Source of the DNA: Roseomonas nitratireducens
GTDB lineage: Bacteria; Pseudomonadota; Alphaproteobacteria; Acetobacterales; Acetobacteraceae
Length of the DNA stretch: 64,000 nucleotides
Assembly: GCF_017813355.1 (NCBI RefSeq)
Contig: NZ_JAGIYZ010000007.1
Span: 124,001 to 188,000 of the forward strand
Reading direction: 5' to 3'
Made by a program: the position numbers and the translations under genes. Below the pieces are notes generated by a model. That model searched no databases. It saw nothing but the letters and a program-made list of their open reading frames with translations, and was not told the DNA's origin. Below, one piece after another: positions 1 to 64,000 of the stretch (the first letter of the stretch is position 1; each line of letters begins with the position of its first letter).

Positions 1-22
1 TGCATCCCTTGCGCGGCTTGCG

Positions 23-370
23 TCAGTCGGGCTGCCGGCCGGGGCGCCCGCGACGGTCGGGTTCATCCCGCGCGCTTGCGGAGGTCCTGCTCGCGGCCGC
101 CGAAGCCCCCGCCGCGGAGGCCGTCGGGCCGTCCGACGACCGGCCGGCAATCCGATCGGCGGTGGCCAGAATCTGCGTTCCGATGTTCGCGAAGGCGCCC
201 AGCAGGTTGCTGCGGAAGGCGATGGTCGCGCTTCCGACCATGATTACGACGCCGGCGGCGAGCAGCGCGTACTCCGATGCCACGAGACCCCGCCGGTCGC
301 GGAGCAGACCGTGCTTCCCTTTCCTGGCGGGCGTGCAGTCTCGTCGGGATCGTAACGATAGCGTGAGCAT
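23..370 (-). CDS. Flp/Fap-type (type IVb) pilin
   Basis: The 115-residue product looks like a small Flp-family pilin of a Tad-type pilus. A basic leader of about 29 residues ends in Gly and is followed by LVASEYALLAAG. This places Glu and Tyr at mature positions 5 and 6, the Flp signature recognised by TadV-type prepilin peptidase. A hydrophobic stretch of about 20 residues and the phrase AFANIGTQI, typical of Flp pilins, follow. The remaining 50 residues are a low-complexity Ala/Ser/Arg tail, longer than in classical Flp. The leader is also longer than usual, so the true start may be internal. No other tad genes are visible; they would have to lie to the left of the window. A relatively AT-rich 80 bp lies upstream and probably holds the promoter. 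Confidence 0.75.
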   Translation of the reverse strand: MLTLSLRSRRDCTPARKGKHGLLRDRRGLVASEYALLAAGVVIMVGSATIAFRSNLLGAFANIGTQILATADRIAGRSSDGPTASAAGASAAASRTSASARDEPDRRGRPGRQPD

Positions 371-449
371 AGTTAACGACTATGAACACGCCTCGCGGAA
401 CGTCAGGGAGCGAAATGTCATCTTTTGTCGCCACAGCAACAATTGCTCG

Positions 450-1976
<1,527 letters not shown>

Positions 1977-2085
1977 GGCGCGGCGTGTCCTCCGTCGCGC
2001 AGGATAGCCGCAGGCGGGGCTGCGGAAACCCTTGCGCGCCAGCCGCGGACGGGGCCGGATAGGCGCAACCGCTGGAGGAACCGCC

Positions 2086-2634
2086 ATGCGCCGCGCCATC
2101 GCCCCTGCCATCGCCCTGCTCGCCGGCGCCCTCGGCGCCGCCGCCATGGCCCAGCCCCGCGCCTATGCGCCCGGGCCGCAGAACATCTCCCTCCCGCCAG
2201 ACTGGCAGCAGCGCTTCATCCGCTACACCACGGTGGACAAGCCGGACCGACGGATCATCCGCAACATCTACATCAACCCCGAAGCCTATGCCGCGCTGCG
2301 GCCGGGCGAGCCCATCCCCTATGGCGCGCTCGTCATCATGGCCGACCAGCGCGCGCGGCTCGATGGCGCGGGGCAGCCGCTGCTCGACGGCAACGGGCGA
2401 CTGATCCCGGAACCGGCCTTCATCGCCGTCGCCGCGCAGCAGAAGGAACGCGGCTGGGGCGAAGGCTATGGGCCCGACCTGCGCAACGGCGAATGGGAAT
2501 ATGCCCGCTTCAACCCGGCCAGCGGCGAACGGATCGACGGCCCGCTGAACGCCTGCTTCACCTGCCACCTGCAGGCGCGCGCGCAGCAGGACTTCACCTT
2601 CACCACCTGGGACTACGCAAACCGCACCCGCTGA
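2086..2634 (+). CDS. Cytochrome P460-family monoheme protein, exported
   Basis: The predicted 182-residue protein starts with a signal peptide (residues 1 to about 22, cleavage after AMA) and carries one c-type heme motif, CFTCH, at residues 157-161 near the C-terminus. Layout and length fit the cytochrome P460 domain family, whose members are periplasmic heme proteins; some oxidise hydroxylamine or bind NO. The substrate here cannot be told from sequence. The ATG at 2086 has GGAGG 7-8 bp upstream and begins the signal peptide. The stop lies 10 bp before the amidohydrolase start, so the two may be co-transcribed, an unusual pairing. Confidence 0.75.
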
Positions 2635-2644
2635 GGAGTCCGAC

Positions 2645-4093
2645 ATGACCGCACCGCTGCTGATCCGCGACGCCGCCTGGGCCGTGGTGTGGGACGCGCC
2701 GGCGCGCCGCCACGCCTATGCGCGCGGCATGGACGTGCTGGTCGAATCAGGCCGCGTCGCCGCGATCGCGCGGCATGATCCCGACGCCCCCATCCCCGCG
2801 GGTGCCGAGGTGGTGGACGGGCGACGCATGCTGGTCATGCCGGGCCTGGTGAACATCCACACCCATCCGACGACCGAGCCCGCCAGCCGCGGCGTGCGCG
2901 AGGACCACGGCGTGCCCGAACAGCAGATGACCGGCCTGTTCGAACGCCTCCAGGCCTTCCGCATCGACCAGGCGGGCCAGGCCGCCGCCATGCGCCTCGC
3001 CTATGCCGAGCTGATGTCGGCCGGGGTGACGAGCGTGGTCGATCTCTCGCCGCCCTTCCCCGAATGGCTCGGCATCATGCGGGAAAGCGGGCTGCGCGTC
3101 TGGGCCGGGCCCGGCTTCGCCGCGGCGCGCTGGGGCATGTCGGCGCCGCAGACCGTGACCTGGATGTGGAACCGCGAAGGCGCCCGCACCCAGTTCGACG
3201 AGGCCAAGCGCGTGATGAAGGACGCCGAGGCCGACAATTCCGGCCGGCTGCACGGCATCGTCTTCCCCGCCCAGATCGACACGGTCGAGGAGGACATGCT
3301 GCGCGAAAGCATTGCATACGCCGGGGAAACCGGCCGCCCCTTCACCACCCACATCGCCCAGGCGGTGGTGGAGGTGCGGGAGATGATCCGCCGCCATGGC
3401 GTGACCCCCATCCAATGGGCGGCGTCGATCGGTCTGCTGACGCCGCGGTCCATCCTCGGCCACGCCATCTTCGTCGACGAGCACGCCTCGATCGGCTGGC
3501 ACACGGCGAAGGATATCGGGCTGGCCGCCGACCATGGCGCGACGGTGGCGCATTGCCCGACGCCCTTCGCGCGCTATGGCGAGCACCTGAAGCACTTCGG
3601 CAAGTACCGCGCGCGCGGCGTGAACATGGGCTTCGGCACGGATTGCGCGCCGCACAACCTGATCGAGGAGATGCGCCTGGCCATCCTGCTCGCACGCAAC
3701 GCGGTGCGCGACGTGGCGGCGGCGGACACCGGCAGCGTGTTCCACGCGGCGACGGCGGGCGGCGCCGATGCGCTCGGGCGGCCTGATCTCGGGCGGCTGG
3801 AAAAGGGCGCGGCGGCGGACGTGGTGCTGGTGGACCTCGCCCATCCGCTGATGTCCCCGCCGCGCGACCCGCTTCGCGCGCTGGTGTTCCACGCGGCGGA
3901 CCGCGCGGTGCGGCGCGTCATCGTGGGCGGGGAGACGGTCTTCGCCGATGGCCGGCCGACGCGGCTCGACGTGGCGGAGGCTGCGGGAATCCTCGCCGAA
4001 AGCCAGGCGCGGATGCTCCGGGACGCGACGGGGCGGGACTATCGCGGGCGGAGCGGGGACGAGATCGCGCCGCTGACGCTGCCGTTGCATTGA
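2645..4093 (+). CDS. Amidohydrolase-superfamily deaminase/hydrolase (TRZ/ATZ type)
   Basis: Metal-dependent hydrolase of 482 residues in the cytosine deaminase/chlorohydrolase branch of the amidohydrolase superfamily. The metal-binding HxH (His72, His74) sits in PGLVNIHTHP at the start of the barrel. A third candidate metal ligand is His236 in FTTHIAQ, and the conserved late Asp is Asp333 in GFGTDCAPHN. A small N-terminal beta domain and the C-terminal ADVVLVDL strand complete the usual composite fold. Family members deaminate or dechlorinate heterocyclic amines; the substrate is unknown. GGAG lies 8-10 bp upstream of the ATG. An intergenic palindromic element starts 3 bp after the stop. Confidence 0.85.
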   Translation: MTAPLLIRDAAWAVVWDAPARRHAYARGMDVLVESGRVAAIARHDPDAPIPAGAEVVDGRRMLVMPGLVNIHTHPTTEPASRGVREDHGVPEQQMTGLFERLQAFRIDQAGQAAAMRLAYAELMSAGVTSVVDLSPPFPEWLGIMRESGLRVWAGPGFAAARWGMSAPQTVTWMWNREGARTQFDEAKRVMKDAEADNSGRLHGIVFPAQIDTVEEDMLRESIAYAGETGRPFTTHIAQAVVEVREMIRRHGVTPIQWAASIGLLTPRSILGHAIFVDEHASIGWHTAKDIGLAADHGATVAHCPTPFARYGEHLKHFGKYRARGVNMGFGTDCAPHNLIEEMRLAILLARNAVRDVAAADTGSVFHAATAGGADALGRPDLGRLEKGAAADVVLVDLAHPLMSPPRDPLRALVFHAADRAVRRVIVGGETVFADGRPTRLDVAEAAGILAESQARMLRDATGRDYRGRSGDEIAPLTLPLH

Positions 4094-4095
4094 GC

Positions 4096-4221
4096 GGGGG
4101 AGGGGAACCTCCCCCGGGCCTCCTCCCTTTTCTGTCTGCTTGGGACTGACGGCGGAGGTCAGTTTCCAACAGACAAGGAAGGTTGAGGGGGGCACGGGGG
4201 GAGAAGTTCCCTTCTCCCCCC
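4096..4221. repeat. Composite palindromic intergenic element (three nested hairpins)
   Basis: The whole gap between the amidohydrolase and the RraA-like gene can fold. Hairpin A (4096-4115) is a perfect 8-bp stem of GGGGGAGG and CCTCCCCC around GGAA. The centre is a long imperfect stem: ACTGAC at 4145-4150 pairs with GTCAGT at 4158-4163, and pairing continues outward to about 4126 and 4182 with a few bulges (TTGG with CCAA, TGTCTG with CAGACA). Hairpin B (4196-4221) is a perfect 11-bp stem around TTCC. Words from the element recur at 37059-37070 and 42635-42650, so it probably belongs to a dispersed repeat family. It may also end transcription of the upstream gene. Confidence 0.7.
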
Positions 4222-4284
4222 GCCCTTCCGCGCCACGCCCTGCCGTGCTGGATTGCCGCCCTCTTCCCCGAGGACCGTCCCGAC

Positions 4285-4959
4285 ATGCCCATCGGCTTCC
4301 GCATCGCCCCCGTCACCGAGCGCGTCGATCCCGCGCTGATCGCCCGCGCGGCCAAGCTGCCCGCCGCCAATATCGGCGACGTCATGAGCCGCATGCAGAC
4401 CATGCGCGGCGGCTTCCGCCCCTATGGCGGGAAGAAGGTGATCGCCGGCCCCGCCTTCACCGTGCGCGCCCGCGCCGGCGACAACCTGCTGCTGCACCGC
4501 GCCTGCGACATGGCCGCGCCCGGCGACATCATCGTGGGCGACGGCGCCGGCGACCTGTCCATCGCGCTGATGGGCGAACTGATGATCGGCCACGCCCTGA
4601 CGCGCGGCGTGCAGGGCATCGTGCTCGACGGCGCGGTGCGCGACGTCGATGCGCTGGCCGGCCTCGACATCGGCGTCTGGGCCTGCGGCGCCACGCCGTC
4701 GGGCCCCTACAAGGACGGGCCGGGGGAAATCGGCCACCCGATCTCCTGCGGCGGCCAGGTGGTGATGCCCGGCGACCTCATCGTCGCGGATGCGGACGGC
4801 GTCGTGGTGGTCCCGCGCGCCGAGGCCGCCGCCGTGATCGCCCTGGCCGAGGCGCACAACGCCAAGGAGCAGAAGGCGCAGGCGGCGATCGACGCGCGCA
4901 CCTATGACCGCGCCTGGGTGGTGGAAAGCCTGCGCGCCAAGGGCTGCGACGGCGCCTGA
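4285..4959 (+). CDS. RraA-like protein (HMG/CHA aldolase family)
   Basis: A 224-residue protein of the RraA/4-hydroxy-4-methyl-2-oxoglutarate aldolase family. Enzymatic members cleave tartronate- or citramalate-type oxo acids; others inhibit RNase E. The expected core is present: NIGDVMSRM near the N-terminus, GDLIVADADGVVVVP near residue 165, and the motif VLDGAVRDVD, in which Arg and Asp match the catalytic pair of the aldolases. That pair favours an enzymatic role. The ATG at 4285 was chosen because the family N-terminus starts at MPIGFRI and the in-frame sequence upstream lies inside the palindromic element. With the nearby amidohydrolase it suggests a small catabolic cluster, but the substrate is unknown. 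Confidence 0.85.
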   Translation: MPIGFRIAPVTERVDPALIARAAKLPAANIGDVMSRMQTMRGGFRPYGGKKVIAGPAFTVRARAGDNLLLHRACDMAAPGDIIVGDGAGDLSIALMGELMIGHALTRGVQGIVLDGAVRDVDALAGLDIGVWACGATPSGPYKDGPGEIGHPISCGGQVVMPGDLIVADADGVVVVPRAEAAAVIALAEAHNAKEQKAQAAIDARTYDRAWVVESLRAKGCDGA

Positions 4960-5058
4960 TGCCGCGCGGCCGCGGATTCGGCCTTTGAACCGGGCCTCGT
5001 CGCGCCGGCGGGCGCCCCGCCAGGCCGCCCGCGCAGGCGTCCCGGGCGACCGGGCGTG

Positions 5059-5988
5059 ATGCGGCGGATGCTCGCCTGGGCCGCCGCCGCGCTCGTCATC
5101 CTGCTCCTCGGCGGGGCGCTGGCGCTGCGCACGCCGGATGCCGATCGCGCCGCGCTGGAAGCGGCCCATGCCGGCCCTCCCTCCCGCTTCCTCGACGTGC
5201 TGGGCGTCCGCGTGCATCTGCGCGACACCGGCCCGCGGGACGGGCCGGCGGTGCTGCTGCTGCACGGCTTCGGCGCCAGCCTGCACACCTGGGAAGGCTG
5301 GGCGGCGGGGCTGGGGGACCGGTTCCGCGTCATCCGGCTGGACCTGCCGGGCTTCGCGCTGACCGGGCCGGACCCCGGCGGCGACTACACCGATGCCCGG
5401 TCGGTCGCGCTGCTCGCTGCGCTGCTCGATGCGCTCGGGGTGGAGCGCGCGACGGTGATCGGCAATTCGCTCGGCGGGCGGCTCGCCTGGCGCTTCGCGC
5501 TCGCCCATCCCGCGCGCGTCGCGCGACTGGTGCTGGTCGCGCCGGACGGCTTCGCCGAGCCCGGCCGGGCCTATGGGGAGAAGGAAGGCGCGCCGGCCCT
5601 GATGCGCCTGCTGCCCTACACGCTGCCGCGGGGGATGCTGCGGGACACGCTCGCCGCCGCCTATGGCGATCCGGCCCGGCTGACGGAGGCCGAGGCCGCG
5701 CGCGCCCACGACCTGATGCGCGCCCCCGGCGTGCGCCGGGCCATGGTCGCGCGCATGGACCAGCGGGTCATCGACGATCCGCGCCCGCTGCTGCCCGGCC
5801 TCGCCATGCCCGTGATGCTTCTGTGGGGAGAAAAGGACCGCGTCATCCCCGCCGCCCACGCGCGGGACTGGCTCGCGCTCCTGCCGCGCGCCGCGCATGT
5901 GGAACTGCCCGGCCTCGGGCATGTGCCGCAGGAGGAAGCGCCGGAGGTGTCACTGCCGCCGGTGCGCGCCTTCCTCGAGGTACCATGA
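5059..5988 (+). CDS. Alpha/beta hydrolase with N-terminal membrane anchor
   Basis: A 309-residue serine hydrolase. A hydrophobic segment at residues 4-22 suggests a membrane anchor or uncleaved signal. The fold is marked by VLLLHGFGASLHTW (oxyanion region), nucleophile Ser137 in GNSLGG, Asp260 in LLWGEKDRV and His288 in GLGHVPQEE, a complete catalytic triad. The sequence resembles broad-specificity esterases and C-C hydrolases (MhpC/EstB-like); the substrate cannot be assigned. GTG at 5056 and ATG at 5059 are adjacent possible starts; ATG is preferred. The stop codon abuts the A-tract that serves as the T-tract of the opposite-strand terminator. Confidence 0.85.
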   Translation: MRRMLAWAAAALVILLLGGALALRTPDADRAALEAAHAGPPSRFLDVLGVRVHLRDTGPRDGPAVLLLHGFGASLHTWEGWAAGLGDRFRVIRLDLPGFALTGPDPGGDYTDARSVALLAALLDALGVERATVIGNSLGGRLAWRFALAHPARVARLVLVAPDGFAEPGRAYGEKEGAPALMRLLPYTLPRGMLRDTLAAAYGDPARLTEAEAARAHDLMRAPGVRRAMVARMDQRVIDDPRPLLPGLAMPVMLLWGEKDRVIPAAHARDWLALLPRAAHVELPGLGHVPQEEAPEVSLPPVRAFLEVP

Positions 5989-6020
5989 AAAAACCCCCTC
6001 CCGCGCGGGGCGGGAGGGGG
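5988..6020 (-). terminator. Rho-independent terminator of the Tim44-like gene
   Basis: A perfect 11-bp stem (5994-6004 with 6010-6020) encloses a 5-nt loop, and on the minus strand it is followed directly by six T residues (5988-5993). It lies 30 bp past the stop of the minus-strand Tim44-like gene and touches the stop codon of the convergent hydrolase gene. Canonical intrinsic terminators are rare in such GC-rich DNA, so this one stands out. Confidence 0.9.
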
Positions 6021-6049
6021 CCTGTGTCAGCGCCGCGCGCGGCGGTGGG

Positions 6050-7009
6050 TCAGGCGGTCTGCTGGATCGCCGAGAGCATCCAGCGGCCGGCCGGAGCCTC
6101 GCGCACGAAGGTCCAGATCTCGGTCGCCGTCTGGCGCTCGGTGGTGCTGCCCTCGACCACCGCGTTGGTCGCGTTGTCGAAGGTGGCGTCGAGCAGCGAG
6201 AAGCGCATCGCGACGGTGGCGTATTCCTGGCCTTCCTCGGCCCAGGCCTCGGACAGGTCGCCCTGCTCGAGCCGCACGTCGCGCGTCTCGTTGCGCCAGT
6301 TGCGGGCCTCGAGGTCGCGCATGTCCTGCGCGAAGTAGGAGACCATCTCCGGCGTCGCGATCGCGCGCAGCGCGGCGAGGTCGCGCTTCGACCAGGCGGC
6401 GTTGATCTCGACCAGCGTCTGCTCGAAGGCCTTGTAGTCGGTCGGGCCGATCGAGACCGGCGCGCGCGCCGGCGCGGCGGCCTTCAGCCCGCCGCCGAGG
6501 CCGCCCTGCGCCCGCGGCTCGGGCTGGGCCTGGAAGGCGTAGCCCTGCTGCGGGCCGGCGGCGACCGCCGGGCGGCGGCCGCGCACCAGGCGCACCACGA
6601 AGAAGATGGCGAGGCCGATCAGCGCGACCTGCAGCAGCATGCCGAGGATGGCACCGAAGCCCGCGCCGCCGGCGAACAGCCCGTAGCCGAGCAGGCCGCC
6701 GATCAGCCCGCCCATCAGCAGCGCGCCGCCGAAGGAGCCGAAGAAGCCGCGGTTCTGCGTCGCGGCGGCGCCGGCCATGCCCGGGCGCGCGGCGGTCGCC
6801 GCATTGGCCGGGGTGCCGGGCTGGGTCGCCGTACGGTCGAAGCGCTGCGCCGTGCCGGGCGCGGTCTGCGTCGGCGGGGGCGCGGAATAGGTCTGGCTGC
6901 CGCGGCTGCCCGAGGAGTTGCGCCCGCCGGGCCGCGCCTCGGCGAAGGCGGGCAGCAGGACGAAGGCCAGGGTCGCCATCGCGGCGAGGAGGAAGGCGGG
7001 GCGGCGCAT
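6050..7009 (-). CDS. Tim44-like domain membrane protein
   Basis: A 319-residue envelope protein. It has a signal peptide ending in AFAEA (about residue 24), a Ser/Thr/Pro/Ala-rich linker and a Gly-rich hydrophobic region of one or two membrane spans (about residues 95-142, ending FFVVRLVRGRR). A Tim44-like domain follows from about residue 190 to the end (IGPTDYKAFEQTLVEINAAW to GRWMLSAIQQT). Bacterial proteins of this layout are common in alphaproteobacteria; their role is poorly known, and the fold is shared with the mitochondrial import motor anchor. A strong terminator follows the gene. The 5' side is 148 bp, divergent from the first EAL-like gene. Confidence 0.85.
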   Translation of the reverse strand: MRRPAFLLAAMATLAFVLLPAFAEARPGGRNSSGSRGSQTYSAPPPTQTAPGTAQRFDRTATQPGTPANAATAARPGMAGAAATQNRGFFGSFGGALLMGGLIGGLLGYGLFAGGAGFGAILGMLLQVALIGLAIFFVVRLVRGRRPAVAAGPQQGYAFQAQPEPRAQGGLGGGLKAAAPARAPVSIGPTDYKAFEQTLVEINAAWSKRDLAALRAIATPEMVSYFAQDMRDLEARNWRNETRDVRLEQGDLSEAWAEEGQEYATVAMRFSLLDATFDNATNAVVEGSTTERQTATEIWTFVREAPAGRWMLSAIQQTA

Positions 7010-7157
7010 CGGGTCGGACGTCTCCGGCAGGTTGCTTGGATGTCATATACGCTACCGGACGAGAAATTTCGATGGGGTGAAGCGCACACGCTTCCTTCAC
7101 CCTCGGCGGTCCATTGTCGTTCCACGCCCGGGGCCATCCCCGTGGCGCCTCCGCAGG

Positions 7158-8375
7158 ATGCAGGGGATGCCGCCGCTGGAACACTCGACCGCCGAAGCTG
7201 CGGCCGCGCCGCCCGGACCAGGTCCGGACGCGATCCGCCGCGCCATGCGCGGCCCGGCCGGCCGCGCCGCGCTGATCATGCCCGCCCCGCCCGAACCGGG
7301 CCGTCGCCGCGTTGCCCTCGCGCTGCTGGAAGATGCCGGCCGCGGGCGCGGCGGCACCGTGCTGCAGGCCGCCGACGGCACCCTGCTGCTGACCGATTCC
7401 CTGGGCCCCGACGCCGACCGCGCCGCGGCGGCGATCGAACGCCTGTTCGGCCAGAAGCCCGAACGGCTGGACCCCGCCGCGGACATCGCGCGCCTGCTCG
7501 CCCTGCCGGCACCCGCCCCGGCCTCGCAGCCGCCTTCCCAGCCGGCCGCCTCGGGCATCGAACGGCTGGCCGACGAGGCGCCGCTGCCCTCGCTGCTGCG
7601 CCGGGACGGCATCATGATGCTCGCCCCGGGGCGTAAGCGGCGCCTCGCGCTGCTGCGCCTGCGGCTGCCGCGCCATGCGCTGGCGGCGAGCCTCGGGCCG
7701 TCCGGCGCCGATCCCGACCTGCTCCGCCACGCGCGGGACCGGCTGCGTGCCCGCATTCTCGCCGCGCTGGCCGACCCCGCGCAGCGCGACGCCCTGCTCG
7801 GCGGCGCGCCGCCGGTGCCCCTGCTGCTCGACCTGCCGGCGCGGATGCTGCCCGACGCGCCCGCGGTCAGCGACGATGAGCCCGCCGCGGCCCCCGCCCT
7901 GATCGCCGCCCTGACGGCGGGGGAGGCGATGGTCGACGACCTGCCCGCCCGCCACGCCGCGCTGCGGCGCCTGGGCTGGGGCCTCGCGGTGCGGGGCCTG
8001 GACGCCGCCGCGCTCTCCCTGCTCGCGCCCGAGGCGCTGCCCGCCGACATCCTGCTGCTGCGCTGGTCGCCGGCGCTGGCCGGCCGCACGGCGACGGCCG
8101 CGCTGCGCCGCGTCGATCCCGAGCGGGTCGTGCTGACCGGCGTCGACGGCGAACAGGCCCTGGAATGGGCGCTCGCGCTCGGCATCGGGCGTTTCACGGG
8201 GCCCTGGATCGCGACGTTGCAGGCCGCGACGCGCATGGCCGCCTGCCCGCACGCCGCCGCCTGCACACGCGTGCAATGCGCCGCGCGCGGCGCCGCCGCC
8301 ACGCCGGAAGGCCGCGCCGGCTGCGCCGCGCCCGCGCTGCTCGCCGCCCTCCTGCCGCCGGAGGCCGCGTCGTGA
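7158..8375 (+). CDS. Degenerate EAL-like protein with four-cysteine tail
   Basis: I do not recognise a named family for this 405-residue protein. The C-terminal third resembles the end of EAL phosphodiesterase domains: ILLLRWSPAL, then RVVLTGVDGEQALEWALALG and IGRFTGPWI, matching the AEGVE and QGY regions. The EAL signature and metal-binding acids expected upstream are not seen, so catalysis is unlikely. The tail has Cys363, Cys369, Cys374 and Cys389 (spacing 5, 4, 14), which could bind a metal. The N-terminal half is Ala/Pro/Arg-rich with no recognised domain. Start codons at 7158 and 7167 are both possible. The stop overlaps the next gene's GTG by 4 bp, and the next product shares the same C-terminal pattern, so the two are probably partners. 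Confidence 0.6.
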   Translation: MQGMPPLEHSTAEAAAAPPGPGPDAIRRAMRGPAGRAALIMPAPPEPGRRRVALALLEDAGRGRGGTVLQAADGTLLLTDSLGPDADRAAAAIERLFGQKPERLDPAADIARLLALPAPAPASQPPSQPAASGIERLADEAPLPSLLRRDGIMMLAPGRKRRLALLRLRLPRHALAASLGPSGADPDLLRHARDRLRARILAALADPAQRDALLGGAPPVPLLLDLPARMLPDAPAVSDDEPAAAPALIAALTAGEAMVDDLPARHAALRRLGWGLAVRGLDAAALSLLAPEALPADILLLRWSPALAGRTATAALRRVDPERVVLTGVDGEQALEWALALGIGRFTGPWIATLQAATRMAACPHAAACTRVQCAARGAAATPEGRAGCAAPALLAALLPPEAAS

Positions 8376-9550
8376 CGCTCGCCGAAGCCAATGTCATTTC
8401 CGCGCTCGGCACGCCCAACGGCATGGCCGGCGCGGCCACCCTCGCCGCGCTGGTGCGCGAAACCGTGGCTGCCGGCGTCGAGCGGCGCGTGCTGCTGTTC
8501 CGCCCCTCCGGCCTTGCGCCCGCGCGCCGGCGCTCGCCGCAGATGGCGATGCTGCGCGAGGCCTGGGGCGGGCTGCGCCGCACCTCCCGCACCCGGCTGT
8601 TCGAACTGCCGCGCGGGACGATGGTCGCGCTGGAAGCACCGCCCGGCCACCATCTGACCGAGACGCATGGCGTGCTCGCCGACATGCTGGAGCCGGCGGA
8701 GGCCGGCGCCGCGCTCGCGCTGCTGCGCCTGCCCGACCAGGCGGCCGCCGTGCTGGCCGCGATCGAGGAAGCGCTCGGCCTCGCGGCCGCCGTGCGCGCG
8801 GCGACACCCCGGGCCGGGCGCGCGCCGGACGGGGACGACATCGCCGCGACGGAACGCGCCATCGCCTCGGCCGACATCAGTTCGTTCCTCCGCCGTCGCA
8901 GGGTCTGCCGCCTGACCTCGGGCGGCGGCGCGCCGGAACCCTTGTGGGAGGACCGGCGCCTCGCGCTGCGCGACGCGCGGGATGCGCTGCTGCCCGGGCG
9001 CGACCTCGACCTTGCCCCCGCGCTCGCGCGGCGGCTGCGGCGCGCGCTGGAACGCCGGATGCTCGCCGGCCTCGCGCATGCCGAGGAGTTGCGCGACATC
9101 GGCGCGCTGAGCATGCCGCTGCTGATCGAATCCGTGACCTCCGGCGAATTCCTGAGGCTGGACGCGATGTGGCCGGCGGCGCTGCGCGGCCGGCTGACCA
9201 TCGCCTTCGGCGCGGAGGATGTCGCCGCCGACCCGGCGGGCTTCGCCTTCGCGCGGGATTACCTCGCCACGCGCGGCCACAAGGCGATGCTGGAAGCGGC
9301 CGGACCGGCCGCGCTGATGGCGATGCCGGCCTCCCGCACGGGAATCGGGGCGGTGCGGCTGCGCTGGTCGGAAGCCCTGCCGCCGCTCGGTTCCCCCGCC
9401 GCCGAGGCGCTGCGCGCCGCCTTTCCGGCGGATCGCGACGCGGTCGTGCTGTCCGGCGTCGACCGCCCCGCCGCCATCGCCTGGGGGTGGGAGATGGGCA
9501 TCACGCTGTTCCAGGGCCGCCTGGTGGAGACCCGCCGGCCGATGGCATGA
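8372..9550 (+). CDS. Degenerate EAL-like protein, partner of the preceding gene
   Basis: A 392-residue protein with no confident family. It starts at a GTG that shares four bases with the upstream stop (GTGA), implying translational coupling. Its C-terminal region, LRWSEALPPL, then DAVVLSGVDRPAAIAWGW and EMGITLFQGRLVE, parallels the upstream protein and the final strands of EAL domains (AEGVE, lG, QGYlf). No EAL triplet or phosphodiesterase metal ligands are seen. The middle, about residues 150-300, is helical and Arg/Leu-rich, with RRRRVCRLTSGG near residue 175. A non-catalytic nucleotide sensor or scaffold is possible but speculative. The ABC-2 exporter genes begin 36 bp downstream on the same strand. 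Confidence 0.55.
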   Translation: MTLAEANVISALGTPNGMAGAATLAALVRETVAAGVERRVLLFRPSGLAPARRRSPQMAMLREAWGGLRRTSRTRLFELPRGTMVALEAPPGHHLTETHGVLADMLEPAEAGAALALLRLPDQAAAVLAAIEEALGLAAAVRAATPRAGRAPDGDDIAATERAIASADISSFLRRRRVCRLTSGGGAPEPLWEDRRLALRDARDALLPGRDLDLAPALARRLRRALERRMLAGLAHAEELRDIGALSMPLLIESVTSGEFLRLDAMWPAALRGRLTIAFGAEDVAADPAGFAFARDYLATRGHKAMLEAAGPAALMAMPASRTGIGAVRLRWSEALPPLGSPAAEALRAAFPADRDAVVLSGVDRPAAIAWGWEMGITLFQGRLVETRRPMA

Positions 9551-9586
9551 CTTGGCGCGCGGGGCGGGCGGCCCGATATGGGCCGG

Positions 9587-10336
9587 ATGGATACGCCAGC
9601 GCTGCTCGTCGAAGGGCTCAGCAAGACCTACCGGCCGGGCGACAAGCCGGCCGTGGACGGGCTGACCTTCACCCTGCCCATGGGGCAGACCTGGGGGCTG
9701 CTCGGCGGCAACGGGGCGGGCAAGTCCACGACCATCGCCATGCTGCTCGGCCTGCTGGTGCCCTCGGCGGGGCGCGTCATCGCGCTGGGCCACGACATGG
9801 CGACCGACCGCTTCGCGGCGCTGGCGCGCATGAACTTCTCATCCCCCTACATCGCGCTGCCGCACCGGCTGACGGTGGAGGAGAACCTGCGGGTCTACGC
9901 GCATCTTTACGGCGTGCCGGACATGAAGCGGCGCATCGCGGAGTTGGTGGAGGAATTCGCGCTCGGCGACTTCGCGAAGCGTCCCGCGGGCCAGCTTTCT
10001 GCCGGGCAGAAGACGCGCGTCGCGCTGGCCAAGGCGCTGGTCAACCGCCCGGCGCTGCTGCTGCTGGACGAGCCGACCGCGAGCCTCGACCCCGATACCG
10101 GCGACTGGGTGCGCACCACGCTGGAGCGGTACCGGGAGGCGACCGGCGCGGCGATGCTGCTGGCCAGCCACAACATGGGCGAGGTCGAGCGGCTGTGCGG
10201 CAACGTGCTGATGCTCAAGGGCGGGCGGGTGGTGGATGCGGGCAGTCCCGCGGCGCTGCTTCAGAAATACGGGCGCGACGACCTTGAGGAGGTGTTCCTC
10301 GACATCGCGCGCGGACGAGAGAGGGCTGTTGCATGA
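9587..10336 (+). CDS. ABC-2 type exporter, ATP-binding subunit
   Basis: A 249-residue ABC ATPase. Walker A is GGNGAGKSTT (about residues 38-47), the signature is LSAGQKTRVALAKAL (LSAGQ in place of LSGGQ), Walker B is ALLLLDEPTASLDP, and the switch His is in LLASHNMGE. The sequence type is that of ABC-2/DrrA/NodI exporter ATPases. The start is probably the ATG at 9587 (MDTPALLVEGLSK); another ATG lies at 9578. It overlaps the permease gene by ATGA, so the two form an operon and together make an efflux system of unknown substrate (drug, polysaccharide or lipid). Confidence 0.9.
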   Translation: MDTPALLVEGLSKTYRPGDKPAVDGLTFTLPMGQTWGLLGGNGAGKSTTIAMLLGLLVPSAGRVIALGHDMATDRFAALARMNFSSPYIALPHRLTVEENLRVYAHLYGVPDMKRRIAELVEEFALGDFAKRPAGQLSAGQKTRVALAKALVNRPALLLLDEPTASLDPDTGDWVRTTLERYREATGAAMLLASHNMGEVERLCGNVLMLKGGRVVDAGSPAALLQKYGRDDLEEVFLDIARGRERAVA

Positions 10337-11136
10337 CCGGCTCGGCGACGCGTCGCGTCTGGGGCCTGATGTACCGGCACCTGGCGCTCTACCGCCGGTC
10401 CTGGCCGCGGCTGCTGGAACTCATGTACTGGCCCGTGCTGCAGATGGTGGTGTGGGGGTTCGTCACCGCCTATCTCGCGGGCGTGCAGCAGAACACGGCG
10501 ACGATCGCGGCCGGCGTGCTGCTCGGCGGCGTGCTGCTGTGGGAGGTGACGCTGCGCAGCCAGATGGGCTTCGCCATCTCCTTCCTCGAGGAAGTGTGGT
10601 CGCGCAACCTCGGGCATCTGTTCGTCTCGCCGCTCAAGCCCTCCGAGATGGTGGCCGGGCTCGCGGCGATGAGCGTGCTGCGGACGCTCGCCGGGGTGGG
10701 GCCGGCGATGCTGCTCGCCTTCCTGCTCTATGGCTTCGGCATCTGGACGGTCGGGCCGGTGCTGGTGCTGTTCGTCGCCGCGCTGATGGCGATGGGCTGG
10801 GCGGTGGCGCTGGCGGTCACGGCCCTGATCCTGCGCCATGGCGCGGGGGCGGAAGCGCTGGCCTGGGGCGTGATGTTCGGCCTCGCCCCCTTCGCCGCGG
10901 TGTTCTACCCGGTGGCGGTGCTGCCGGGCTGGCTGCAGCCGGTCGCGCTGGCCATTCCCGCGACGCATGTGTTCGAGGGGATGCGCGCGGCGCTGACGGA
11001 TGGGCGCATCGCCTGGGACCACCTGGCCTGGGCGGTGGCGCTGGACGGGCTGTGGCTGGCGGCCGCGGCGTGGATCTTCCTCGCCCAGTTCCACCAGGCG
11101 CGGGTGCGCGGGGCCTTGCTCAACATCGGGGAGTGA
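10333..11136 (+). CDS. ABC-2 type exporter, permease subunit
   Basis: A 267-residue inner-membrane protein with about six hydrophobic spans, of the ABC-2 permease family (NodJ/DrrB-like). Features are the N-terminal amphipathic RRVWGLMYRHLALYRRSWPR, the central loop LEEVWSRNLGHLFVSPLKPSE typical of ABC-2 permeases, and ATHVFEGMRAALTDG near the C-terminus. It begins inside the stop of the ATPase gene (ATGA). The last 17 bp overlap the 3' end of the convergent GNAT gene. Confidence 0.9.
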   Translation: MTGSATRRVWGLMYRHLALYRRSWPRLLELMYWPVLQMVVWGFVTAYLAGVQQNTATIAAGVLLGGVLLWEVTLRSQMGFAISFLEEVWSRNLGHLFVSPLKPSEMVAGLAAMSVLRTLAGVGPAMLLAFLLYGFGIWTVGPVLVLFVAALMAMGWAVALAVTALILRHGAGAEALAWGVMFGLAPFAAVFYPVAVLPGWLQPVALAIPATHVFEGMRAALTDGRIAWDHLAWAVALDGLWLAAAAWIFLAQFHQARVRGALLNIGE

Positions 11137-11617
11137 GGGGCAGGACCAGCCGGCGTTCCGTCACGCGCCGCCCCCATTGTTCCGCCGCGACCTCCCGGTC
11201 CAGCACGAAGCCGGCTTCGGCGTAGAGACGCGCCGCGGCGTCGAGCCCATCGAGCGTCCAGAGATGGATCTCCGGCGCGCCCGCGCGCCGCGCCTGCGCG
11301 ATCGCCTCCGCCAGCCATCGCCGGCCGAGACCCTGCCCGCGCAGCGCCGGGTCGAGGATGAACCAGCGCAGATGCGCGCTGGCCGGGTCCTCCCCGGCAT
11401 CGAGGGCGATCGAGCCCAGCACGCGGCCATCGGCGACTGCGCAGCGGAACAGGTCGCGCGCGGGGTCGAGCCTTTGCAGGAATTCGCCGAGTTCGCGGGC
11501 GACCTTCGCCTCGAAGAAGGCGCCGAAGCCGTGGCTCTCGGCATAGGTCCGCGCGTGCAGCGCCGCGATGCCGCCGATGGCCCCCGGCGTCCAACGGTCG
11601 TGGATGACGATGTCCAT
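11120..11617 (-). CDS. GNAT-family N-acetyltransferase
   Basis: A 165-residue acyl-CoA-dependent acetyltransferase. The acetyl-CoA-binding motif A is visible as LRWFILDPALRGQGLGRRWLAEAI (about residues 82-105), with the R/Q-x-x-G-x-G/A segment RGQGLG. Motif B is AARLYAEAGFVLD. The substrate is unknown. It sometimes travels with a MarR domain in relatives, but not here. It is convergent with the ABC-2 permease and overlaps its end by 17 bp; upstream it is divergent from the histidine phosphatase gene across 80 bp. Confidence 0.88.
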   Translation of the reverse strand: MDIVIHDRWTPGAIGGIAALHARTYAESHGFGAFFEAKVARELGEFLQRLDPARDLFRCAVADGRVLGSIALDAGEDPASAHLRWFILDPALRGQGLGRRWLAEAIAQARRAGAPEIHLWTLDGLDAAARLYAEAGFVLDREVAAEQWGRRVTERRLVLPLTPRC

Positions 11618-11697
11618 GCAAGGCCCCCCACGGCCGAGTCTCGCGCCAAACGTCCGGTTCCCAAAGGCCCCTCTCGCCCCCGCCGCGCCGCCGGGCT

Positions 11698-12348
11698 ATG
11701 CCCTGTCGCGTGACCCCGACCCGCTTCTTCCTGATCCGCCATGCGCTGGTGGAGCCTTCCGCCCGCGCCGTGCTCTACGGCTCCATGGATGTCGCGCTCT
11801 GCGACCTCGCGCTGCGGGAGGAAGCGGCGTCCTATCGCTGGCTCGCGCGGCGCCTGCCGCAGCCGGCGCGATGGTTCGTCACGAACCTCTCCCGCACGCG
11901 CGCGACCGCCGCGGCGATCTTCGCGGCGGGTTATCCCGAGAGCGAGATCGCGGCGGAACCCGACCTGGCCGAGCAGCATCTGGGCGAATGGCAGGGCATC
12001 CCGCATGAGGCGCTGCCCGCGCTGCTGACGCATCCCGCCCATCCCTTCTGGCCGCATGCGGGGGAGGAGCATCCGCCCGGCGGCGAATCCTTCCGCCAGG
12101 TGCAGGCGCGCGTCGCCGCGGTGCTGGAACGCATCGCCACGCTGCTCGAGGGGCAGGACGTGGTGATCGTCGCGCATGGCGGCTCGATCCGCGCCGCGCT
12201 GGCGCATGCGATGGGCCTCACCCCCGACCAGGCGCTGGTGTTCAGCGTGAAGAACCTGTCGCTGACGCGCATCGAGAAGCATGGGCGGGACTGGCGCGTG
12301 GCGGCGGTGAACGAGGAGCCCTGGACGCCCCCGGCCGAGGATCGTTGA
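11698..12348 (+). CDS. Histidine phosphatase family protein
   Basis: A 216-residue phosphoglycerate-mutase-like phosphatase. The catalytic RH dipeptide is Arg14-His15 in FFLIRHALVEPS (the usual RHG is RHA here). The second Arg is in NLSRTRATAAAIF, the acid is in LAEQHLGEWQG, and the second catalytic His is in VVIVAHGGSIRAAL, so the active site is complete. Close relatives include alpha-ribazole phosphatase (CobC) and broad sugar-phosphate phosphatases. No cobalamin genes are nearby, so CobC is not claimed. Confidence 0.88.
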   Translation: MPCRVTPTRFFLIRHALVEPSARAVLYGSMDVALCDLALREEAASYRWLARRLPQPARWFVTNLSRTRATAAAIFAAGYPESEIAAEPDLAEQHLGEWQGIPHEALPALLTHPAHPFWPHAGEEHPPGGESFRQVQARVAAVLERIATLLEGQDVVIVAHGGSIRAALAHAMGLTPDQALVFSVKNLSLTRIEKHGRDWRVAAVNEEPWTPPAEDR

Positions 12349-12380
12349 CGGTTCGGCACGAACCGGGCGCAGCGAAACCT

Positions 12381-12409
12381 TTGTGTTGCCAGAATTGAAC
12401 GGTTAGAAG
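12381..12409 (+). promoter_or_regulatory. Possible sigma70-like promoter for the SYLF gene
   Basis: TTGTGT at 12381-12386 and TAGAAG at 12404-12409 are separated by 17 bp, in a locally AT-richer stretch 33 bp before the SYLF start. Only 3 of 6 and 4 of 6 bases match the consensus, so this is a weak call. Confidence 0.3.
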
Positions 12410-12442
12410 GGCGCTCCATCAAAGGCTTGGAGGGTCCGCTTC

Positions 12443-13258
12443 ATGCGTCGTCTCGCCTTCATCGCCCTCTCCGCCCTCGCGCTGCTGACCGGCGGGCATG
12501 AGGCTCGCGCGCAGGCCGAGGAGCAGAACCTCGTCGACCGCGCGACGCTGTCGCTGCAGGAGGTCTTCGACATCGGGGACCTGAGCGCGGATGCGCGGTC
12601 GCTGCTTGGCCGTTCCCGCGCCGCCATGATCTGCCCGCGCGTCATCCGCGGCGGCTTCGTCGTGGCGGGGCAGGGCGGGGATTGCGTGCTGGTCGCGCGC
12701 GACGGCAGCGGATCCTGGTCCTCGCCGGCCTTCTACACCATGGGCGGCGGAAGCATCGGCTTCCAGGTCGGCATCCAGGACGCGCAGGTCGTCATGCTGA
12801 TCATGAACGACAAGGCGCTGGATGCCGTGCTGGACAGCCAGTTCCGCTTCGGCGCGGATGCGGGTGTCGCGCTCGGCACGCTCGGCCGCGGCATCGCCGG
12901 CTCCACGACGGCGGCGGTGGGGGCGGACATCGTCACCATCGCGCGGGCGCGCGGCCTGTTCGCCGGCGTATCGCTCGACGGCAACTTCCTGTCGGCCCGC
13001 AGCGCTTCGATGCGCGCCTATTTCGGGCGCGACGTCTCGCCGCGGCAGGTCGTGGTGGGGATGGAGGCGCACAACCCGGCCGCGGACCCGCTGCGCGCCG
13101 CGCTGATGCGCATGTCCCAGGCGCAGTCCGGCGCCGCGGCGCCGCAGCCGCAGGGGTCCGGCGCGCCGCCGGCGGTGATCACCCCGGCGCCGGGCGGCAC
13201 GGGCGGGCGCGTGCAGACGGAAAGCCTGCCTTCGCCGCCGCGCAGCGGCACGCGCTGA
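12443..13258 (+). CDS. SYLF/Ysc84-domain lipid-binding protein, exported
   Basis: A 271-residue protein with a signal peptide (cleavage near HEARA, residue 24) and a SYLF (Ysc84-like) domain from about residue 35 to 215. Diagnostic phrases are [38 protein letters not shown] and [10 protein letters not shown] near the domain end. SYLF domains bind phosphoinositides or other lipids in eukaryotes; bacterial exported members are of unknown role, presumably in the periplasm. The last 50 residues are a Pro/Gly/Ser-rich disordered tail. It probably has its own promoter. A GC-rich palindrome, CCCGGCGCGCGCCGGG at 13260-13275, follows the stop and could aid termination. Confidence 0.88.
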
Positions 13259-13310
13259 CCCCGGCGCGCGCCGGGTTCGCGCGCCGTCCAGCCTCCGCTA
13301 CACTGGGGGG

Positions 13311-13808
13311 GTGACCGACCCGCTCCCCTTCTGGCGCGCCAAGACGCTCGACGCGATGACGCGCGCGGAATGGGAAAGCCTGTGCGACGGCTGCGGCCGT
13401 TGCTGCCTGCACAAGCTGCGCGACGAGGAGACCGAGCGCGTCCACTTCACCGAGGTGGCGTGCCGGCTGCTCGACCTCGAGAGCTGCCGCTGCAAGGACT
13501 ACGCGAACCGCAAGCGCCGCGTGCCGGATTGCGTGAAGCTGACGCCGGCGCGCGTCGCCGCCGCCGACTGGCTGCCGCCGACCTGCGCCTATCGCCTGGT
13601 GGCGGAAGGTCGCGACCTGCCCTGGTGGCATCCGCTCGTCTCCGGCCGGGCCGAGACGGTGCACGAGGCCGGCGTGTCGGTGCGCGGCCGCGCGGTGGCG
13701 GAACGCGCGGCGGGCGATTTCGAGGACCACGTCGTGTCCTGGCCCGGCCGCTGGCCGGCCGGGGCGCGCACACAGACCAGCATGACCAAGCGGAGGAAAT
13801 CCGGATGA
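13311..13808 (+). CDS. YcgN-family cysteine cluster protein
   Basis: A 165-residue member of UPF0260 (YcgN). The cysteine-rich signature is [16 protein letters not shown] at about residues 25-40, followed by [18 protein letters not shown] and VPDCVKL, then LPPTCAYRL. The clustered cysteines suggest Fe-S or zinc binding; no biochemical role is established for the family. Translation starts at a GTG preceded by GGGG, the only start that keeps the family N-terminus [11 protein letters not shown]. It overlaps the DapA-like gene by ATGA. Confidence 0.9.
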
Positions 13809-14743
13809 AGAACGCGATCTATGGCGGCGTGAACGCCGCGGTGCTGACGGCGATGGGACCGGACCTCGCGCCCGACCTCGACCGCATGACGTCGCATGCC
13901 AGGTGGCTGCTGGCGAACGGGTGCAACGGCCTCGGCGTGCTCGGCACGACGGGGGAGGCGAATTCCTTCGGCCTGCACGAGCGCAAGGCGATCCTGGAAG
14001 GGCTGGTCGCGCGCGGCATTCCCGCGGCGAAGCTGATGCCGGGGACGGGCTGCGCCAGCCTGACGGACAGCGTGGAGCTGACGAAGCATGCGCGCGACGC
14101 CGGCTGCCCCGGCGTGCTGATGCTGCCGCCCTTCTACTACAAGGGTCCGTCGGATGACGGGCTGTTCGCCTATTTCAGCGAGGTGGTGCAGCGCGTCGGC
14201 GGCGGCGTCGCGATCTACCTCTATCACTTCCCGCAGCAATCGGCGGTGCCCTTCAGCCTCGACCTGATCGGGCGGCTGCTGAAGGCCTTCCCGGGCGTCA
14301 TCAAGGGCGTGAAGGATTCGTCGGGCGACTACGCCAACATGCAGGCGATGGTGCGGGAATTCGCCAAGGACGGGTTCGAGGTCTATTCCGGCAGCGACGA
14401 GTTCCTGCAGCAGATCCTCGCCGAGGGCGGCGCGGGCTGCATCACCGCCGCGTCCAACGCGAACAGCCATTGGGGCGGCATCGTCTACGCCAAGCGCACG
14501 GGGCCCGAGGCCGATGCCGCGCAGGCCACGCTGACGGCGACGCGCCGGGCCGCGACCTCGGTGCCGCTGATCCCCGGGCTGCGCGAGATCATCGCGCGCA
14601 GCACGGGCGATGCCGGCTGGCGCGTGATCCGCCCGCCGCATCTGCCGCTGACGGCCGAGCAGGCCGAGAAGGCCTGGGCGGCCTGGGGTGCCGCCGGCGC
14701 GCTGCCGCTGCCGGGGATGGCGACGGCGAAGGCGGCCGAATAG
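13805..14743 (+). CDS. DapA-family class I aldolase (dihydrodipicolinate synthase-like)
   Basis: A 312-residue pyruvate-dependent aldolase/lyase of the N-acetylneuraminate lyase/DapA superfamily. The GTTGE pyruvate-binding motif ([10 protein letters not shown]) is followed by a Schiff-base lysine, Lys170, in [11 protein letters not shown]. The aromatic proton-relay region is IYLYHFPQQ, in place of the IYNVP of true DapA. YSGSDEF follows. Length and the changed motif favour a catabolic lyase over lysine biosynthesis. It is translationally coupled to YcgN upstream and followed after 2 bp by a cupin gene, so the three form one operon. The substrate is unknown. Confidence 0.85.
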
Positions 14744-14745
14744 CC

Positions 14746-15060
14746 ATGACCGAGCCGCTGCGCTGCCGCCCGCCCGCGATCGCCACCGTGCAGGTGGACG
14801 ACGCCAATGTCCGCGTCACCCGGTGGGATTTCCCGCCGGGCTCGGAGACCGGCTGGCACCGCCATGGCATGGCCTATGTCGTCGTGCCGGTGAGCGACGG
14901 GAAGATGCTTCTGGAACTGCCGGGCGGGCAGACGGCGACGGCCGAGATCAAGGCGGGCGTCGCCTATGCCCGCGCCGCCGGCATCGAGCACAACGTCGTC
15001 AATGCCGGCGACACGGCCTTCGCCTTCGTCGAGACGGAGCTCAAGCACCTGATCGGGTGA
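14746..15060 (+). CDS. Small cupin-domain protein
   Basis: A 104-residue single-domain cupin. Motif 1 is visible as GSETGWHRHGMAYVVVPVSDG (two His, about residues 37-39), and motif 2 as GVAYARAAGIEHNVVNAG with a third His. It probably binds a metal and may act as an isomerase, dioxygenase or binding protein; function is unassigned. It starts 2 bp after the aldolase stop, which suggests it serves the same pathway. Its 3' end overlaps the convergent DMT permease gene by 20 bp. Confidence 0.8.
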   Translation: MTEPLRCRPPAIATVQVDDANVRVTRWDFPPGSETGWHRHGMAYVVVPVSDGKMLLELPGGQTATAEIKAGVAYARAAGIEHNVVNAGDTAFAFVETELKHLIG

Positions 15061-15931
15061 CCCGGCGGGGCAGCGTGACGAGCGCGAGCCCCGCGAAGAC
15101 CAGCGACGCGGCCGGGATGGTGAGCCAGCCCGGCCTTTCGCCGAACAGCGCCCAGCCCCAGGCGATGCCCGTCAGCGTCACGATGTAGCCGGTCTGGGAC
15201 GTGACGACGCCGCCATGCGCGGCGAGCGAGCGGAAGTAGACGAGGAAGGCCAGCGCCGTGACCGCGCCCTGCGCGAGCGAGACGGGCAGCCCCACCGCCG
15301 GCGGCACGGCCAGGTGCCCCATCAGCGCCGCGAAGATCGTCGCCTGCACGGCCCCCGCCGCCAGCGTGCCGGTGGCCAGCGCCAGCGGCGGCGCGCCTTT
15401 CGGTGCGAGCCGCACCGCGAGCAGGTTGGACGCCGCGTAGCAGACCGGCGTCAGCGCGGCGAGCAGCGCCCAGGGCAGCAGCGCAGGGTCGGGCAGCGCG
15501 GCGCCGGGGCTCATCGCCAGCAGGACGCCCGCCAGCCCGAGCGCGGTGCCGAGCAGGCGACGCCGCGTCATCCTCTCCATTCCCATCGCCGCGGCGCCGA
15601 GCACGGTCAGCATCGGCGACAGCGGCACGAGCAGCGCGAAGAATCCGGCGGGGACGTGCTGCAGGCTCGTGAAGCCGACCAGGTTCGCGAGCGCGAGGCC
15701 GGTGAGCCCCGACACCGCGTAGTGCAGCAGATGCGCGCGGGACAGCGGCAGCGCGATGCCGCGCAGCCGGCAGATGGCCAGCAGGATCGCGGCGCTGACC
15801 GCGGCCGCGACCGCCGCGATCAGCATCGGCGGCCAGCCGATCGCGCCCAGATGCTTCACGAAGGCCGGCGTCGCACCCCAGATCGCGCCGAGCAGGAGCA
15901 ACGGCGGCAGCGGTCGGAGCGCATCGGGCAT
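15041..15931 (-). CDS. EamA/DMT-family transporter
   Basis: A 296-residue inner-membrane protein with about ten hydrophobic spans in two EamA repeats. The N-terminus LLLGAIWGATPAFVK is typical of the family, and repeat boundaries appear near residue 150 (LLPWALLAALTPVCYAASN). Members export amino acids, nucleosides or other metabolites; the substrate is unknown. The ATG at 15931 gives the canonical short N-terminus; longer in-frame sequence upstream is Arg-rich and covers the divergent protease gene's 5' region. Confidence 0.88.
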   Translation of the reverse strand: MPDALRPLPPLLLLGAIWGATPAFVKHLGAIGWPPMLIAAVAAAVSAAILLAICRLRGIALPLSRAHLLHYAVSGLTGLALANLVGFTSLQHVPAGFFALLVPLSPMLTVLGAAAMGMERMTRRRLLGTALGLAGVLLAMSPGAALPDPALLPWALLAALTPVCYAASNLLAVRLAPKGAPPLALATGTLAAGAVQATIFAALMGHLAVPPAVGLPVSLAQGAVTALAFLVYFRSLAAHGGVVTSQTGYIVTLTGIAWGWALFGERPGWLTIPAASLVFAGLALVTLPRRVTRSGA

Positions 15932-16007
15932 GATGCAGAGAGGTCGCGTGCGCCGCGCATCTGTCAAGCGGTTGAAGCGTTCACCTGTGCTGCGCCATGG
16001 TGCGCCC

Positions 16008-16727
16008 ATGCTGCTTCCCGAGTCGGAAACCATCGCGCTGCGTCCCGGGGTTCTCGGTCCGCCCGTCGACTGCCCGGTGCGCTGGCATCGTTCGTCGCGC
16101 GCGCGCCGCGTCAGCCTGCGCATCGACCCCCGCGCGGGGGAGGTGGTGGTGACGCTGCCGATGCGCGCCGGCCGGCGTGCCGGCATGGCGCTGCTGACGA
16201 CGCATGCCGCCTGGGTGATGCAGCGGCTCGCGGCGCTGGCGCCGGCGGTCGATCTCGCGCCCGGCGCCGAAGTGCTGCTCGGCGGCCGCCCGCACGTGAT
16301 CCGCCACGACCCGGCGGCGCGCGGCGGCGCCTTCCTGGATGGCGCGACGATCGTCGTCTCCGGCCGGGTGGAGTTCCTCGCCCGGCGGGTGAAGGATTTC
16401 CTCCGCGACGAGGCCAAGCGCCGGATCACCGCGCTGGCGGAAGGGCATGCGGCGGCGCTCGGCGTGCGCATCCGCGCCATCCGGCTGAAGGACACACAGA
16501 GCCGCTGGGGATCCTGCGCGCCGGACGGCACGCTCGCCTTTTCCTGGCGGCTCGTCATGTCGCCCGACTGGGTGCTGGACTACGTCGTGGCGCATGAGGT
16601 CGCGCATCTGCGCGAGCTGAACCACTCCGCGCGCTTCTGGGCCCATGTCGAGGGCCTGACCCCGCACCGGGAAGCCGCGCAGGAATGGCTGCGGGCGAAC
16701 GGGCCGACCCTGCTGCGCGTCGGCTGA
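16008..16727 (+). CDS. YgjP/DUF45-type zinc metallopeptidase
   Basis: A 239-residue protein of the M48-related SprT/YgjP (DUF45) group. The zinc site is HEVAHLRELNHSARFW in the C-terminal third: HExxH plus a further His four residues after LRELN. The preceding RIRAIRLKDTQSRWGSC is the family hallmark, followed by FSWRLVMSP and VLDYVVAHE. Substrates are unknown. The ATG at 16008 was chosen for the normal N-terminus; its spacing to the divergent DMT gene (76 bp) leaves room for promoters. Confidence 0.88.
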   Translation: MLLPESETIALRPGVLGPPVDCPVRWHRSSRARRVSLRIDPRAGEVVVTLPMRAGRRAGMALLTTHAAWVMQRLAALAPAVDLAPGAEVLLGGRPHVIRHDPAARGGAFLDGATIVVSGRVEFLARRVKDFLRDEAKRRITALAEGHAAALGVRIRAIRLKDTQSRWGSCAPDGTLAFSWRLVMSPDWVLDYVVAHEVAHLRELNHSARFWAHVEGLTPHREAAQEWLRANGPTLLRVG

Positions 16728-16766
16728 ATCCGGCCTATATCCCGCCGCGACCAAGCGGAGGGACGC

Positions 16767-17774
16767 ATGAAGGCCATCGGTTTCCTGAAATGCCATCCGG
16801 CCGACCACCCGGAGGCGCTGCTCGACCTCGACATCCCGGCCCCCTCGGCGCCGGAGGGGCACGACATGCTCGTCGAGGTGCGCGCCGTCTCGGTGAACCC
16901 GGTCGACACCAAGCGCCGGCGGTCGGAGGAACCGAAGGACGGGCCGCGCGTCCTCGGCTTCGACGCCGCCGGCACCGTGCGCGCGGTCGGCCCCGCCTGC
17001 ACCCTGTTCCGCCCGGGCGATGAGGTGTTCTACGCCGGCGTCGTCAACCGCGCGGGCAGCAATGCCGAGTTCCAGCTGGTGGACGAGCGGATCGTCGGGC
17101 ACAAGCCGCGCAGCCTGTCCTTCGCCGAGGCCGCGTCCCTGCCGCTGACGACGATCACCGCCTGGGAAGGCCTGCACGACCGGCTCGGCGTGCATGAGGG
17201 CGCCGGGGCGGGGGAGGCGCTGCTGGTCATCGGCGGCGCTGGTGGCGTGGGCTCGATGGTGATCCAGGTGGCGCGCCAGCGCACGGCGCTGACCGTCGTC
17301 GCCACCGCCTCCCGCCCCGAGACGGCGCAATGGTGCCGCGACCTCGGCGCGCATCACGTGGTCGACCACAAGGGCGACATCGCGGCCCAGCTCAAGGCGC
17401 TCGGGGTGAAGCCGCGCTACGTCTTCTCGACCAACACCACGGCGCGGAACTGGGACCAGATCGTCGCCTGCGTCGCCCCGCAGGGCGCGATCGTGCTGAT
17501 CGAGAGCCAGGCTCCGATCGATGCGCGGCAGCTGATGCCGAAATCGGTCTCCCTGCATTGGGAACTGATGTTCACGCGCCCGATGTTCGGCACGCCGGAC
17601 ATGATCGAGCAGCACCGGCTGCTCGATGCCGTCGCCGACCTGGTCGACCATGGCCGCATCCGCCACACCATGACGCGCAACCTCGGCCGGATGGATGCGG
17701 CGAGGCTGCGGGAGGCGCATGGGCTGGTGGAAAGCGGCACCATGATCGGCAAGGTGGTGCTTGAAGGCTTCTAG
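16767..17774 (+). CDS. Zinc-independent MDR-family oxidoreductase (quinone reductase-like)
   Basis: A 335-residue medium-chain dehydrogenase/reductase. The GroES-like N-terminal domain contains VRAVSVNPVDTKRRR and LGFDAAGTV but lacks the cysteines of the structural zinc site, so it belongs with quinone oxidoreductases and zinc-free ADH-like proteins. The Rossmann motif is LVIGGAGGVGSMVIQVAR, and the cofactor is probably NADPH. LSFAEAASLPLTTITAWEGL is typical of the ZADH group. The downstream lipoprotein hydrolase begins 14 bp before its stop in another frame, so the two are co-transcribed. Confidence 0.88.
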   Translation: MKAIGFLKCHPADHPEALLDLDIPAPSAPEGHDMLVEVRAVSVNPVDTKRRRSEEPKDGPRVLGFDAAGTVRAVGPACTLFRPGDEVFYAGVVNRAGSNAEFQLVDERIVGHKPRSLSFAEAASLPLTTITAWEGLHDRLGVHEGAGAGEALLVIGGAGGVGSMVIQVARQRTALTVVATASRPETAQWCRDLGAHHVVDHKGDIAAQLKALGVKPRYVFSTNTTARNWDQIVACVAPQGAIVLIESQAPIDARQLMPKSVSLHWELMFTRPMFGTPDMIEQHRLLDAVADLVDHGRIRHTMTRNLGRMDAARLREAHGLVESGTMIGKVVLEGF

Positions 17775-18609
17775 GCGCGCGCTGCCGGCGGCCGCAGTCG
17801 CGCTCGCCGGCTGCGACGCGGCGGCGCTCGCGGACCGGCTGACGCCGCGGCTGGGCTATGCGCAGCGGGTGGACCTGGCCTACGGCCCGCTGCCGCGCCA
17901 CCGGCTCGACCTGTATCTGCCGGACGGGATGCGCGCGGACTCGCCGCTGCTCGTCTTCCTGCATGGCGGCGGCTGGCGCAGCGGGTCGAAGGACCTTTAC
18001 CGCTTCGTGGGCGAAGCCTTCGCGACGCGCGGCTTCGCCACCGCCATCCCCAACTACCGCCTGTATCCGGAGGTCGCCTTCCCGGGCTTCGTCGAGGATG
18101 CGGCGCGCGCCATGGCCTGGCTGGCCGTCGCGCCCGGCCTGCCCGCGGGGCCGCGCGTGGCGGTCGGGCATTCGGCGGGCGCGCATATCGCGATGATGCT
18201 CGCGCTTGACGCGCGCTGGCTCCAGGCGGCGGGCGCGCCGCTGCCGGCCGGAGCGGTCGGCCTGGCGGGGCCCTACGACATCATGCCGCTGCGGCGCGGC
18301 GGGCGGCTCGCCGCGGTGTTCGGCGGGGAGAACCGGCCGGAGACGCAGCCCATCGCCTTCGCCGACCGGCCCGGCCCGCCGATGCTGCTGCTGCACGGCA
18401 TGGCGGACGCGACCGTGGCGCCGGAGCAGAGCGAGCGGCTGGCCGCGCGGCGCCGGGCCGCGGGCTTCCCGGTGCGGCTCGTCACCTATGGGGATGTCGG
18501 GCATGTCGACATCCTCGGCTCGCTCGCCGCGCCGCTGCGGGGCATCGCGCCGCCGGTGCTGCGCGACATCGCGGATTTCGTCACCGAGCTGCAGGGGAGA
18601 CCGACATGA
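17761..18609 (+). CDS. Alpha/beta hydrolase, probable lipoprotein esterase
   Basis: A 282-residue hydrolase of the BD-FAE/carboxylesterase type. The proposed start is TTG at 17761, which yields an N-terminus with a basic region and lipobox VALAGC (Cys18), consistent with a lipid-anchored envelope protein. The oxyanion motif is LVFLHGGGWRSGS, the nucleophile elbow is GHSAGAH, the acid is in HGMADATVAPEQ and the His is in DVGHVDILG. It overlaps the upstream oxidoreductase gene by 14 bp. The end of this gene overlaps a possible 11-codon ORF by ATGA. Confidence 0.8.
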   Translation: MKASRRALPAAAVALAGCDAAALADRLTPRLGYAQRVDLAYGPLPRHRLDLYLPDGMRADSPLLVFLHGGGWRSGSKDLYRFVGEAFATRGFATAIPNYRLYPEVAFPGFVEDAARAMAWLAVAPGLPAGPRVAVGHSAGAHIAMMLALDARWLQAAGAPLPAGAVGLAGPYDIMPLRRGGRLAAVFGGENRPETQPIAFADRPGPPMLLLHGMADATVAPEQSERLAARRRAAGFPVRLVTYGDVGHVDILGSLAAPLRGIAPPVLRDIADFVTELQGRPT

Positions 18610-18644
18610 ACCACGGCATATCGCGCCGCGGAGGGGCATGACCC

Positions 18645-19016
18645 ATGCCGCAGGGTGTCGCTTCGCTCCGGCGCATCGTGCTGGGCTTCTGGGCGGCGTC
18701 GGTCGCGACCGTCGCTGGCGCCGTGTGGCTTTCGAGCGCGACGGGGGACTGGATGTGGCTGGCGCGGTCCGGCGCGATCCTGACCGCGCTCGGCCTCGTG
18801 TTGGCGAGCCGAAAGATCCTGATCGCACGCAACGACCTGCTGGCCCTGCTGCATGACATGGAGCGGGCGGACGGGGCGGAGCGCACCGCGCGCCTGGCCT
18901 CCTTCAAGCAGCTGCAGAAGGACATCGACCGCCAGGTGCTGGAGAAGGCGGGCTTCGCGCTGCTGATCCTGGGGACCTTGATCTGGGGCTTCGGGGACCT
19001 GGTGGGGAAGCTCTGA
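18645..19016 (+). CDS. Small membrane protein of unknown function
   Basis: An unrecognised 123-residue protein. Two hydrophobic segments lie in the first half (about residues 10-30 and 38-53) and a third near the C-terminus (LEKAGFALLILGTLIWGFGDLV). Between them is a charged helical region, ARNDLLALLHDMERADG and LASFKQLQKDID, that could form a coiled coil. GGAGGGG lies 8 bp upstream of the ATG. It is 35 bp downstream of the lipoprotein esterase and probably the last gene of that transcript; the next gene is convergent. Confidence 0.65.
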   Translation: MPQGVASLRRIVLGFWAASVATVAGAVWLSSATGDWMWLARSGAILTALGLVLASRKILIARNDLLALLHDMERADGAERTARLASFKQLQKDIDRQVLEKAGFALLILGTLIWGFGDLVGKL

Positions 19017-19850
19017 TCAGTCGACCGCGACGCCGGCCGCGCGCGCCGTCCGCACCATGAACGCCCGCGCCGCCTGCATGTCGTCCAGCGTGCCGAAGGC
19101 ATTGGTGTAGGCGCCGCGATAGCCGCGGCCTTCCAGCAGCGCGAACATGGCGCCGAAGTCGAAATCGCCCTGGCCCGGCACCAGGTGTTCCTCGAAGCCG
19201 TTGCGCCAGCAATCGGCGAGGCGGACTTCCTTCACCCTCTCCAGCGGCACGTCGGCGACGAAGCCTTCGACGCCCGGCGGCAGCAGATGCGCGTGGTTGG
19301 CGGTGAAGGACAGCGCGAAGGACGGCGAGTGGATGGCGTCGTAGTAGAAGCGCCATTCCTCCATCGTGTGTGCGAGGTAGTGGACCTCGGCATTGTCCGG
19401 CTCGCGGTTCAGGTTCTCGAGCAGCAGCAGCGCGCCATGCCGTTCCGCGTGGCGGACCATGCGCTGCAGACGGTCGCGCCCGGCCTCCATGCGCATCGGC
19501 ACGTCGGCGGTGAAGTGGTAGCCGGCATGGACGACGATCCATTCCGCCTCGAGCCGCGGTGCGACCTCGATATAGGCCTGCAGGTAGGCGTCCACCGCTT
19601 CCGACAGGAAGGGCGAGTATTCGGCGACGTTGACGGCCGAGAGCGTGTGCAGCGCGATCGCGACGCCGTTCGCCTTCGCCCGCGCGCGGATGTTGCGGCA
19701 GCGCGCGTCGTCGAACAGCGTCACCGCGTTGGGTCCGGTGTCGAGCTGGATGTCGATGTGCCGCACCGCGTTGCGCGCGGCCCAGTCGATCGCGTCCTCC
19801 AGCCGCAGCTTGCGGCCGACATCCACGCCGATCCGGTCGATCAGTGCCAT
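19017..19850 (-). CDS. Sugar phosphate isomerase/epimerase-like TIM barrel protein
   Basis: A 277-residue xylose-isomerase-like (AP endonuclease family 2 fold) protein. Recognisable segments are IALHTLSAVN, WIVVHAGYHF, ALLLENLNREP, and the late VKEVRLADCW and VPGQGDFDF, which carry His/Glu/Asp residues in the metal-binding positions of the fold. The reaction is unknown. The ATG at 19850 has GGGAGGA at good spacing and is preferred over the ATG at 19874. It is divergent from the ABC importer operon (129 bp gap), so a sugar- or polyol-type substrate of that importer is a reasonable guess. Confidence 0.8.
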   Translation of the reverse strand: MALIDRIGVDVGRKLRLEDAIDWAARNAVRHIDIQLDTGPNAVTLFDDARCRNIRARAKANGVAIALHTLSAVNVAEYSPFLSEAVDAYLQAYIEVAPRLEAEWIVVHAGYHFTADVPMRMEAGRDRLQRMVRHAERHGALLLLENLNREPDNAEVHYLAHTMEEWRFYYDAIHSPSFALSFTANHAHLLPPGVEGFVADVPLERVKEVRLADCWRNGFEEHLVPGQGDFDFGAMFALLEGRGYRGAYTNAFGTLDDMQAARAFMVRTARAAGVAVD

Positions 19851-19979
19851 CGCATCCTCCCTCTCCTGCGTCATGGTTTACAGGGGTCGGGGCGGGTGGC
19901 AACGTTTCCGCGTCCAAGAACGAAGAACCAGCGCGACCGCCAAAGGCGGCGCGGTCCAACAAGGGTGGGAGGAAGCCGG

Positions 19980-21029
19980 ATGTTCCTGATCGACAGGCGA
20001 CAGATGCTGGCGCTCGCGGCCTGGTCCGCGGCGGCGACGAAGGCGTGGGCGCAGTCGCCGCTGACGACGGCGGAACATGCCCTGTACGACGCCGCGCGGC
20101 GCGAGGGCGAGATCACCTGGTATTCCGGCCAGTACAGCGCCGATGCGTCGGAAGCGGCGGGCCGCGCCTTCACCGCGCGCTATCCGGGCGTGCGCTGCAA
20201 CGTGGTGCGCAGCACCTCCCAGGTCGCCTTCCAGCGGCTGTCGCAGGACCAGCGCGCCGGCGTCGCGCAATGCGACGTCTTCTCCTCGACCAATGGCGGG
20301 CACTACATCCAGCTCAAGCGGCAGAACCGGCTGATGCAGTTCCGCCCCGCGAGCGCGGACGGGCTGCTGCCAATGCTGCGCCAGGCCGATCCCGACAACT
20401 ACTTCCAGTCCTCCTTCCTCGGCATCTACCTGATGGCGCACAACACGCGCCTGGTGAGCGAGGCGGACGCGCCGCAATCCTGGACCGACATCCTGGATCC
20501 GAAATGGCGCGACAAGCTGGCGGTCGGGCATCCGGGCTTCTCGGGCGCGATCGGGCTCTGGGCGCTGCAGATGCGCACCATGTTCGGGCCCGACTACCTC
20601 CGGCGGTTCGAGCGCAACAAGCCGCAGGTCGGCCGTTCGTCGATCGACCCGGTCACCATGATGAACGCGGGCGAACGCGGGGTTGGCGTCGCGGTGCCCT
20701 CGGCGTCCACGCTGTTCGCCATGTCGCGCGGCAATCCGCTGAAGCTGATCTATCCGACGGAAGGCGTGATCGCGGCACTCTCGCCCTCGGCCATCATCCG
20801 CAACGCGCCGCATCCGAACGCGGCGAAGCTGTTCATGGAATTCACCTGCGGCCCGGCGCTGTCGATCGCGGTGCGGGAATTGTTCAACGAGAGCATCCGC
20901 CCCGACGTGCAGCCGCCCGAGGGCTCCCGCCCGCTCGACCAGGTGCGCATGCTCGCCCCGTCGCTCGAGGAGGCGGAGCGCGGCGTGCCCGAGGTGCGGG
21001 AACAGTGGCGCGAGATCTTCGGCGTCTGA
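19980..21029 (+). CDS. ABC transporter extracellular solute-binding protein
   Basis: A 349-residue periplasmic receptor of the family-1/FbpA-like group (iron(III), thiamine, phosphonate or sugar-phosphate importers). The N-terminus MFLIDRRQMLALAAWSAAATKAWAQ has a twin-Arg pair before a hydrophobic core and an AxA cleavage site, so Tat export is possible. Following are EGEITWYSGQYSADA and QCDVFSSTNGGHYIQLKRQN, typical of this receptor type. The start at 19980 fits the signal peptide and the GGAGG upstream. The permease gene starts 10 bp after the stop. Confidence 0.88.
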   Translation: MFLIDRRQMLALAAWSAAATKAWAQSPLTTAEHALYDAARREGEITWYSGQYSADASEAAGRAFTARYPGVRCNVVRSTSQVAFQRLSQDQRAGVAQCDVFSSTNGGHYIQLKRQNRLMQFRPASADGLLPMLRQADPDNYFQSSFLGIYLMAHNTRLVSEADAPQSWTDILDPKWRDKLAVGHPGFSGAIGLWALQMRTMFGPDYLRRFERNKPQVGRSSIDPVTMMNAGERGVGVAVPSASTLFAMSRGNPLKLIYPTEGVIAALSPSAIIRNAPHPNAAKLFMEFTCGPALSIAVRELFNESIRPDVQPPEGSRPLDQVRMLAPSLEEAERGVPEVREQWREIFGV

Positions 21030-21039
21030 CGCCGGCGCG

Positions 21040-22743
21040 ATGAGCGCCGCGCTCCGCCCCTCCCGGCTCCGCCTGCTGGAGCCGGTGATGCTGCTCTGGC
21101 TCGCGCTGATCGCGGCGCTGCTCGTGCTCGTCGCCGGGCCGTTGCTGAAGATGGTCCTCGTCTCCTTCGAGATGCAGGAAACCGGCGAGTTCACCTTCCA
21201 GAACTACCTGACGGCCTATGGGCGGCAGCGCTACCTGGATGCGCTGCGCAATTCCCTGCTGCTCGGCGCGCTGGCGGCGGCGATGTCGGTCGTCATCGCC
21301 GTGCCGATGGCCTGGGCCGTGTCGCGCACCGACATGCCGGGCAAGGGCTTCACCTGGGCGATGGTGCTCGCCGCCTTCGTCATGCCGCCCTATCTCGGCG
21401 CGATCGGCTGGATCCTGCTGGCGGGGCCGAATTCGGGCTGGATCAACGTGACCTGGCGGGCGCTGACCGGTGCGACCGAGCCGCTGGTGAACGTCTACAC
21501 CTTCACCGGCATGGCCTTCGTCATCGCGCTGCATTCCTTCCCGCTGGTCTTCATCTTCGTGAAATCGGCGCTCGACCTGATCTCCTCGGAGATGGAGGAC
21601 GCGGCCAACATCCTCGGCGGCGGCACCTGGACGACGATGCGCCGCGTGACGCTGCCGCTGGTCTGGCCGTCGATCCTGGGTGGCTTCATCCTCATCTTCC
21701 TCGAGACCATCGCGCTGTTCGGTACGCCGGCCATCATCGGCATTCCCGCGCGCATCAACGTCGTGACGACGCAGCTCTGGCAGTTCTTCGAGGACCCGGT
21801 GCGCGTCGAGGTCGCGGCCGCCTATGCCATCCCGCTGCTGCTCATCACCGTCGGCCTGATCGCGGTGCAGAAGTTGATGCTCGCCCGCAAGGGCTTCGTC
21901 TCCCAGACCGGCAAGGGGGGCGAGCGGCGGGAGGTGAAGCTCGGCCCCTGGCGCTGGGTGCTGTTCGGCTGGTGCCTGACGGTCGGGCTGCTCGCGGTGG
22001 TCAAGCCGCTGCTGGTGCTGCTGCAGGCCTCCTTCGCCAAGGCCTGGGGCCGGGGCTTCTCGCTCGACAACCTGACGCTGCGGAACTACCGCTTCATCCT
22101 GTTCGAGCACGACATGGCGCCGCAATCGGTCTGGAACACGGTGTGGTTCTCGGCCGCTTCGGCGACCATCGCCGTGATCCTCGCGCTGCTGGTCGCCTAC
22201 ATCGTCATCCGGCGGCTGATGCGCTTCGCGGATGCGCTCGGCTTCCTGGCGATGGCGCCCTTCGTGATCCCGGGCATCGTCATGGCGATCGGCTTCTACG
22301 CCGCCTATGCGGGGCCGCCGCTCAGCCTCTACGGCTCGGGTCTGCTCATCATCCTCGCCTTCGCGGCGCGCTTCCTGCCGATCGCCTACGCTTCCTCCCA
22401 GGCGGCGATGCGGGCGGTGCATCCGGAGATGGAGGAAGCCGCACGCATCCTCGGCTCCGGCCGGCTGCACGCGATCCGCAAGGTCACGGCGCCGCTGCTC
22501 AAGACCTCGCTGCTCGGCGGCTGGCTGGTGGTATTCATCGTCGCCTCGCGCGAGTTGTCGGCCGCCATCTTCCTGGTCGGGCCACGCACGCGGACCATGT
22601 CCGTGCTGCTGTACGACCTGACGGAGCAGGGGAACTTCGAGGTCGTGGCCGCCTTCGGCGGCGTGCTGCTGGTCATCACCATGGTCATCGTCGGCATCGG
22701 CATGAAGCTGGTCGGCCGCGACTTCATGCTGCGGAGGGAATAG
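21040..22743 (+). CDS. ABC importer permease, two fused membrane domains
   Basis: A 567-residue inner-membrane protein with about 12 spans, containing two BPD_transp_1 domains in one chain, as in FbpB/ThiP-type iron(III) and phosphonate importers. Each half carries the EAA loop that contacts the ATPase: EMEDAANILGGGTWTTM in the first half and EMEEAARILGSGRLHAI in the second. The gene lies between the receptor and the ATPase (spacing 10 bp and 1 bp), an operon making a full transporter. Confidence 0.92.
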   Translation: MSAALRPSRLRLLEPVMLLWLALIAALLVLVAGPLLKMVLVSFEMQETGEFTFQNYLTAYGRQRYLDALRNSLLLGALAAAMSVVIAVPMAWAVSRTDMPGKGFTWAMVLAAFVMPPYLGAIGWILLAGPNSGWINVTWRALTGATEPLVNVYTFTGMAFVIALHSFPLVFIFVKSALDLISSEMEDAANILGGGTWTTMRRVTLPLVWPSILGGFILIFLETIALFGTPAIIGIPARINVVTTQLWQFFEDPVRVEVAAAYAIPLLLITVGLIAVQKLMLARKGFVSQTGKGGERREVKLGPWRWVLFGWCLTVGLLAVVKPLLVLLQASFAKAWGRGFSLDNLTLRNYRFILFEHDMAPQSVWNTVWFSAASATIAVILALLVAYIVIRRLMRFADALGFLAMAPFVIPGIVMAIGFYAAYAGPPLSLYGSGLLIILAFAARFLPIAYASSQAAMRAVHPEMEEAARILGSGRLHAIRKVTAPLLKTSLLGGWLVVFIVASRELSAAIFLVGPRTRTMSVLLYDLTEQGNFEVVAAFGGVLLVITMVIVGIGMKLVGRDFMLRRE

Positions 22744-22744
22744 C

Positions 22745-23812
22745 GTGCCGCGCCTCACGCTCACCGGCCTCACCAAGGCCTATGGCAGGCTGACGGTCGT
22801 CGACCGCGTGGACCTGACGCTGGAGGAAGGCGAGTTCGTCTCCCTCCTCGGTCCCTCCGGCTGCGGCAAGACGACGACGCTGCGCATGATCGCGGGCTTC
22901 GTCGACCCGACCGGCGGGACCATCTCCGTCGACGGCGCGGTGCTGTCCGCGCCCGGCGCGGTCGTGCCGCCGGAACGGCGCGGCATGTCCATGATCTTCC
23001 AGTCCTACGCCATCTGGCCGAACATGACGGTGGAGGAGAACGTCGCCTTCGGCCTGAAGCTCCGCCGCCTGCCGGGGGATGAGGTGAAGCGACGGGTGCG
23101 GGAGATGCTGGCGGTCGTGAAGCTGGACCAGCTGGCGCATCGCTACCCCGCGGAACTCTCCGGCGGGCAGCAGCAGCGCGTCGCCCTCGCCCGCGCCATC
23201 GTGGTCAAGCCCTCCGTCCTGCTGCTGGACGAGCCGCTGTCGAACCTCGACGCCAACCTGCGGGAGGAGATGCGCTTCGAGATCCGCCGCCTGCACGACG
23301 AGTTCCGCATCACCACCGTCTACGTCACCCACGACCAGGCGGAGGCGATGGCGACCTCGGACCGCATCGCGGTGATGAACCAGGGCCGGATCGAGCAGGT
23401 GGACGCGCCGCACCTGCTCTACACGAAGCCGCGGACGCGCTTCGTCGCCGGCTTCGTGGGCCGCACCAACCTGCTGGAGGCGCGGGTCGAGGGTGGGCGG
23501 CTGATGCTCGAGGCGCTGGACCTTGGCCCCGCGGCGGCGGTGGCGCCCGTCGCGGCGGATGGGCCGGTGCTCATCTCGCTCCGTCCACAGGCGATGACAA
23601 TCCATGAAGCGGCACCTGATGGGCCGGCGACGCTGGTGCTGCCCGCGACCATCGCCGAGCGCACCTATCTGGGCGAGTCCTGGGACTATGTGGTCGCCCC
23701 CGAAGGCACCGGGCTGCGGCTGCGCGTGGCGGCGCCGCCGCTCGAAGCCCATGATTCGGGCCGGCCCGTGTGGCTGGCGCTCGACCCGCGGCAGGTGGCC
23801 ATCGTCGCCTGA
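22745..23812 (+). CDS. ABC importer ATP-binding protein
   Basis: A 355-residue ATPase of the PotA/FbpC/UgpC group. Walker A is GPSGCGKTTTLRMIAGF, the signature LSGGQQQRVALARAI, Walker B LLLDEPLSNLDANLR, the switch YVTHDQAEAMA. A C-terminal TOBE-like regulatory region runs from about residue 240 to 355. Translation begins at GTG one base after the permease stop. Together with the two upstream genes it completes an uptake system. The substrate is not evident; iron(III), phosphonate and polyol/sugar-phosphate importers share this architecture. Confidence 0.92.
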   Translation: MPRLTLTGLTKAYGRLTVVDRVDLTLEEGEFVSLLGPSGCGKTTTLRMIAGFVDPTGGTISVDGAVLSAPGAVVPPERRGMSMIFQSYAIWPNMTVEENVAFGLKLRRLPGDEVKRRVREMLAVVKLDQLAHRYPAELSGGQQQRVALARAIVVKPSVLLLDEPLSNLDANLREEMRFEIRRLHDEFRITTVYVTHDQAEAMATSDRIAVMNQGRIEQVDAPHLLYTKPRTRFVAGFVGRTNLLEARVEGGRLMLEALDLGPAAAVAPVAADGPVLISLRPQAMTIHEAAPDGPATLVLPATIAERTYLGESWDYVVAPEGTGLRLRVAAPPLEAHDSGRPVWLALDPRQVAIVA

Positions 23813-23870
23813 CCTCACGATTCCGTGAACTGATTGCGGGGCGCGATCAATCATCAATTCATGCAATGCG

Positions 23871-23876
23871 TATAAA
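23871..23876 (+). promoter_or_regulatory. Possible -10 element upstream of the diguanylate cyclase
   Basis: TATAAA lies 35 bp before the ATG at 23906, inside the most AT-rich stretch of this region (about 23820-23880). No good -35 hexamer was found at 16-18 bp, so the call is weak. The cyclase SD GGAGG is at 23896-23900. Confidence 0.3.
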
Positions 23877-23905
23877 TACGGACCGCCCGCGAGGCGGAGG
23901 TGTAT

Positions 23906-24925
23906 ATGCAGGTTGACGATCTTTCCGCGGCGACGCGCCATTCCGAGGCGGCCTTCGCCTCTCTCCGGCATTTCTCGCTGCCGCCGACGCCGCAGAACTA
24001 CGCCGTCTGGTACGAGTTCCACGCCGAGCGCAACGCGGAGCTGCGGCGGCTGATCTCGATCGCGCTGTCGAACCGGCGCGTCGTGGATTCCTACATGATG
24101 GCGGAGCTCTACGACCTGTTCTTCGCCGACACGCCCGAACGCCAGGCGGCGCGCGAAGCGGGCGCCACGCTGCGGGAAGCCGCGGGCCGGATCCGCGAGG
24201 CCGGCGACGATGCCGCCCGCTACGGGGATACGCTGAACGAGGTCGCCGGCGCGATCCCGGGCGACGGGAAGGGGCTCGCGGCGCTGGTCACGCGCCTGAG
24301 CGCCGAGACCATGGCGCTCTCCGCACGCTCGAAGCGCCTCGGTGACGAGTTGCAGGCATCCGGCGCCCGGATCACGGAACTCGAATCGAAGCTGGCGGCG
24401 GCGCAGCGTGCTTCCCAGACCGATGCGCTGACCACCCTGCCGAATCGCCGCGCCTTCGACTCCATGATCGTCGAGCACGCGGGCCAGGCGATGAACAGCG
24501 GGAATGACCTCTCGCTGCTCATGATCGACATCGACCACTTCAAGCGGGTCAACGACACCTGGGGCCATGCGGTGGGCGACGCGGTGATCCGCCTCGTCGC
24601 GACCACCCTGGCGCAGCACGGACCCAACCATGGCCGCCCCGCGCGCTACGGCGGGGAGGAATTCGCGATGCTGCTGCCCTCGACGCCGATCGGCGACGCG
24701 GTGGGGCACGCGGAGAAGCTGCGCGGCGCCCTTGCCGGCCGGCGCATCAGCCTGCGCGGCAAGAACGAATCGATCGGCAACGTCACCGTCTCGATCGGCG
24801 CCGCGCGCTACGAGCCCGGCGAGCCCGTCGCGGCCTGGATCGACCGCGCGGATGCCGCGCTGTACCGCGCCAAGCAGCAGGGGCGGAACCGCGTCGTCAC
24901 GCTCGAGGCCGCCGAGGCGGGCTGA
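23906..24925 (+). CDS. GGDEF-domain diguanylate cyclase
   Basis: A 339-residue cytoplasmic protein. The N-terminal half (about 1-165) is helical with a heptad-like stretch (LSARSKRLGDELQASGARI and following) and resembles the regulatory region of some alphaproteobacterial GGDEF proteins; no PAS or membrane span is seen. The GGDEF domain begins near TDALTTLPNRRAFDSM. The active site is GGEEF at residues 249-253 with IDIDHFKRVND upstream, so c-di-GMP synthesis from two GTP is expected. The RxxD product-inhibition site is absent (Gly at the Asp position). The ATG at 23906 has GGAGG 5 bp upstream. It converges on the TPP enzyme gene with only 6 bp between the stops. Confidence 0.9.
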   Translation: MQVDDLSAATRHSEAAFASLRHFSLPPTPQNYAVWYEFHAERNAELRRLISIALSNRRVVDSYMMAELYDLFFADTPERQAAREAGATLREAAGRIREAGDDAARYGDTLNEVAGAIPGDGKGLAALVTRLSAETMALSARSKRLGDELQASGARITELESKLAAAQRASQTDALTTLPNRRAFDSMIVEHAGQAMNSGNDLSLLMIDIDHFKRVNDTWGHAVGDAVIRLVATTLAQHGPNHGRPARYGGEEFAMLLPSTPIGDAVGHAEKLRGALAGRRISLRGKNESIGNVTVSIGAARYEPGEPVAAWIDRADAALYRAKQQGRNRVVTLEAAEAG

Positions 24926-24931
24926 CGCCCG

Positions 24932-26740
24932 CTACAGCGACAGCCCCCGCGCCTGCAGCGCCTTGAGGAAGTTCGGCTCCGGGTTCGGCAGCGGCGGCAG
25001 GTCCCACGACCCCGTGCCGATCGGGCGGATGTCCCGGTCCACCGGCACCTCGACCAGGTAGGGACGGTTCGCCTTGATGGCCGTCTGGATCGCGTCCTCG
25101 ACCTCGCCCACATGCGTGACGCGGTGGGAGGCGACGCCGTAGGACTTCGCCATCAGCGCGAAGTCCGGGCTGTAGAGCTCCCCGCTGCGCTGCACCTCGA
25201 AGGCGGTGGCGAGTTCCCGCCCGCCGAACATCCCGTGCTGGATGTCGCGGATCGAACAGAAGCCGTTGTTGTTCCACACCACCCAGACCACGGGGATGTC
25301 GTATTCCACCGCGGTGGCCAGCGCGTGCGGCGTCATCAGGAAGGACCCGTCGCCCACCACCGCGACACATGGCCGCTCGGGTGCCGCGAGCTTCGCGCCG
25401 AGGATGCCGGAGGTCGCGAAGCCCATCGCCGCGAAGCCCCAGGAATGGATCAGGTGGCGCGGCCGCAGCGTGTCCATCAGCTGGATGATCCAGTTGTGGT
25501 GCACGCCGACATCCGATGCGACGACCGCATCCTCCGGGATGGCGCGCGACAGGGCGCGCATCAGCCGCTCGGGGCGCAGCGGCATCTGGTCCGATTCGGC
25601 CAGCCCGCCCTGGTATTCGCGCCACACGGCGCGGCCCTTGCGCAGCCGGGCGAGCCAGGACTCCGTGATCTGCCGCGCGCCGCCGATTCGTGCCTTCGCG
25701 GCCTCGATCAGGAATTCGAGGCTCGCCTTCGCATCGCCCAGGATGCCGTATTCCGCCGGGTAGTTGCGGCCGATCTCGCTCGGGTCGATGTCGATCTGGA
25801 TCAGGCGGGACGGCGGGATGGACAGCGTGTAGCCGTCCAGCCAGGCGCTCGTCGCCCGATCGTCGAAGGAGAAGCCGATGGCGAGGATGACGTCGGCGTT
25901 GCGCGTCGCGTCATTCGCCGCATAGGCGCCGTTGCGCCCCGTCGCGCCGAAGGCGAGGTCATGCCGGTCCGGGATGGCACCCTTGCCGTTCGGGCTCGTC
26001 ACGACGGGAATGCGCGTGAGCTCCGCGAAACCCACCAGCGCGTCGCAGGCCTGGCCGATCAGCACGCCCTGGCCTGCGATGATGACCGGGCGTTCGGCCG
26101 ACAGCAGCAGGTCGAGCGCGGCGGAAAGTTCCGCCGGGTTGCCGGGCGCGCCGTTCATCACGCGGTTCGGTGTGTCCGACGGCGTGTACGGCGTCTCCTC
26201 GACGAAGACATTCAGCGGCACGTCGAGGTTGACCGGCCCCGGCCGCCCGGCCGTCAGCTGGTCCCAGGCCTGCGACACCGCGAGCGGCACCATGTCGGCG
26301 CGCGTCGGCTGGAAGGACCGCTTCACATAGGGGCGGATGACGGAGGGGAAGTCGCCCTGGAAATGCCGCCCCGTCTCCTGGAACGGGCCGCGGTTGAACT
26401 GCCCCGTCGGCACGTTGCCGGTGATGGCGAGGAAGGCCGAGGAATCCATCATCGCCGCGGCGAGCGCGACGACCATGTTGGCCGAGCCCGGCCCGCAGGA
26501 GGTGAAGGTGGCCACCGGTTCCCCGCGCACCTTGTAGTAGGCGTCGGCCATGTGGCCGGCGGTCTGCTCATGGTGGGTCGAGATGGTGCGGATGCGGTTC
26601 TGCGCCTTGAAGGCCGCATCCATGAAGCCGGTGATGCCGTGCCCGCACAGGCCGAACAGGTAGGGCACCTTCTTGCGCACCAGGTGGTCGACGATGATGT
26701 CGGCGCCGTTCATCAGCGCCGCCTTGCTGCTGCCGTCCAT
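24932..26740 (-). CDS. Thiamine-pyrophosphate enzyme (acetolactate synthase large-subunit-like)
   Basis: A 602-residue TPP-dependent enzyme of the acetolactate synthase/oxalyl-CoA decarboxylase/benzoylformate decarboxylase family. The activating Glu is in TISTHHEQTAGHMADAYY, the central domain has ERPVIIAGQG, and the TPP/Mg motif is VVGDGSFLMT followed by VVWNNNGF. The reaction (decarboxylation or carboligation of a 2-oxo acid) cannot be fixed. It lacks an ilvN-type small subunit gene, arguing against branched-chain amino acid synthesis. It lies 24 bp downstream of the IclR regulator on the same strand, so it is probably a regulated catabolic gene. Confidence 0.88.
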   Translation of the reverse strand: MDGSSKAALMNGADIIVDHLVRKKVPYLFGLCGHGITGFMDAAFKAQNRIRTISTHHEQTAGHMADAYYKVRGEPVATFTSCGPGSANMVVALAAAMMDSSAFLAITGNVPTGQFNRGPFQETGRHFQGDFPSVIRPYVKRSFQPTRADMVPLAVSQAWDQLTAGRPGPVNLDVPLNVFVEETPYTPSDTPNRVMNGAPGNPAELSAALDLLLSAERPVIIAGQGVLIGQACDALVGFAELTRIPVVTSPNGKGAIPDRHDLAFGATGRNGAYAANDATRNADVILAIGFSFDDRATSAWLDGYTLSIPPSRLIQIDIDPSEIGRNYPAEYGILGDAKASLEFLIEAAKARIGGARQITESWLARLRKGRAVWREYQGGLAESDQMPLRPERLMRALSRAIPEDAVVASDVGVHHNWIIQLMDTLRPRHLIHSWGFAAMGFATSGILGAKLAAPERPCVAVVGDGSFLMTPHALATAVEYDIPVVWVVWNNNGFCSIRDIQHGMFGGRELATAFEVQRSGELYSPDFALMAKSYGVASHRVTHVGEVEDAIQTAIKANRPYLVEVPVDRDIRPIGTGSWDLPPLPNPEPNFLKALQARGLSL

Positions 26741-26764
26741 GGACGTCTCCCTTGATGATCGGTG

Positions 26765-27577
26765 TCAGGCGGCCGCCATGGAGGGGCTGCCGAGCATTCT
26801 CGAGATGCGCGCCGCCGTGGCCTTCACGCGCGGCACGAGTTCCGCCACCCGCGCCGCATCCATGCGGGAGGCGGGCGCCGAGATGGCGAGCGCCGCGGTC
26901 GGCCGGCCCGAACGGTCGGTGATCGGCGCGGCGAGGCAGCGCAGCCCCGGCTCGATCTCCTCCTCGTCGCGCGCGATGCCGTCGAGCCGCACGCGATGCA
27001 GCGCGGCGCGCAACCCCTCGGCCGTCGTGATGGTGGCGGGCGTGAAGCGCGGCAGGCCATGCGCCGCGATCACGCCGTCCACCTCCGCATCCGGCAGGTG
27101 CGCGAGCAGCACCTTGCCGAGCGCGCTCGCATGCGCCGGGCTGCGCTTGCCGACGGCGGAATGCATCCGCACCGCATGCGTGCCCTCGACGATCTGCACG
27201 GTGACGACGACGCCCTCGTGCAGGATGCCGACATGGACCGTCTCGCCGGTCGCCTCGGCCAGGTCCTGCAGGGGCGGCAGCGCCTGCCAGCGCAATTGCT
27301 CGTGCCGCATCGCGGCGGTGCCCAGCGCGTGCAGCCGCAGCCCCAGGCCGTAGCGGCCGGTCGCGGACTCCTTCGCCAGGTAGCCGAACTGCTCGAGCGT
27401 GTGCAGCACGCGGAAGATGGTCGCCTTGTTGTGCCCGAGACGGGCGGCGAGGTCCGACAGCGTCCAGCTCTCGCGCTCGGCGAAGCAGTCCAGCACCTCG
27501 AGCCCGCGATGCAGCGAAGCCAGCAGATAGGGGTCCTTGCCCCCCCGCGCGCCCGCCAATTCGCTCTCCTCCGCCAT
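26765..27577 (-). CDS. IclR-family transcriptional regulator
   Basis: A 270-residue regulator. The N-terminal winged helix-turn-helix covers about residues 18-80 (LHRGLEVLDCFAERES, LSDLAARLGHNKATIFRVLHTLE). The C-terminal effector domain follows, with GETVHVGILHEG, SALGKVLLAHLP and GIARDEEEIEPGLRCLAAPI, all family hallmarks. The start may be ATG 27577 or 27607; neither has a strong SD. It is upstream of the TPP enzyme on the same strand and divergent from the Bug receptor gene. A perfect inverted repeat in the intergenic region is a good candidate for its operator, so it probably controls both sides and responds to a metabolite of the pathway. Confidence 0.92.
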   Translation of the reverse strand: MAEESELAGARGGKDPYLLASLHRGLEVLDCFAERESWTLSDLAARLGHNKATIFRVLHTLEQFGYLAKESATGRYGLGLRLHALGTAAMRHEQLRWQALPPLQDLAEATGETVHVGILHEGVVVTVQIVEGTHAVRMHSAVGKRSPAHASALGKVLLAHLPDAEVDGVIAAHGLPRFTPATITTAEGLRAALHRVRLDGIARDEEEIEPGLRCLAAPITDRSGRPTAALAISAPASRMDAARVAELVPRVKATAARISRMLGSPSMAAA

Positions 27578-27637
27578 GCCGCGCCCCGATCCGCCAGACG
27601 AAACCATCCGGGGAGAAGCATAGCCTTGACGACAGAA

Positions 27638-27655
27638 AGCGAAAAGGGTTTCGCT
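27638..27655. promoter_or_regulatory. Candidate IclR operator (perfect inverted repeat)
   Basis: AGCGAAA and TTTCGCT form a 7-bp perfect inverted repeat around AGGG, 49 bp before the Bug receptor start and 60 bp before the regulator start. A TTGACG that could be a -35 box lies just upstream (27626-27631). Pseudo-palindromes of this size in divergent promoters are usual IclR targets; the link is inferred from position only. Confidence 0.55.
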
Positions 27656-27704
27656 AGGCGCAACAACCGGGGCCCGGTCGGGCCTCAACGGGAGGACACC
27701 GAGA

Positions 27705-28676
27705 ATGACCCGCCTGCTCGCCGCCGCCGCGGCGTTGCTGCTCGCCTGGGCTGCGCCCACGCGCGCGCAGGAATTCCCCGCGCGGCAGATCACCATGATC
27801 GTCGTCTTCGCCCCCGGCGGGGCGACCGACGTGCTCGCCCGCATCGTCGCCGAGCACATGACGCGCACCCTCGGCCGCAGCGTGGTGGTGGAGAACGTCT
27901 CCGGCGCCGGCGGCACCATTGGCGGGGCCCGCGGCGCCCAGGCGGCGCCGGACGGCTACACGCTGACGGTCGGCAGCCTCGGCAGCCATTCCGCGGCGCC
28001 GTCCATCTACCGCTCCATCGCCTACGACCCGCGCGAGCTGCAGCCGATCGGGCTGATCGCCGGCACGCCGCTGTTCTTCGTGGTGCGCAACGGCCATCCC
28101 GCCCAGACCATGGAGCAGTTCATCGCCATGGCGCGGGCGAATCCCGGCACGGTCACGAACGCCCATGCCGGCATCGGATCCACGAACCACCTCGCCTGCG
28201 CGCTGTTCCAGCACCTGGCGCGGGTGGACCTGAACAACATTCCCTATCGTGGCGAAGGCCCGGCGCTGAACGACGTGGTGGCGCAGACGGTGGACAGCGC
28301 CTGCCTGCTCGCCCCCGCCGCGGTGCCGCAGATCACCTCGGGCACGATGCGCGGCCTGCTGACGGCGGCCGCCACGCGCAACGCGAACGCACCGAACGTG
28401 CCTTCCGCGGTCGAGGCGGGCGTGCCGGACTACATCTTCCAGGGCTGGAACGCCGTCTTCGCGCCGCGGGGGACGCCGGCGCCGGTCGTCGCGCGCCTCG
28501 ATGCCGCGCTGCGCGCCGCGGTCAACGACCCGGCCATCCGCGCGCGGATCGAGCAGCTGGGCTCCATCCCGGCCGCGCCGGAGGCACAGGGTCCGGAGGC
28601 GCTCGCGAGGCTCGTGCGCAGCGAGGTGGACCGCTGGGCGACCGTGGTCCGGGCGGCGGGCATCCCGCAGCAGTAG
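27705..28676 (+). CDS. Bug-family tripartite tricarboxylate transporter receptor
   Basis: A 323-residue periplasmic binding protein of the TctC/Bug family. The signal peptide ends near PTRAQ (residue 22). Family hallmarks are FPARQITMIVVFAPGGATDVLAR, VVENVSGAGGTIGG, PDGYTLTVGSLGSH, IPYRGEGPALNDVV and a late GWNAVFAPRGTPAPVV. Members bind carboxylates and related small acids. No TctA/TctB membrane genes are near, so it is an orphan receptor, as is very common in Acetobacteraceae and Burkholderiales. The divergent IclR regulator suggests co-regulation with the TPP enzyme. Confidence 0.92.
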   Translation: MTRLLAAAAALLLAWAAPTRAQEFPARQITMIVVFAPGGATDVLARIVAEHMTRTLGRSVVVENVSGAGGTIGGARGAQAAPDGYTLTVGSLGSHSAAPSIYRSIAYDPRELQPIGLIAGTPLFFVVRNGHPAQTMEQFIAMARANPGTVTNAHAGIGSTNHLACALFQHLARVDLNNIPYRGEGPALNDVVAQTVDSACLLAPAAVPQITSGTMRGLLTAAATRNANAPNVPSAVEAGVPDYIFQGWNAVFAPRGTPAPVVARLDAALRAAVNDPAIRARIEQLGSIPAAPEAQGPEALARLVRSEVDRWATVVRAAGIPQQ

Positions 28677-28911
28677 GCGAAGCGTTCGGGGGAGCGTGAC
28701 CCCCGCCCGGCGCCTCTACGTGACCCGAACTGCAAGGCACGCGTTCGACGCGTGAGGTGGGCGCGGCATCGCGCGGCGCGATGTCCGCCCTGGCGTGATC
28801 CGATGAGCGGGATCGCGCGCGCCTTCCGATCGCATGGCGCCGCCGCGGCGGCCATGCTGCGCGCGACCGGCGACGATCAGCGCCGCACTGCCACATCCGT
28901 TGCGGCGCGCC

Positions 28912-30612
28912 TCATCGCGCCGCCGCCGCCTCGTCAAGCGCGCCTTCAAGCGTGGAATCCCGCCCGATGCCGCCGAGCAGGTCCGCGATGCCGTCGCGCC
29001 GCAGCAGGTCGCGCACGCCGCCATGTGCCCCGGTGGCAAGCAGGCGAATGCCCTGCGCGGCGAGTGTCGCGTGCAGCTTGTGCAGCATCCCGACCGCCGG
29101 CAGGTCCATGTGCGGGGAGGCCGACAGGTCGCACACCACGAGCCGGATGCCGCCCGGCGGCTGCGTGGCCAGCCGCGCGAGCACCGCCTCCATCACGTTA
29201 TCCGCGTTCACGTAGAGCAGCGATCCGTCTGGACGGAAGGCGAGCACGCCCGGGATCGGCTCGTTCTCCGGGTGGCGCGCCACGTCGCTGTAGCGCGAGG
29301 TGCCGGGCACGCGGCCGAGGAAGGCGACATGCGGCCGGCTCGCCCGCACCAGCATCATCAGCACCGAGGCGAGCGCCGCCAGCAGGATTCCCTGCAGGAT
29401 GCCGAGCAGCAGCACGCCAATCAGCGCGACGGCTGCGGCCGCAAAGTCCACGCGGCTGACGCGCCACAGCCGCGCCAGTGCCCGCACATCGATCAGCCCC
29501 GCGACCGCCGTCAGCACCACCGCGGCCAGCGTCGCCTTCGGCAGGTTCGCGAGTAGCCCCGTGAGGAACAGCAGGCAGAAGGCGAGCGTGGCCGAGGCGA
29601 AGACGAGCGCCAGCGGCGTCCGCGACCCCGCCTTCTCCGCGACCGCCGATTGCGACAGCCCGCCCGCGACCGGATACCCGTGACCGAGGCCCGCCATCAG
29701 GTTCGCCGCCCCGATGCCGAGGAATTCCTGCCGCGGGTTCAGCGCGTAGCCGTGCTTCTCCGCGAAGCTGCGCGCCGCCGACACGCCTTCGATGTAGGCC
29801 AGCAGCAGGCAGCCGGCGGCCAGCGGCACGATTCCCTCGACATCCGAGAGCCGGAGCGATGGCAGGCCGATCTCCGGAAGGCCCGCCGGGATGGATCCCG
29901 TGATCACCACGCCATGCCCGGCGAGGCCGAACAGGCTCGCCGCCAGGATCGACAGCACGACCACGCCGAGCGCGACCGGCCGCCCCGGCAGCGCCCGGCC
30001 GCCCGCGACCAGCAGCGCGAGTCCCGTCAGGCCCACGAACAGCGTCGTCGGATGGAGACCGGGCAATTGCCCGGCCAGCTTCGTCAGTCGCTCGATCACG
30101 TTCTGCCCGCCGCCCGCGACGCCGAACAGCGAGGGCAGCTGCGTCACCGCGATGGTGATGCCCGCCCCCGCCTTGAAGCCGATGAGGATGCTGTCGCTGA
30201 TCAGCTTCACCAGCACGCTCAGCCGCAGCGCCCATGAGATCACGCACAGCAGGGCGATGGTGAAGGCGGCGAGGCTTGCGATCTCGGCGTAGCGCGCGGC
30301 GTCCCCGCCCGCCATCACGCCGACATTCGCGGCGACCATGAGCGAGATCGCCGATGTCGGCCCGATGGCGAGATGGCGGGAGGAGCCCAGCAACGCGTAG
30401 CCCAGGCCGCCCAGCATGTAGCCATAGACGCCCACCTGCGGCGGCAGCCCGGCGAGCGTCGCATAGGCGAGCGCCACCGGCAGCGCATAGGCCGCGAGGG
30501 TGACGCCGGCGACGAGGTCTCCCCGCAGCCAGGCTCCCGAATAGCCTCGCAGCCATCCGAGCGGCGGCAGCAAGGCCGTGGCGGCGGATGCGGCAGGCCG
30601 CGACGTGCTCAT
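28912..30612 (-). CDS. SulP-family anion transporter with STAS domain
   Basis: A 566-residue inner-membrane protein. The SulP core of about 12-14 spans runs from AGVTLAAYALPVALAYATLAG (residues 35-55) to about residue 425, including LFGVAGGGQNVIERL and the conserved SAAR and NPRQEFLGIGAANLMAGL segments. A C-terminal STAS domain covers about residues 450-550 (GSLLYVNADNVMEAV, VVCDLSASPHMDLPAVGML). Family members carry sulfate, bicarbonate or dicarboxylates. Its ATG overlaps the stop of a doubtful 66-codon ORF (30609-30809) by ATGA. The 262 bp up to the DUF1622 gene hold no recognised gene. Confidence 0.9.
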   Translation of the reverse strand: MSTSRPAASAATALLPPLGWLRGYSGAWLRGDLVAGVTLAAYALPVALAYATLAGLPPQVGVYGYMLGGLGYALLGSSRHLAIGPTSAISLMVAANVGVMAGGDAARYAEIASLAAFTIALLCVISWALRLSVLVKLISDSILIGFKAGAGITIAVTQLPSLFGVAGGGQNVIERLTKLAGQLPGLHPTTLFVGLTGLALLVAGGRALPGRPVALGVVVLSILAASLFGLAGHGVVITGSIPAGLPEIGLPSLRLSDVEGIVPLAAGCLLLAYIEGVSAARSFAEKHGYALNPRQEFLGIGAANLMAGLGHGYPVAGGLSQSAVAEKAGSRTPLALVFASATLAFCLLFLTGLLANLPKATLAAVVLTAVAGLIDVRALARLWRVSRVDFAAAAVALIGVLLLGILQGILLAALASVLMMLVRASRPHVAFLGRVPGTSRYSDVARHPENEPIPGVLAFRPDGSLLYVNADNVMEAVLARLATQPPGGIRLVVCDLSASPHMDLPAVGMLHKLHATLAAQGIRLLATGAHGGVRDLLRRDGIADLLGGIGRDSTLEGALDEAAAAR

Positions 30613-30874
30613 TCCTGGCCTCCTGTGCGCATGGCCGTTGCGGCGCTGGCGCGGATCCCGATGCGGCCGGTGCGCGGCGCGCGGACCATCGCCGCGGGGC
30701 CGCGCTCGGCCTGGTCGGCATGTGCGGTGGCGACATCCGCCATCGCTGCTGCGAAGCCCTTGCGGGCGGCCGGGCCGCCGGCGCCGCGATGCGCGCGCGC
30801 CGGCACCATCGCGGCGTGGTGGGCACTTACCCTGGCGCCGGTCAGGGAGGCTCCGTTCGCTCGTGCCCGCGCCG

Positions 30875-31237
30875 TCAGCCGCGCGGCGGCGGCGCGACCT
30901 GTTCCTCCGCGAGTTCCCGCTGCAGGAAGACGTTCAGGAAGGTGCGGATCGCGGCGACCGCGGCGAGCTTTCCGATCTGGTCCCAGTCGGGCGAGATTGC
31001 GGTCCCGACGATGTCGGCCGCGAGCTGGAACTCCAGCGCGAGCGACAGGCCGCGCGCGAGGCCCATCCGGACATTGCCCGTCTCCCTGCCGAAGGCATGG
31101 CCCGTCAGCCGCGCCAGCGCCAGCAGCATCGCGACCAGGATGATGGCCACGCTGACCGCCTCGATGCCCAGCTTGAGCCATGACGCCGCGGCGCTGACCG
31201 CCGCCTCGAGTCCTTCCGGCGGTTCGCCGACACGCAT
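30875..31237 (-). CDS. DUF1622 membrane protein
   Basis: A 120-residue protein matching the DUF1622 pattern. A first membrane segment is LKLGIEAVSVAIILVAMLLALA (residues 22-43). The conserved core RLTGHAFGRETGNVRMGLARGLSLALEFQLAADIVGTAISPDW and the IRTFLNVFLQREL helix follow. Function is unknown. The ATG at 31237 is preferred over the adjacent in-frame TTG. It lies between the SulP and DUF3141 genes on the same strand with gaps over 130 bp, so it may be transcribed on its own. Confidence 0.85.
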   Translation of the reverse strand: MRVGEPPEGLEAAVSAAASWLKLGIEAVSVAIILVAMLLALARLTGHAFGRETGNVRMGLARGLSLALEFQLAADIVGTAISPDWDQIGKLAAVAAIRTFLNVFLQRELAEEQVAPPPRG

Positions 31238-31372
31238 CAATGGTGCTCCTGCAAGATCGCGCCGCCGCGCCGCGCGAAGGCCGCGCGACCGGCAGAGTGG
31301 TTTCAGCCTCGCCCGACAGGCGGGTCCCCGGGTCGGCGCCGAGTCCCCGTCGCGACCGCGTATGCCGGCGCG

Positions 31373-33592
31373 TCACCCTGCGCGGACCGGCCGGATCCGC
31401 CGCGCGACGAGGCTCGTCGCGCCGTCCGGCGCGGCCTTCGCCGCGTGGTCGTCGCCGCCGAAGATCCGCTCCACCTCGGCGAGGCGCCGCGCGGCCTCGG
31501 GCGGCAGGTCGCCCGCCGCCTCGACCACCGCGCGCAGCGCGGCCAGCGCCTCAGCGCGGAGGCCCGGGTCATCGGGCAGCAGCCCGGGCAAGGTCTCGAT
31601 CGCCCGCGCCTCGTCGATCATCAGCATGAAGAATTGCTGGCGGATGGTGCGCTTGAACTCGGCGAGCGGCAGCGCGTCCCGCCGCATCGCGGCGCGGATG
31701 CGGCGGATGATGGCGAAGGATCGCTCATCCGCATTGGCCGTCGGCAGCCGCACCCAGATCAGGGCGCGCAGCAGCGCCTCGTGCAGCCCGCCCTCGGCCA
31801 TGGCGGCGCGCAGCCGCTCGCCCGCCAGCGCCACGAAGCGCTCATGGTCCGGGCTCTGGCCGGGCCGCGCGCGCGGCGGCGCCGTCTCCGTGGCGATGCC
31901 GGTCAGCGCCTGCACGGCGGGGGAGGCATAGACCTCGCGGAAGACGCGCTCGCTCAGCGCGTCGCGCTGGCGGCCATAGGCCTCGAGCATGCGCGTGACC
32001 GCCTCTGAGACCTGGCGCTCGGCGAGCCGGCCAGGATTGTCCTCGGGCACCGGCTTGCGGTTGCCGCGCGCCATCTCCGCCGCCCAGCGCACCCAGGCCA
32101 TGGCCGGGTTGCGGTCCGAGAACAGGGTGTAGGACAGGCGCGCGGGATGCAGCTGTTCCAACGCCATGGTGACCGGCGGGGCGGCGAGCGCGCGCACCAC
32201 CGGCTGGGCGAACTGGCGATACAGCGCAAGGTTCGCCTCCGAGACGCGGCGCGCCGCGGCGAAGCGCTTCTCGTCCTCGGGATCCGTGCCGCCATGCTGC
32301 GCGAGGTCCTCGAAACGGCGCGTCTGGAAGTTCACCAGCCAATCGCCGCCGGCGAGCTCGGCCCGCGCCTGTTCCTTCGCCGGCCGCAGCACCGCCTCGT
32401 AGAGCCCGGGCGGCAGCACGTCGATCATGTCCATGTTCGACGCGAACTCGTTGTGCTCCTTCCGCGCCACACCGCCCGAGACGAAGATGCCGAGATGGCC
32501 GATGCTGCCATGCACCGAATAGACGATGGTCTGTCCGTGCGTGCGCAGGTCGTTCTCGTCGCCATACAGGTCCGTGATCCAGGACAGCGCCTGGGCCGGC
32601 GGCGTGATGTCGTCGCCTTCCGAGCAGAAGACGATGATCGGCGACTGGATCGCGCGCATGTCCACGCGCGTGCCGTCGGAGAAGGTCAGCTCGCCCGTCG
32701 CCAGCCGGTTGCCGACGAAGAGCTGGTCGACGATGAACTGCATCTCGGCGGCGTTCAGGCGGACATGCCCGCCCCACCATTTCTCGAAGCCGAGGTAGCG
32801 CTCCGCGGCGCGATCGATATCGGCCCAGACCTCGTACTGCTTGGTCCAGTAGGTGTTGGCGGGATTGCCGCTCTCGAAGTTCGACACCAGCCAGGCGCCG
32901 TCGAACTTGCCGCCGCCGAGGTCGCCCGTCATGGCGGTGAGCCAGGATCCGCCGAGCAGCCCGCCGAGGTAGCGCATCGGCGCGCGGCCCTCGGTGCCCG
33001 CCCAGGTCGAGACCGGGGATCCCGCGACCATCAGCGGCCCGAAGGCCTCCGGGCGGATCGCGGCGGCCATCAACAGCGCCCAGCCGGCCTGGCAATTGCC
33101 GATGGCGACGGGCTTGCCCTCGGCGTCCCGGTGCCGGCGCCCGGCCTCCTCGGCGAAGGCGATGATGGCGCGGACCACGTCCTCGATGGTCTGGCCGGGC
33201 TCGGGTTCGGGTCGGAAGCCCACGAAATAGCAGGGATGGCCGGCCGCGATGGCGACGCCGATCTCGCTGTCCGCCTTGAAGCCGCCGATGCCCGGCCCGT
33301 GGCCGGCGCGCGGGTCGATGACGATGAAGGGGCGGTTCAGCGGGTCGGTGGGCGGTGCGCCCTCGGGCGGCGTGACGCGCGCCATCCAGTAGTTCACCGG
33401 TCGCGGCAGGTCGCGTCCGTCCATCACCAGCTCGAAGCCGAAGGTGAGGACGTTGCGCATCGGATCGTCCTCGCGCTCGAGGAAGGCGTTGCCGCGCTCG
33501 CGCAGCACGTCGAGGAAGAGGACGGAGCGCTGCCAGGCGTCGAGCCCGTAGGCAGCCCAGGGAAACGGCGTGAGGTCGGCAGGCATCTTCAT
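31373..33592 (-). CDS. DUF3141-family alpha/beta-hydrolase-like protein
   Basis: A 739-residue protein of the DUF3141 family, which is related to poly(3-hydroxyalkanoate) synthase/depolymerase-type alpha/beta hydrolases. The N-terminal two thirds show PFIVIDPRAGHGPGIGGFK, VAIGNCQAGWALLMAAA (nucleophile elbow GNCQAG with Cys, as in PHA synthases), PIIVFCSEGDDITPP and VHGSIGHLGIFVSG (possible Asp and His of the triad). The C-terminal 250 residues are a helical extension. The start at 33592 has GAGGA at good spacing. In other bacteria this gene often sits beside acyl phosphotransferase and kinase genes; those are absent here. Confidence 0.85.
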   Translation of the reverse strand: MKMPADLTPFPWAAYGLDAWQRSVLFLDVLRERGNAFLEREDDPMRNVLTFGFELVMDGRDLPRPVNYWMARVTPPEGAPPTDPLNRPFIVIDPRAGHGPGIGGFKADSEIGVAIAAGHPCYFVGFRPEPEPGQTIEDVVRAIIAFAEEAGRRHRDAEGKPVAIGNCQAGWALLMAAAIRPEAFGPLMVAGSPVSTWAGTEGRAPMRYLGGLLGGSWLTAMTGDLGGGKFDGAWLVSNFESGNPANTYWTKQYEVWADIDRAAERYLGFEKWWGGHVRLNAAEMQFIVDQLFVGNRLATGELTFSDGTRVDMRAIQSPIIVFCSEGDDITPPAQALSWITDLYGDENDLRTHGQTIVYSVHGSIGHLGIFVSGGVARKEHNEFASNMDMIDVLPPGLYEAVLRPAKEQARAELAGGDWLVNFQTRRFEDLAQHGGTDPEDEKRFAAARRVSEANLALYRQFAQPVVRALAAPPVTMALEQLHPARLSYTLFSDRNPAMAWVRWAAEMARGNRKPVPEDNPGRLAERQVSEAVTRMLEAYGRQRDALSERVFREVYASPAVQALTGIATETAPPRARPGQSPDHERFVALAGERLRAAMAEGGLHEALLRALIWVRLPTANADERSFAIIRRIRAAMRRDALPLAEFKRTIRQQFFMLMIDEARAIETLPGLLPDDPGLRAEALAALRAVVEAAGDLPPEAARRLAEVERIFGGDDHAAKAAPDGATSLVARRIRPVRAG

Positions 33593-33935
33593 ACTCCTCG
33601 GGCGTGGCACCGGCCGGGCGGCGACGATCGGAGAGCGGACCGATCGCCTGATCATACGGCGCACCATCGAACCCATGGGTGGCAGGGACGCGGACACTCC
33701 GGTCGCCGCGGGGGCGGCGGCACAGGATAGGCCAATGTGACACGGCCGCGGCGATCGCCGCCTTGATCTCGATCGGTGCGGACCGTGGGCGGAACAGGAT
33801 AGATGGTGCGTCCCGCCTGTTCCGCAGCAGGATCGGCTTGCGCAGACCGTCGATCATGGCGGCGATGCGGCTGCGCCGCGCGCGGCGTGGTCGCCAAGGA
33901 CGGGGGGTGGTGGCGCGGATCGCCCGCATCGCGGC
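33593..33935. other. Gene-poor intergenic stretch
   Basis: These 343 bp upstream of the DUF3141 gene contain only short Arg-rich open frames on both strands with no recognisable domain, SD or codon pattern. The promoter of the DUF3141 gene is presumably here. No RNA gene or clear hairpin was recognised. Confidence 0.5.
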
Positions 33936-34083
33936 CTAGGCCTCTCGAATGTTCCGCGCGCGAAAGCCCTTCAGTCCGTTCTCCTCGACCGCGGCGAGGA
34001 ACCCGTCCGAGGCAAGGAGCTCACCGCCGCCGACCTGAGCATCCAACCACAGGTGCCGGCCCGCGATCACCGCGCGCGACACA
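33936..34083 (-). pseudogene. Possible 3' remnant of an Imm11/DUF1629-like gene
   Basis: About 48 codons end in a proper stop and read AVIAGRHLWLDAQVGG, LLASDGFLAAVEENGLKG and FRARNIREA. This resembles the C-terminus of Imm11/DUF1629-type immunity proteins (x-HLW, then SDxxxxALxxxxLxGxxF). No start codon or upstream part exists: in this frame the sequence runs into the 3' end of the DAG-kinase-like gene, which ends at 34084. It therefore looks like a gene tail left by deletion. The match is from memory of the family pattern and is not certain. Confidence 0.4.
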
Positions 34084-34965
34084 TCAGGGCACCACGATCC
34101 GCATCGGCCGCGGGGCGGGGCCGATCTCCAGCGGCAATGCGCCGGCGGCATCGCCATCCGCCTGCGCCGGCACGCCGATCCCGGCAAGCCGCACCGTCCC
34201 GGCGCGGATCAGGTCCACCCCGCGCAGCCGCGGCAGCATGCCGAGGGGCAACGCGGCGCCATAGCGCATCGCCGCCAGCACGCCGGCGTCGCGGAACAGC
34301 GCGACATGGAAGCCTTCCTCATGCGGGTCGGCGCCGGGGGCGAGCAGGAAGCGCCCGGCATAGAGCCGGCCCTTAGTGACGATCGCGCTCGCCGCTTCCT
34401 CCCGCCGCCCGTCCAGCTCCGCGCAGAGCGTGGTGAAGCGGTAGCGCGGCATCTCGCGGATCGTCTGCAGCACATAGGCGCCCTTGCCGATGGCGCGCTT
34501 CAGCCCGCCCGGCAGGTGGTGCACCACCGCGGCGTCGAAGCCGGCGCCGAGCATCTGCACGAACAGCACCTCCCGCCCGTCGCCGTAGCGGGCGAGGCCG
34601 GGATGCAGCAGCGAGGTGCGGCCCATCGCCAGCACCTCCGCCGCGCGGGCGGGCGCGCGGGGGAGGCCGAGTTCGAGCGCGAGCACGTTCGCCGTGCCGA
34701 GCGGCAGCACGCCGAGCGCGCTGTCCGACCCCGAGATTCCCGCCGCCACTTCCGCGATCGTGCCGTCGCCGCCCGCCGCGACGATGATGCGCACGCCCTC
34801 GCGCGCGGCATCGCGTGCGAGCACTGTCGCATGGCCCCGATGCGTCGTCTCCGCCACCTCCGGCCGCATGCCAAGGCCGCGCATCAGGTCGAGCGCGGCG
34901 AGCAGCCGGCGGCGACGGCGTGCGCCGGCAGCGGGGTTGAAGACGATCATCATGCGTCTGGGCAT
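34084..34965 (-). CDS. Diacylglycerol kinase/YegS-like lipid kinase
   Basis: A 293-residue member of the DAGK catalytic-domain family. The N-terminal [21 protein letters not shown] is the typical first strand and Arg patch. The nucleotide-binding motif is IVAAGGDGTIAEVAAGI, followed by LGVLPLGTANVLALELGLP, the family signature. The C-terminal half (KGRLYAGRFLLAPGA to QADGDAAGALPLEI) is the second lobe. It phosphorylates a lipid such as diacylglycerol or a sphingoid base; the exact substrate is open. It is divergent from the LpxH-like gene over 215 bp. Its 3' end abuts the possible Imm11-like remnant. Confidence 0.88.
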   Translation of the reverse strand: MPRRMMIVFNPAAGARRRRRLLAALDLMRGLGMRPEVAETTHRGHATVLARDAAREGVRIIVAAGGDGTIAEVAAGISGSDSALGVLPLGTANVLALELGLPRAPARAAEVLAMGRTSLLHPGLARYGDGREVLFVQMLGAGFDAAVVHHLPGGLKRAIGKGAYVLQTIREMPRYRFTTLCAELDGRREEAASAIVTKGRLYAGRFLLAPGADPHEEGFHVALFRDAGVLAAMRYGAALPLGMLPRLRGVDLIRAGTVRLAGIGVPAQADGDAAGALPLEIGPAPRPMRIVVP

Positions 34966-35180
34966 GGGGCATGGCTTCTGGCAGCGCGGTGGTGACGATT
35001 CGGGGACGCTTTCGCGACCTTGGAATGACATGCGTGTCCGCAACGCCCTGGAGAGCATGCTTCATCCAAGATTCACGCGCGGCCGCCGATCCGCGCGCTA
35101 TCGCCCCGCGCATCTGCAGCACGCCGTCGAATCGCGCGGGACGCGCCCGCGCACCCGCCGGCGCACGGAGACCGAGCCGG

Positions 35181-35990
35181 ATGCACGAGACCGCCCCGCG
35201 CCGCCGCTACCGCAGCATCTTCCTCTCCGATGTCCATCTCGGCACCAAGGGATGCCGCAGCGACTTCCTGGTGGACTTCCTCAGCCGGGTGGAATGCGAG
35301 CGCCTTTACCTGGTGGGCGACATCATCGATGGCTGGCGGCTGCGCCGGTCCTGGTACTGGGACGCCGACCATGACGAGGCGATCCGCCTGGTGCTGCGCA
35401 TGGCGCGCCACGGCACCGAGGTGATCTACATCCCCGGCAACCACGACGAGATCTTCCGCGACTGGCTCGGCCTGGAAGTGGCCGGCGTGAAGCTGGTGCG
35501 CGAGGCGGAGCACACCGCCGCCGACGGGCGCCGCTTCCTCGTCATCCATGGCGACGAGTTCGACGGCGTGATCCGCTACGCGAAGCTGCTCGCCCATCTC
35601 GGCGACTGGGCCTATGACTGGGCGCTGACGCTGAACCGCTGGTTCAACGCGGCACGCCGGCGGCTCGGCTATCCCTACTGGTCGCTCTCCCAATGGCTGA
35701 AGCGCCAGGTGAAGGAGGCGGTCAAGGCGATCGACCGCTTCGAGACCGCGCTCGCCACCGAGGCGAAGCGCCGCGGCCTGGACGGCGTGATTTGCGGGCA
35801 TATCCACCATGCCGAGATGCGCACCGTATCGGGCGTGCTCTACATGAATGACGGGGACTGGGTGGAATCCTGCACCGCGCTGGTCGAGCACGCCGATGGG
35901 CGGTTCGAACTGGTGGACTGGGCGCGGGAGAACCGCCTGTCCTTTGCCCGCGCGCCGCGCCGCGCGCCCGCCGCGCTGCCGGCCGCCTGA
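35181..35990 (+). CDS. LpxH-like metallophosphoesterase (UDP-2,3-diacylglucosamine diphosphatase-like)
   Basis: A 269-residue calcineurin-like phosphoesterase. Metal-binding motifs are SDVHLGTKG (DxH), LVGDIIDGW (GDxxD), YIPGNHDE (GNHD), VIHGDEFD and the final GHIHHAEM (GHxH). It resembles the LpxH/YbbF group annotated as UDP-2,3-diacylglucosamine diphosphatase, which makes lipid X in lipid A synthesis. However, this longer subfamily with EFDGVIRYAKLLAHLGDWAYDW is distinct from classical LpxH, so the substrate is not certain. The glycosyltransferase gene starts 7 bp after the stop, so they form an operon. Confidence 0.85.
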   Translation: MHETAPRRRYRSIFLSDVHLGTKGCRSDFLVDFLSRVECERLYLVGDIIDGWRLRRSWYWDADHDEAIRLVLRMARHGTEVIYIPGNHDEIFRDWLGLEVAGVKLVREAEHTAADGRRFLVIHGDEFDGVIRYAKLLAHLGDWAYDWALTLNRWFNAARRRLGYPYWSLSQWLKRQVKEAVKAIDRFETALATEAKRRGLDGVICGHIHHAEMRTVSGVLYMNDGDWVESCTALVEHADGRFELVDWARENRLSFARAPRRAPAALPAA

Positions 35991-35997
35991 GGGCCCG

Positions 35998-37056
35998 ATG
36001 GACGATGCCGGCGCGGCCCTCGCCGCCGACTGCATCGGTGCGCGGAGCGCGCCCTTGCGCATCCTGATCGTCTCGGACGCCTGGCATCCGCAGGTCAACG
36101 GCGTGGTGCGCACGCTGTCCATCGTGGTGGATCAGCTGCGCGCCGGCGGCGACACGGTGGAGGTGATCGGGCCCGACCGGTTCCTGAACGTGCCGATGCC
36201 CGGCTATGCCGAGATCCGCATGGCCATCGCGCCGGGACGGAAGCTCGCGAAGCTGGTCGACGCCTTCGCGCCGGAAGCCGTGCACATCGCGACCGAGGGT
36301 CCGCTCGGCTGGGCGATGCGCGCGCTGTGCCGCAAGCGCGGATGGCCCTTCACCACCGCCTTCCACACGCGCTTCCCCGAATACCTGCATGCGCGCACGC
36401 GCATCCCCGTCGCCTGGTCCTGGGCGGTGATGCGGCGCTTCCACGAGGCCGGCGCCGGCACCTTCGCGGCGACGCAGTCATTGCGGGAGGATCTGACGTC
36501 GCGCGGCTTCACCAAGGTGCGGGCCTGGACGCGCGGCGTCGATCTCGCGCGCTTCCGGCCCGAGCCGCGCGACCCGTGGGAGGGGCTGCCGCGGCCGATC
36601 TTCCTTTATGCCGGGCGGGTGGCGATCGAGAAGAACATCGCGGCCTTCCTCGCGCTCGACCTGCCGGGCAGCAAGGTGGTGGTCGGCGATGGGCCGGCCC
36701 GGGCGGGGTTGATGCAGCGCTTCCCCGGCGCGCACTTCACCGGGTATCGCGACAATGGCGCGCTGGCGCGGTCCTATGCCGGTGCCGACGTGTTCGTCTT
36801 CCCGTCGCGGACCGACACCTTCGGGCTGGTGCTACTGGAAGCGCTGGCCGCCGGCACGCCGGTCGCGGCCTTCCCCGTGACCGGGCCGCTCGACGTGGTG
36901 ACGGACCGGCGCGTCGGCGCGCTGGACGAGGACCTGCGCGCGGCGTGCCTTCGCGCGCTCGACTGCGACCGCGCGGCCTGCCGCGCGCATGCGGAGGGCT
37001 GGTCGTGGGAGGCCTGCGCGGCGCAGTTCAGGGCGACGCTGGTGCCGATCGGGTAG
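35998..37056 (+). CDS. GT4-family glycosyltransferase (MgtA-like)
   Basis: A 352-residue GT-B glycosyltransferase of family 4. N-terminal LRILIVSDAWHPQVNGVVRTLS is typical of the GDP-mannose-dependent mannosyltransferase/digalactosyl-type group. The acceptor region contains TTAFHTRFPEYL. The donor site has FLYAGRVAIEKNI and the GT4 E(x7)E-like segment FPSRTDTFGLVLLEALAAGTPVAAFP. It probably glycosylates a lipid or exopolysaccharide; with the LpxH-like gene beside it, an envelope lipid is likely. A hairpin shared with the convergent thioredoxin gene follows the stop. Confidence 0.88.
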   Translation: MDDAGAALAADCIGARSAPLRILIVSDAWHPQVNGVVRTLSIVVDQLRAGGDTVEVIGPDRFLNVPMPGYAEIRMAIAPGRKLAKLVDAFAPEAVHIATEGPLGWAMRALCRKRGWPFTTAFHTRFPEYLHARTRIPVAWSWAVMRRFHEAGAGTFAATQSLREDLTSRGFTKVRAWTRGVDLARFRPEPRDPWEGLPRPIFLYAGRVAIEKNIAAFLALDLPGSKVVVGDGPARAGLMQRFPGAHFTGYRDNGALARSYAGADVFVFPSRTDTFGLVLLEALAAGTPVAAFPVTGPLDVVTDRRVGALDEDLRAACLRALDCDRAACRAHAEGWSWEACAAQFRATLVPIG

Positions 37057-37078
37057 GCGGGGAGAAGTTCTCTCCGCC
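37056..37078. terminator. Bidirectional hairpin between convergent genes
   Basis: A 10-bp stem (37056-37065 with 37069-37078, one G-T pair) around AGT fills the 22 bp between the glycosyltransferase and thioredoxin stop codons. There is no T-tract, so termination is inferred from position. It contains the 12-mer GGGGAGAAGTTC also present in the element at 4096-4221. Confidence 0.5.
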
Positions 37079-37411
37079 CTATTCCCCGATCGCCCCCGAG
37101 ATCCAGGCCTTCAGCGCGCCCTTCGGCATCGCGCCGACCTTCGTCTCGACCGGCTTGCCGTCCTTGAACAGGATCATCGTCGGGATCCCGCGCACCGCGT
37201 ATTCGGTCGGCGTCATCGGGTTGTCGTCGATGTTCACCTTCGCGATCGTCAGCTTGCCGGCGTATTCGGCGGCGATCTCATCGAGGATCGGCGCCACCAT
37301 CCGGCAAGGGCCGCACCATTCGGCCCAGAAATCCACGAGCACGGGGCCCGGCGAGTCCAGCACGTCCTGCTTGAAGGTGTCGTCCGAAACCGGCTTGGTC
37401 AGGTCGCCCAT
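37079..37411 (-). CDS. trxA: Thioredoxin
   Basis: A 110-residue canonical thioredoxin, a cytoplasmic disulfide reductant recycled by thioredoxin reductase. The active site is WCGPC in [18 protein letters not shown] (Cys34 and Cys37). The cis-Pro region [14 protein letters not shown] and KVNIDDNP are intact. The start is the ATG at 37411, which gives the usual N-terminus [13 protein letters not shown]; the longer frame upstream is not family-like. It stands alone between a glycosyltransferase and the RND operon. In many alphaproteobacteria trxA follows addA or folC; those are not here. Confidence 0.95.
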
Positions 37412-37488
37412 GGGGGGTCTCCATCTGGGGGGACGGGGGCGCATGGCCCCCGCAGTTGTAACAGAGATCGGGTCTCGCGCGCCCCGGG

Positions 37489-40400
37489 TCAAGCGTACGG
37501 GGCGGGGGCGCCCGCCGCCGGGCTGCGGAAGATCATGCCCTTGATGCGTTCACGCAGCGACTGGAACACCACGTAGAGCATCGGGATCATGAAGATGCCG
37601 ACGGAGGACGCCGCCAGCATCCCCCAGAAGACCGGCGTGCCGACCGCGCGGCGGCTGATCTCCGACGCACCTTCGGCCACCACCAGCGGATAGAGGCCGA
37701 GGATGAAGGCGAAGGACGTCATCATCACCGCGCGGAACCGCAGCTTGGCGCCCAGCGCCGCGGCCTCCTGGATCGACTTGCCGTGGTGCTCCCGCTGCTC
37801 CTTGGCGAATTCGATGATCAGGATGCCGTTCTTCGCGGCGAGCGCGATCAGCACCACGATGCCGACCTGGGCATAGAGGTCGAGCGCGAGGCCCGACGGC
37901 CCGATCGAGATCATGGCGCCGAGCACGCCGACCGACACCGACAGCAGCACCGGGACCGGGATGGTCCAGGATTCGTACAGCCCGACCAGGAACAGGAAGG
38001 CGAAGAGCACCGCGAGCGCGAGGATCATCCCGGTCTGCCCCGCCGCCGCCTTCTCCTGGAAGGCGGTGCCGGTCCATTCGAAGGCATAGCCGGGCGGCAG
38101 GGTCGCGGCCGCGACGCGTTCCATCGCCGCGAGCCCGTCGCCCGAGGATCGGCCGGGCGCGGGCTCGCCGTTGATCGTCAGGCTGCGGACGTTGTTGTAG
38201 CGGATGATCGCCTGCGGCCCGAACTCGATCCGCGCATCGGCCAGCGCGCGCAGCGGGATCATCTCCCCGTCCCGGTTGCGCACATGCACGCGCCAGATGT
38301 CGGGGATGCCGGCGCGGTCCGCCTCCTCGGCCTGCAGGCTGACCTTCCAGGTGCGGCCGAACAGGTTGAAGTCGTTGACATAGGCCCCGCCCATCGCGGC
38401 CGAGAGCGCCTGGAAGATGTCGTTGAGCGAGACGCCGAGCACCTGCGCCCGGTCGCGGTCGATCTCGAGGAAGACCGAGGGCGTGGCCGCGGCGAAGGTC
38501 GAGAAGACACGCGTCAGGTTCGGCTCCTGGTTCGCGGCGAGCACCAGGGCGCGCATCACCGCCGCCATTTCCGGCACCGGCCGCCCTTCCAGGTTCTGCA
38601 ACTGGAACTCGAAGCCGCCCGCGGTGCCCAGGCCGACGATCGGCGGCAGGTTGAAGGGAATGATCCGCGCAGGAACCTCGTTGGTGCGCGCGACCGTCGC
38701 GCGGATCAGCGCGTTGACGTCCGTCCCCGGCGCGGTGCGCTCCGCGAAGGGCTTGAGCGTGACGATGATGATGGCGGTGTTCGACTGGGCGAGGCCGTTC
38801 AGCATCGAGTAGCCGCTGATCGCCATGACGTCCTGCACACCGGGCAGGTCGCGGATGGCGGCCTCGACCTGGGCGGTCACACCGCGGGTGCGGTTGAGCG
38901 AGGCGCCATCGGGCAGCACCACCTCGGCGAAGAAGGCGCCCTGGTCCTCCTGCGGCAGGAAGCCCGTCGGCGTGCGGGACCCGACGCCGACGATGCCGGC
39001 GAGGAAGGCCGCGAGCAGCACGATCGAGACGAGCGCCACGCGCACCAGGCGCGCCACGATCGCCCCGTAGCCGTCCCGCACATAGTCGATGGCACGGGAG
39101 ACGCGCCCCATGATCCCGCGCTTCGGCCCGTGATGGGCGGACAGCAGCACGGCGCACAGCGCGGGGGACAGCGTCAGCGCGTTGATCGCCGAGAAGAACA
39201 TGCCCACCGAGACGACGACCGCGAACTGGCGGAACAATTCTCCCGAGATGCCGGGGATGAAGGCGAGCGGCACGAAGACCGACAGCAGCACGAGCGTGAT
39301 GGCGATGATCGGCGCCGTGATTGTTTCCATCGCCGCCTTGGTCGCGTCCGCGACCGACAGCGAATGGTCCTCCTCCATCTTGGCTTCCACCGCCTCGACC
39401 ACCACGATCGCGTCGTCCACCACGATGCCGATGGCGAGCACCATCGCGAGCAGCGAGACGGTATTGGCCGAATAGCCCATCGCGTTCATGACCATGAAGG
39501 TCGCGATCAGGCTCACCGGCACGGCGATCAGCGGGATCAGCGTCGCGCGCACCGAGCCGAGGAAGAGGAACACCACCAGCACGACGAGGACGAAGGCCTC
39601 GATCAGCGTGTGGATCACCACCTCGATCGTCAGCTTGACGAAGCTCGTGGTGTCGTAGGTGACGGCGTATTCCACGCCGGCGGGGAAGCGGGCGGCCAGC
39701 CCGCGCATGGTGCGCGCCACCGCCTCCGCCGTGCCGACCGCGTTCGCACCCGGGGCCAGGTAGATCTGGATGCCGATGGCGTCCTGGCCGTTCAGCGTCA
39801 TCGCCTGGTCCTGGTTCCAGGCGCCGAGCTCGATCCGCGCCACGTCGCGCACGCGCAGCACCGACCCGTCGGAATTGGCGCGCACCAGGATGTTGCCGAA
39901 CTGCTCCACATCCTCGAGCCGCCCGGTGGTGCGGATGTTCAGCTGGTAGGAGGTGTCGCTGGACGAAGGCTGCGCGCCGATGCGCCCGAGCGGTGCGACC
40001 TGGTTCTGCGCGCGGATGGCGTTGACGATGTCGTTCGGCGTCAGGTTGAGCGCGGTCAGCCGGTCGGTCTCGAACCAGATGCGCATGGCGTAGTCGCGCG
40101 CGCCGAACATCGCCGCGTCGCCCACGCCCGGCACGCGCCGCAGCACGTCCATGATGTTGATGGTGGCGTAGTTCGACAGGAACAGCGGATCCTGCTGCCC
40201 CGTGGTGGAGCGCAGCGTGATGACCTGCAGCAGGGCGGAGGACTTCTTGCGCACCGTCAGGCCCTGGCGCTGCACTTCCTCGGGCAACTGCGCCAGCGCC
40301 AGCTGCACGCGGTTGTTCACGTTCGTGGTGTTCTGGTCGGGGTCCGTGCCGACGCGGAAGGAGATGGTGAGGTTGTAGGACCCGTCATTGCCGCTGGTGG

Positions 40401-40641
40401 AACGCATGTAGATCATGTCGTCCACGCCGTTGACCTGGCTTTCGATCGGCTGCGCGACCGTCGCCTCGACTACCTCGGAGGACGCGCCGGGGAAGTTGGC
40501 GGTCACCGAGACCTGCGGCGGGACGATGTCCGGGAACTGCGCCACCGGGATGACGCGCAGCGCCACGATGCCGGCGATGGTCATGACGATGGCGATCACG
40601 ACCGCGAGCCGCGGCCGGTCGACGAAGACCTTGCTGATCAT
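37489..40641 (-). CDS. RND multidrug efflux pump inner-membrane transporter (HAE1 family)
   Basis: A 1050-residue AcrB/MexB-type proton-driven efflux pump, full length for the family. The N-terminus [20 protein letters not shown] is typical. Transmembrane helix 4 holds the proton-relay pair in [17 protein letters not shown] (two Asp), followed by [12 protein letters not shown]. The sequence [15 protein letters not shown] and the late [17 protein letters not shown] are family hallmarks. It is transcribed with the adaptor gene upstream (4-bp gap). No outer-membrane TolC-type gene or TetR regulator is next to it, so the outer channel must be encoded elsewhere. Confidence 0.95.
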
Positions 40642-40645
40642 CGGT

Positions 40646-41812
40646 TCAGCCGCCGCGCGCCGGGCTGGCCGGGGTGGCGCCGGGCGGCGCCTCATGCGGG
40701 CGGGGGGTGACCGGCTGGCCGGGCCGCGCGCGCTGCGAGCCTTCGGTGATGACCATCTGCCCGACCTCGAGCCCTTCCGTCACCACCACCTGGCCCGCCG
40801 GGCCGGGGGCGCTGCGGATGCGCTTCACCTCGACCTTGTTGTCGGCGCCGACCACCAGCACGAAGGGGCCCTGCTGGTCGATGTTCAGCGCCGATTGCGG
40901 GACGGTGATCACCTCCCGCGGGCTGCCTTCCCGCACCACCACCGTCACGGCCTGCCCGTCGGTCAGCAGCCGCTGCGGATTGGGCACGGAGGCCTGCACC
41001 AGCACGCTGTCCGTGCTGCGGTTCGCAGTCACGTCGAGGAATTCGAGCCGCCCGGCCGTGTCCATCATCGTCCCGTCCGGCAGGCGCACCAGCACCTGCG
41101 CGCCTTCCCCGCCGGCGCCGCCGGCGCGGCGCACGCGCAGCAATTCGCGCTGCGTCACGGGGAAGCTCACGCGGATCGGGTCGTCGCGCACGATCGTCAC
41201 CAGAATGCCCGTCTCCGGCCCTACCACATTGCCCGGGCTGAGCGGCGAACGGCCCGCGCGCCCATCGAAGGGCACGCGGATTTCCGTGTAGCCGTACTGG
41301 ATGCGCGCCTGGTCGAGCTGCGCCTTGGCCGCGTCGCGTTCCCCGCGAGCCTGACCCTCGGCCGCGATCCGCTCATCGAGCGTGCTCTGCGGGATATTGT
41401 TGGTGCGCACCAGTTCCCGCCCGCGCTCCACCTGCAGGCTGGCGTTGCGCAGCTCCGCCTCCGCCCGGTCGAGCTGCGCCTGGCGGAGCGAGACTTCGGC
41501 CGCGTAGGGCGCCTGCTCGATGGTGAAGAGCAGTTCGCCCGCCTTCACCCGGTCGCCCTCGTTGAAGTGGCGGGCATAGAGGAAGCCGGTGACGCGGGCA
41601 CGGACCTCGACCTTGTCGATCGCCTCGACGCGGCCGATGAAGTCAGCCTCCTGCGCGATCGCGCGGCGCTCGACCCGCGTGACGAAGACGGCGGGCGGCG
41701 CGGCCGTTGTCTGCTGCGCCGGCGGCGCCTGGTCCTTGCACGCGGCCAGCACGCCCGCCAGCGCGACGAACCCGACCGCCAGCACCATCACCCGAACCGA
41801 ATTCGAACGCAT
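40646..41812 (-). CDS. RND efflux periplasmic adaptor, lipoprotein
   Basis: A 388-residue AcrA/MexA-type membrane fusion protein. The N-terminus has a lipobox LAAC (Cys25 in [14 protein letters not shown]), so lipid anchoring is expected. The lipoyl half-motifs are [19 protein letters not shown] and [20 protein letters not shown], separated by an alpha-helical hairpin ([18 protein letters not shown] to [19 protein letters not shown]). Beta-barrel and membrane-proximal domains follow, ending in a Pro-rich tail. It pairs with the downstream transporter. A 10-bp-stem hairpin lies 71 bp upstream of the start. Confidence 0.93.
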
Positions 41813-41882
41813 CTCGTACCGCCTTCGCACCTTCTGGTTGCAAGTCTGCCACGCGGCGGCAGGGCAGGGGAACCTGCGCACC

Positions 41883-41913
41883 GCCGGGCCGGTCGCTTCG
41901 CTGCCGGCCCGGC
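41883..41913. promoter_or_regulatory. Large inverted repeat in the divergent efflux promoter region
   Basis: GCCGGGCCGG (41883-41892) and CCGGCCCGGC (41904-41913) form a perfect 10-bp inverted repeat with an 11-nt spacer, between the divergent adaptor and acyltransferase genes. It could be an operator for an unlinked regulator or an mRNA leader hairpin; sequence alone does not decide. Confidence 0.4.
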
Positions 41914-41957
41914 CCGTGCTACGGCCGCGAAGTGATGCTCGCCCTCCGCCCGGACCC

Positions 41958-42671
41958 ATGGCGAAACGCCTGATCCGCCACCCTGCCGTGCAGGGGATGC
42001 TGGCGCGTCTCGTCGCGCTCTATCTCCGCCTCGTCTGGGCCACCACGCGCTGGACCCTGGTAGGGGAGGAGCATGCGCGCCCCTTCGCCGAAGGGCCGAT
42101 GATCCTCGCCTTCTGGCATGAGAGGCTGCCGCTCGCGGCACTCGGCTGGCGGCTGCTCGGCCGGCGCGTGCCGCAGGGGGGGCGGCGGGCGCAGGTCCTG
42201 ATCTCCCGCCACCGTGACGGGCGGTTGATCGCAGCCGCCGTGCGGCCCTTCGGAATCGACGTGGTGCATGCCTCCTCCTCCCGCGGCGGCGCGACGGGGC
42301 TGCGCGGGCTGGCACGCATCCTCGCGGGCGGCGGCGTCGCCGTGATCACGCCCGATGGGCCGCGCGGGCCGGCGAGGGTCGCCGCACCGGGCGTGGCGCA
42401 ACTCGCCGCCCTCACCGGCGTGCCGGTGCTGCCCTGCGCGGTGGCGTCGACGCGCATGCGGCTCGCCGGGTCCTGGGACCGCATGCGCTTTCCGCTGCCC
42501 TTCGGGCGCGGCTTCGCAGTGGTGGGCGCGCCGGTGGCGGTGGCGCGGGATGGCGTGGAGGACGCGCTGCCGCGCATCGCCGCCGCGCTGACGGCGGCCT
42601 GCGAGGTCGTGGACAGGCTGGCGAAGGTCGGTGAAGGGGAACCTCCCCCGAACCCCCGCCCTTCGCCATGA
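41958..42671 (+). CDS. Lysophospholipid acyltransferase family protein (DUF374)
   Basis: A 237-residue protein of the DUF374 subgroup of the PlsC-like acyltransferases, commonly found beside waaA and lpxK. It has an N-terminal membrane segment, FWHERLPLAALGW (the H-x-x-x-x-[DL] region), and VAVITPDGPRGPARVAAPGVAQLA, typical of DUF374. It probably acylates a lipid A precursor or other lipid at the inner membrane; this is inferred from context. The last 12 codons lie in a copy of the dispersed palindromic repeat word, giving the C-terminus GEGEPPPNPRPSP, and overlap the waaA start by 4 bp. Confidence 0.85.
   Translation: MAKRLIRHPAVQGMLARLVALYLRLVWATTRWTLVGEEHARPFAEGPMILAFWHERLPLAALGWRLLGRRVPQGGRRAQVLISRHRDGRLIAAAVRPFGIDVVHASSSRGGATGLRGLARILAGGGVAVITPDGPRGPARVAAPGVAQLAALTGVPVLPCAVASTRMRLAGSWDRMRFPLPFGRGFAVVGAPVAVARDGVEDALPRIAAALTAACEVVDRLAKVGEGEPPPNPRPSP
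42635..42650. repeat. Copy of the intergenic repeat word inside the acyltransferase 3' end
   Basis: AGGGGAACCTCCCCCG here is identical to 4101-4116 in the composite palindromic element. The surrounding GAAGGG (42633-42638) and CCCTTC (42659-42664) add further pairing. Here the copy is translated as the C-terminal tail of the acyltransferase. Confidence 0.6.
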
Positions 42672-44044
42672 ACGTCCTCGCCCTCGCCTGGCGCCTCGCC
42701 GCGACCGCCCTCGCCCCCTTGATGCCGCTGCATCTCCGCCGCCGCGCCGCCCGCGGCAAGGAGATCGCGGACCGCATCCCCGAGCGCTACGGCCAAGGCG
42801 CCGCGCGGCCCCAGGGCCCGCTGTTGTGGCTGCACGCGGCGAGCGTGGGGGAGACGGTGTCGATCCTGCCGCTGATCGATGCGCTGGCGCAGGCCGCGCC
42901 GCGCCTGAACCTGCTGGTCACCACCGGCACCGTCACCTCGGCCACGCTGTTCGCCCGCCGGCTTCCGGCCCCGCTCGCGCCGCGCGTGACGCATCGCTTC
43001 GTGCCGCTGGACGTGCCGGCCTGGGCCGTGCGCTTCCTCGACGGCTGGCGGCCCGACGCCGCGGTCTTCGTCGAATCCGAGCTGTGGCCGAACCTGCTGG
43101 CCGAGACGGGGCGGCGTGGCATTCCGCTCGCCCTGGTCAATGCGCGCATGTCGGCGCGGTCCGCCCGCTGGTGGGGCCGCGCGCCCGGCTTCGCGCGACA
43201 GGTACTCTCCCGCTTCGCCGTCATCCTGGCGCAGGGGGCGGAGGATGCGGCGCGGCTCGGCGCGCTCGGCGCGCGGGACGTGCGCGTCCCGGGCAACCTG
43301 AAATACGCCGCGCCCCCCTTGCCGGTCGAAGCGGCGGAGTTGGAACGCCTGCGCGCCCTTGTCGCCGGCCGGTCCGTCTGGCTCGCCGCCAGCACCCATC
43401 CGGGGGAGGAAGCGCTGGTCCTCGCCGCGCATGGGCGGCTCGCGCCGCGGCATCCGGGGTTGCTGACCATCATCGTGCCGCGCCATCCCGAACGCGGGGC
43501 GGAAGTGGCGGCGCTGGCGGGGGACCTGCCGGCGGCACGCCGATCCCTCGGCGAGGACCCCGGCCCTGGCACGGCCGTCCTGGTTGCCGACACGCTGGGC
43601 GAGCTCGGCCTGTTCTACCGGCTGGCGGCGCTCGCCTTCATCGGCGGCTCCCTGGTGCCGCATGGCGGGCAGAACCCGCTGGAACCCGCGCGCCTCGGCT
43701 GTCCTGTCCTGCTCGGCCCGCACACCTGGAATTTCGCCGAGATTCTCGCCCGGATGGAGGCCGCCGGCGGCCTCACCCGGATCGATCCCGGAACCGACCC
43801 GGCGGGGGCGCTGGCCGAGGCGGTTTCCGCCATGCTAACCAATGAGGCGAGACGGCGTACCCAGGCTGGGGCGGCCCTCTCGATCGCGGCCGAGGAGGCC
43901 GGCCTGCCCGGGCGGATCGCCGCGGCCCTGCTGCCGCTGCTGCCGACCGGGGACGATAGGGCGGCCGTGCCGGACGGCCGGGGGCAGGCGGGGCCGGAAA
44001 CATCCGGGCCGCCGAAGACGGGGAAGGTGGACGACAGGGTCTGA
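42668..44044 (+). CDS. waaA: 3-deoxy-D-manno-octulosonic acid transferase
   Basis: A 458-residue Kdo transferase (KdtA) that adds Kdo from CMP-Kdo to lipid IVA at the inner membrane. It is somewhat longer than E. coli WaaA because of a Gly/Pro/Lys tail of about 40 residues. Features are an N-terminal membrane anchor, the catalytic-Glu region LLWLHAASVGETVSILPLI, TSGTVT-like TTGTVTSATLFARR, FVESELWPNLLAE, RPVWLAASTHPGEE-type RSVWLAASTHPGEEALVLA, and the donor-site phrase GGSLVPHGGQNPLEPARLG. It overlaps the acyltransferase gene (ATGA) and the lpxK gene by one base, forming a tight envelope operon. Confidence 0.93.
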   Translation: MNVLALAWRLAATALAPLMPLHLRRRAARGKEIADRIPERYGQGAARPQGPLLWLHAASVGETVSILPLIDALAQAAPRLNLLVTTGTVTSATLFARRLPAPLAPRVTHRFVPLDVPAWAVRFLDGWRPDAAVFVESELWPNLLAETGRRGIPLALVNARMSARSARWWGRAPGFARQVLSRFAVILAQGAEDAARLGALGARDVRVPGNLKYAAPPLPVEAAELERLRALVAGRSVWLAASTHPGEEALVLAAHGRLAPRHPGLLTIIVPRHPERGAEVAALAGDLPAARRSLGEDPGPGTAVLVADTLGELGLFYRLAALAFIGGSLVPHGGQNPLEPARLGCPVLLGPHTWNFAEILARMEAAGGLTRIDPGTDPAGALAEAVSAMLTNEARRRTQAGAALSIAAEEAGLPGRIAAALLPLLPTGDDRAAVPDGRGQAGPETSGPPKTGKVDDRV

Positions 44045-45033
44045 TGCGCGCTCCTGAATTCTGGAGCGGCGGCAGCGGGGGGCTTGCGCCTTTCCTGCTC
44101 TCGCCGGTTTCCGCCCTCTACGCGGCCGCGACGGCCCGGCGCATGGCGCGCGCCGGCTGGCAGGCGCCTATCCCGGTCATCTGCTGCGGCAACGCGACCG
44201 CCGGCGGGGCGGGCAAGACGACCGTCGCGCTCGATATCGGGCGACGCCTGGGCAATCGCGGCATCGGCGCGCATTTCCTGCTGCGCGGCTATGGCGGGCG
44301 GCTCAAGGGGCCGGCGCGGGTCGACACGGCGGCGCATGACAGCACCGCGGTGGGCGACGAGGCCCTGCTGCTGGCCGCCGAGCGCCCGACCTGGGTCGCC
44401 GCGAACCGCGCCGCCGGGGCCCAGGCGGCCGTCGCCGCCGGCGCCCAGGCCATCGTCATGGATGACGGCCTGCAGAACCCGACGCTGGAGAAGGACCTGT
44501 CGCTGCTGGTGATCGACGGGTCCTACGGCTTCGGCAACGGGCGGGTCATCCCGTCAGGGCCGCTGCGCGAGCCGGTCGCCGCCGCCGCGTCCCGCTGCCG
44601 CGCCGCGGTGCTGATCGGGGAGGACGAGACGGGCGCGCTCGCGGCCCTGCCGCCCGGCCTGCCGGTGCTGCGCGCCACGCTGAAGCCGGGGCCGGAGGCG
44701 GAACTGCTTGCCGGCCAGCCGGTCTTCGCCTTCTGCGGCATCGCCAATCCGCGCAAATTCTTCACGACGCTGCAGGAAGCCGGGGCCTTCCTCGCCGGCC
44801 GCCAGGCCTATGCCGACCACTACCCCTTCGACGAGGGCGACCTGCGCGACCTGCTGGCCCAGGCGGACGCGCTGCGCGCCACGCCGGTGACGACGCGCAA
44901 GGATTTCGTCCGCATCCCGCCCGCCTTCCGCAACCGCGTCACCGTGGTGACGATCCGGCTGGAATGGGAGGAGCCCGCGGCGATCGAGGGGCTGCTCGAC
45001 CCGCTCGCGGCGCGGGTGCCGGTCCCGGCCTGA
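44044..45033 (+). CDS. lpxK: Tetraacyldisaccharide 4'-kinase
   Basis: A 329-residue LpxK, which phosphorylates the 4' position of the lipid A disaccharide at the inner membrane to give lipid IVA, the substrate of the upstream WaaA. The N-terminal membrane-associated segment is LSPVSALYAAATARRMARAGW. The P-loop is GNATAGGAGKTTVAL, followed by FLLRGYGGRLKGPARVD, VGDEALLLA and AIVMDDGLQNPTLEKDLSLLVIDG, all diagnostic. Its start shares one base with the waaA stop (TGATG). The length and order waaA-lpxK are usual for alphaproteobacteria. Confidence 0.94.
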   Translation: MRAPEFWSGGSGGLAPFLLSPVSALYAAATARRMARAGWQAPIPVICCGNATAGGAGKTTVALDIGRRLGNRGIGAHFLLRGYGGRLKGPARVDTAAHDSTAVGDEALLLAAERPTWVAANRAAGAQAAVAAGAQAIVMDDGLQNPTLEKDLSLLVIDGSYGFGNGRVIPSGPLREPVAAAASRCRAAVLIGEDETGALAALPPGLPVLRATLKPGPEAELLAGQPVFAFCGIANPRKFFTTLQEAGAFLAGRQAYADHYPFDEGDLRDLLAQADALRATPVTTRKDFVRIPPAFRNRVTVVTIRLEWEEPAAIEGLLDPLAARVPVPA

Positions 45034-45097
45034 CCCCCTCCCGCCCCGGCGCCGCGGCCGCTAGACAGGCAGTGCACTCCAAGGGGGGATCGGACAC

Positions 45098-45847
45098 ATG
45101 GCGGCACGGCGCAAGGCGGCGCTCATCACGGGCGCGGGGCGGAACATCGGGCGGGCGGTCGCGCTGACCCTGGCGGAGGACGGCTACGACCTGGTCCTCA
45201 ACGGCTCCTCCGACCGCGCAGCGCTCGATCGCGTGGCGGCGGAGGCCGCGGCGCGCGGCGCGGCGACGCTGGTCGCCATGGGCGATGTGGGCGACCCCGC
45301 ATCCTGCGCGCGCATCGCGGCGGAGGGCATCGCGCGCTTCGGCGCCGTGGACGTGCTGGTGAACAACGCGGCGCTGCGGCCGTCCAAGCCGTTCCTGGAG
45401 ATGAGCGAGGACGAGTGGCGGCGCGTCATGTCCGTCGACCTCGACGCGGCCGTGTGGCTGTCGCGCGCCTGCCTGCCGGGGATGCTGGCGGCCGGCTGGG
45501 GCCGCATCGTCAACTTCACCGGCATGAACGCGATCCATGGCTATGCCGGCCGGGCGCCGGTTTCCGTCGCCAAGCACGGCGTCTGGGGGCTGACCAAGGC
45601 GCTGGCGAAGGAGTTCGGGCCGAAGGGCGTGACGGTGAACGCCATCTCGCCTGGCCCGATCGCGTCGGACGAGGAGGATGCGGACGCGGCGGCGGCGAAG
45701 TACCGCCAGGCGCTGGTGCAGCGCGTGCCGGTCGGGCGGCAGGGCCGGCCGGAGGAAGTGGCGGCGGTGCTGCGCCTGCTCGTCTCCGATGGCGGCGCCT
45801 TCGTGAACGGGCAGATGCTGCAGGTGAATGGCGGGGCGGAGACGTAG
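45098..45847 (+). CDS. SDR-family oxidoreductase-like protein, catalytic Tyr replaced
   Basis: A 249-residue short-chain dehydrogenase/reductase resembling 3-oxoacyl-ACP reductases. The cofactor motif is LITGAGRNIGRAVAL, followed by VDVLVNNAALRPSKPF and the C-terminal NGQMLQVNGGAET. In the active-site motif YxxxK the Lys is present (VSVAKHGVWGLTKAL) but the Tyr position is Val, and the Ser region reads VNFTGMNAIHG without a clear catalytic Ser. It may have lost reductase activity or use a different chemistry. GGGGGG lies 10 bp upstream of the ATG. A strong terminator lies 110 bp downstream. The 64-bp gap after lpxK leaves co-transcription likely. Confidence 0.82.
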   Translation: MAARRKAALITGAGRNIGRAVALTLAEDGYDLVLNGSSDRAALDRVAAEAAARGAATLVAMGDVGDPASCARIAAEGIARFGAVDVLVNNAALRPSKPFLEMSEDEWRRVMSVDLDAAVWLSRACLPGMLAAGWGRIVNFTGMNAIHGYAGRAPVSVAKHGVWGLTKALAKEFGPKGVTVNAISPGPIASDEEDADAAAAKYRQALVQRVPVGRQGRPEEVAAVLRLLVSDGGAFVNGQMLQVNGGAET

Positions 45848-45956
45848 TTCCCGACCTCAGGCGCCGGCGCCGGTATTCGCCGGCTTGGCTTGCGCGCCAT
45901 GCACTGGAGCGCCCGGCGCGGCGGATCGTCTGGGCGCGGTCGCGCATTCGCGCTCG

Positions 45957-45990
45957 CGGATCGAGGCGGGGCCTCGATCCGTTTTCTTTT
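45957..45990 (+). terminator. Rho-independent terminator of the waaA-lpxK-SDR operon
   Basis: CGGATCGAGG (45957-45966) and CCTCGATCCG (45972-45981) form a perfect 10-bp stem with loop CGGGG, followed by TTTTCTTTT (45982-45990). It is 110 bp past the SDR stop on the same strand. Confidence 0.9.
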
Positions 45991-46011
45991 CGGTCGCTCA
46001 AGCGGTTGGCG

Positions 46012-46380
46012 TCAGGCGGCGGTCCTTCGGCGGGCGCGCAGCGCGACCAGCGCGGCGCAGCCAAGCCATGCCACGAACAGCGACCCACGCCGCGGATCGT
46101 CCCGCCGCCGCTGCAGCATCGGCCAGCCGGCGGGAGAGATCGATTGCAGCGCCACCAGCACGGCGGGATAGCCGATGGTGCGGTACAGCGTGACCGGCAT
46201 CGGCCCTTCGGCCAGCAGCGCCGCCCCTTCGGGCCGCGGCCCGGGAACAAGCTGCATGGCATAGGCGAGGTAGGTCGGGCTGTCGGGCGTCTCGACCACG
46301 CCGAACATCTATGCCGCGACCAGCGCCGGCAGCGTCGAGAGCAGGGCGACGAGCGCGGTCGCGCCCCAGCCTCGGCTCAT
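46012..46380 (-). pseudogene. Broken membrane glycosyltransferase gene (in-frame amber, internal loss)
   Basis: One reading frame on the minus strand starts with ATG at 46380, overlapping the M20 stop by ATGA, and encodes a membrane segment WGATALVALLSTLPALVAA. It hits a TAG at 46309-46311, then continues in the same frame with MFGVVETPDSPTYLAYA, LYRTIGYPAVLVALQ and a short tail, DDPRRGSLFVAWLGCAALV, to a stop. The DSxxYxxYA and RTPGYP-like phrases are typical of the N-terminal region of PMT/GT83-like (dolichyl-phosphate mannosyltransferase-type) integral membrane glycosyltransferases, which have 400-600 residues. Only about 120 codons remain, so the centre is missing as well. The second half alone (46012-46308) is open and could still be translated. 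Confidence 0.6.
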
Positions 46381-47690
46381 CCTTCCGTCCCGCACCACAG
46401 CGCGATCAGCCCGGCGATCACGGCCACCCCGCGCCGGTAATCCGCGACATCCACCCATTCGTCGCGGCCGCCGTTCTGTGTCAGGTCGCCGCAGAGCGGG
46501 CCGAGCCCGACGCAGGGAATGCCCGACTGCACCATCGGGTTGCGGATGTCGGAGGATGTGTGCAGCGGGTTGATGTGCGGCGCCGTGCCGGTGGCCAGCC
46601 GCACCGCCTCGCTCGTCGCGGTCCAGAGCGGATCGCCCTCGACCACCTCGGCCCCCGTGACGCCGGAGACCCAGACGAGCTCGGGCGCGCAGGCGCGCAG
46701 CCCGGCATCGTGCGCGACGGCGTCGGCGAGCGCCTGCTCGACCTCCGCCTGCACCGCCGCCATCGCCTCGCCCGGCGGGAAGGCGAGCGCGCAGGACAGC
46801 TGCACCGCCGGCGGCACGCGCGATGCGCGGCCATCGCCGAGCGCGCGGATGTCGCCGATCAGCAGGTTGGTGGACCGCCCGATCGCCTTCTCCAGCACCG
46901 CGTGATGCACCCGCGCGCCGCGCCGCGCGTCCAGCGCCCGCAGCGCGGCGATCACCGCGGGCACGAGATCCACCGGGTTCATCGCGAGATGCGCGAAGGC
47001 GGTGTGCCCCGGTTCCTGCGTGTCCGGCAGGCGTCCGCGCAGGATGATGCGGAAGATCAGCTGCCCGGGCGCGAGCGCCTTCACCTCCCGCATCCCGAGC
47101 CCGGATTCGGCCGGGTGCAGGTACACCGCCGCATCCGCCGCGACGCCGCCATGCAGCAGCGCGTGCACGCCGCGGGCATGGCGCTTGGACGGCGTGCTGG
47201 CGAGGATGACGTCCCCCTTCGGCCGCAGCCCCGCGTCGCGCAGCACGCGCACCGCCTCGACCATGGTCGCGACGCCGGCGAGGTCGTCGGCCACGCCCCA
47301 GCCATGGATGCGCCCGGCCTCGATCCCGCCGGCGAAGGGGTCGTGCCGCCAGCCATGGTTCGGGTCGAAGGCCTCGCCATCCGGATGGGCGAAGAAGATC
47401 ACGCTGCGCCCGCCCCCGGTGCCGGGCAGGCGGGCGAGGATCGCTATGCGCTCCTCCGTCGCCATGGCGGCGTCCGAGGCGAATTCCTCCCGCAGCCGCA
47501 CCTCCGCCGGGCGGTAGGCGCGGTGCTCGACGACGCAGCCGAGCGCGGCGGCGGCCTCCGCCACGCGGGCCTGCACCGCCGCCTCGCCTTCGCGCTGCAG
47601 GCGGATCAGGTCGCGCAGGAAGGCGACGGAGCCTTCGCCGCTCGCCTCGGCGGCGGCGGCGAGGCGGGCGGCGAGGTCGGGGCCGGGCAT
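46377..47690 (-). CDS. M20-family peptidase/amidohydrolase-like protein, atypical active site
   Basis: A 437-residue protein with the two-domain M20 layout (ArgE/DapE/carboxypeptidase type). Visible metal-site regions are VIFFAHPDGEAF (H-x-D), IHGWGVADDLAGVATMVEA (bridging Asp), VYLHPAESG (Glu) and NPLHTSSDIRNPMVQSG (final His and Asp). The catalytic Glu-Glu pair expected after the bridging Asp is not seen; that region reads LASTPSKRHARGVHALLHGG. The dimerisation domain is present (about 210-330). The substrate is unknown and activity is uncertain. The downstream broken glycosyltransferase gene is translationally coupled. It is divergent from the MFS gene over 174 bp. Confidence 0.8.
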   Translation of the reverse strand: MPGPDLAARLAAAAEASGEGSVAFLRDLIRLQREGEAAVQARVAEAAAALGCVVEHRAYRPAEVRLREEFASDAAMATEERIAILARLPGTGGGRSVIFFAHPDGEAFDPNHGWRHDPFAGGIEAGRIHGWGVADDLAGVATMVEAVRVLRDAGLRPKGDVILASTPSKRHARGVHALLHGGVAADAAVYLHPAESGLGMREVKALAPGQLIFRIILRGRLPDTQEPGHTAFAHLAMNPVDLVPAVIAALRALDARRGARVHHAVLEKAIGRSTNLLIGDIRALGDGRASRVPPAVQLSCALAFPPGEAMAAVQAEVEQALADAVAHDAGLRACAPELVWVSGVTGAEVVEGDPLWTATSEAVRLATGTAPHINPLHTSSDIRNPMVQSGIPCVGLGPLCGDLTQNGGRDEWVDVADYRRGVAVIAGLIALWCGTEG

Positions 47691-47864
47691 GGGACGTTCC
47701 TGCGATGGACCTGCGATGCTTCAGGCGCCGGTTGCGCTGCGTCAAGCCGCCTGCCCCTGGCCGGCGCATCCGCGCCATGCGCGCGCCCCTCTGGCCCGGC
47801 GCGACACCGCCTGCCAGGGTGGCGGTGCCGGGAGGGACCCAGATGCACAAGACGCGACGCGGCG

Positions 47865-49094
47865 ATGGCTGACGCCGCCCTGATCGATTCGCCGGCGGCC
47901 TGGCGGCGCCTCGGCGTCGCGCTGCTGCTCTCGGCCATCGGCTCCGTGCCCATGTGGGCGGTCGTGGTGATGCTGCCGGCGGTGCAGGCGGAATTCGGCA
48001 CGGCACGCGCCGACGCCTCCCTGCCCTACACCATGACGATGGTGGGCTTCGTGGCGGGCGGCGTGCTGATGGGCCGGCTGTCGGACCGCTTCGGGGTCAT
48101 GGTGCCGGTGCTGATCGGTGCCGTCGCGCTCGGCCTGGGCGGCGTCGCGGCGGCGATGGCGCCCGGCATCCTGGCCTTCGGGCTCGCCTATGGCCTGCTG
48201 CTCGGCTGCTTCGGGGCGGCGGCGGTGTTCGGGCCGCTGATCGCCGACGTCTCGCTGTGGTTCGCGAAGCGGCGCGGCATCGCCGTCGCCCTCGCCGCAT
48301 CGGGCAACTATGTCGCGGGCACGATCTGGCCGCCGCTGCTGCAATGGGGCGTCCAGACGATCGGCTGGCGGCACGCGCATCTCGCCATGGGCGTCTTCTG
48401 CGTCGCGACGATGCTGCCGCTCGCCTTCGCGCTGCGCCGGCGCCTGCCGCTGCCCGCGCCGCGCCCCGCCGCTGCGCCGGGCGCGGCGCCCGAGCGCGTG
48501 CTCGGCCTGTCGCCGAACGGGCTGCAGATGGCGCTGACCGCGGCCGGCATCGCCTGCTGCGTCGCCATGGCCATGCCGCAGGTCCATATCGTCGCCTATT
48601 GCGTCGACCTGGGCTACGGCGCGCAGCGCGGCGCGGAGATGCTTTCCCTCATGCTCGCCTGCGGCATCGTCTCCCGCCTGGTGTTCGGGGTGGTGATGGA
48701 CCGGATCGGCGGGCTCGCCACGCTCGCGCTCGGCTCGGCCTTGCAGGGGGTGGCGCTGCTGCTGTTCCTGCCGGCCGACGGGATGGTGGCGCTCTATGTC
48801 GTCAGCGCCGTCTTCGGCCTGTTCCAGGGCGGCATCGTGCCCTCCTACGCGATGATCGTGCGGGAGAACTTCCCGCCCTCCCAGGCGGGCACGCGGGTCG
48901 GCATCGCGCTGTCCTCGACGCTGGTCGGCATGGCGCTGGGCGGCTGGATGGCGGGCGCGATCTTCGACGCGACCGGGTCCTACGACGCGGCGATGTGGAA
49001 CGGCATCGCCTGGAACCTGGTGAACCTGGCCATCGCGCTGTGGCTGCTGCAGCGCGGTCGGCGCTTCCGGGGGACGCGGCCGGCCTTCGCCTGA
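47865..49094 (+). CDS. MFS transporter
   Basis: A 409-residue major facilitator superfamily permease with 12 hydrophobic spans. The loop 2-3 motif is GVLMGRLSDRFGVMVPVL, and the loop 8-9 counterpart is RLVFGVVMDRIGGLATLA. The general pattern, including SLWFAKRRGIAVALAASGNYVAGT and the central hydrophilic loop with Pro/Ala repeats, matches the oxalate/formate and monocarboxylate porter group. The substrate is unknown; an organic acid is a reasonable guess. It is divergent from the M20-like gene. Confidence 0.9.
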   Translation: MADAALIDSPAAWRRLGVALLLSAIGSVPMWAVVVMLPAVQAEFGTARADASLPYTMTMVGFVAGGVLMGRLSDRFGVMVPVLIGAVALGLGGVAAAMAPGILAFGLAYGLLLGCFGAAAVFGPLIADVSLWFAKRRGIAVALAASGNYVAGTIWPPLLQWGVQTIGWRHAHLAMGVFCVATMLPLAFALRRRLPLPAPRPAAAPGAAPERVLGLSPNGLQMALTAAGIACCVAMAMPQVHIVAYCVDLGYGAQRGAEMLSLMLACGIVSRLVFGVVMDRIGGLATLALGSALQGVALLLFLPADGMVALYVVSAVFGLFQGGIVPSYAMIVRENFPPSQAGTRVGIALSSTLVGMALGGWMAGAIFDATGSYDAAMWNGIAWNLVNLAIALWLLQRGRRFRGTRPAFA

Positions 49095-49154
49095 GGCCGT
49101 CGCGCGACCGGCCGGTGCCCTGGCGCCGCGCCCGATGCGCGCCATCTGGACGGG

Positions 49155-49574
49155 ATGGAAGAACGCCTTTTCACCGCGGCGAATACCCTGGCGCTCGCGG
49201 GCTGGGTCCTGCTGGTGCTGGCCCCGCGCCGGCGCTGGGCGCATTGGGATGTGGCCGGGGTGGCGATCCCGGCCGTGCTCGCGCTGGCCTATGTCGTGCT
49301 GCTCGCCTGGCATGCGCCGGGGGCGGAGGGCGGCTTCTCGACGCTGGCCGGCGTGCGCGCCCTGTTCGCGACGGACGGCGTGCTGCTGGCGGGCTGGCTG
49401 CATTACCTCGCCTTCGACCTGTTCCTCGGCGCCTGGATGTGCCGGCGCGCGACGGCCGAGGCGCTGCCGCTGTGGCGGCTCTATCCCGCCCTGCCGCTGA
49501 CCTTCCTCGCCGGTCCGGCGGGGCTGCTGCTGTTCCTCGCGCTCCGCGCGCTGCCCGGGCGGCGGGTGGCATGA
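49155..49574 (+). CDS. DUF4281 (ABA4-like) membrane protein
   Basis: A 139-residue protein with four hydrophobic spans matching the ABA4-like/DUF4281 pattern: N-terminal ERLFTAANTLALAGWVLLVL, GGFSTLAGVRALFATDGVLLAGWLHYLAFDLFLGAWM, and the C-terminal LPLTFLAGPAGLLLFLALR. Plant ABA4 acts in neoxanthin synthesis; the bacterial role is unknown. It overlaps the following gene by ATGA, so the two products are made together. Confidence 0.88.
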   Translation: MEERLFTAANTLALAGWVLLVLAPRRRWAHWDVAGVAIPAVLALAYVVLLAWHAPGAEGGFSTLAGVRALFATDGVLLAGWLHYLAFDLFLGAWMCRRATAEALPLWRLYPALPLTFLAGPAGLLLFLALRALPGRRVA

Positions 49575-50365
49575 TCGCCGCGTGGAGGATTCTGGACGCG
49601 CGGCAGCCGGCCCTCGCGCGGACCGGGCTTGCCATGGCTGCGCTGCTGCTCGCCTGCCTCGTCGTGATGCTCTTCGATGGGCGGGAGATCCGCGGCGTCT
49701 CGGTCTGGGTGAAGCCGGCGAAGTTCGCGGGCTCCCTCGCGCTGTGGTGCTGGTCGCTCGCGCTCGCCTGGTCCGCGCTGGCGGAGGATTGGCGCGAGGG
49801 GCGCGCGGCGCGGGCGATCGTCGCGGGGACCCTCGCCTGCGGGCTGTTCGAGGTCGGCTGGATCACGCTGCGCGCGATGCTCGGCGAGCCGTCGCATTTC
49901 GCGCGCGATGCGCTGGGTGCTGCGGCCTATGGACTGATGGGGCTCGCGGCGCTGCTGCTGTGCCTTTGCGCGGCGGGCTTCGGGGCGCTGGTCGCGGCGC
50001 GGGGCGACGCCGCGATGCCGCGCCTGCTGCGCGGAGGCATCGCGCTCGGCTTCCTCGTCGCCGGGCTGGGCGGCGCGGCGACGGGCTTCGCCATCAGCGC
50101 GAATCTCGGGCCCTATGTCGGCGCGCCGCCGACCGATGCCGGCGCCTGGCCGCCCTTCTTCTGGTCGCGCGACGGGGGCGACCTGCGCGTCGCGCATTTC
50201 GTCGCGGTGCATGCGATGCAGGCGCTGCCGCTGCTGGCCTGGGCGCTGCTGCGCCTGCGCGCGCCGGCCGCGGCGGGCTGGCTCGCGGCGGGGACGCTGG
50301 GCTGGGTGGGCCTTGCCGGCGCGGCCTTCGCGCTGGCGTCGGCGGGCCGGGCGGCGCTGCCCTGA
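49571..50365 (+). CDS. Integral membrane protein of unknown function
   Basis: A 264-residue protein with about seven hydrophobic spans and no recognised family. Notable features are FDGREIRGVSVWVKPAKFAGSLALW, a conserved-looking segment in the second loop, and PPFFWSRDGGDLRVAHFVAVHAMQALPLLAW, where several His and aromatic residues cluster at the membrane edge as in some cytochrome or redox membrane proteins. It begins inside the stop of the DUF4281 gene (ATGA). The pair probably act together; no function is proposed. Confidence 0.7.
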   Translation: MIAAWRILDARQPALARTGLAMAALLLACLVVMLFDGREIRGVSVWVKPAKFAGSLALWCWSLALAWSALAEDWREGRAARAIVAGTLACGLFEVGWITLRAMLGEPSHFARDALGAAAYGLMGLAALLLCLCAAGFGALVAARGDAAMPRLLRGGIALGFLVAGLGGAATGFAISANLGPYVGAPPTDAGAWPPFFWSRDGGDLRVAHFVAVHAMQALPLLAWALLRLRAPAAAGWLAAGTLGWVGLAGAAFALASAGRAALP

Positions 50366-50409
50366 GCCCCCCTCGCAATCCCGCCACCATCGTTCCATAG
50401 AGCGGCGCT

Positions 50410-52062
50410 GTGCCCGCCGAACCCATCCTCCTCCGCCGCGTGCTGTTCCTGCTGCTGGCGCTTGCCATCACGGCGGGGCTCGTCTCGCTCGCGGTCGCCG
50501 TGCTCGCGCCCGGCGGCTGGACGGTGTGGGAGGCGCTGATCCTCGCCTGCTTCCTCGGCACGATTCCCTGGAGCGCGCTGTCCGCCGCGAACGCCCTGGT
50601 GGGCTTGGTCATCCTGCTCGGCGCGCGGGACCCCGTCGCCGCCGTGCTGCCGGCGCTGCGCCATGCGCGCCCGCCGCCGCCGAGGGGCCGCACCGCGATC
50701 GCGATCTGCGTGCGCAACGAGGACATGGCCGCCGTGCTGCCGCCGCTCGGGCGGCTGATGGACGGGCTGCCCGTATCGCATTTCGATCTCTGGGTGCTGT
50801 CCGACACGCCGTCGGGCCCGGCCGCCGAGGCCGAGGAAGCCGCCTTCCGCGCCTTCGCCGCGCAGCGGGCGAACGCGCATTACCGCCGCCGCGCGTCGAA
50901 CGAGGGCTTCAAGGCCGGCAACGTCATGGACTTCCTCGACCATCACGCGGCGGGGTTGGACCATTTCCTCTGCCTCGACGCGGATTCCGAGATGACGCCG
51001 GCCGCCGTGTTGCGCCTCGTCGGGTGCCTGGACGCCGATCCGCGCCTGGCCATCGTGCAGCAGCTGATCCATGGCCGGCCGGCGACCGCCGCCTTCCCGC
51101 GTCTGTTCCAGTTCGGCATGCGCCACGGCATGCGCACATGGGCGATCGGCCAGGCCTGGTGGCAGGGCGACCAGGGCCCCTATTGGGGCCACAACGCCAT
51201 CATCCGCATCGCGCCCTTCCGCGAGCATTGCCGGCTCGGGCCGCTGCCCGACGGCAGCCGCATCCTCTCCCACGATCAGGTGGAGGCGACGCGCCTGACC
51301 GCCGCCGGCTGGAAGGTGCGCGTGCTGCCCGACGACGACGGCAGCGCGGAAGGCAACCCGCCCACCTTCGGCGATTTCGTGACGCGGGACCTGCGCTGGG
51401 CCGGCGGCAACATGCAGTACCTCGCCCTGCTGCGCCTGCCCGGGCAGACCTGGATGGCGCGGTGGCAGCTGGTGCAGGCGATCCTGCTGTTCCTCGGCGC
51501 GCCGCTCTGGTGCGCCATCCTGCTGCTCGCCGCGGCCAACGCGCTGACCGGTGGCGGGGCGGCGACGCCGACCCTCGCGCTGGTCGCGCTGCTCGCCGCC
51601 GGCTGGGCCTGCCACTACGCGCCGAAGCTCGCCGGCTATGCCGAGATGCTGGCGAAGCCCGCGCTGGCCGCGCGCTATGGCGGGCGCGGCGCGGTCGCGC
51701 GCGGCGCGGCGGCGGAGATCCTGTTCACCACGCTGATGGAACCGGCGCGGCTGATGGCGCAGTCGCTGTTCCTGGTCGCGCTGCCCTTCGGGCTGAAGGT
51801 GGGCTGGGTGCCGCAGAACCGCGCCGATCGCGGCGTCGCCTGGGAGGACGCCGCGCGGCAGTTCTGGCCGCCGACGCTGGCGGGCGTGCTGCTCACCATC
51901 GGCTTCGCCGCGGCCTCGCCCCTCGCGCTGCTGCTGGCGGCGCCGGTGCTGGCCTCGCTGCTGCTCGCCATCCCCTTCGCGGTGGTCACGGCCGATGCGG
52001 ACTTCTCGGCGCGGCTGCGCGCGGCGGGGCTCTGCGCCCTGCCGGAGGAGCGCGGCGCGTGA
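50410..52062 (+). CDS. mdoH: Glucans biosynthesis glucosyltransferase OpgH/MdoH
   Basis: A 550-residue GT2 membrane glucosyltransferase that builds periplasmic beta-glucans. Two N-terminal spans are followed by the catalytic core: IAICVRNEDMAAVLPPL, FDLWVLSDT, FLCLDADSEMTPAAVLRL (DxD), SHDQVEATRLTAAGW and RDLRWAGGNMQYLAL (the QxxRW equivalent). Four or five C-terminal spans follow. E. coli OpgH is about 850 residues, so this is a short form without the long cytoplasmic ends. Translation starts at GTG 50410. The usual partner opgG is not adjacent. It overlaps the RibD-like gene by 4 bp (GTGA). Confidence 0.88.
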   Translation: MPAEPILLRRVLFLLLALAITAGLVSLAVAVLAPGGWTVWEALILACFLGTIPWSALSAANALVGLVILLGARDPVAAVLPALRHARPPPPRGRTAIAICVRNEDMAAVLPPLGRLMDGLPVSHFDLWVLSDTPSGPAAEAEEAAFRAFAAQRANAHYRRRASNEGFKAGNVMDFLDHHAAGLDHFLCLDADSEMTPAAVLRLVGCLDADPRLAIVQQLIHGRPATAAFPRLFQFGMRHGMRTWAIGQAWWQGDQGPYWGHNAIIRIAPFREHCRLGPLPDGSRILSHDQVEATRLTAAGWKVRVLPDDDGSAEGNPPTFGDFVTRDLRWAGGNMQYLALLRLPGQTWMARWQLVQAILLFLGAPLWCAILLLAAANALTGGGAATPTLALVALLAAGWACHYAPKLAGYAEMLAKPALAARYGGRGAVARGAAAEILFTTLMEPARLMAQSLFLVALPFGLKVGWVPQNRADRGVAWEDAARQFWPPTLAGVLLTIGFAAASPLALLLAAPVLASLLLAIPFAVVTADADFSARLRAAGLCALPEERGA

Positions 52063-52586
52063 CCGCGCGGCTGCGCCTGTATGCCGCCGTCTCGCTCGAC
52101 ATGTGCCTCGCCGATGCGGCGGGCGGCGTCGGCTGGCTCGCGCCCTTCGAGAGCGAGGACTACGGCACGGCGGCCTTCATCGCCGGGATCGGCACGGTGC
52201 TGACAGGCCGCGCCACCTACGACCAGGCGCGCGGCTTCGGCGACTGGCCCTATGCCGGCAAGCGCGTCGTGGTGCTGACCGGCCGGCCGCTCGATCCGGC
52301 GCCGCCGGCGGGGGTCGAGGCGGCGAGCGGCGACCTCGCCCTGCTGGTCGAACGGCTGCGGCGGGAGACGCTGCGCGGCGACATCTGGCTGCTCGGCGGC
52401 GCCTCTGTCGCGCAGGCCTGCCTCGCGCTCGGCGTCGTGGACAGCATCGAGCTGTTCCTCATGCCGGTCACGCTGGGCGCGGGGCTGCCGCTTTTCGCGC
52501 CGGGCGGCATGCCTGCCGCCTGGCGGCTGGAGGAGACGCGGCGCTGGCCGAACGGCGTGCTGGCCGTGACCTATACGCGGCGCTGA
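52059..52586 (+). CDS. RibD C-terminal/DHFR-like reductase
   Basis: A 175-residue protein with the dihydrofolate-reductase-like fold of the RibD C-terminal domain. Features are LRLYAAVSLDMCLADAAGGVGWL (N-terminal substrate strand), GTVLTGRATYDQARGFGDWPYAGKRVVVLTGRP, IWLLGGASVAQACLA (NADPH loop) and SIELFLMPVTLGAGLPLF. It resembles stand-alone YyaP/YwjB-like reductases rather than bifunctional RibD. The substrate is unknown. It starts at GTG overlapping the mdoH stop. Confidence 0.85.
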   Translation: MTARLRLYAAVSLDMCLADAAGGVGWLAPFESEDYGTAAFIAGIGTVLTGRATYDQARGFGDWPYAGKRVVVLTGRPLDPAPPAGVEAASGDLALLVERLRRETLRGDIWLLGGASVAQACLALGVVDSIELFLMPVTLGAGLPLFAPGGMPAAWRLEETRRWPNGVLAVTYTRR

Positions 52587-52648
52587 GGGGGTATCCAGCC
52601 CCCCGCGGCCCCGGCATGCTGGCGCCGAAGAAAAGGAGGGGACCAGGA

Positions 52649-54256
52649 ATGGACGCCGTGATCGTCGGCGCCGGCTTCGCCGGCCTCTACATGCTGCATC
52701 GCCTGCGCGGCCTGGGCATGACCGCGACCATCCTGGAAGCCGCGGACGATGTCGGCGGCACCTGGTACTGGAACCGCTATCCCGGCGCGCGCTGCGACGT
52801 CGAGAGCATGCAGTACTCCTTCTCCTTCGACGAGGCGCTGCAGCAGGAGTGGCGCTGGTCGGAGCGCTTCGCGGCCCAGCCCGAGATCCTGCGCTACGCG
52901 CGCCACGTCGCGGACCGCTTCGACCTGCGCCGCGACATCCGCTTCAACACGCGCGTCGAGCGCGCCGCCTTCGACGAGGCCGCGTCGCTCTGGCGCCTGC
53001 GCACCACGGCGGGGGAGGAGATCACCGCCCGCCACTGCATCATGGCGACCGGGTGCCTTTCGGCCGCGCGCCTGCCCGACATCCCGGGACGCGAGACCTT
53101 CCGTGGCGCGACCTACCACACCGGCCGCTGGCCGCATGAGCCGGTGGACTTCACCGGGCTGCGCGTCGGCATCGTCGGCACCGGCTCCTCCGCCATCCAG
53201 GCGATCCCGGTGATTGCGGAGCAGGCGGCGCATCTCACCGTCTTCCAGCGCACGCCGAACTTCTCCATCCCGTCGCGCAACCGGGCGATGGACGACGAAT
53301 ACGAAGGATCGTGGAAGTCGCGCTACGCGGAACGGCGCCGGCATGCGCGCACGCTGCGCACGGGGATCGATTATCCGCTCAACCCGCTCTCGGCGCTCGA
53401 GGTCGATGCGGATGCGCGGGAGGGCGAGTACGCGACGCGCTGGCAGAAGGGCGGCACCGCCTTCATGGCCGCCTTTTCCGACCTGCTGACGAACCAGGCG
53501 GCGAACGACACCGCGGCCGACTTCGTGCGCCGGCAGATCCGCGCCATCGTGAAGAACCCGGCGACGGCCGAGGCGCTGTGCCCGACCAACCACCCGATCG
53601 GCACCAAGCGCATCTGCGTCGATACCGGCTACTACGAGACCTTCAACCGCCCGGACGTCACGCTGGTCGACCTGCGCCGCACGCCGATCGAGGCGATCAC
53701 GCCCGAAGGGATCCGCACGTCCGCGGGCGAGCACGCGCTCGACGCCATCGTCTTCGCCACGGGCTTCGACGCCATGACCGGCGCGCTGCTCGGCATGGAG
53801 ATCGCCGGCCGCGGCGGGGAGACGCTCGCGCGCCACTGGGCGGCGGGGCCCGTCGCCTATCTGGGGCTGATGGCGGCGGGCTTCCCGAACATGTTCATGA
53901 TCACCGGGCCGGGCAGCCCTTCGGTGCTGTCGAACATGATGGTGTCGATCGAGCAGCATGTGGACCTCGTCACCGACCTGCTCGCCCATCTGCGCGACCG
54001 CGGCGCGGCGACGGTGGAAGCCGATGCGGCCGCCGAGGAAGGCTGGGTCCGCCACGCGAACGAGGTCGCGCACCGCACGCTCTATCCGCGCGCCAATTCC
54101 TGGTACATGGGCGTGAACATCCCCGGCAAGCCGCAGGTCTTCATGCCGTATATCGGCGGCGTCGGGACCTATCGCGAGATCTGCGACGGCATCGCCGCGC
54201 GCGGCTGGGAAGGCTTCCGCTTCGCCCCCGAAGCCTCCCGCGCGGCGGCGGAATAG
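52649..54256 (+). CDS. Flavin-dependent Baeyer-Villiger-type monooxygenase
   Basis: A 535-residue class B flavoprotein monooxygenase (cyclohexanone/phenylacetone monooxygenase type), using FAD, NADPH and O2 to oxidise ketones. The FAD motif is VIVGAGFAGLYMLHRL, followed by DVGGTWYWNRYPGARCD, the BVMO fingerprint FRGATYHTGRWPH (FxGxxxHxxxWP), the NADPH motif VGIVGTGSSAIQAIP, and the late ATGF motif IVFATGFDAMTGAL. AGGAGG sits about 10 bp before the ATG at 52649. The esterase gene starts 4 bp after the stop; an esterase for the ester or lactone product is the usual partner, so a small ketone catabolism cassette is likely. Confidence 0.93.
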   Translation: MDAVIVGAGFAGLYMLHRLRGLGMTATILEAADDVGGTWYWNRYPGARCDVESMQYSFSFDEALQQEWRWSERFAAQPEILRYARHVADRFDLRRDIRFNTRVERAAFDEAASLWRLRTTAGEEITARHCIMATGCLSAARLPDIPGRETFRGATYHTGRWPHEPVDFTGLRVGIVGTGSSAIQAIPVIAEQAAHLTVFQRTPNFSIPSRNRAMDDEYEGSWKSRYAERRRHARTLRTGIDYPLNPLSALEVDADAREGEYATRWQKGGTAFMAAFSDLLTNQAANDTAADFVRRQIRAIVKNPATAEALCPTNHPIGTKRICVDTGYYETFNRPDVTLVDLRRTPIEAITPEGIRTSAGEHALDAIVFATGFDAMTGALLGMEIAGRGGETLARHWAAGPVAYLGLMAAGFPNMFMITGPGSPSVLSNMMVSIEQHVDLVTDLLAHLRDRGAATVEADAAAEEGWVRHANEVAHRTLYPRANSWYMGVNIPGKPQVFMPYIGGVGTYREICDGIAARGWEGFRFAPEASRAAAE

Positions 54257-54260
54257 CGCC

Positions 54261-55214
54261 ATGCCGCTCGACCCCGGCGCGCAGCGCGTGCGCGACCTGA
54301 TCCGCGAGGCCGGCCGCCCGCCGCTGCACACGCTGACGCCGGCGGAAGCGCGCGCCGTCTCCGCCGCCTCCCGCCCCGTGCTGCAACCCGACCCGCCGGA
54401 GGTGGCGCTGGCCGAGGACCTGTCCTGTCCCGGCCCGGCCGGCGCGATCCGCCTGCGCCGCTATCGCGGCCTCGGCACCGACCCCGCGGCGGCCTTGCCC
54501 TGCCTGCTGTTCCTGCATGGCGGCGGCTGGGTGATCGGCGACCTCGACAGCCATGACCAGGTCTGCCGCGCGCTCGCGAACCATCTCGGCGCCTGCGTCG
54601 TCGCGGTCGACTACCGGCTCGCGCCCGAGCATGTCTTTCCCGCGGCGGTCGAGGATTGCGCGGCCGCGCTCCGCTTCGTCGCGGCGGAGGCGGCGGCGCT
54701 CGGCATCGACGCGTCGCGCATCGCCGTCGGCGGCGACAGCGCCGGCGGCAACCTCGCCGCCGTGCTCGCGCTGATGGGCCGGGACGGCGCGGTGCCCGCG
54801 CCCGGCTTCCAGATGCTGCTCTATCCGGTCACGGACCTGGCGGCGAACACGCCCTCCTATCTCCGCTGCGTCGAGGGCTATCCGCTGACCACGGCGACGA
54901 TGCGCTGGTTCATCGACCACTACGCGCCGGATGCCGCGCACCGGATCGACTGGCACGGCTCGCCGCTGCGCGCCGCCTCGCTCGCCGGCCTGCCGCCCGC
55001 CTTCGTCATGACCTGCGGCCACGATCCGCTGGCGGATGAGGGCATCGCCTATGCAAGGCGCCTGGACGAGGAAGGCGTGCATGTCGCGCACCTGCACGTC
55101 GCGGACCAGATGCATGCCTACCTGACCATGGGCCGCTTCATCCCGGCCTCCGAGCTCACGCTGCGCCAGGCGGCGGCGGCGCTGCGCCTGCATTGGGAGC
55201 ATGCCGCGCCATGA
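54261..55214 (+). CDS. HSL-family alpha/beta hydrolase (esterase)
   Basis: A 317-residue carboxylesterase of the hormone-sensitive-lipase family (family IV). The oxyanion motif is LFLHGGGWVIGD, followed by VDYRLAPEHVFPAAVEDCAAAL, the nucleophile elbow GGDSAGGNLAA, the acid in TCGHDPLADEG, and the His in VADQMHAYLTM. Cytoplasmic. Placed 4 bp after the Baeyer-Villiger monooxygenase, it probably hydrolyses the ester or lactone that enzyme produces. Its stop overlaps the next gene by ATGA. Confidence 0.92.
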   Translation: MPLDPGAQRVRDLIREAGRPPLHTLTPAEARAVSAASRPVLQPDPPEVALAEDLSCPGPAGAIRLRRYRGLGTDPAAALPCLLFLHGGGWVIGDLDSHDQVCRALANHLGACVVAVDYRLAPEHVFPAAVEDCAAALRFVAAEAAALGIDASRIAVGGDSAGGNLAAVLALMGRDGAVPAPGFQMLLYPVTDLAANTPSYLRCVEGYPLTTATMRWFIDHYAPDAAHRIDWHGSPLRAASLAGLPPAFVMTCGHDPLADEGIAYARRLDEEGVHVAHLHVADQMHAYLTMGRFIPASELTLRQAAAALRLHWEHAAP

Positions 55215-55717
55215 CGCAGCCGACCGAGCACCTGGTCGCGCTCGCGCGGCCGGTGCGGCACGAGGCGAACAACCTGCTCGCCGCGATCGCCGGCACCGCC
55301 GACCTGATGCTGCGCGCCGCCGGGACGGACAAGGAGAAGGCGCGCGCCGAACGCGTGCAGGAGGCCGCGAACAGGCTTGAGGCGCTGCTGCGCGCCTACC
55401 TTGCCCTCGCAGCGCCGCCGGCCGAGGGGACGGATCCGCGCAAGGCGATCGAGATGCTGCGCCCCGTGCTGGCGCTGCTGCTCGGCCCCGGCCGCGTGGC
55501 GGAAATCGCGGTGGCGGACAACCTGCCGCGCCTCACCGCCACGCCGGCGGAACTGCAGTCCGCCGCGATGGACGTCGCGCGCGAGGCGGCGGCGCAGGCG
55601 CCCAAGGGCGGCGGGCTGCGCCTCGCGCTCGATGCCGCGCCGGGCGGGGCGACGCTCTACGCGACGCCCACGCCGCACGGGCCCTTGCCCGAGCCGCGCT
55701 TCTTCCCGGCCGCGTAA
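55211..55717 (+). CDS. Histidine-kinase-like DHp protein without a working ATPase domain
   Basis: An unrecognised 168-residue protein. The N-terminal half resembles the dimerisation/phosphoacceptor domain of hybrid histidine kinases: VRHEANNLLAAIAGTADLML, with H17-E18 and the NNLL phrase usual in HDFNNLL-type kinases, then helical ERVQEAANRLEALLRAYL. The C-terminal half looks like a shortened HATPase fold (TATPAELQSAAMDVAREAAAQAPKGGGLRLAL) in which the N-box Asn residues and the G boxes are missing. It could work as a histidine phosphotransferase, as ChpT does in Caulobacter, or be a decayed kinase. It is coupled by ATGA to the esterase gene. Confidence 0.55.
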   Translation: MTQPTEHLVALARPVRHEANNLLAAIAGTADLMLRAAGTDKEKARAERVQEAANRLEALLRAYLALAAPPAEGTDPRKAIEMLRPVLALLLGPGRVAEIAVADNLPRLTATPAELQSAAMDVAREAAAQAPKGGGLRLALDAAPGGATLYATPTPHGPLPEPRFFPAA

Positions 55718-55721
55718 GGCG

Positions 55722-55910
55722 TCACGCCGCCGGGCAGGTGCGGATGCCCAGCAGCGTATAGGCCGGGCAGAAGCGCATCACGCCGGTCGCCAGCGGCACC
55801 AGCCCGACCAGCCCCCACCAGCCGAGCGGCCCGAAGGCGCCCGCGCCCAGGATGGCGAGGCCCGCGACGATCCGCAGCACGCGATCGACGCCACCGACAT
55901 TGCAACTCAT
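55722..55910 (-). CDS. DUF2892 (YgaP-like transmembrane) small protein
   Basis: A 62-residue protein with the DUF2892 pattern: MSCNVGGVDRVLRIVAGLAIL, a second membrane segment LVGLVPLATGVMRFCPAYTLLGI, and the conserved Cys residues (CP, TCP). DUF2892 often forms the membrane part of YgaP rhodanese proteins and is found near redox-responsive regulators. It lies downstream of the Crp/Fnr gene on the same strand with an 80-bp gap. Its last bases are 4 bp from the convergent histidine-kinase-like gene. Confidence 0.85.
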   Translation of the reverse strand: MSCNVGGVDRVLRIVAGLAILGAGAFGPLGWWGLVGLVPLATGVMRFCPAYTLLGIRTCPAA

Positions 55911-55990
55911 GGTTCCGCTCCTTGATCGATCGGCCAGGTGCGGCCGCGACGGCATCTCGCGCCGCGCAGCGCAGCCTGTCGGTGATCAAG

Positions 55991-56644
55991 TCACGGCGTC
56001 GCGGCGCCGTCCTTGATGCGCGTCAGCCCTGGCGCATCCAGCACGGTGACGGCGCCGCGTTCCGTGCGCACCAGACCGCCGCGCGCGAAGGCCGACAGGC
56101 GTCGGCTCACCACTTCCCGCGCCGTGCCGATGTCGGCGGCGATCTCCTGCTGCGTCGCGGCCACCGTGCCGGGCGCGCGGTCCAGCAGATAGGCGGCGAG
56201 CCGCGCATCGACGCTGCGGAAGGACAATTCCTCGATCCGGCCCATCAGCGCCGCGAGCCGCGCGGCGAAGCCGGCCAGGACGAAGGTGCGGAAGGAAGCG
56301 CTCTCCTCCACCAGCCGGCCGAATAGCGAGGCGGGCAGCAGCAGCCCCTCGCATTCCGTCTCCGCCGTGCCCTCGGCGGAATAGGCCTCGCCGGCGAACA
56401 GGCATGACGTGGTGATGGCGCAGGCCTGGCCCGGTTCGACGCGATAGAGCAGCAGCGCGTGCCCGTCCTCGGCGATCAGGTCGACGCGCGCGCGCCCGGC
56501 CCGCAGCATGACGAAGCCGCGGCAGGGGTCGCCCGGGCGGAACAGCACGGCGCCGGCGGGCGCGCGCAGCGGCAGCGCCTCGGCCGCGATGCGCGCGCGG
56601 GTGGCGGCGTCGAGTGCCGCGGGCAGCGGGTCGGTCGTCGGCAT
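55991..56644 (-). CDS. Crp/Fnr-family transcriptional regulator
   Basis: A 217-residue regulator. The cyclic-nucleotide-binding-like beta roll spans about residues 20-115 (LPLRAPAGAVLFRPGDPCRGFVMLRAG, YRVEPGQACAITTSCLFAGEAY), and the winged helix-turn-helix is near the C-terminus (VAATQQEIAADIGTAREVVSRRLSAFARGG). It lacks the N-terminal Cys cluster of oxygen-sensing FNR; one Cys (CAITTSCLF) pair could serve redox sensing. The DUF2892 partner gene downstream suggests a sulfur or redox stress circuit, as inferred from similar pairs elsewhere. Confidence 0.9.
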   Translation of the reverse strand: MPTTDPLPAALDAATRARIAAEALPLRAPAGAVLFRPGDPCRGFVMLRAGRARVDLIAEDGHALLLYRVEPGQACAITTSCLFAGEAYSAEGTAETECEGLLLPASLFGRLVEESASFRTFVLAGFAARLAALMGRIEELSFRSVDARLAAYLLDRAPGTVAATQQEIAADIGTAREVVSRRLSAFARGGLVRTERGAVTVLDAPGLTRIKDGAATP

Positions 56645-56656
56645 CGCGGCCCCGCG

Positions 56657-59188
56657 TCAGTCCCGCGGCCCGGGTGCCAGCACCTCGCGCTTGCCGACAT
56701 GGTTGGCCGGTCCCACCACGCCTTCCTTCTCCATCTGCTCGATCAGCTTGGCCGCGCGGTTGTAGCCGATGTTGAGATGGCGCTGGACGAAGGAGGTGCT
56801 GGCCTTGCCTTCGCGCGTCACCAGCGCGACCGCCTGGTCGTACAGCGAGGCCTCGCCATCGGTGTTGCCGCCGAGCATGCCGGGGATCGCGCCGCCGTCG
56901 TCATCCTCGGCCTCGGTCACTTCCTCGATGTACTGAGGCTCGCCCTGGCTGCGCAGGAATTCGACCACGCGCTCGACTTCCGTGTCGCTCACGAAGGGGC
57001 CGTGCACGCGGGCGAGCCGCCCGCCGCCCGGCATGTGCAGCATGTCGCCCTGGCCGAGCAGCTGCTCCGCGCCCTGCTCGCCGAGGATGGTGCGGCTGTC
57101 GATCTTGGAGGTGACCTGGAAGGAGATGCGGGTCGGGAAGTTCGCCTTGATCGTGCCGGTGATGACATCGACCGACGGCCGCTGCGTCGCCATGATCACG
57201 TGAATGCCCGCCGCGCGCGCCATCTGCGCGAGCCGCTGTACCGCGGCCTCGATCTCCTTGCCGGCGACGATCATCAGGTCCGCCATCTCGTCGATGACCA
57301 CGACGATCATGGGCAGCGGCTCGAGCGCGAGCGGCTGCTCCTCGAAGGTCGGCTTGCCGGTCTCGGGGTCGAAGCCGGTCTGGACCTTGCGCGTCAGCAC
57401 TTCCCCGCGCGCGCGGGCGGCGGCCACCTTTTCGTTGTAGCCGCCGATGTTGCGCACGCCGAGCTGCGACATGGCGCGGTAGCGGCGCTCCATCTCCCGC
57501 ACCGTCCACTTCAGCGCGCCGATCGCCTTGGGCGGTTCCGTCACCACGGGGGCGAGCAGATGCGGGATGCGGTCATAGACCGACAGTTCCAGCATCTTCG
57601 GGTCGATCATGATGAAGCGGCACTCGTCGGGGCCGAAGCGGTAGAGCAGGGACAGGATCATGGTGTTGATCCCGACCGACTTGCCCGACCCCGTGGTGCC
57701 CGCGATCAGCAGATGCGGCATGCGGGCGAGGTCGGCGATCACCGGCGCGCCGCCGATGTCCTTGCCGAGCGCGAGCGGCAGACGCCCCTGGTTCCGGTGC
57801 CAGGATTCGTCGACGAACATCTCGCTCAGATAGACCGTCTCCCGCTTCGCGTTCGGCATCTCGATGCCGATCACGTTGCGGCCCGGCACGGTCGCGATGC
57901 GCACCGCGATCACCGACATGGACCGCGCGATGTCGTCGGCCAGGCCGATGACGCGCGATGACTTGGTCCCCGGCGCCGGTTCGAGTTCGTACAACGTCAC
58001 CACCGGGCCGGGCCGGATCTCCGCGATCCGCCCGCGCACGCCGTAGTCCTCGAGCACGCTTTCGAGCAGCCGCGCATTGGCCTGCAGCGATTCCTCCGAA
58101 GGCCGCCCGGTGCGGCGCGCCGGCGCTTCCGTCAGCAGGTCGAGCGGCGGCAGCCGCCACTGCCCCTCGCCGAGGTCGAGCGCGCGCTGTTCCGCCACGC
58201 GGCGCGGCCGGTCCTGCGCCCGGTCCTGCACCTTGCTGCGCGGGACGAGGCGCGGCTTGGCCTCGGGCTCGGTGCCGCGGCGGACGTCGCCATCCTCCCC
58301 CGGCAGGGGCGCGGGCGGGGCGGCGGGGCTGGGCGGCACGGCGGAGGCGGCTTCCTCGGCGGCGCGCAGCATGGCGCCGAGCGGCACGTCGGTCGGCTCG
58401 CGCCGGAAGCGCGCCGCGGCTTCCCGGCCCATGCGGCTGAAGGGGGAGGCGAGGCGCGCGAAAAGTCCCGGGCGCGGCGGGCGGGGCGCTTCCGGCGCGT
58501 CCGGCCGGCGCAGCGCGGCCGCGCCGCTGCGCGCGGCCCCCACCGCGACCTGACCCGCGCCGACGGCCGCGCGGCCGGCGCCGCGCCATTCGCCCACCGT
58601 CAGCCCGCAGGCGATGAAGGCCGACCCGACGGCCGCGACCATCACGAAGGCATACCCCGCCATGGCGCCGGCCGGGCCGAACAGGCCGCCCAGCCCATCG
58701 ACGACGAAGCCGGAGACGAGCGGGCCCGCGACGCCGCCGGCCCCCGCCGCGACCGGCAGGTCGGGCGGCACCGGCATCAGCGACAGCGCCGCGGCGCCCA
58801 GCGGCAGCGCCGCCAGCAGCCCGACCAGCCTGGCCGCGAAGGTGCCGAGGCCGCGATGCGTCGCCAGCCGGAACGCCCAGGCGAGCAGCGCGAGGGAAGG
58901 CAGCACGGCGGCGAAGCCGACGGATTGCAGCAGGACGTCCGAGACGATCGCCCCCACCGGCCCCGCCAGGTTCCGCGTCGGCCCGGCGCTTGCCGTGTTC
59001 AGCGAGGGATCGGCCGGGTCATGGCTGCCGAGCGCGATGAGCAGCCCCACCGCCGCCAGCGCGACGAGCACGCCGGCCAGTTCCATCAGCCGCCGCCGCA
59101 GCACCGCGCGCACGGCGGCCGAGGCGAAGCGGCCCGGCGCGGCTGCGTCGGAAGCGCGGGACTCGTTGGTCAGGGCAGCACGGGGCAT
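56657..59188 (-). CDS. ftsK: DNA translocase FtsK
   Basis: An 843-residue septal DNA pump coupling chromosome segregation to division. Four hydrophobic spans lie in about the first 190 residues, followed by an Arg/Pro/Ala linker (about 200-360). The motor domain has FTSK Walker [21 protein letters not shown], Walker [16 protein letters not shown], and [29 protein letters not shown]. The C-terminal gamma winged helix is [26 protein letters not shown], which reads KOPS sites. The start is taken as the ATG at 59188; a GTG at 59233 would add 15 residues. A 7-bp-stem hairpin lies at 59260-59279 upstream. Confidence 0.95.
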
Positions 59189-59309
59189 GTCGGGCGTCGA
59201 GTTCAGGTTGCGGATGAACCATACCGCAAACACCCTTGTCGGCGCAGCGTTTACCTGCGCCGGGCGCCCCTTCGCCCGGACGCTGTGGTCAGCCGGTCAC
59301 GCCCCGGCC

Positions 59310-60134
59310 CTATTCGCCGGCCAGCCGCTCGATCAGGGCGCGCAGCATCCCCGCGCCTTCGGACAGCGCCTCGATCGCCACCGGCCGCCCTTCGCCGCCG
59401 CCGGTCGCGGCCGGCCAGGCGGTGCGGTCGCGCCCGAGCTCGGCGGCGGACAGCCGGCCGTCGCCGTCGAAATCCAGGCTTTCGACCAGCAGCCGCGCCG
59501 CCGCGGCGGCCGCGACGCCGCCGAGGCCGGCCGCGACGGCCAGCCCTTCCGGCGGGCTGTCCTGCAGCGCCGCGAGCGCCCAGGCGGCGCCGCGCAGCAG
59601 TCGGGCGATCTCGGCCACGCCGAGCAGCCGGTCGCCCGAGACATCCCCTTCCGCGACCAGCGCGGCGATGCAGGCCTCGGTCCCCGCGCCCTGGCAGGCG
59701 CCTTCCAGCCGCTCGAGCGTGGCGAGGAAGGCGAGCCCTTCCCCGTGCAGCAGCAGCAGCGAGGCCGGCGGCGTGGCGCAGCGCGTCCAGCGCAGCAATT
59801 CGGTCTCGCCGGGCAGCCTGTCGTCGCGCAGCTTGGCGTCGGGCTCGGCGGTTTCCAGCGCGTCCCCGGCGGCGCGCAGCATGATGCGCGGCGCTTCCGC
59901 CCCGCCGCCCGTGCCGATCGTCCAGCCTTCCTGCACGCGCAGGGTGCGGAAGCGGAGCAGCCGGGCCGCGCCTTCGGCCGGCAGCCGCAGCGCGCCGCGG
60001 GCCGAGACCTGAAGCACCGCCTCCGGCGCGGCGCAGGCGCCCCGCACCCAGGCGCCGCGCAGCGGCTCGGGCACGCCCTGCGCGTGCGCGGGAAGGGCGG
60101 CGAGCGCCAGAAGAAGGATCAGGAGACGCATCAT
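59310..60134 (-). CDS. Exported EF-hand protein
   Basis: An unrecognised 274-residue protein with a signal peptide (MMRLLILLLALAALPAHAQ, cleavage near residue 19). The N-terminal part (20-120) has a beta-rich pattern with Cys34 and Cys119. Two EF-hand loops follow: D164-V-S166-G-D168 to E175, and a canonical one at 221-232 (DFDGDGRLSAAE). Cys147 and Cys155 lie between. Calcium binding in the periplasm is probable. It overlaps the upstream five-repeat protein gene by ATGA, so the two are made together and may interact. ATG 60134 was chosen for that overlap. Confidence 0.65.
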   Translation of the reverse strand: MMRLLILLLALAALPAHAQGVPEPLRGAWVRGACAAPEAVLQVSARGALRLPAEGAARLLRFRTLRVQEGWTIGTGGGAEAPRIMLRAAGDALETAEPDAKLRDDRLPGETELLRWTRCATPPASLLLLHGEGLAFLATLERLEGACQGAGTEACIAALVAEGDVSGDRLLGVAEIARLLRGAAWALAALQDSPPEGLAVAAGLGGVAAAAAARLLVESLDFDGDGRLSAAELGRDRTAWPAATGGGEGRPVAIEALSEGAGMLRALIERLAGE

Positions 60135-61603
60135 CGCAGCACCACCTCGACGCCGGCGCACAGATCCGCCGCCGGCAGGCGGAGTTCCCGCCCGTCGCGG
60201 AACACGGCGGTCAGGTCGGCGCGGCATTCCGTGCCCTCGGGCGGGGCGAAGTCGAGCGTCTCCCCCACCCCCAGCACGGTCCGGCCGAGCCGGTCCGCGC
60301 CGCGCGGCGCGCCGGGCGGGTCGGCGTAGAGCTCGGCGACCGGCACCTCTGCCGCGTTGCGCAGGCGCACGCTGCCGGGGCGCGGGCCGGTCTCCTGCGC
60401 CTCGCCCTCATCCAGCCGGTCGGCCAGCGTCCAGCCGGGGCGCAGCACGATGACCGAGACCTCGCAGAGGTTGATCGCGGCGCGTTCCTCGGCCGCGCGG
60501 CGCTCCTCGAAGACGATGCGCAGGTCGGCCTCGCATTCGCGCAGCCGGGCGCCGATCTCGATGCGCCGGCCGCGCGGCAGCACTTCCTCGCCCAGCCGGT
60601 CGGGGCCCCAATCCTCCTCGGCGCTGCCGGACAGGTAGACCTCCTGGATCGTCGCGCCGTGGCGGTTGACGAGGGTGACGCGGCGTTCCGGCGGGCGGGG
60701 CGCGCCCGATCCGTCGAAGGCGAGTTCGCGCACGGCGCAGAGGTCGACGCCGCGCTTCACCTCCTCCGCATCGTCCTCGTAGACCGCGCGGATGTCCCAC
60801 AGGCAGGCGGCGCCGCGCAGCCGCAGCGTCACGCTCGCGCCCTGTTCCAGCATGTCGTTGCCCAGCCGGTCAGGTCCCCAGGCCCCGGGGGCGCGGGTCG
60901 AGGCATAGAGCTCCCGGATCGTCCGGTCGGCGGCGTTCGTCACGCGCGCCTCCCGCCGCGGCGCGTTGGGGTCGCCGAAGGTCACGCGCGGCTCGCGGCA
61001 GAGGTTGAGCGCTTCCCGCACCTCCTCCTCCCCGTCCTCGAACACCGCGGTCACGTCGAAGATGCAGTCCCGCGTACGGCCCATGCGGACGCGGAATTCC
61101 CGCCCCGCCGGCACGACGTTCTCGCCAAGCCGGTCGGGGCCGCGGCCGGCGGCGCCGGGCGGCGCGGCGAAGACCTGCAGCAGGATCATGTCCGTCTCGT
61201 TGCGGATGGTCGCTTCCCGCAGCGGGATGGACGGGTCGCCGAACTGCACGCGGCGGGCTTCGCAGATGTTCTGGCGGCGCCGTTCCTCCGTGCCGTCCTG
61301 GAAGATGGCGCGGAATTCCAGCGTGCAGGTGGCCGAGGTGACGCGGGCGCGGAAATTTCCCCGGTCCGGCACGGTGTCCGCGCCCAGCAGGTCGGGGCCG
61401 AAGCTCTCCGCGCCGGGCGGGGCGGCATAGACCTCCCGCAGCGTCTGGCCGGACTGGTTGACGATGGTGACCTCGCGTTCCCGTGGCGCGGGCTGCTGCT
61501 GCGGGGCGGGCTGTGCGGCGCGCGGCGGCGCGGCCTGCTGCGCGATGGCGGCGAGGGGTGCCAGGGCGAGGCCGGCGGCCATCGCCAGGTACGACAGGCG
61601 CAT
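60131..61603 (-). CDS. Secreted protein with five cysteine-paired tandem repeats
   Basis: A 490-residue protein with a signal peptide (cleavage near AIAQ, residue 22), a Gln/Pro/Ala linker, and five repeats of about 80-88 residues at roughly 44-128, 129-217, 218-305, 308-390 and 411-490. Each repeat begins with a strand of the form VTIVNxSGxTLREVYA, has a central GPDRLG (DLLG in the first), and holds two cysteines 21-23 residues apart (93/114, 180/202, 267/289, 357/380, 460/482) flanking a phrase like DxxAVFEDGEE. The pairs probably form disulfides inside each repeat. No named family is recognised. The fold is probably an all-beta sandwich and the role unknown; binding to envelope or metal is possible. 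Confidence 0.7.
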   Translation of the reverse strand: MRLSYLAMAAGLALAPLAAIAQQAAPPRAAQPAPQQQPAPREREVTIVNQSGQTLREVYAAPPGAESFGPDLLGADTVPDRGNFRARVTSATCTLEFRAIFQDGTEERRRQNICEARRVQFGDPSIPLREATIRNETDMILLQVFAAPPGAAGRGPDRLGENVVPAGREFRVRMGRTRDCIFDVTAVFEDGEEEVREALNLCREPRVTFGDPNAPRREARVTNAADRTIRELYASTRAPGAWGPDRLGNDMLEQGASVTLRLRGAACLWDIRAVYEDDAEEVKRGVDLCAVRELAFDGSGAPRPPERRVTLVNRHGATIQEVYLSGSAEEDWGPDRLGEEVLPRGRRIEIGARLRECEADLRIVFEERRAAEERAAINLCEVSVIVLRPGWTLADRLDEGEAQETGPRPGSVRLRNAAEVPVAELYADPPGAPRGADRLGRTVLGVGETLDFAPPEGTECRADLTAVFRDGRELRLPAADLCAGVEVVLR

Positions 61604-61716
61604 GAAGGGCCCTTCGGGGGGAAACGCGGGTGCAAGATGAAACCGCAGCATGGCGGCCCGCGCGCGCGCTTCGCAAGCGCCGCCACGACACGGTCGGCGT
61701 GAAAAGCGCGCCCGGG

Positions 61717-62148
61717 TCAGGGCGCGGGCAGCACCACGATGCTGACGGTGCGGGAGGGCGGCTCGGCGGCGCGGACGCGGGGGCTGAACTGGGCGCTGCG
61801 CGCTTCCGCCCGCAGCCGGTCCGGGGCGATGCCGCGCGCGGCGAGCGCGTTGGCGACCGCGCGCGCGCGCTCGGCGGCGAGGCGGATGGACGTCGTCGCC
61901 CCGCCTTCCTGCCCCGCATGGCCGAGCAGGCAGGCGACGCGGGCCGGGTCGGCGCGCAGCGCTTCCTCCGCCGCGGCCAGCGGCGTGCGCGCTGCGTCGC
62001 CCAGCGCCGCGGAACCGCGCGCGAAGGGAATGGCGAAGACATCCTCCTCCAGCTGCTCGGCGCCCACGCAGGCGAAGCCGGGCGCCTGCGCCGCCGCGCC
62101 GGGCGCGAGGGCGAGCGGCAGGAGGAGCAGGGGGAGAAGGCGCCTCAT
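61717..62148 (-). CDS. OmpA-like C-terminal domain protein, exported
   Basis: A 143-residue protein with a signal peptide (cleavage near AAAQ, residue 21) followed by an OmpA-like domain: VFAIPFARGSAALGDAARTPLAAAEEAL, a compact middle, then RLAAERARAVANALAARGIAPDRLRAEARS, the family hallmark, and SRTVSIVVLPAP at the end. The R/D residues that bind peptidoglycan diaminopimelate in OmpA are only partly visible. It overlaps the stop of the JmjC oxygenase gene by ATGA and is probably translated with it. Confidence 0.75.
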   Translation of the reverse strand: MRRLLPLLLLPLALAPGAAAQAPGFACVGAEQLEEDVFAIPFARGSAALGDAARTPLAAAEEALRADPARVACLLGHAGQEGGATTSIRLAAERARAVANALAARGIAPDRLRAEARSAQFSPRVRAAEPPSRTVSIVVLPAP

Positions 62149-63359
62149 GCCGCGGCGAGCAGCCCGGCCGCCGCGAGGCGCTCGATCAGCGCGCCGGCGT
62201 CGAGCGCGGGCCAGGCCGCGCGCAGCTCCGCCTCGGCGACCGCCGGGCGGGCGAGGATCCAGGCCGCGGCCTCGATCTCCGGCATCGACATCGCGATCAC
62301 CCCGGCCTCGGTCTTCAGCCCGAATTCGTTGCCGCGGCGCACCGGCCGGGCCGTGCCCACCACACGGAAGCGCGCGCCGCCCGCGGGCGCGGCGGCCGCT
62401 GCCGGCGCACCGGCGCGCGCGGCCTGCAGGTCGTAGCCGCCGCGCTCGAAGCGATGGTCGCGCACGAAGGCCGACAGCACCTCGAGCACCTTGGGATCCC
62501 GCGCGAGGTCGGACAGCCGTGCGCCGATCGCGGCCAGGCGCTGCGCCAGCGCCTCCCGCGCCGCGGGGCTGCCGTCCTGCCGCGGCAGGGGCTGGCGGAA
62601 CAGCGCGTCGTACAGCGCGCGCTCGGTCAGCACGTTGAGCGCATCCATGCCGAGCGGCGCGTGCACGCCATAGGCGATGTGGACGGAATCCGGCGCCTCG
62701 GCCAGCGCGTCGTGGTACCAGCCGCGCGGCAGGTACAGCAGGTCGCCCTTGCGGACGACGACCTTCTCCCGCAGCCGGCCCTTCGCCTCGTCGTGCTGCG
62801 CCTGGGTCTGGCCGCGGAAGATGGGATGGGCGATCGGCCATTCCGCGCGGCCTTCCCAGATGTTCCAGGCCTTCTCGCCTTCCACCTGCACCGCCCAGAC
62901 ATCGTGGGTGTCGTAGTGGGAATGGAAGGCCTTGTGCGACTGGAAGGAGATGTAGACGTTGGCCTGCGCCTTGCCGAGGCCGGCATCCTCCAGCGCGCGG
63001 GACACGGCGGCGAGCCCCGGCGTCAGGCTGTCCACGTCGTTCATCACGACGGACGCGCCGCGCGCCACCCATTCCTGCACCTTCGCCGCGACCGGCTGCA
63101 GCACCGGGGCGCCGTCGCGCGACGTGGCCTTGGCGCTGTACTGGACCGGCGGCACGGGAACGCTGTCCATCACGACGCGCAGGCTTTTCTCCGACCAGAC
63201 ATGCGTCATGCCCAGCAGCGCGTCGATGCCGGCCCAGTCGAGCACGGCGGCGAACTTCGCCGCCCCGCCCGGCACGTGCAGGGGCTGGCGGTCGAAGTAT
63301 TCGGCGAAGAAGCGCTCCGGCGTCACCGGGGCGAGAAGGTCCTGCAACGTCATCTTCAT
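62145..63359 (-). CDS. JmjC-domain cupin oxygenase (ribosomal oxygenase-like)
   Basis: A 404-residue Fe(II)/2-oxoglutarate oxygenase-like protein of the JmjC cupin_4 group, to which the ribosomal protein hydroxylase RoxA (YcfD) belongs. The iron site is HSHYDTHDVWAVQVEGEKAW (H-x-D with the first Histidine near residue 147) and the distal His in GDLLYLPRGWYHDALAE. The N-terminal PERFFAEYFDRQPLHVPGG and the C-terminal winged-helix-like domain fit the group. A ribosomal protein substrate (uL16 in E. coli) is inferred only from family. It overlaps the OmpA-like gene downstream by 4 bp, an unusual pairing. Confidence 0.85.
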   Translation of the reverse strand: MKMTLQDLLAPVTPERFFAEYFDRQPLHVPGGAAKFAAVLDWAGIDALLGMTHVWSEKSLRVVMDSVPVPPVQYSAKATSRDGAPVLQPVAAKVQEWVARGASVVMNDVDSLTPGLAAVSRALEDAGLGKAQANVYISFQSHKAFHSHYDTHDVWAVQVEGEKAWNIWEGRAEWPIAHPIFRGQTQAQHDEAKGRLREKVVVRKGDLLYLPRGWYHDALAEAPDSVHIAYGVHAPLGMDALNVLTERALYDALFRQPLPRQDGSPAAREALAQRLAAIGARLSDLARDPKVLEVLSAFVRDHRFERGGYDLQAARAGAPAAAAAPAGGARFRVVGTARPVRRGNEFGLKTEAGVIAMSMPEIEAAAWILARPAVAEAELRAAWPALDAGALIERLAAAGLLAAA

Positions 63360-63479
63360 GCGGCAAGTCTAGACTCCTTCCGCGGCCGTCGTCAGCGCCC
63401 GGCGCAGGATGCTGGACGATGGCGGCCGCCCCGGCGCAGGCTCGTCCCGCGGCGGCAAGACCCGACGGAGGAGACGAGC

Positions 63480-64000
63480 ATGGCGGACGACACGCGCGCC
63501 CCGGTCGACACGGCGCGGCAGGAGGTGCTGCGCGCGGCGGCCGAGGCGCTGGCCCGCATCGCGCCCGGCCTGCCGGGGGATGCCGGGCGGCTGCTCGCCG
63601 CGCTGCATGCCGGCGTGCCGACCCTGGAACTGGCCGGCGAGCCGCCCGAGGCGCTGGCCGCCGCCGCCGCCAGCCTGTTCTCCTTCGCGGCCGAGCGCCC
63701 GGCCGGGACGGCCAAGGTGCGCGTCCTGCCCGCCGGCCCGGGCACCGGGGCGCGCGCGGTCGCCGAGATCGTCACCGACGACATGCCCTTCCTCGTCGAT
63801 TCCGTGCTTGCCGCGCTGGCGCTGCACGGGCGCGCGGTGGCGAGCCTGCTGCACCCGATCCTGCGCGTCCGCCGCGACGTCGCCGGGCGGCTGCTGGCGA
63901 TCGAGCCGGATGCGCCTTCGCGCGAGAGCATGATGCGCGTGACCCTCGGCCCCGCCGCGCCGGTGCTGTCGGGCATGGGCGGCCGGGCGCCGGAGGGGCT
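63480..64000 (+). CDS. gdhB: NAD-specific glutamate dehydrogenase, N-terminal part (runs off the window)
   Basis: The first 173 codons of a large NAD-glutamate dehydrogenase (about 1600 residues, GDH2 type), which deaminates glutamate to 2-oxoglutarate. Diagnostic N-terminal phrases are AEIVTDDMPFLVDSVLAALALHGRAV, LLHPILRVRRDVAGRLLAIEP and ESMMRVTLGP. Translation begins at ATG 63480 (MADDTRAPVD), with GGAGGAGACGAG just upstream. The gene is open at the right edge and is truncated only by the window. It is divergent from the JmjC gene with 120 bp between the starts. Confidence 0.88.
   Translation, partial: MADDTRAPVDTARQEVLRAAAEALARIAPGLPGDAGRLLAALHAGVPTLELAGEPPEALAAAAASLFSFAAERPAGTAKVRVLPAGPGTGARAVAEIVTDDMPFLVDSVLAALALHGRAVASLLHPILRVRRDVAGRLLAIEPDAPSRESMMRVTLGPAAPVLSGMGGRAPEG

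Follow-up and report, generated by a model that had tools for sequence, protein, structure and literature searches.

The window, by which we mean the whole 64,000-nucleotide stretch of Roseomonas nitratireducens DNA that was analysed, carries two overlapping genes on the minus strand. The upstream gene (60131..61603) encodes P1, a predicted exported five-repeat protein of 490 aa, delimited by its ORF and translation and by orthologues. The downstream gene (59310..60134) encodes P2, a predicted exported EF-hand protein of 274 aa, delimited by its ORF, homologues and a structural model. A preliminary description of this DNA had noted that the P1 stop overlaps the P2 start, and the sequence bears this out: the two share the 4 nt ATGA (60131..60134, minus strand), an overlap kept in other genera. 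The same description had proposed a signal peptide on P1 and export of P2, and export-type signals are indeed recognizable by eye at both N-termini, with AHA/QG in P2 and AIA/QQ in P1 (putative signal peptide MRLSYLAMAAGLALAPLAAIAQ, 61538..61603, minus strand; the P1 start matches that of aligned orthologues).

Third-position G+C exceeds 0.92 in both genes, and comparison with three Neoroseomonas-type relatives gave pN/pS values of about 0.35 for P1 and about 0.50 for P2. Both are therefore real, constrained genes, under purifying selection relative to those relatives. P1 orthologues share 75–80% identity in Neoroseomonas, 46% in an Acetobacteraceae MAG and 34% in Elioraea.

Upstream of P1 on the minus strand lies a gene for an OmpA-like (PF00691) exported protein (61717..62148), assigned by Pfam and neighbourhood comparison, which itself overlaps a JmjC_2 gene (62145–63359) by 4 nt at 62145–62148. 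These two genes are common to most Neoroseomonas loci and to two genomes without P2. An FtsK/SpoIIIE DNA translocase gene with 4TM, alpha and gamma domains (56657–59233) lies 76 nt downstream of P2. Beyond close relatives, none of the three (FtsK, OmpA-like, JmjC_2) is generally retained as a neighbour of the pair, and we rejected a link to FtsK because this neighbour is not kept. A consensus scan for promoters and terminators found none.

The P1 repeats and their wider family

Repeat-versus-repeat BLASTP, with E values of 1e-22 to 6e-4, far beyond chance, and a repeat profile divided P1 into five units, all on the minus strand: repeat 1 (residues 41–127, 61223..61483), repeat 2 (residues 128–215, 60959..61222), repeat 3 (residues 216–304, 60692..60958), repeat 4 with an RPGWTLADRL linker of low pLDDT (residues 305–407, 60383..60691) and the C-terminal repeat 5 (residues 408–490, 60134..60382), the last also supported by repeat scoring. 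Units are 83–90 residues long except the fourth, which reaches 103 because of a linker of about 20 residues. The ten cysteines form five pairs (93/114, 180/202, 267/289, 357/380 and 460/482), spaced 21, 22, 22, 23 and 22 residues apart in repeats 1–5, and all ten are kept in the aligned orthologues from Neoroseomonas, the Acetobacteraceae MAG and Elioraea. Translation and BLASTP between repeats thus agree with the architecture first described, of five tandem repeats with two cysteines 21–23 residues apart. The shared GPDRLG core named there also stands, being GPDRLG in three repeats and varying to GPDLLG in repeat 1 and GADRLG in repeat 5.

What had been overlooked is that the repeat belongs to a paralogous family, with 13 more copies in its own genome and members across Pseudomonadota. 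A repeat profile search counted 18 copies in R. nitratireducens, five in P1 and 13 elsewhere; the latter sit in exported proteins of one or two domains, one of them (L033) with a lipoprotein-like signal and another fused to Trypsin_2. The domain was present in 77 of 150 Acetobacteraceae genomes, and wider sampling found it in 33 of 289 genomes of the class and in 39 of 299 of the phylum. Outside Acetobacteraceae it occurs mostly as a single-domain exported protein of about 105–150 residues. In three genomes one or two copies precede an HtrA-like Trypsin_2 protease domain: L037:3474-4580 in the window's own genome, L070 in Acetobacteraceae and L128 in another alphaproteobacterial family.

The preliminary description had placed the architecture in no named family known to it, and for the repeat, profile searches of Pfam, NCBIfam, PHROGs, PADLOC and PDB sequences likewise returned no convincing match. 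No member tested matched a Pfam Ig or FnIII model, phage records held no match, and a plasmid search did not find P1, its one match to a single-domain relative being in Sulfitobacter. Literature searches on the repeat motif and on EF-hand/Acetobacteraceae combinations found nothing relevant. The profile evidence thus gives good support to what appears to be a new domain family, paralogous and large, with members across Pseudomonadota.

The conserved family motif reads N...Y...WGxDxLG...C.D...C. Across 236 copies, the Asn after strand 1 is kept in 98% and the W/G/D/L/G of the core in 67–95%, while the second cysteine is present in all 236 (100%) and the first in 232 (98%). The four copies lacking the first cysteine (L033, L036, L038 and L132) are exactly the four that have a cysteine just before strand 1, and this all-or-none swap fits an apparent relocation of the disulfide partner. 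In the AlphaFold2 model of P1, Cys 56 and Cys 77 (mature model numbering) flank one beta-hairpin, equidistant from its turn, with strands 57–64 and 69–75 between them; this geometry is consistent with a disulfide joining the two.

The same model shows P1 as five small beta-sandwiches in a row, each of about six strands (mean pLDDT 87, pTM 0.51). The domain folds are modelled with confidence, whereas their arrangement relative to one another is uncertain at this pTM. The top PDB fold match was the Vps13 VAB domain (7u8t; E 1.3e-7, probability 1.00), with low TM-scores of 0.17/0.14; Ig, FnIII and other tandem proteins followed, their E values ranging from 1e-6 to 1e-3. Tandem proteins of viruses scored similarly to VAB or better. 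According to PMC8978259, VAB modules lie end to end and an invariant Asn closes strand 1 of each. P1 resembles this arrangement in its tandem beta-sandwich modules with an Asn ending strand 1, Asn being the last residue of that strand in the model of repeat 1. However, VAB is eukaryotic and cytosolic and has nine strands per module against about six in the P1 repeat, and the available text of that source reports no conserved disulfide for it. No VAB or SHR-BD Pfam model matched the P1 repeat up to E 5, and the PDB sequence matches of the repeat profile include no VAB chain. Because the strand number differs and sequence matches are lacking, we treat the modelled resemblance to VAB as a lead rather than as membership. 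P1 is also like Ig-like and FnIII-like tandem proteins in being exported and apparently rod-like, with small beta-sandwiches in a row, but it differs from them in having no Pfam Ig or FnIII match and a conserved motif of its own.

P2 and its genomic pairing with P1

In its AlphaFold2 model (pLDDT 88), P2 consists of about nine strands followed by helices. The strands make up an N-terminal beta-barrel-like domain (residues 19–119, 59778..60080, minus strand) with a conserved GxW and a cysteine at each end. Its approximately nine predicted strands and a GxW near the start recall lipocalin/calycin barrels, but Pfam gave no lipocalin match, and Foldseek matches to Tp0751 (best E 0.045) and to fatty-acid-binding proteins were weak.

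The two EF-hand loops reported in the preliminary description, DVSGDRLLGVAE (residues 164–175, 59610..59645) and DFDGDGRLSAAE (residues 221–232, 59439..59474), both on the minus strand, were recovered by Pfam, model and alignment. Each loop sits between two helices in the model, and the ligands at positions 1, 3, 5 and 12 persist in 24/27 P2 homologues in the first loop and in 25/27 in the second; in the window's own loop 1, Arg replaces Gly at position 6. Pfam EF-hand_7 matched P2 at E 9e-4 and 20 bits, below the 30-bit gathering cut-off, and each of the ten P2 orthologues hits at least one EF-hand model, the lowest E value being 6e-6. Fold matches of the helical part to calcineurin B, NCS-1 and a Streptomyces calcium-binding protein were weak. 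P2 resembles EF-hand proteins (PF13499, PF13405) in having two canonical loops flanked by helices, but 57 residues separate the starts of its loops, a wider spacing than a standard EF pair shows, and it is exported with a beta-barrel domain in front. The loops and their modelled setting suggest that P2 binds calcium. Four cysteines are invariant in all 27 homologues.

A strong P2 homologue (E < 1e-60) was found in 21 of 150 Acetobacteraceae genomes, from about 13 genera, and a multi-repeat P1 homologue lies directly upstream in all 21, two of them at contig edges. The 4-nt overlap is present in 17 of the 19 survey loci in which P1 could be read and in 9/9 Neoroseomonas/Elioraea loci, two sets that share one genome. 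P2-linked P1 proteins have three to five repeats; one locus gives six matches, a single repeat being split in two. The pair and its overlap are thus well supported as conserved. A check of conservation had been suggested for both Acetobacteraceae and Rhodobacterales: many Acetobacteraceae genera do keep the genes together and coupled, but the 289 class genomes gave no support for Rhodobacterales, and in that sample neither the full pair nor a full-length P2 relative was seen outside Acetobacteraceae. What mainly recurs there is the EF-hand helical domain of P2 behind other N-termini. Such proteins, from other alphaproteobacterial families, include L158–L162, whose N-termini differ; that of L160 resembles MORN and Sel1 repeats by eye. 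Two genomes encode a distant P2-like protein, and the one inspected (L123) has no repeat gene adjacent to it.

Five genomes carry a multi-repeat P1 but no recognizable P2; in one of these the C-terminal repeat of P1 is well preserved. We scored each P1 repeat against profiles of the five repeat types of the window. All 20 of the P2-linked P1 proteins that were scored end in a type 5 repeat, and in 18 of them this is the best-scoring one. Of the five P2-less proteins, two have lost this repeat and two score weakly for it, leaving one in which it is the best (Fisher p 0.005 for a best-scoring C-terminal repeat with versus without P2, computed on sequences that share ancestry and are not independent). 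The comparison is suggestive of an association between the presence of P2 and a conserved repeat 5, which is therefore the first place to seek a P2 contact.

A possible P1–P2 complex and its alternatives

We propose, tentatively and at a little under an even chance, that P1 is a rod-like scaffold or adaptor on which P2, a calcium-binding partner, docks in a calcium-sensitive manner. P1 would be exported as five small beta-sandwich modules, each pinned by a disulfide, and P2 with a small calycin-like barrel at its N-terminus and an EF-hand helical domain after it. Translational coupling would supply the two in a fixed ratio, and their joint site of action would most likely be the periplasm or the cell surface, where P2 would dock on the C-terminal repeat of P1 in response to calcium. 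A calcium-dependent complex of the two is plausible, to the same tentative degree.

It is also quite possible, although we would not expect it, that P1 and P2 are co-expressed and exported without binding each other, the overlap reflecting only a compact operon; P1 would then act unaided, as would its single-domain relatives, and P2 would be a separate calcium-stabilized periplasmic protein. Proteins related to the P1 domain mostly consist of one or two such domains, exported on their own and with no P2; five genomes have P1 but lack P2, and at the loci examined P2-like and EF-hand-domain relatives have no repeat domain nearby. Against such independence stands the strict adjacency of the two genes, 21/21 over about 13 genera, while other neighbours are not generally kept beyond close relatives. 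The fusions in L037, L070 and L128, in which repeat copies stand ahead of Trypsin_2, raise the idea that the domain serves to inhibit or to target exported trypsin-like proteases, P1 being its multivalent free version. This we consider unlikely, as the protease occurs on only a small minority of the domain proteins and none adjoins P1–P2.

The fold search offers another reading, in which the P1 modules are peptide-binding beta-sandwiches like VAB and recruit partners through short proline-containing strands. The rank of VAB as top match, the end-to-end modules and the Asn ending strand 1, described for VAB in PMC8978259, speak for it; yet the TM-scores are low, generic Ig, FnIII and other tandem proteins follow in the ranking, viral ones score at least as well, the strand numbers disagree and Pfam is silent, and we regard it as improbable. 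A fuller version, in which the repeat would be the bacterial equivalent of the VAB peptide-recruitment module, and P1–P2 a calcium-gated adaptor, periplasmic or surface-located, built on tandem copies of it, is a long shot.

The domain family and the gene pair are new, though their general kind is familiar. The family reaches up to 18 copies per genome and is unnamed in the libraries searched. Concrete predictions follow both from the disulfide that seems to have moved and from the way P2 goes with the C-terminal repeat. With its conserved EF-hand partner, the repeat domain offers a system in which a calcium-responsive pair of exported bacterial proteins could be tested directly.
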